NCBI GenBank assembly: GCA_016186995.1
Contig: JACPKQ010000002.1
Coordinates: 1-17,018, forward strand
Direction: 5' to 3'
Origin: Deltaproteobacteria bacterium
GTDB lineage: Bacteria > Bdellovibrionota > JACOXK01
Length of the DNA stretch: 17,018 nt
Shown: positions 1 to 17,018 of the stretch, one piece after another
Position numbering within the stretch: position 1 is the stretch's first letter
How the letters are laid out: every line of letters starts with the position of its first letter
Position numbers and translations under genes: made by a program
Notes under the pieces: model-generated
What the model saw: the letters and a program-made list of their open reading frames with translations, nothing else
The model's database searches: none
What the model was told of the DNA's origin: nothing

Positions 1-2
1 CC

Positions 3-2054
3 GAGGAAGCTGAATTATCCAGAAGAGACAAGTTTTTAGTGCAGGAGCTTTCTATTTTAGGCCAGGGCATTGAGCCAATTCAAAGAGCCAATCCTGTTAT
101 GAGGGCAACCGATTGGAAAGACACGCTTCGGGGATGGAAAAGCTTCCTTTTAGAGCCCGAAGACACAGTTGAAAAAGAAAGAAGAAGACATCTTGAATCT
201 CTTGAGAGATTGCGTGCTCTGAATGATCGAAGATCTTTTAATGCTCTTTATCACATAAGCTACCCTGAAGCTTACAGATACCATCCTAGAACAACAGTTC
301 GAGCCAAAGAAATTTTATTTGAGCTTATTTATTTATGGAATTTAGATCAGTTTAATACAATAGAACAAGCCATTGAAAAAAGAATCGAAGAATTAAAAAA
401 TTCATCTCATTATGTGATGTTAAACGGAAGGCATGATCCTGGAAGTGTAAGGCTTATTGAGAAGGAAGAAAAATATAGAAAGCTTCTTCTTCATGCCAGA
501 GAAAGTTATGATCCAACGATTCAGGATGGAACAAATGAAACTTCTTATAACTATTTAACAGCACTTGAAGGGGCTGCGACTGTTCCAAAAGATATTATTG
601 GTTTTTTTCTTTTTGATACTCTATTGAGCAATCATCCTAAAAATCTTATTGCTCTTCCAACAAGATTTGTTTCAGGGCTGCTGAGTGCTGTTTATCATGG
701 CATTAAAGATATTCCAGATGAAATTTCAGGGCTCTTTACAGCGGGTCATTATGGTGCATCTGGATATGAGTTAGGACAGAAAACAGCCAATACGGTTATT
801 GTCCTTGTCCCCACTGTAAAGCTTGCTAAGCAACTCGCTCACTATCAAATAAGACTGCCTGAACAATATTTTGGAGATCGTGGAAATGCACAAAGACCCA
901 GTCCCAATGGAATAAATCCTTATGTACCAGATTTATCACCCAAGCCTGAGTGGGGGAATCCACATCCTTTTGATAATACTTATCGCCCTCAACTTCCCAC
1001 ACAAACACCCCAAGGTTCCGTGGCAACTTTAGTCAATCCTTTTACAGAAGTTCTGCCAAAGCTCAGTGTTCCAGATGTGCTCCCACAAGAATTATGGCTA
1101 GATACACTACCAACCCCTCATGGCATTACTTTTGTGATTCCTCCAGGAGACTATTTTCCAGAGAGAAAAGGAAAAATAAAAGTTATTATTATTCGAAAAG
1201 ATAACGACGGAAATATTCTTGGCTACGAAGAAACAGAAATTGATGAAGATACTGTACTTCTTGGATTTAATATCCCTAAAAATAAGACCTCTGATCTTTC
1301 GGGCCCGCAAGCTTCCACGGATGGCGGCGAGAATGTTCAAGGACACAAAGGTGGCGCAGAAGAGGAAGAAGACCCTGTCATTCTTATAGGTGTTGACCGT
1401 ATTGAAGTGACAGACAGCATGTCAGTAGAAGAAATCATGGCAAGAATTACTGATAGCACCATTTTCGCTAACAGTGAAAATGAAAGTATTATTTTCCCAA
1501 AACTGATTGCGGCACTGGAAGTTCCTCATTTAAAAGAAAGAGCCAGAAACGCTCTGCTCATGAGCGATGTAGCACTAGCGCTTCTTTACTATGGAGACAC
1601 ACTTCAAAAGAAAGGCCTGAGTTCAGAGGTGAGAAAAACTATCATAGAACTCACTCTTTCAAGTATTGTTCGCCACATGAAAGCATTAGCATCGGACATC
1701 GTTCAAAGAAGAATCTTAGATAGAATCTTTTTAGCGCAATTAAGACAAAGCAAAGAGCTTCATTATCCTATTTTAAAGGAATTGAAAAAAGACGGCAATG
1801 ACAGCACCAGGTTACATGCCGAAAGAATTTTAGAAATATTAGAGAGTGAAGATTCTCTTCTTGAACAGCTTAAAGGAAATGAAGCAGTAAGAGAGCGTGC
1901 GGCAATTAAACTGGCACAAATGGAAATACCCCCTATTTTAGAATTGATTCAAGCGCTCGAAAACCCTGAAACTGAAGAAGGTGCAGATTATGCTTTAAGA
2001 CTGATTGGGTTTAGAAAAGCAAATCTTTTACAGAGATCTGTGAAGAAGCCCTGA
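3..2054 (+). CDS. Large protein of unknown function, 5'-truncated by window edge, HEAT-like C-terminus
   Basis: Not recognised. The reading frame is open back to the first base of the window: codons from position 3 read E-E-A-E-L-S-R-R-D-K-F-L before the GTG at 39. That GTG has no ribosome site, so the gene very likely starts upstream and this is its C-terminal 680 or so residues. Counting from the GTG, the order is a charged alpha-helical region (about 1-180), a hydrophobic Gly-rich stretch (about 190-270, predicted helices), a Pro/Asn-rich linker (about 280-370, many Pro-x-x repeats), a possible beta segment, an acidic Gly-rich spacer (about 430-450), and a helical tail (about 470-671) whose Leu/Ala spacing looks like HEAT or Armadillo repeats. 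The hydrophobic core followed by a modular tail recalls large secreted modular proteins, but no catalytic motif is visible. It converges on the next gene. Confidence 0.75.
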   Translation, partial: EEAELSRRDKFLVQELSILGQGIEPIQRANPVMRATDWKDTLRGWKSFLLEPEDTVEKERRRHLESLERLRALNDRRSFNALYHISYPEAYRYHPRTTVRAKEILFELIYLWNLDQFNTIEQAIEKRIEELKNSSHYVMLNGRHDPGSVRLIEKEEKYRKLLLHARESYDPTIQDGTNETSYNYLTALEGAATVPKDIIGFFLFDTLLSNHPKNLIALPTRFVSGLLSAVYHGIKDIPDEISGLFTAGHYGASGYELGQKTANTVIVLVPTVKLAKQLAHYQIRLPEQYFGDRGNAQRPSPNGINPYVPDLSPKPEWGNPHPFDNTYRPQLPTQTPQGSVATLVNPFTEVLPKLSVPDVLPQELWLDTLPTPHGITFVIPPGDYFPERKGKIKVIIIRKDNDGNILGYEETEIDEDTVLLGFNIPKNKTSDLSGPQASTDGGENVQGHKGGAEEEEDPVILIGVDRIEVTDSMSVEEIMARITDSTIFANSENESIIFPKLIAALEVPHLKERARNALLMSDVALALLYYGDTLQKKGLSSEVRKTIIELTLSSIVRHMKALASDIVQRRILDRIFLAQLRQSKELHYPILKELKKDGNDSTRLHAERILEILESEDSLLEQLKGNEAVRERAAIKLAQMEIPPILELIQALENPETEEGADYALRLIGFRKANLLQRSVKKP

Positions 2055-2083
2055 GGTTTTGAATGTGAAAAGAGAAATACTGG

Positions 2084-2137
2084 ATCCCGGACAATGCGGA
2101 GCCTGCCCTCGACTTTGATCGGGGGCACTTCCGGGAT
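2084..2137. repeat. Nested palindromic (REP-like) element between convergent genes
   Basis: Outer arms ATCCCGGA (2084-2091) and TCCGGGAT (2130-2137) are perfect complements. An inner stem pairs TGCCCTCGA (2104-2112) with TCGGGGGCA (2119-2127), with one G-T wobble and a 6-base loop. The element is much more GC-rich than its surroundings. Just downstream, GGGATGACA occurs twice (2133-2141 and 2154-2162). Palindromes built on this ATCCCGGA/TCCGGGAT core are commonly dispersed in bacterial intergenic regions. It lies between the stops of two convergent genes and could act as a transcript-end structure for both, but neither side has a U-run, so it is not a classic intrinsic terminator. Confidence 0.6.
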
Positions 2138-2168
2138 GACAGTGGGATTTACAGGGATGACAAAACGA

Positions 2169-2717
2169 TTATTCGGTTGTTGCTATGGTATAAATGGTGT
2201 GAGGATTGCCAAGTAAATCCATGGTAGAATCAAAGGTTCCACACCATCCAAATCCTTCACGAACATGAGCTTCCCACTTAAAAGGTTTTAAATCTTTGCA
2301 TGTTCTGTCTGTGTGATCCACAAGATGGATGCTAAATCTCTTGGCTTCATAAGGATCAACAGGCATCACTTCCATTGTGCTGTTCATTCTTAAAGGTTGT
2401 GGAGCAATAAGTTGAGCTGTGTATTCTACCGAACCGCAGTCCACTTCATTTGTAGTGATAATAGGGTGTTTTTCAACAATAAGCTCATGACTGTTTTTAT
2501 CGTAATAAGTAAGAGTCATACTTGTTGGACTTTCTGCATCATCTCTTTGATGAAGAGTTAACTGCGCATCGATAGCATTTTCAAAATCGCCGTGGGCATT
2601 TTGAATATCCATACGAGCATGTGCAAGTGGGCGTTCCCAATCAGGGCGAAAGGCTGCTTGAGCCATTTGAGTTACACATAATACAACGAGACCTAAAACA
2701 ACGAATACCTTTTTCAT
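2169..2717 (-). CDS. Small exported protein of unknown function, divergent from LysR regulator
   Basis: The 182 residues begin with a clear Sec signal peptide: Lys2-Lys3, a hydrophobic core, and a probable cut after A-Q-A at residue 21. The mature part is about 160 residues, lacks membrane segments, and contains three cysteines (in D-C-G, T-C-K and W-C-G contexts), so at least one disulphide is possible in the periplasm. The composition suggests a beta-rich fold. I do not recognise the family. The start is well fixed by a perfect AGGAGG at 2724-2729 seven bases upstream. It is divergent from a LysR-type regulator 136 bp away, an arrangement in which the regulator often controls the divergent gene. 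That makes it the likeliest target, by inference. No convincing sigma70 promoter was found for this direction. Confidence 0.8.
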   Translation of the reverse strand: MKKVFVVLGLVVLCVTQMAQAAFRPDWERPLAHARMDIQNAHGDFENAIDAQLTLHQRDDAESPTSMTLTYYDKNSHELIVEKHPIITTNEVDCGSVEYTAQLIAPQPLRMNSTMEVMPVDPYEAKRFSIHLVDHTDRTCKDLKPFKWEAHVREGFGWCGTFDSTMDLLGNPHTIYTIATTE

Positions 2718-2723
2718 ACGATA

Positions 2724-2729
2724 CCTCCT
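2724..2729 (-). promoter_or_regulatory. Consensus Shine-Dalgarno of the exported protein
   Basis: The complement reads AGGAGG, six of six against the 16S anti-SD, with a 6-base spacer to the ATG at 2717. It fixes the start codon of the small exported protein. Confidence 0.8.
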
Positions 2730-2778
2730 AAGTACCTGTCATTCTGAACACTCTTTAAATTCTTTCAGAGACAATTTA

Positions 2779-2808
2779 TTGACTTACAACGAGAACCCAT
2801 ACTATACA
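2779..2808 (+). promoter_or_regulatory. Sigma70-like promoter of the LysR-type regulator
   Basis: A -35 TTGACT (2779-2784) and a -10 TATACA (2803-2808) are separated by 18 bases, each 5 of 6 to consensus. Transcription would start near 2815, giving a leader of about 40 bases with an inverted repeat ATTAAAA/TTTTAAT (2821-2827, 2836-2842) just before the ribosome site. Confidence 0.5.
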
Positions 2809-2819
2809 AAAAAAAGTAT
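2799..2819. promoter_or_regulatory. Candidate LysR-type operator (T-N11-A inverted repeat)
   Basis: ATACT (2799-2803), 11 bases, then AGTAT (2815-2819) form a perfect 5-bp dyad that satisfies the LysR-family T-N11-A rule. It overlaps the -10 and start site of the regulator's own promoter and lies in the region shared with the divergent exported protein. The geometry suits autorepression by the regulator. The link to this protein is inferred from position. Confidence 0.5.
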
Positions 2820-2853
2820 TATTAAAAATTATTACTTTTAATAGGAGTTCATT

Positions 2854-3780
2854 ATGATTCTTGATAATCTCAACCTCAATCACTTAAGAATGTTTGAATG
2901 TGTTTTCAGGACAAAAAACATGACGAAAGCTGCGGAAGAACTTCACCTAACTCAATCTGGGGTGAGTCAACATATGAAAGCGCTTGAAGATTCTCTTGGA
3001 CTCAAACTTTTTGACCGTGTCAGACAAAGGCTTGTTCCTACACGTCATGCTGAGCATCTTTATTTTCAATGTCGTAAGGGGCTTTTTGGTATCGAAGAAG
3101 CATTAGAAGAAATAATTGAGGTGAAAAAAGAAATATCAGGACTTGTGTGTATTGGTGTGCCTGTTGAGTTTGGAAATAACTGTATTCTTCCATATCTTTC
3201 AGATTTATGTAAAAAATACCCAAAATTAAGACTCAATATTAAATATGGTTATGCTTATGAAATGAATGATCTTATTTTAAATGGAGCACTTGATTTTGCT
3301 TTTGTGGATGCCTTTGGTTTTGATAGACGTATTCACGCGCAAGCTGTTTACGGGGAGCAACATATTCTTTGTGCATCACAAGATTATTTAAAAACGAAGG
3401 ACAAACTTCAAGAAAGTAAAAAGTTTTTTGAATCTCTTGAATACATCGCCTATCTTAAATCAGAACCCGTTTTGAGAATGTGGTTTAAACATCATTTCAA
3501 GCATTCACACATTCATTTAAATGTAAGAGCCACTGTTGTAGATGTACAAGGGGTAGCACAGCTTATTCTTTCAGGAATAGGCGTGGGTATTCTTCCACGC
3601 CACCACATTCAAAAATTAGGAAGTGACAAACACAAACTTTATTTTTTTACGGGCTGTGGAACACCTTTAAGAAATGAAATCAGTGTCGCTTATTTGAGAG
3701 AACGCTCATTTTCCAAAGCAACACTACTTGTTAGAAATGAATTGATAAAAAGTTTTAATAGGGTCGAACATTTTTTATAA
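2854..3780 (+). CDS. LysR-type transcriptional regulator
   Basis: The 308 residues match the usual LysR length (about 300). Residues 5-65 form the winged helix-turn-helix, with the family hallmarks L-R-M-F-E, M-T-K-A-A-E-E-L-H-L-T-Q-S-G-V-S-Q-H-M-K-A-L-E and G-x-x-L-F-D-R. Residues 95-300 form the two-lobed periplasmic-binding-protein-like effector domain, with a typical start (S-G-L-V-C-I-G-V-P) and the conserved G-I-G-V-G-I-L-P segment near residue 245. It is a cytoplasmic DNA-binding regulator. The effector cannot be read from the sequence. The start is supported by AGGAG at 2843-2847. It is divergent from the small exported protein and lies upstream of a four-gene envelope operon that has its own promoter. 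Either could be its target. Confidence 0.92.
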   Translation: MILDNLNLNHLRMFECVFRTKNMTKAAEELHLTQSGVSQHMKALEDSLGLKLFDRVRQRLVPTRHAEHLYFQCRKGLFGIEEALEEIIEVKKEISGLVCIGVPVEFGNNCILPYLSDLCKKYPKLRLNIKYGYAYEMNDLILNGALDFAFVDAFGFDRRIHAQAVYGEQHILCASQDYLKTKDKLQESKKFFESLEYIAYLKSEPVLRMWFKHHFKHSHIHLNVRATVVDVQGVAQLILSGIGVGILPRHHIQKLGSDKHKLYFFTGCGTPLRNEISVAYLRERSFSKATLLVRNELIKSFNRVEHFL

Positions 3781-3789
3781 CGGCTTGTC

Positions 3790-3818
3790 TTGACACGTTG
3801 CACAACCACTTATTTAAT
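3790..3818 (+). promoter_or_regulatory. Near-consensus sigma70 promoter of the envelope operon
   Basis: TTGACA (3790-3795, six of six) is followed by exactly 17 bases and TTTAAT (3813-3818, five of six). Transcription would start near 3825, leaving a leader of about 75 bases before the first gene. It is the strongest promoter-like sequence in the window and probably drives the four genes that end at 9132. Confidence 0.6.
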
Positions 3819-3853
3819 GTTTTTAGGTCCGTGTTAGTCTGTTGTGGCTACGC

Positions 3854-3872
3854 CGTTTTGAGGATCAAAGCG
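3854..3872 (+). promoter_or_regulatory. Hairpin in the leader of the envelope operon
   Basis: CGTTTTGA (3854-3861) pairs with TCAAAGCG (3865-3872), with one G-U pair and a 3-base loop. It is followed by a GC-rich purine stretch leading to the GAGG ribosome site (3887-3890). It may modulate access to the first start codon, or be a leftover of a dispersed repeat. There is no direct proof of function. Confidence 0.35.
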
Positions 3873-3898
3873 CGGAGCGACGACGAGAGGGTATCGTT

Positions 3899-4348
3899 AT
3901 GAAAAAATTTTTTGTTCTTGTTTTTTTTATTAGTTTTTCAAGTGTTTGTTTTGCAGGAATTCCAAAAGATCTTGAAGAAAGACTTTTAAGCCATCCTTGG
4001 AATGGATTTATCACAAATGTCGATAGTCTGAGTAACAGTCAAATACAGATTTTAATCAACTTTATTCGTGATGAGAGAGGGCCCCTTAATGCTACAATCA
4101 CCCTTTATAATTACGAAACAGGCAATGGACGTTTTAATTTTACGCGCTTTGCTGATGTAAAGTATAATAATGTGAAAGAACATCTTCTTATTTCTTGGTG
4201 GCCACCACTCACCCCTAAAAACAGACAAACGTGGATTTTAGAATCTACCTTCATTGCAGATACCTTTATAAGTGGTTTGTTTTTAGAACAACCTCGAACC
4301 GAAGAACCTGATGTTCTTGTCGAAAAAGGCACTTTTAGAATTCAATAG
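3899..4348 (+). CDS. Small secreted protein of unknown function, first gene of envelope operon
   Basis: The 149 residues begin with a strong Sec signal peptide (Lys2-Lys3, Phe/Val core, probable cut after C-F-A at residue 19). An in-frame TTG at 3842 would add 19 residues, but that extension is very Arg-rich, reads through the leader hairpin and would bury the signal peptide. The ATG at 3899, with GAGG 8 bases upstream, is therefore preferred. The mature protein of about 130 residues has no cysteines or membrane segments and has a beta-type pattern (alternating aromatic/hydrophobic residues such as T-I-T-L-Y-N-Y, and W-W-P-P). No family is recognised. It ends 45 bases before the outer-membrane protein gene on the same strand, which suggests co-transcription and a periplasmic role alongside it. 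Confidence 0.8.
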   Translation: MKKFFVLVFFISFSSVCFAGIPKDLEERLLSHPWNGFITNVDSLSNSQIQILINFIRDERGPLNATITLYNYETGNGRFNFTRFADVKYNNVKEHLLISWWPPLTPKNRQTWILESTFIADTFISGLFLEQPRTEEPDVLVEKGTFRIQ

Positions 4349-4393
4349 CTCTTTCTTGAAGTTCATGTGAAGCTCTGATAGAAGTGAGCCTTC

Positions 4394-5719
4394 ATGGTTC
4401 GACGCTTGATTCTTTTTGCGTTTGCTGTATCGTTTTTTTTACTTTCTTATGTGCAAGCGGGAAGCCTCATTTTTTTTCATGAAGCTCAAAATAATATTCC
4501 TGCTGTTGAGCTAGAAACCAACCAGTATTTTTATACTTCTCAGTATAGAGAAAGTAACTTTGAACAAAGATATTCTTTAAGTGTTAAGGCTTATTCAGAA
4601 AAAGATCAGGATTTTCAATACGGTTTAGCGAGTTATTTTTGGAAGTTAGAACCAAGTGAAGTTGCTCAGTGGTTTGAGGTGAGTGAGCTTTTTGTTGGAT
4701 TTCAAACCCCCTCTTGGCAGGTAAAATTAGGGCGAGTTTTGCCACAGTGGGGGAACTTGCACTCTTATTCTCCTGTTTTAAAAAATTTTCCTTATTTTTC
4801 GTTAGATCCTCTGTCGAACATTCAAGAAGGGCTTGTAGGTGCTTATTTTTCTTACAGGGGAAAAAAAACAAAAGTTGAGTTTCTATTAAGTCCTTTATTT
4901 ATTCCTCTTTTAGGAGGTCCTCGTCTTGAGGGTGTTGGAGAAGATCATTTAGAAGTATGGTCAAGATGGCTTCCGCCTTTACTCTATCGCGCAAAAATGG
5001 GAGGTGGTATTTTACCTGTAGATTATACAGTCACCCTCCCTAAAATAGTAAATGTTTTATTTCAAAATGGAGCTATTGTGAGATGGGGTGCTCACAACGA
5101 GGTCGGAAGTTTTTCTGTTCATGCTGCCTCTGTCATCAACCCTTCACCAAGAATACGTATAGAAGAAAAACTGGTTCCTCATAAACCAGAATTAAGAGCT
5201 TATTTAAGTCCGGAGTTTCACAGAGAAGAAATGATAGGTCTTGATGGGCAAATAAATTTTTTAGGAGGTTCTTTTTTTAGTGAAGCGTCTTATGTAAGAC
5301 CACGTAATCCACATTCTTTGTTAGAAAACATGTATAAAAATGCATCTTTCAAAACGCTTTTAGGAATAAAAATAGCGAACGCATCTTGGTTACCCCATTG
5401 GATTGCAGGACTCTCTTACGAAAAGATATTGGGGCAAAAAACTGTTGATTCCACCCCAGGTTTTTTACCTCATAAATCACCTTTTCTTTTTTTTACATCT
5501 TTAAATTTAAAACCTTTTCATTGGAGCGAACTCGGCTTTATGACTGAAACCGATAGTGAGTTTAAAGAAGGTGTTTTAAGAGGAAGTTTTGGATTTTTTA
5601 CGTTTGATAGCTTTTCTTTATCTTTAGGGTTAGATGTTTTGTGGGGAGAGGATGACACTTATTGGGGGCAATTTCGCGCGCATGATCGTATGTGGCTCAA
5701 AGGAACTTATGTTTTTTAA
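4394..5719 (+). CDS. Predicted outer-membrane beta-barrel protein
   Basis: The 441 residues start with a signal peptide (Arg3-Arg4, hydrophobic core, cut after V-Q-A near residue 22). The mature part is rich in aromatic and Gly residues, with alternating amphipathic strands (for example Q-R-Y-S-L-S-V-K-A-Y, F-Q-Y-G-L-A-S-Y-F-W, W-Q-V-K-L-G-R-V-L). It ends K-G-T-Y-V-F, the terminal-Phe strand recognised by the BAM machinery. Length and pattern fit a 14-16 strand or larger barrel. The motif G-R-V-L-P-Q-W-G-N resembles a pattern seen in porin-like barrels with a plug segment, but I cannot name the family or substrate. The start has only a weak ribosome site (GAAGTGAG). Its 3' end overlaps the next gene by 11 bases, so the two are probably translationally coupled. 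Confidence 0.75.
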   Translation: MVRRLILFAFAVSFFLLSYVQAGSLIFFHEAQNNIPAVELETNQYFYTSQYRESNFEQRYSLSVKAYSEKDQDFQYGLASYFWKLEPSEVAQWFEVSELFVGFQTPSWQVKLGRVLPQWGNLHSYSPVLKNFPYFSLDPLSNIQEGLVGAYFSYRGKKTKVEFLLSPLFIPLLGGPRLEGVGEDHLEVWSRWLPPLLYRAKMGGGILPVDYTVTLPKIVNVLFQNGAIVRWGAHNEVGSFSVHAASVINPSPRIRIEEKLVPHKPELRAYLSPEFHREEMIGLDGQINFLGGSFFSEASYVRPRNPHSLLENMYKNASFKTLLGIKIANASWLPHWIAGLSYEKILGQKTVDSTPGFLPHKSPFLFFTSLNLKPFHWSELGFMTETDSEFKEGVLRGSFGFFTFDSFSLSLGLDVLWGEDDTYWGQFRAHDRMWLKGTYVF

Positions 5720-8081
5720 AAAAGTACAGTTTTTAGTTTTTGCTCTTTCTGTCGCAGGTTGCAGTAGAATGATTGGAGAACCTCCCCCTCTCCAAAAAGA
5801 GCTTGTTATTGATTTTAAAGATTCACAAACTCAAAAAGAATCTGAAAATCCGTGTTCTATAGACGTTTATCTTCTTACCAAGGCGTTTGAAACAGGAGCT
5901 TTAACAACTTCAAGTATACAACAAACTGTGTCTTGTGTTGAAGAAGCTTTAATAACAGCTCAGAAGAAGCTTGAAACAATTGAAGAGGGTGTTTTAAGTT
6001 ACGATGAACTTCAAAAAGTTATTGATGCAAAAGTTTTGGGTGATCCAGTCGAAATCAAAAAATGGGTGTGGAGACTTTTTTCAGCTCGGGATATTATTTT
6101 AGGAGAAAATGTTAAGAAAATTTCTTTTTTTCAAATTTCTAAAATTCTTAAAAAAATTAAAAATGGAGCAAGAGAAATAGAGTCTCTTTCTCAAAGCTTT
6201 TCACGATATCAAAAGTTATCTTCAGAGAAAAAGGAATACTGGGGTACCCGGAAAAAACTTATAGAAGCCTATCTTAATTTAGCAAAAAAATTAATAATTA
6301 ATGAACAAGGAAAGTATGAACGTTCTTACACAAAGGATTTTCTTTTAAAGCAGTATCGTGTGTGGGACTCTCTCCATGAAGAAGTGGGCGAGCACTATGT
6401 TAAGGCAGGCTTTTTGGCTAACAGAGTTTTTTTTGGAAAAACAGAGGGTTTGATTGAGGCTTTCGATTTTGAAAAACTGCTTCAGTATTTTATTGAAGTT
6501 TATATGCTTGTGACTGATGTTGAAGAGCTTTTAGCAAACAAGGTTTGGACCATAAAAGAATCTATTTCTTTTATTAATGCCTATAAAAATCTTTTAGAAA
6601 AACTTCTTCATATTTTTTTGGCCGAAGGTCAAAAAGAACTTAAAAAAGAAGATCTTATTCGTATGCTTGAGTTTCTTCATGAGCCTGTAGAAGGTAAAGG
6701 AGGCGAGCTTGTCGAAGCAATTTTAGAACTTAAGGTTAAGATTTTTGGTGGAAGTTTAGAATCTTTTACAAATGAAGAGCTTGAAAAAATTTCAAAAAGT
6801 TTTAAGTATGGTGTGGATTCTTACAATAGAAGTGAAAGAATTTTTGAAAAAAGGAAAGATTATCTTTCACTTGAAGAAATAAAACAATGGATAGAAGAAA
6901 AAGGCTCCATACTTGCCGATGCTAATGATTATTTTAAAATACTTGAATCGCTTCCTAAAATTCTTTATTTTTGGACAACTCCTTATCAAAGTAGTTTTAT
7001 TATAAGAAAATCAAATTTTACGCTTTCTCAAGTCACTTCTGTTTTGTTTAGAAATATTGTGGATGCTTATGATGACGATCAAGATGGAAAGCTTTCTTTA
7101 AAGCTTTATGATGTTAGGCCAGAAGTACCTCCTGAAATTGGGCACATGGAGTTAATAGGACTTGTAAATACAACTCAAAAATTTTTTAAAGGGCTTGATT
7201 TTTTGGCAGGTAAAAAAGACGATATGTGGTCAAAACCCTTAGGCCTAGATCCTCAAATCTTGGGTCAAGTTTTGATCGTTTTAGCAGATCAGCTTCTCTA
7301 TAACAGTAATGCAGATAATACTATTGATACTTTTGAGTTAACAGAAGTTGCAAGTTTTATTTTTGAAAACATGCGCGCCGTCACTTGGTTTTATTGGGAT
7401 CCTAAGATACGCCCTTTTCATCTTCCCGGTACAGAAAATGAACAAAAGCTTCTTAAAAGAGAAGGATTGCTTTCTTTATTGGATGAAGTTGAAACTTTGC
7501 GGTGGTATTTCCCAAATATTATTCAAGATTTATCTCAAAAAGAAATTGTTCAATATGTTGAAAATTTTATTGCTATGATTGGAAGAAACAATCCAGAAAA
7601 TATCTCTTCAAGTGAGTTAGGAATTATTTTTGGAGTCGTAAGACTTGTTGAAACTATTTTTCTTAAATATGATCAGAATAAAGATGGTTTTTTGGATTAT
7701 AAAGAGGTGAACAAAATTTATTCTCATTTTGAGCCAACTATTAAATCTATTATTCAAAATCATGAAAAATACGATAAAGATTTTGAAAATATTCCAGTCA
7801 TTGGGGCAGTAGGTCAGTTTAGTACTTACATCCTTAAAAAATTTAGAAAAAATATTATTTCTATGGATTCGATTTATAAAAAAATCTTTCAGTATTCAGT
7901 CACAAATGCAAAACTTCCAAAAAGCTGGGGAGATCTCTTTGTTGTGAAAATTAAAGGACCTGATGACATGGATTCTATTTCTTATTTTTCTGAAAACAGA
8001 GTCAAAACAGATCGTATGACTATTTCTAAACTCTTAGCTGATATTGCTAAGACAGCTCAAGAGATTAATTGGGATGAATAA
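5709..8081 (+). CDS. EF-hand calcium-binding lipoprotein of unknown function
   Basis: The 790 residues start at the ATG that overlaps the end of the barrel gene. A longer frame from a TTG at 5634 would lie inside that gene and hide the signal. Residues 1-18 are a lipoprotein signal with lipobox V-A-G-C (Cys18). Ser follows the Cys, with no Asp retention signal, so outer-membrane sorting is expected. The body is Lys/Glu-rich and mostly alpha-helical. Three EF-hand loops are visible: residues 455-466 (D-D-D-Q-D-G-K-L-S, but Leu instead of Glu at position 12), 532-543 (N-S-N-A-D-N-T-I-D, ending in Glu, Asn in place of Gly6), and 655-666 (D-Q-N-K-D-G-F-L-D-Y-K-E, fully canonical). At least one site should bind calcium. 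No enzymatic motif was found. The gene overlaps both neighbours, which points to a shared complex or process with the barrel. Confidence 0.82.
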   Translation: MFFKKVQFLVFALSVAGCSRMIGEPPPLQKELVIDFKDSQTQKESENPCSIDVYLLTKAFETGALTTSSIQQTVSCVEEALITAQKKLETIEEGVLSYDELQKVIDAKVLGDPVEIKKWVWRLFSARDIILGENVKKISFFQISKILKKIKNGAREIESLSQSFSRYQKLSSEKKEYWGTRKKLIEAYLNLAKKLIINEQGKYERSYTKDFLLKQYRVWDSLHEEVGEHYVKAGFLANRVFFGKTEGLIEAFDFEKLLQYFIEVYMLVTDVEELLANKVWTIKESISFINAYKNLLEKLLHIFLAEGQKELKKEDLIRMLEFLHEPVEGKGGELVEAILELKVKIFGGSLESFTNEELEKISKSFKYGVDSYNRSERIFEKRKDYLSLEEIKQWIEEKGSILADANDYFKILESLPKILYFWTTPYQSSFIIRKSNFTLSQVTSVLFRNIVDAYDDDQDGKLSLKLYDVRPEVPPEIGHMELIGLVNTTQKFFKGLDFLAGKKDDMWSKPLGLDPQILGQVLIVLADQLLYNSNADNTIDTFELTEVASFIFENMRAVTWFYWDPKIRPFHLPGTENEQKLLKREGLLSLLDEVETLRWYFPNIIQDLSQKEIVQYVENFIAMIGRNNPENISSSELGIIFGVVRLVETIFLKYDQNKDGFLDYKEVNKIYSHFEPTIKSIIQNHEKYDKDFENIPVIGAVGQFSTYILKKFRKNIISMDSIYKKIFQYSVTNAKLPKSWGDLFVVKIKGPDDMDSISYFSENRVKTDRMTISKLLADIAKTAQEINWDE

Positions 8082-9132
8082 GAATATCAAACGTATCGCT
8101 TTTTTCTTAGGAAGTATCATGGTTCTTTTTGTTTTCCAGATTTCTTATTCGGAAGAAATTGACCCCTATAACTCATATCAATGGCATGGAAGGAAGGGCG
8201 AAGATTGGTATGAGTGGTGGTATTTTAAACTCATCGATCCAAAAACAAAAACGCCTTTTTATTTCGTGTATGGGGTTGTCAATCCTTGGGATATTTCTCA
8301 AAAGAAAGAATCTTCTAGAGCTATGGTCAGTATTGGAGATTTTTCAAATCACACCATGATGACACAAAACTTTTCTCCCAAAAGTTTTAGCGCAAGTAGA
8401 GAAAGACCACTTGTAAGCATTGGAGAATATAATTTAGCAACAGATCAAAAAATAGAAGGGTTCATTTTTCAAAATGGATATTATGCACGATGGAATTTAA
8501 AAATTAAAAAAATTCGCGGATGGCAAGCGATGGGGTGGGGTATGCCTCTTAAGGTTTTTAACATTTGGTGGTACCCCGCTCAAATGGATGCCACGTTTTC
8601 TGGAACAATAGAGATGAATGGAAAAGTTTATGAGATTGAGGATGCTGATGGTTATCAAGATCGTAACTGGGGGACTTCATTTCCAAAATGGTGGTATTGG
8701 ATGGTTTCAAACTCTTTTGTAGAAAATGAAAACTCTTCTTTAGCTTCTGGAGGAGGAAGCGCAGCAACTCAATATGGTCTTCCCCTTCCGACAGCTGTTC
8801 TTATAGGGCTGTATCATGAAGATAAAATGTATAGTTTTCGTTCCTCTGATATTGGAAACTATATTGATTATGATATTAAAATGGGAAGTTGGAATATCAC
8901 AGCCATTCAACCTAATTATAAAATAGAACTTCAAGCAAGCTGTGATTTAGATGAACTTATGGATCTTGAGTTTATAACCCCAGGAGGTCAAGTTTTTCAT
9001 GATTATGAAACCTTAACCGGAACACTTTCTGTAAAACTTTACGAGAGAAGTTTTTTTAGATGGAAAGAAATTGCCTCTTTAAGCTCTATCGATACAGCGG
9101 GCTTAGAGTTAGGCCTTGATCGTGAATTATAA
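8074..9132 (+). CDS. Exported tocopherol cyclase (VTE1-like) family protein
   Basis: The 352 residues have a signal peptide (Lys3-Lys6-Arg7, long hydrophobic core, cut after S-Y-S near residue 26). The rest carries the hallmarks of the tocopherol cyclase family: an N-terminal W-Y-E-W-W-Y-F-K segment followed by Y-G-V-V-N-P, a central Y-Q-D-R-N-W-G-T-S-F-P-K-W-W-Y-W block, an S-G-G-G stretch before L-P-L, and the C-terminal D-T-A-G-L-E-L-G motif. The cyanobacterial and plant enzymes close the chromanol ring of tocopherol precursors. Length is close to the cyanobacterial enzyme (about 360). Whether this exported homologue cyclises anything is unknown; it may be a lipocalin-like lipid binder. 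The start at 8074 overlaps the lipoprotein stop by 8 bases. It is the last gene of the operon. Confidence 0.8.
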   Translation: MNKNIKRIAFFLGSIMVLFVFQISYSEEIDPYNSYQWHGRKGEDWYEWWYFKLIDPKTKTPFYFVYGVVNPWDISQKKESSRAMVSIGDFSNHTMMTQNFSPKSFSASRERPLVSIGEYNLATDQKIEGFIFQNGYYARWNLKIKKIRGWQAMGWGMPLKVFNIWWYPAQMDATFSGTIEMNGKVYEIEDADGYQDRNWGTSFPKWWYWMVSNSFVENENSSLASGGGSAATQYGLPLPTAVLIGLYHEDKMYSFRSSDIGNYIDYDIKMGSWNITAIQPNYKIELQASCDLDELMDLEFITPGGQVFHDYETLTGTLSVKLYERSFFRWKEIASLSSIDTAGLELGLDREL

Positions 9133-9262
9133 CGGCGAAGATTGTCTTTAACTGTTTCAAACTGGTTTGGAAAGTAATTCATTGTATCTACAACAGCAAA
9201 CTGTGGTAGAGGAGAATCTTTATAAGAATTTACTAGATGATGAAGGGTGCCGGCAAGAGATA

Positions 9263-9290
9263 AGTTAAAGCTTAATGAGTTAAAGCTTAA
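9263..9290. repeat. Tandem 13-bp direct repeat upstream of the TPR gene promoter
   Basis: AGTTAAAGCTTAA occurs at 9263-9275 and again at 9278-9290, a 15-base period. Each copy contains the near-dyad TTAA-A-GCTTAA. The second copy ends one base before a possible -35 hexamer, so the pair may be an activator or repressor binding site for the TPR gene. Confidence 0.5.
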
Positions 9291-9291
9291 C

Positions 9292-9319
9292 CTGAAAGTA
9301 TCCGAATAAGTTCTAGAAT
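9292..9319 (+). promoter_or_regulatory. Possible promoter of the TPR gene
   Basis: CTGAAA (9292-9297, four of six to the -35 consensus) and TAGAAT (9314-9319, five of six to the -10) are 16 bases apart. Transcription would start near 9326, giving a very short leader into AGGAGG. The weak -35 next to tandem repeats fits an activator-dependent promoter. Confidence 0.35.
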
Positions 9320-9329
9320 TAATGTTTTC

Positions 9330-9335
9330 AGGAGG
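9330..9335 (+). promoter_or_regulatory. Consensus Shine-Dalgarno of the TPR gene
   Basis: AGGAGG lies six bases before the ATG at 9342 and fixes that start. It is one of only two perfect ribosome sites seen in the window and suggests strong translation. Confidence 0.75.
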
Positions 9336-9341
9336 ATCAAT

Positions 9342-10919
9342 ATGCGAAGAATTCAGAGTTTCACCCTGTTATTTATGATGGGTGGTTTCATACTAACCTC
9401 CATATATTTTAATAAGACTTATGCCCAGGATGCCTCTTTCTATAATAGTCAGGGAATAGCTAAATTCGAGGCACGTGACTATGCGGGAGCCATTACCGAT
9501 TTTACGAGAGCGATAGAACTTGATCCTTATAATTTTCAACCTTATTACAATCGTGGCAGGGCGAGATATGAACAGAGGAATTATGACACTGCGATCCATG
9601 ACTTTAGCAGAGCCATTGAGCTTAATCCAAATTATCTTGATTCTTATAATGAGCGAGGCATAGCTCATCATGATAAAAGGAATCTTGATAGTGCCATGGC
9701 TGATTTTACAAGAGCAATAGAATTTGATCCTTATAATTTTCGTCCTTATTACAATCGTGGCCTTGTGCGAAGGGACAAGGGAGATGTTGAGGGGGCCATT
9801 GCTGACTATACAAAAGCTATCGAACTCAATCCAAGAAATGAAAAGGCCTATTACCAAAGGGGAAGAATCAAATCTGTGAAGAAGGATATTGACGGAGCGA
9901 TTCAAGATATGACAAAGGCACTTGAAATTAATCCATCAAATCAAGGAACAGCATTCTATCTGAGCGACCTCCAGGCGGAAAAAAAACAATTACTACTGGA
10001 ACAGAGCCTCGACAGTTATACAAAAGAGATCAAGATAAATCCACGAAATCAATTAGCGTACTACAATCGAGGTTTAGCCTGGTGGTCAGATAATAATTAC
10101 GATGAGGCTATCAAAGACTTTTCTGAAGCGATTAAAATCAATCCACAATATGAGCTTGCATACTACAATCGGGCGCGGGTGAAAGAGTTAAAAGGAGATT
10201 ACAAGGGTGCCATTAAAGACTATTCAAAGGCCATCAAACTGAACCCCAAAGATGAAAAAATTTATTACGAAAGAGGATGGTCGAAAAAACTTAAAGGAGA
10301 TTACGACGGAGCCATCAGCGATGTTACCAAAGCGATTGAGATTAATAAGATGTATGCACCCGCTTATAGTGATCGTGGCTTGCTTCACCACATTAGGGGA
10401 GAATACAAGATGGCACTTCAGGACTATAACGAATTGTACAGGTTAAATCCTCAATACTCACAACTCTATGTAAGAAGGGGCTATCTTTATTATGACATGG
10501 GTTCATGGGGAGAAGCTCTTTCCCATTTTGAAAAGGCGTTAAAACTTTTTCCTGCAGCCGACCAGGATTATTTCATGCTCAGAACTTGGATCATTCGCTC
10601 AAGATTAGGAGAAAGAGAGTTGGCAAATAAGGAACTTAAGGAATACTTTAATATTCGTACAAAGGATCAGAGTAATCTCTGGGAGGGTAAGGCGGCATCT
10701 TTTCTCCTCGGTGAACTCTCAGAAGATGCGTTTTTCAAATCATCGACCAGTAAAGAAGAAAAATTTGCGGCTTACTTCTATGCCGGGATAAAGCGTTTGA
10801 TTGATGGGGACAAAACAAAGGCCAAGGAATATTTTAAAAAATGTTTAGCTATGAAACTAACTGATTTCTTTGAGTTTCAGAGCGCAGAAGCAGAACTCCG
10901 ACGATTGACGCAAAATTAA
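9342..10919 (+). CDS. Exported tetratricopeptide-repeat (TPR) protein
   Basis: The 525 residues start with a signal peptide or anchor (Arg2-Arg3, hydrophobic core to about residue 26, possible cut after T-Y-A at residue 28). From about residue 31 to 410 there are roughly eleven 34-residue TPR units of the form Y-Y-N-R-G-x-x-x-x-x-x-x-x-x-G-A-I-x-D-Y-x-K-A-I-x-L-N-P. One unit near residues 205-235 is degenerate and slightly longer. The C-terminal part (about 440-520) has the G-D-x-x-x-A-K-E-Y-F-x-K-C-L element often closing such proteins. TPR superhelices bind partner proteins; the partner here is unknown and the location is probably periplasmic. It has its own promoter region and strong ribosome site, so it need not belong to the preceding operon. 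Third-codon positions look less AT-rich than in the neighbouring envelope genes, a possible sign of different origin. Confidence 0.88.
   Translation: MRRIQSFTLLFMMGGFILTSIYFNKTYAQDASFYNSQGIAKFEARDYAGAITDFTRAIELDPYNFQPYYNRGRARYEQRNYDTAIHDFSRAIELNPNYLDSYNERGIAHHDKRNLDSAMADFTRAIEFDPYNFRPYYNRGLVRRDKGDVEGAIADYTKAIELNPRNEKAYYQRGRIKSVKKDIDGAIQDMTKALEINPSNQGTAFYLSDLQAEKKQLLLEQSLDSYTKEIKINPRNQLAYYNRGLAWWSDNNYDEAIKDFSEAIKINPQYELAYYNRARVKELKGDYKGAIKDYSKAIKLNPKDEKIYYERGWSKKLKGDYDGAISDVTKAIEINKMYAPAYSDRGLLHHIRGEYKMALQDYNELYRLNPQYSQLYVRRGYLYYDMGSWGEALSHFEKALKLFPAADQDYFMLRTWIIRSRLGERELANKELKEYFNIRTKDQSNLWEGKAASFLLGELSEDAFFKSSTSKEEKFAAYFYAGIKRLIDGDKTKAKEYFKKCLAMKLTDFFEFQSAEAELRRLTQN
9498..9764 (+). repeat. 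Intragenic duplication of two TPR units
   Basis: The stretch at 9498-9560 recurs at 9702-9764 with only a few base changes (both encode D-F-T-R-A-I-E-x-D-P-Y-N-F-x-P-Y-Y-N-R-G). The offset is exactly 204 bases, that is 68 codons or two TPR units. The nucleotide-level identity is much higher than between other repeats in the same gene, so this is a recent duplication or gene-conversion event. Confidence 0.7.
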
Positions 10920-10933
10920 CTTCAACAAAAATT

Positions 10934-11007
10934 TCGGGGTGAGAGGATTCGAACCTCCGACCCCCTGCTCCCAAAGCAGGTGCGCTAGCCAGCTGCGCTA
11001 CACCCCG
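10934..11007 (-). tRNA. tRNA-Pro (anticodon UGG)
   Basis: A full cloverleaf can be drawn on the minus strand: acceptor CGGGGTG (from 11007) pairs with CACCCCG (to 10935), discriminator A at 10934. The D arm is GCGC-x-GCGC type, the anticodon stem is CCTGC/GCAGG with loop TTTGGGA (anticodon TGG), and the T arm is GGAGG-TTCGAAT-CCTCT with standard T-loop. CCA is not encoded, so it must be added after transcription. It lies 46 bases downstream of rdgB on the same strand and may be co-transcribed with rph-rdgB. It is convergent with the TPR gene, which ends 14 bases away. Confidence 0.95.
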
Positions 11008-11053
11008 ATATAAACTATAAGTTTTAAGCTCTTAGTGGTAAGTAGGCAAGTTA

Positions 11054-11650
11054 TTATTTTATATACTTGGGTAGAAGTTCTTTAAGTCGTTTCATGGCCT
11101 TACCACGATGACTTATTTCGTTTTTTTTTGCTAAGGTAAGCTCGGCCATGGTACAGTTGAGGAGAGGTATGAAGAAAATAGGGTCGTAACCAAACCCGTT
11201 ATTGCCTCGTGGTTTAAGAATCATTTCTCCTTCGCAGGATTCTTTAATAACATCAGAATTACCATTAGGATGAACAATGCTAATCACGCATTTAAAAGTG
11301 GCCTTTTTACTTATATCTTGAGGAAGCTTTTTAAGCTCTTCTAAAACTTTTTTAATGTTATCACTAGCTCCTGCTTGAGGTCCCGCATATCGTGAAGAGT
11401 AAACCCCTGGAGCCTTATTAAGAGCTTCTATTTCAAGACCGGAATCATCTGCAATAGCGATTTTACCTGTGTACTGACAAACAGCGTGGGCTTTTTTAAA
11501 AGCATTTTCAAAATAAGTTTTTCCATCTTCAATAATACCCGGAAAATCAGGATAATCTTCTAAAGAAAAAACAATAATATTTTTATCGGAGAGATAGTTT
11601 TTAATCTCTTCGATCTTACCCTTATTGTTAGAAGCAATAACTATTTCCAT
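11054..11650 (-). CDS. rdgB: Non-canonical purine NTP pyrophosphatase (RdgB/HAM1)
   Basis: The 198 residues match the family length (about 197). It hydrolyses dITP, ITP and XTP to monophosphates plus pyrophosphate in the cytoplasm, keeping deaminated purines out of DNA and RNA. Motifs: the nucleotide-binding S-N-N-K-G-K at residues 7-12, F-E-N-A-F-K-K-A near 48, the metal/catalytic A-D-D-S-G-L-E-I-E-A-L near 67-77, P-G-V-Y-S-S-R-Y-A-G, G-F-G-Y-D-P-I-F near 153, and S-H-R-G-K-A near 181. It lies 37 bases downstream of rph on the same strand, a common bacterial pairing. An AAGGAG-like stretch exists in the gap but sits far (about 25 bases) from the ATG, and an in-frame stop prevents any upstream start, so initiation appears weak or coupled to rph. 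Confidence 0.95.
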   Translation of the reverse strand: MEIVIASNNKGKIEEIKNYLSDKNIIVFSLEDYPDFPGIIEDGKTYFENAFKKAHAVCQYTGKIAIADDSGLEIEALNKAPGVYSSRYAGPQAGASDNIKKVLEELKKLPQDISKKATFKCVISIVHPNGNSDVIKESCEGEMILKPRGNNGFGYDPIFFIPLLNCTMAELTLAKKNEISHRGKAMKRLKELLPKYIK

Positions 11651-11687
11651 TTTTTATTTATTAAAGATTTTTACAACGACTCCTTTT

Positions 11688-12383
11688 TTACTTTAAGTAC
11701 TTTTTTTGTACAGTTATAACTTTTTCTATACCAGCCAAGGCTGTGCTTGTCATCTCGCTGAGTTCTTCTTGAGAGAAAGTAGATTCTTCTCCTGTGCCTT
11801 GAATTTCAACAAATTTTTTACTTCCTGTTACAACAAAATTCATATCCACCCGGGCTTGAGAGTCTTCGTTATAATCTAAATCTAAAAGAACCTCATCTTT
11901 TAGAATTCCAACACTGACAGCAACAAGTGTGTCATTTAAAGCCGATTCTAAACCCTCTGTTTTTAAAGCTTGGTAAAGAGCAATGTAAGCACCTGTAATA
12001 GAAGCACAGCGTGTACCACCATCTGCTTGAAGCACGTCGCAATCTATGTAAATTGTTTTTTCGGGAAGCTCAGAGAGGTTAGCTACGGCTCTTAAAGATC
12101 TTCCGATAAGTCTTTGAATTTCATACGTTCTGCCACCTAAGCTTTTTCTTTCTCTTTGCTTTCTTTGATGAGTCGCAGTTGGAAGCATGGCATATTCTGC
12201 TGTAATCCAACCTTGATTTTTGCCTTCAAGCCAGGGTGGTGTTTCATCTGCAATGGTCGCTGTACAAAGAATTTTATTTTTCCCCCATTCTATAAGTGTT
12301 GAGCCATGAGCTGTTTGAATAAACCCATTAGTAATAGAAATAGGGCGTAAATCATCCTTTTTTCGATTTTGTGATCTTTTCAT
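11688..12383 (-). CDS. rph: Ribonuclease PH
   Basis: The 231 residues compare with about 238 usually. It is a phosphate-dependent 3' exoribonuclease that trims tRNA precursors to the mature 3' end. Diagnostic stretches include D-D-L-R-P at the N-terminus, G-S-T-L-I-E-W-G, G-W-I-T-A-E-Y-A-M-L-P, T-H-Q-R, the G-R-T-Y-E-I-Q-R-L-I-G-R-S-L-R-A-V helix with RNA/phosphate-binding Arg residues, D-C-D-V-L-Q-A-D-G-G-T-R and A-S-I-T-G-A-Y. The N-terminus is a little short and lacks the usual P-D-G-R, having S-Q-N-R-K-K instead. It heads a probable rph-rdgB unit followed by tRNA-Pro. That is fitting, since both tRNAs in the window lack an encoded CCA and need 3' trimming. No Shine-Dalgarno is visible before the ATG. 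Confidence 0.95.
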   Translation of the reverse strand: MKRSQNRKKDDLRPISITNGFIQTAHGSTLIEWGKNKILCTATIADETPPWLEGKNQGWITAEYAMLPTATHQRKQRERKSLGGRTYEIQRLIGRSLRAVANLSELPEKTIYIDCDVLQADGGTRCASITGAYIALYQALKTEGLESALNDTLVAVSVGILKDEVLLDLDYNEDSQARVDMNFVVTGSKKFVEIQGTGEESTFSQEELSEMTSTALAGIEKVITVQKKYLK

Positions 12384-12393
12384 AATGGGTTAC

Positions 12394-12421
12394 TTACTAG
12401 TAGAATATTTCTTAATGTCAA
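12394..12421 (-). promoter_or_regulatory. Possible rph promoter with near-leaderless start
   Basis: On the minus strand a perfect -35 TTGACA (12416-12421) is followed, 16 bases on, by TAGTAA (12394-12399, only three of six). The expected start would be about 12387, a few bases before the ATG at 12383. This agrees with the absence of a ribosome site, suggesting a nearly leaderless rph transcript. The -10 is poor, so this is tentative. Confidence 0.3.
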
Positions 12422-12511
12422 AAATCTGTTTTTTGAAGGTTTCGAGCAGGAATTTGAATTTCAGGAACGCACCCGTTAGTAAGGTAAAAGCACCGGTGTT
12501 GGCAAGACCCA

Positions 12512-14902
12512 TTATTGGGAGAGCGAAAGAAGAGCTGCTTCAACAGCCTTATCATGTTCGTCAGGTGTTAAGGCGCGTCCTTTAACACCCAGTACCGTTC
12601 TTAATTTCGTGCGCACTTTATCCCACGTAGGTGTATTATAATGTTGATGGCACGCCACACAAAGTCCCTCTCGTTCCACTTTATCTCTTTCTGCTTGATT
12701 GAGAGGGCGATCTTTTAGAAGCGGCATGTTTTGAATTTGCTTACCACTTCTGGTAACAAGCTGATCCCATGAATAAGGAAATTCTTTAATGGCCGGAATT
12801 TGTGGCTTTGCATTTTTTGAGGTTGGAATATCTCCCCCTAACTCTTTTCCTTGATTTGCAAACAAGGGTGCATCTCCTTCAAGTTCACCAGCCGATCTAC
12901 TTTTACTCATACCATAGCCAATCGATTTTGGATTTGTATGACAACTTTCGCACGTTCTTGCCACAAGCGTATTGGCATGTGGTTGGAGGGGAGCAAGCGT
13001 GGGTGAATTGTATCCATCAGAGGTTTGATAAATTTTATTACGAGTAGTTACTTTTCCGTCTTTACCAACAAACGTCCACACAACCTGACAGCCTGGTACG
13101 GCAGGAGATACTTTTCCTTTATAATCCATAGCCAAAATAGGGTCTTCCCATCTTAAATACCCTACATTTTCAATCGCAATATCTCCGGGGGTTTCAGTAT
13201 TGACCTGTTTTCCCAAGGCATTTCTTTTTTCTGCAGATAAAGCCCAATCTGTCCCCATTTTATTGGCATCGTATTTAATATGACACCCAAAACATTGTGG
13301 AGCCGAAGTCGAGTGACAGGCATAGCAGTTTAGTTTTTCTATGTGCTGCGGTATGACGCTCATTGCCACATGACCCTGTTTTGTTTTCCATTTTTTTTCT
13401 AAATCAACATTTTTAAGCAAAGGAATTTTCCTTTTTTGCCCATCTTTTGAATTAACCAAAAAAGCCTCATGTTTTTCTTTAATCCAGCGCGTTTGTGGAT
13501 TTCCACGATTGGTAATGAGATATTCTTTTCCATCCTCTGTTTTAAAGACTCCTCGTTCTTTTTTAGTTGTCACAGGGGTTCCATATCCAATAGGTAATTC
13601 CCACGGATATTTTTGGGGTGTTCCATGACAATCTGAACAAGAAATTTCAACTTGGTAAAAAGTCACCGGATAAATATTTCCATCCCCATGCACATCAACT
13701 GAAGTATGGCAATCAGCACATTGCATGCCACGTTCGGCATGAAGATCAGCTCTCGTTTGATTATATTCTTTCGTAAAAAGGGGTTTTTGAGGATTTCCTT
13801 CTTCATCAAAGGGAGGTGTTTTTCCTGTTCCTACATACGCATGCTCAAAAAGTCCTGTAAAAGAAGTCCCGATTCTTTTTCCTCGGGTATGACAATGCGT
13901 GCACTGCTCGGCAGGAATACTCGTTGTAATTTTATGAAGCATGGGGTGAGATTCTTTATCTTTTGGTATGGTGGGATCACCCCCTTCATAAAGGGCATCA
14001 TTCGTATAAAGTGTATGGCAGGCTGCACATCCACCCGCTCTGTGATCTCCTCTTTTGGCTCGTCCTTCACCCCAGACATGGCAGCGTGCACATTGTTTTC
14101 TGTGCATATCTGCAAATCCTGCTTTGGCAGCTCCCCATAGCTTTGTTCCTTCTTCCAAATTTGGAATTTTTTCAGTCTTATGAAGTGCCTCGATAAAACC
14201 TTTATCTAAAGCCTTTTTAATCCATTCTTTATATTCCGGCGTTCCTGCAGAGGGGATAAGACCATCTGGATCATCCATATCAAAGTTGGCATATTTCCAA
14301 TGCCCTTTAGGAATCACGCCATTGGACATGAGTGTTTTATTGGCTTTTCCCGTTTCAAGTGCCATCAAAGCTCGTTCCATACGATACACATGATTGCTAC
14401 CCGTAGCCCCACTTGGATCTGAAGCAAAACTTTTAAACTGCATCAGGCTTCCACCGGAAGGATGATCTTTTACTTTCCCCATGAGTGTTTTTAAGGCATC
14501 TTTATCGCTATGACACTTAGCGCATCCCAATCCTTGATTTAAAACCCACATACTAGAAGGATTGGGATACATCCCGTTATGCGCTTCAGTTTTTGTTAAA
14601 GCATCGGGTTTTCCCTCATGGCATACCGCACATTCAAACCCAACTTTTCCTCCAGCATAAGCTAAAAGATAAGGCTGCATTTTTTCGTTAATGATTTCGA
14701 TTCCTTCATGACAAGAAAGGCACCCCTTTTCTTTTGCTTTCTCTAAACTGACTGAATCAAATTTTCCAGAAGAGGAATGAGAATCCACTTTTTGTTCTTG
14801 TTTGATCCAAAGAACGACACCTGTTACTAAAATTCCAACGCAAGCAAATGCAAAAAACGAAACGGTTGGGGCATTGATAATTTTACTTAATATCTTTTTC
14901 AT
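12512..14902 (-). CDS. Membrane-anchored dodecaheme (12 CXXCH) cytochrome c
   Basis: The 796 residues begin with a short basic N-terminus and a single hydrophobic segment (about residues 12-34), probably an uncleaved membrane anchor. The remainder faces the periplasm. Twelve CXXCH haem c sites are present: CLSCH, CAVCH, CAKCH, CARCH, CAACH, CTHCH, CADCH, CSDCH, CYACH, CFGCH, CESCH and CVACH. They are spread unevenly, three before residue 130, seven in the middle and two in the last quarter. Many extra His residues fit bis-His coordination. It probably moves electrons between the quinone pool and a periplasmic or extracellular acceptor. I cannot assign it to a named multihaem family, and no catalytic Lys- or Tyr-ligand signature is seen. 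The start is ATG at 14902; two TTG codons upstream are less likely. No clear ribosome site. The partner gene for a quinol oxidase is absent here. Confidence 0.88.
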   Translation of the reverse strand: MKKILSKIINAPTVSFFAFACVGILVTGVVLWIKQEQKVDSHSSSGKFDSVSLEKAKEKGCLSCHEGIEIINEKMQPYLLAYAGGKVGFECAVCHEGKPDALTKTEAHNGMYPNPSSMWVLNQGLGCAKCHSDKDALKTLMGKVKDHPSGGSLMQFKSFASDPSGATGSNHVYRMERALMALETGKANKTLMSNGVIPKGHWKYANFDMDDPDGLIPSAGTPEYKEWIKKALDKGFIEALHKTEKIPNLEEGTKLWGAAKAGFADMHRKQCARCHVWGEGRAKRGDHRAGGCAACHTLYTNDALYEGGDPTIPKDKESHPMLHKITTSIPAEQCTHCHTRGKRIGTSFTGLFEHAYVGTGKTPPFDEEGNPQKPLFTKEYNQTRADLHAERGMQCADCHTSVDVHGDGNIYPVTFYQVEISCSDCHGTPQKYPWELPIGYGTPVTTKKERGVFKTEDGKEYLITNRGNPQTRWIKEKHEAFLVNSKDGQKRKIPLLKNVDLEKKWKTKQGHVAMSVIPQHIEKLNCYACHSTSAPQCFGCHIKYDANKMGTDWALSAEKRNALGKQVNTETPGDIAIENVGYLRWEDPILAMDYKGKVSPAVPGCQVVWTFVGKDGKVTTRNKIYQTSDGYNSPTLAPLQPHANTLVARTCESCHTNPKSIGYGMSKSRSAGELEGDAPLFANQGKELGGDIPTSKNAKPQIPAIKEFPYSWDQLVTRSGKQIQNMPLLKDRPLNQAERDKVEREGLCVACHQHYNTPTWDKVRTKLRTVLGVKGRALTPDEHDKAVEAALLSLSQ

Positions 14903-14956
14903 CAACAACTTATATGCAAACGCTGTGTTCTTTCATAATATATAACCTAAGGTATA

Positions 14957-14968
14957 TGATCTATATCA
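14957..14968. promoter_or_regulatory. FNR/CRP-like site upstream of the multihaem cytochrome
   Basis: TGAT (14957-14960), four bases, then ATCA (14965-14968) give the symmetric core of the FNR box (consensus TTGAT-N4-ATCAA); the two outermost bases differ. It lies about 60 bases before the cytochrome ATG, with AT-rich -10-like sequences (TATTAT on the minus strand at 14935-14940) in between. Anaerobic control would suit a respiratory cytochrome. The spacing to the likely -10 is not the usual class II distance, so this remains tentative. Confidence 0.4.
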
Positions 14969-15001
14969 CTTTTTGGCGCAATTTATGTTCCATTAAGCAT
15001 G

Positions 15002-15017
15002 TACTACAGATGTAGTA
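15002..15017. promoter_or_regulatory. Short dyad TACTAC-N4-GTAGTA between DedA-like gene and cytochrome
   Basis: A perfect 6-bp inverted repeat with a 4-base loop lies just past the stop of the DedA-like gene on the minus strand. It is too short and lacks the U-run needed for a terminator, so an operator for the cytochrome gene is equally possible. Confidence 0.35.
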
Positions 15018-15024
15018 AATTCAA

Positions 15025-15690
15025 TCATTGTTTGTTTTTTGAGCTAAATTTTCGGTATGTAAGAACAATGATGCCAAATCCAATAACTAGAGAAAAAATA
15101 AGCACGATTCTGAACTTATCAATAGGCTCTCCCAAGGATGCCCCAATTAAATTATATGTAAAACTTCCAGGAATGGTACCGATAAATGTTGCCAAAAGAT
15201 AATCTCGAAACCGAAAACCACAAATACCAGAGACATAGTTAACAAACTCCCACGGAAAAAGGGGAATAAGACGCATCACAAAAATGGACATAAAACCATT
15301 CTTGGATAAAAAGCGGTCGCACACTCCTGCTTTGGTATCTTTGAGTATTTTTTGCATGAAGCCTCGGCCAAAATAACGCGAGATTCCAAAAGCAGCCCCT
15401 GCGCCAAACAAGGCACCCACGACAGTATAAACAGTTCCCAAATAAGGTCCCCACACCATGCCACTTGCCATGGAAAGCAACGCTTCTGGAAAAATAAGTG
15501 TGGCAGAAGAAATAACATAAAGTAATACAAATACAAAAGGTGCAAAGTAACCTAGGGCTTGCATCTCACTTTTGATATTTTCAACCGAAAGTTTTTCATG
15601 CAATCCTAATATTTTAGACAAAATAAAAAGCCCCATCAGGGCAATCATCAAAAGAGAAAACTTAATATATTCTTTTTTTGAACTTTCCAC
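15025..15690 (-). CDS. TVP38/TMEM64 (DedA-like, SNARE-associated) family membrane protein
   Basis: The 221 residues contain about five hydrophobic segments (roughly 10-28, 48-72, 80-110, 130-155, 190-212). The family signature is visible: F-P-E-A-L-L-S-M-A-S-G-M-V-W-G-P-x-x-G, then G-A-G-A-A-F-G-I-S-R-Y-F-G-R-G, and the re-entrant F-V-M-R-L-I-P-L-F-P-W-E-F-V-N-Y-V-S-G element followed by the F-x-x-Y-x-x-A-T-x-I-G-x-I-P-G-x segment. Such proteins sit in the inner membrane and are linked to lipid scrambling or membrane homeostasis; the exact substrate is not assigned. The start is GTG (15690); an in-frame stop just upstream limits extension, and AAAGG lies rather far away. It is 122 bases upstream of the cytochrome gene on the same strand, so co-transcription is possible but not required. 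Confidence 0.88.
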   Translation of the reverse strand: MESSKKEYIKFSLLMIALMGLFILSKILGLHEKLSVENIKSEMQALGYFAPFVFVLLYVISSATLIFPEALLSMASGMVWGPYLGTVYTVVGALFGAGAAFGISRYFGRGFMQKILKDTKAGVCDRFLSKNGFMSIFVMRLIPLFPWEFVNYVSGICGFRFRDYLLATFIGTIPGSFTYNLIGASLGEPIDKFRIVLIFSLVIGFGIIVLTYRKFSSKNKQ

Positions 15691-15753
15691 AAAAAGATTT
15701 TTTTTACCTTTGTTGTTTATTTAAAGAGCTTCCCATTTCCACTTAAAATTTAT

Positions 15754-15827
15754 CGCGCCCGGCAGGAATCGAACCTGCAACCTACTGATTAGAAATCAGT
15801 TGCTCTATCCTGTTGAGCTACGGGCGC
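15754..15827 (-). tRNA. tRNA-Arg (anticodon UCU)
   Basis: The minus strand folds into a cloverleaf: acceptor GCGCCCG (from 15827) with CGGGCGC (15755-15761), discriminator G at 15754. The D arm is GCTC-x-GAGC, the anticodon stem ACTGA/TCAGT has loop TTTCTAA (anticodon TCT, decoding AGA/AGG), and the T arm GCAGG-TTCGATT-CCTGC is standard. CCA is not encoded. This tRNA matters here because AGA is common in the window's coding regions. The 5' end is partly duplicated 129 bp upstream on the same strand. Confidence 0.95.
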
Positions 15828-15841
15828 ATATTTAAAACGTT

Positions 15842-15869
15842 CTCATAATCAATACTTCCTTTAACGCAA
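15842..15869 (-). promoter_or_regulatory. Possible promoter of tRNA-Arg
   Basis: On the minus strand TTGCGT (15864-15869) and TATGAG (15842-15847) are 16 bases apart, each four of six to consensus, placing the start within about 10 bases of the mature tRNA 5' end. Weak but well positioned. Confidence 0.3.
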
Positions 15870-15870
15870 A

Positions 15871-15958
15871 AAGATCCCGAATATTCGGCTAAAGCCTCTT
15901 CCGGGACTCGGTATTTTGTGCCTGACGTTGCCCAAAATACCTTCGGCTACGGGCGCAT
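15871..15958. repeat. Palindromic element carrying a 13-bp copy of the tRNA-Arg 5' end
   Basis: The element contains a perfect 12-bp palindrome CCGAATATTCGG (15877-15888), TCCCG near 15875 facing CGGGA near 15902, and a 9-bp stem GGTATTTTG (15910-15918) with CAAAATACC (15933-15941). Then GCTACGGGCGCAT (15946-15958) repeats exactly the 13 bases at 15817-15829 that cover the 5' end of tRNA-Arg. TTCGGCTA also occurs twice (15884-15891, 15942-15949). It could be a dispersed palindromic repeat, a pseudo-tRNA fragment, or an integration scar. Confidence 0.5.
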
Positions 15959-16072
15959 CGATTTTCTTACTTTATATATTTGAAATACTGATTGTAAAGT
16001 ATGTTTATCGGTGGATTGTGTTCAAAATGACAGCACAGATGACAATAAAAAATGAGTCGTTATGATGAAATT

Positions 16073-16612
16073 ATGAAGATTTATACAAAGATGGGAGATC
16101 ATGGAAGTTCTCGGCTTTTTAGTGGAAAAGAAGTTTCTAAAAATTCTCCTTTTTTAAGAACCTATGGCGATGTTGATGAACTTAATTCTATTTTAGGAGT
16201 GGTTCTGAGTTTTAACAAAGATAAAGAAATAGATAGTATTTTAATAGATCTTCAAAAAAAACTTTTTATTTTAGGAGCTGATTTAGCAACCCCACTTGAT
16301 TCTCATAAAAAGATTCAGCGTATTGAAGAAAAGGATATTTTAGAGTTAGAGACTTTTATTGATCAATATGAACGAGAATTAGAGCCACTCACAAATTTTA
16401 TTCTTCCGGGTGGATGCGAATCATCTTCATTTTTACACCTTGCAAGAACAGTATGTAGACGTGCTGAAAGGGAAGCAGCTCCTTTGATACAGGATTCAAA
16501 AATCAATGCACAAGCTTTTATTTTTTTAAACCGTCTTTCTGATTTTCTTTTTGTTCTTTCACGCATTGTCAATAAAAGAAAGGGTGTTTCTGAAACCCTG
16601 TGGCAAGTGTGA
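16073..16612 (+). CDS. Cob(I)alamin adenosyltransferase, PduO type
   Basis: The 179 residues from the chosen ATG start M-K-I-Y-T-K-M-G-D, the usual family N-terminus. An ATG at 16052 would add seven residues and cannot be excluded, as neither has a clear ribosome site. The enzyme transfers the 5'-deoxyadenosyl group of ATP to cob(I)alamin, giving coenzyme B12 in the cytoplasm. Motifs: the ATP-binding T-K-x-G-D-x-G (with S-S-R-L-F-S-G-K-E-V-S-K after it), Y-G-D-V-D-E-L-N-S near residue 33, L-F-x-L-G-A-D-L-A near 70, L-P-G-G, the A-R-x-V-C-R-R-A-E-R helix near 133 and L-N-R-L-S-D-F-L-F near 158. The usual Thr after Thr-Lys is Met here and D-D-G-T-T has become D-H-G-S-S, a mild deviation in the ATP loop. 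It stands alone, with noncoding DNA on both sides. Confidence 0.93.
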   Translation: MKIYTKMGDHGSSRLFSGKEVSKNSPFLRTYGDVDELNSILGVVLSFNKDKEIDSILIDLQKKLFILGADLATPLDSHKKIQRIEEKDILELETFIDQYERELEPLTNFILPGGCESSSFLHLARTVCRRAEREAAPLIQDSKINAQAFIFLNRLSDFLFVLSRIVNKRKGVSETLWQV

Positions 16613-16625
16613 GTTAGAATTCTGT

Positions 16626-16858
16626 CACATAAAGTTACCTAGTATATTTTTCAGGCACAGCGATCATTTTTCCCTGCGAGAAAAATGTCGCACGCCTCTC
16701 GACCTCGCTCTTTTTTACTGTATAGGAAAGGCTAACTTAACTACAGGAGTAACTTTTTTATGAATCATTTTTGTGAAACTAAAAAATGATTCATAAAAGC
16801 CTAGGGGCCGCTTTGGCCTCCGAGACGGTCTTCAAAACATGCTAGGTAACTTTATGTG
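16626..16858. mobile_element. MITE-like 233-bp element with 17-bp terminal inverted repeats
   Basis: CACATAAAGTTACCTAG (16626-16642) is perfectly repeated in inverted form at 16842-16858, and similarity continues a few bases inward (x-AT-x-TTTT). No transposase frame fits inside. Within it lie a hairpin GCGATCATTTTT/AAAAATGTCGC (16660-16671, 16681-16691) and a 17-bp perfect hairpin (see separate entry). No obvious target-site duplication flanks it (bases TGT on the left, TTT on the right). It could be a miniature non-autonomous transposable element or another kind of folded repeat. Confidence 0.55.
16756..16798. repeat. 17-bp perfect hairpin inside the MITE-like element
   Basis: TTTTATGAATCATTTTT (16756-16772) and its exact complement (16782-16798) flank a 9-base loop. 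Its AT-rich arms begin and end in T and A runs, so it could act as a bidirectional terminator for the adenosyltransferase gene and for anything arriving from the right. Confidence 0.6.
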
Positions 16859-16907
16859 TTTCATAACGAAAATAGGTTGAAGAGATGGGGATAGTGCTTA
16901 CAGAGGG

Positions 16908-17001
16908 TCGTGTCGGAAGGTAATCTGGCTTGGTCCGCATGAATATGCGGCAGATTACCTGAGACGCGAGGCGCACTTTTTCGCAGGAAAAAAGTGACGC
17001 C
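16908..17001. repeat. Two further strong hairpins at the right edge
   Basis: First hairpin: AGGTAATCTG (16918-16927) pairs with CAGATTACCT (16951-16960), stacked on an inner CCGCAT/ATGCGG stem (16935-16940, 16945-16950, loop GAAT). Outer bases CGTGTC (from about 16909) and GACGCG (from about 16963) can extend it with one wobble. Second hairpin: GGCGCACTTTTT (16970-16981) pairs with AAAAAGTG-A-CGCC (16989-17001), one bulged A. The second resembles, in inverted orientation, the hairpin at 16660-16691 (shared T-run, CCTGCGA loop, A-run, TG-CGC). The compound fold looks like a structured RNA or dispersed repeat. Confidence 0.55.
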
Positions 17002-17018
17002 GTACCCGAGGGGAGCAC

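Follow-up and report, generated by a model that had tools for sequence, protein, structure and literature searches.

Organization of the locus

Do four consecutive genes for exported proteins in a member of the Bdellovibrionota encode one envelope system, or only a smaller conserved unit? The window is the whole stretch of DNA analysed, 17,018 nucleotides long. In it, ORF and sequence inspection confirmed the four same-strand genes (3899-9132, + strand) and the near-consensus, promoter-like site that the first-pass annotation had described as a promoter:

3790..3818, + strand: promoter-like site TTGACA-17-TTTAAT, 5' of gene 1 (11/12 consensus match)
3899..4348, + strand: gene 1, small secreted protein, 149 aa (ORF; signal peptide ending SVCFAG)
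4394..5719, + strand: gene 2, outer-membrane beta-barrel, 441 aa (signal peptide, AlphaFold2 model, C-terminal Phe)
5709..8081, + strand: gene 3, lipoprotein with ~12 EF-hand-like units, 790 aa (lipobox, PF00036, model)
8074..9132, + strand: gene 4, exported tocopherol-cyclase-family protein, 352 aa (PF14249; signal peptide ending ISYS)
8074..8081, + strand: overlap of gene 3 (end) with gene 4 (start), 8 bases (sequence)

Successive genes are spaced by 45, -11 (5709-5719) and -8 (8074-8081) bases. All four carry export signals, the signal peptides having been judged by eye. The promoter-like site comprises TTGACA at 3790-3795, a 17-base spacer and TTTAAT at 3813-3818. It is the sole 11/12 match in the window, with ~0.33 per strand expected in simulated sequence, and it is absent from a stricter scan because its -10 hexamer has no A at position 2. 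On sequence grounds it is a plausible candidate promoter of gene 1. A LysR gene on the same strand ends 118 bases upstream of the four genes and a TPR gene, also on that strand, starts 209 bases downstream; no terminator was detected between the LysR gene, the four genes and the TPR gene. The RNA families in the window are two tRNAs only.

Genes 1 and 4

Profile-HMM searches of each protein, which the first-pass annotation had proposed, identified an EF-hand in gene 3 and PF14249 in gene 4, and gave no significant match for genes 1 and 2. Gene 1 has neither a Pfam nor an NCBIfam match. Gene 4 matches PF14249 (tocopherol cyclase) at 7.6e-36, with 124.3 bits against a cut-off of 26.6, so the earlier reading of an exported tocopherol-cyclase-like protein is borne out and its product is a predicted member of that family; it has no match among PDB sequences.

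Alternatively, all four proteins could form a true system limited to this family, with the secreted protein and the lipocalin of tocopherol-cyclase type acting on a lipid together with the barrel and lipoprotein. This would suit the tight packing, the 8 bases shared by genes 3 and 4 and the single promoter-like site, as well as the PlsC, phospholipase-D-like and GDPD genes that adjoin barrel/lipoprotein pairs in some relatives. Nevertheless, such a system is very improbable, since the homologues of genes 1 and 4 are found elsewhere. Those of gene 1 in genomes of the same class are located apart from the pair: the L081 homologue adjoins ftsZ and DNA ligase, and the same gene clusters occur at L080, L083 and L084, the homologue at L083 not being annotated as a separate ORF. 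Those of gene 4 in G002, G004, G005, G006 and G053 are on contigs or at loci separate from the pair. G089 and G154 each have a PF14249 gene that shares a contig with a pair, ~6 and ~5 kb off, with other genes intervening. Moreover, the paralogous pairs in the window's own genome and in relatives do not have genes 1 and 4 beside them, and therefore the pair is independent of these two genes. G001, the only other member genome of this family and 89% complete, has matches to none of the four, so that an operon confined to the family is conceivable. The first-pass annotation had named conservation of the four-gene order as the check on its model, and the order is absent from every relative examined. 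The neighbourhoods thus speak against a conserved four-gene system, and genes 1 and 4 fall outside the conserved unit.

Genes 2 and 3 as a conserved pair

Across the phylum, the barrel and lipoprotein genes are usually adjacent, often as several pairs per genome; the barrel family is present in 197/240 phylum genomes and the lipoprotein family in 187/240. At least 83 of the best 150 listed barrels are within 1.5 kb of a listed lipoprotein, which is co-oriented in 61 cases and divergent in 22. In the mapped neighbourhoods, a few regions of which were picked via a lipoprotein match, a lipoprotein gene adjoins 28 of 29 barrels, L092 being the sole exception. Conserved neighbours of the pair in these regions include neither an inner-membrane partner nor a substrate gene. 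A contig scan returned only six loci, all of close relatives. The two genes of the window share a short sequence:

5709..5719, + strand: overlap of gene 2 end (Val-Phe-stop) and gene 3 start, 11 bases, ATGTTTTTTAA (same spacing in relatives)

The lipoprotein ATG lies within the last Tyr-(Val/Ala)-Phe-stop codons of the barrel, at exactly -11, in 20 of the 23 co-oriented pairs inspected. Among the 61 co-oriented listed pairs, the overlap is 11 bases in 37 and 14 bases in four (41/61). In one group of genomes the barrel and lipoprotein genes are divergent, and therefore co-translation is dispensable; five barrels with divergent lipoproteins end in YTF, YLF, YMF, FIF or FAF and contain no embedded ATG. 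Over 27 pairs, the distances among barrels and those among lipoproteins show a correlation of 0.93, a mirror-tree value for which shared species history partly accounts. Furthermore, true partners outscore swapped ones in 6/7 two-pair genomes, the window's own genome being indecisive. The second pair of that genome (G000:C29) has glycosyltransferase-like genes nearby. In G002, G004, G005 and G007, clusters c11-c10 and c12-c6 lie upstream of the second pair. They were considered as extra barrel/lipoprotein pairs and rejected; c12 and c6 are phospholipase-D-like, and c11 and c10 match no family.

Because of the phylum-wide neighbourhood, the fixed overlapping start and the co-evolution of the partners, genes 2 and 3 very probably form a functional unit. 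This is the part of the four-part envelope model of the first-pass annotation that stands, whereas genes 1 and 4 drop out of it. The four-gene combination had been noted there as not known to be a described system, and in the open-licence literature searched we found neither a description of such a barrel/EF-hand lipoprotein pair nor a barrel complex with an EF-hand-array lipoprotein. Two candidates from this search were set aside: a CASP16 paper naming both EF-hand and Bdellovibrio, in which the two mentions are unrelated to each other, and Bdellovibrio PopA, a different barrel that assembles as a pentamer.

The barrel and lipoprotein products

The assignment of gene 2 to the outer membrane, as first proposed, agrees with its signal peptide, the barrel fold of its model and its C-terminal aromatic residue, the terminal Phe being present in 26/27 barrels. 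The AlphaFold2 model (pLDDT 72, pTM 0.71; seven sequences stand behind it, as behind the lipoprotein model) has its nearest structural matches in OccK/BenF-like porins (Z 19.1), AlgE and MOMP (18.5), and Wzi (18.2), and supports an OprD/AlgE/Wzi-like barrel. No Pfam or NCBIfam family matches above its cut-off (Wzi, at 0.099, is below it), and by these searches gene 2 is not assigned to the OprD/Occ, Wzi or DUF1302 families. Against PDB sequences there was nothing significant, the weak matches to capsids having E values of 0.029 and above.

The similarity of the barrel to substrate-selective porins raises the alternative of a surface receptor with its porin. SusD-like lipoproteins pass ligand to their barrels, and the lipoprotein would similarly bind a ligand outside the cell (a metal, a polymer, or a prey or host surface) and pass it on, its EF-hand units serving as a structural scaffold. 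Several diverged pairs per genome would also suit substrate-specific uptake. However, no test result points to surface exposure, and the 441-aa barrel is far smaller than the SusC type and is modelled without a plug domain. We therefore regard a receptor as unlikely.

For gene 3, the short signal peptide and the lipobox LSVAGC with Cys18 identify a bacterial lipoprotein, and the lipobox Cys is invariant across a 26-sequence alignment of the family; the window protein itself has no Pfam lipoprotein-site match. The EF-hand assignment is confirmed by PF00036 at residues 647-671, with 25.6 bits against a curated cut-off of 25.4, the sole EF-hand above cut-off. An EF-hand Pfam match (E up to 0.1) occurs in 13/26 family members. 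The two loops of interest are as follows:

7302..7337, + strand: near-canonical EF-hand loop, residues 532-543 (NSNADNTIDTFE; family consensus SNGDxxLxxxE)
7671..7706, + strand: canonical EF-hand loop, residues 655-666 (DQNKDGFLDYKE; Pfam EF-hand at 647-671)

The first of these is near-canonical and the second fully canonical for calcium, and most of the other loops are degenerate and have no calcium ligands. The canonical loop near the C-terminus is conserved in the family, and loop ends of the form hydrophobic-Ser/Thr/Asp-x-x-acid are repeated along the chain. The AlphaFold2 model (pLDDT 72, pTM 0.69) is all-helical, with ~12 helix-loop-helix units and a helix-strand-helix pattern at ~12 places. 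Its structural matches after re-alignment are nearly all EF-hand proteins, but with Z <8, and Foldseek returned no match under 0.001. Judged by this model, the product is probably an array of EF-hand-like units, with calcium binding inferred at one predicted canonical site. The calcium role given to the lipoprotein in the first-pass annotation calls for qualification, since most of the EF-hand-like units are without calcium ligands.

The degenerate loops would also fit a structural or assembly partner that folds, stabilises or tethers the barrel, as LptE is the helper lipoprotein of the LptD barrel; calcium would merely stabilise the lipoprotein fold, with no gating. The fixed coupled start and the cognate co-evolution are in line with such a role. 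On the other hand, both an array as large as this (630 to 1323 aa among relatives) and the conserved canonical loop near the C-terminus go beyond what a folding helper needs, which makes this role improbable.

Proposed mechanism and significance

We hypothesize that genes 2 and 3 constitute a translationally coupled two-gene module for a barrel and its cognate helical-array lipoprotein partner, and that genes 1 and 4 would have joined the transcript locally, in this lineage. The lipoprotein anchor would lie in the outer membrane, and the array would sit at the periplasmic opening of the barrel. Coupling of the start would set the barrel:lipoprotein ratio and let both assemble together, and one or two working calcium loops may stiffen or open the array. 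The complex could then act as a calcium-sensitive outer-membrane portal for transport or export, much as AlgE does with AlgK. Taken as a whole, this statement of a coupled barrel and EF-hand-array lipoprotein complex forming a calcium-sensitive portal has about an even chance of being right. The calcium-sensitive portal itself is a tentative proposal and rather less probable.

Complexes of a barrel with a lipoprotein are central to outer-membrane biology, and the present pair is a candidate direct calcium sensor of the bacterial outer membrane. The presence of several diverged pairs in one genome points to substrate-specific versions. Judging by the embedded start codon, one short sequence may have been selected both as the C-terminal insertion signal of the barrel and as the start of its partner. 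Through the pair, two unnamed families gain a joint, testable identity. It is doubtful, though conceivable, that these are phylum-wide, multi-copy transport complexes gated by a calcium-responsive, EF-hand-derived chain and co-translated from a start codon hidden in the insertion signal of the barrel; if true, they would be a bacterial outer-membrane counterpart of calcium-gated channels.

Comparison with known systems

Calmodulin, calpain, CBP40 and secretagogin resemble the gene 3 product in its one canonical loop and, as modelled, in repeated helix-loop-helix units with short pairing strands. It differs from these multi-EF-hand proteins in its number of units, roughly double theirs and mostly lacking calcium ligands, and in being a bacterial lipoprotein. 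In Pseudomonas aeruginosa, the EF-hand protein EfhP is reported to be tied to calcium responses (PMC4053335). The gene 3 product would be another bacterial EF-hand protein. To our knowledge, EfhP has neither a barrel partner nor a long array.

OprD/Occ porins, MOMP and Wzi are the nearest structural neighbours of the gene 2 model but differ in that gene 2 has no significant Pfam or NCBIfam match, and we know of no EF-hand lipoprotein partner for any of them. DUF1302 (PF06980) is matched at 3.9e-05 by L092, one distant member of the barrel alignment, whereas the barrel of the window does not match it.

AlgK assists the localisation of AlgE and has been proposed to open it (PMC9734138). As in that system, a barrel whose modelled fold is close to that of AlgE (Z 18.5) is combined with a helical-repeat lipoprotein, here of predicted outer-membrane location. 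The repeats of AlgK are TPR, whereas those of gene 3 are EF-hand-like, and no TPR family is among the matches of the 26 lipoproteins. No polysaccharide synthase or modification gene is among the Pfam-scanned genes of the window. Genes 2 and 3 further differ from AlgE/AlgK in sharing an embedded start codon.

Organization of the four-gene locus

Inspection of open reading frames and sequence in the window bore out the four genes, gaps and export signals of the first-pass annotation:

3899-4348, + strand, gene 1, secreted protein (149 aa)
4394-5719, + strand, gene 2, predicted outer-membrane barrel (441 aa)
5709-8081, + strand, gene 3, lipoprotein (790 aa)
8074-9132, + strand, gene 4, exported tocopherol-cyclase-family protein (352 aa)

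Genes 1 and 2 are 45 bases apart; genes 2 and 3 overlap by 11 bases, and genes 3 and 4 by 8. A LysR gene directly upstream and a TPR gene directly downstream lie on the same strand, and no terminators were detected between these and the four genes. The near-consensus promoter claimed earlier corresponds to TTGACA-17-TTTAAT at 3790-3818, upstream of the four genes, which matches 11 of 12 consensus positions and is the only such match in the window (about 0.33 expected per strand). Because the -10 hexamer lacks the A at position 2, the site is only a fair candidate, and its promoter role is putative. The leader ahead of gene 1 (3820-3898) is GC-rich, with odd composition and no Rfam match.

In the Pfam search, gene 4 was clearly assigned to PF14249 (7.6e-36) and gene 3 had one EF-hand scoring over its cut-off, while genes 1 and 2 gave no significant match in Pfam or NCBIfam. 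The genome's second PF14249 gene lies on contig C14 (L066, region 2778-10309) among genes for an FAD-linked oxidase, a GMC oxidoreductase and proteins like glycerol-3-phosphate dehydrogenase and fatty-acyl reductase; this could be an ether-lipid or alkyl-lipid cluster. Elsewhere in the window, a multiheme cytochrome (12512-14908) similar to ExtM from the selenite/tellurite reduction operon (NF040943, 253 bits, below the cut-off of 800) stands beside a VTT-domain protein gene (15025-15690). A reading frame at the window edge (3-2054) encodes a large protein, 683 aa or longer, that has no Pfam match.

Conservation of the barrel-lipoprotein pair

The proposed four-gene order was not conserved in any genome examined. 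Homologues of genes 1 and 4 in class-mates lie on different contigs or loci, and those of gene 1 share neighbours, which in locus L081 are ftsZ, ftsA, ftsQ and the NAD-dependent DNA ligase gene. Two PF14249 genes were mapped on the same contig as a barrel-lipoprotein pair, about 5-6 kb off with other genes in between. The barrel and lipoprotein co-occur in relatives' whole genomes, and in gene maps of fetched regions, picked mostly via a barrel match and in a few cases via a lipoprotein match, a lipoprotein of the same family adjoins 28 of 29 barrels; the single exception (L092) is also the member closest to DUF1302. The window's own genome carries a second pair on contig C29. Across 240 genomes of the phylum, the barrel was found in 197, the lipoprotein in 187 and PF14249 in 35. 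Thus, judged by gene order, the conserved unit is genes 2-3 and not all four genes. An alternative would be a four-protein system restricted to the window's family; in the one other genome of that family (89% complete), none of the four genes was matched.

No constant third partner emerged beside the pairs across groups of genomes. One group has acyltransferase, phospholipase-D-like and histidine-kinase genes as neighbours, a second has carboxypeptidase, hydrolase, ribonucleotide reductase and FabMG, and a third has GDPD, NUDIX and NYN. The named contigs of the nearest relatives carry the label 'Deltaproteobacteria bacterium' and in several cases come from groundwater; the lineage may belong to Bdellovibrionota. 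Upstream of the second pair in four loci (L072, L073, L074, L075) lie exported phospholipase-D-like genes (clusters c12 and c6) and unnamed c11 and c10 genes, with a PlsC gene convergent toward the pair in L072, L073 and L074. Two distant genomes have putative glycosyltransferase- or heptosyltransferase-like genes, labelled from sequence inspection and a shared cluster only, in the vicinity of a pair (L065, 12089-17104; L085, 10199-11179). At L069 (G004, contig C78, 2332-5445), the barrel follows MFS and PlsC-type acyltransferase (LplT/Aas-like) parts in a single open frame, with neither a stop nor a usual start between acyltransferase and barrel; this is either a real fusion or a stop lost in assembly.

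Embedded start and co-evolution

In 20 of the 23 co-oriented pairs that were inspected, the distance from the lipoprotein ATG to the barrel gene's end is exactly 11 bases, and one further pair has TTG at this position. In some of these, the mechanical reading frame offers an earlier in-frame start, and the -11 start was preferred because it yields a proper lipoprotein signal. The embedded ATG is built from Tyr (or His) and Val/Ala/Asp codons preceding the barrel's last residue and stop. Among the matches listed phylum-wide, 41 of 61 co-oriented pairs have the embedded-start spacing (37 at 11 and 4 at 14, the profile match in the latter extending by one more codon), and several of the other gaps arise because the lipoprotein was matched only in part. 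Barrels with a divergent lipoprotein end in YTF, YLF, YMF, FIF or FAF and therefore have no embedded ATG, although these cases come from related genomes and so are not independent. The pattern is as expected if the motif were kept for coupled translation and lost once the genes part.

Barrel and lipoprotein distances correlated at 0.93 (27 pairs). Since species history contributes to this value, true and swapped partners were compared; the true pairing fitted better in 6 of 7 two-pair genomes, and the window's own genome gave no discrimination.

Structural models

The gene 2 model (pLDDT 72, pTM 0.71; alignment depth seven sequences) matched OccK/BenF-like porins (Z 19.1; 3jty at 3.7 A over 293 residues), AlgE (Z 18.5), MOMP (18.5) and Wzi (18.2). 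These scores are tied, so the predicted porin/AlgE/MOMP/Wzi fold class of this outer-membrane barrel is safe and its subfamily is not.

The gene 3 model (pLDDT 72, pTM 0.69; alignment depth seven sequences) is almost entirely helical, with short strands within loops at about a dozen places. Foldseek gave no match under 0.001 for this model. Its re-alignment list consisted almost throughout of EF-hand proteins, every Z being below 8 (CDPK calmodulin-like domain 7.6, calpain domain VI 6.7, calmodulin 6.6, CBP40 6.3). Pfam EF-hands were found in 13 of 26 lipoprotein relatives, there were profile matches to hippocalcin and calmodulin among PDB chains, and loop ends of the form hydrophobic-Ser/Thr/Asp-x-x-acid repeat along the chain. 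On these grounds we take the gene 3 product to be a mostly degenerate EF-hand array, with two better loops:

Residues 655-666 of gene 3, fully canonical EF-hand loop, DQNKDGFLDYKE
Residues 532-543 of gene 3, near-canonical EF-hand loop

Proposed function and comparison with known systems

The comparisons demonstrate, at the level of sequence, a conserved, overlapping and co-evolving gene pair, and the barrel and EF-hand array folds are modelled. From the earlier proposal of a barrel, a calcium-responsive lipoprotein and a lipid partner, the barrel and the lipoprotein are retained as a pair, and gene 4 falls outside the conserved unit. We hypothesize that the EF-hand array lies at the periplasmic mouth of the barrel and that calcium would alter it. 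Alternatively, the lipoprotein may be a surface receptor feeding a porin, or a folding or tethering partner of the barrel. For an array at the barrel mouth, the closest working analogy is AlgE/AlgK, likewise a barrel with a helical-repeat lipoprotein; AlgK contributes to AlgE localisation and has been proposed to open AlgE (PMC9734138). Membership of the gene 2-3 pair in the AlgE/AlgK system is ruled out because its lipoprotein repeats are not TPR.
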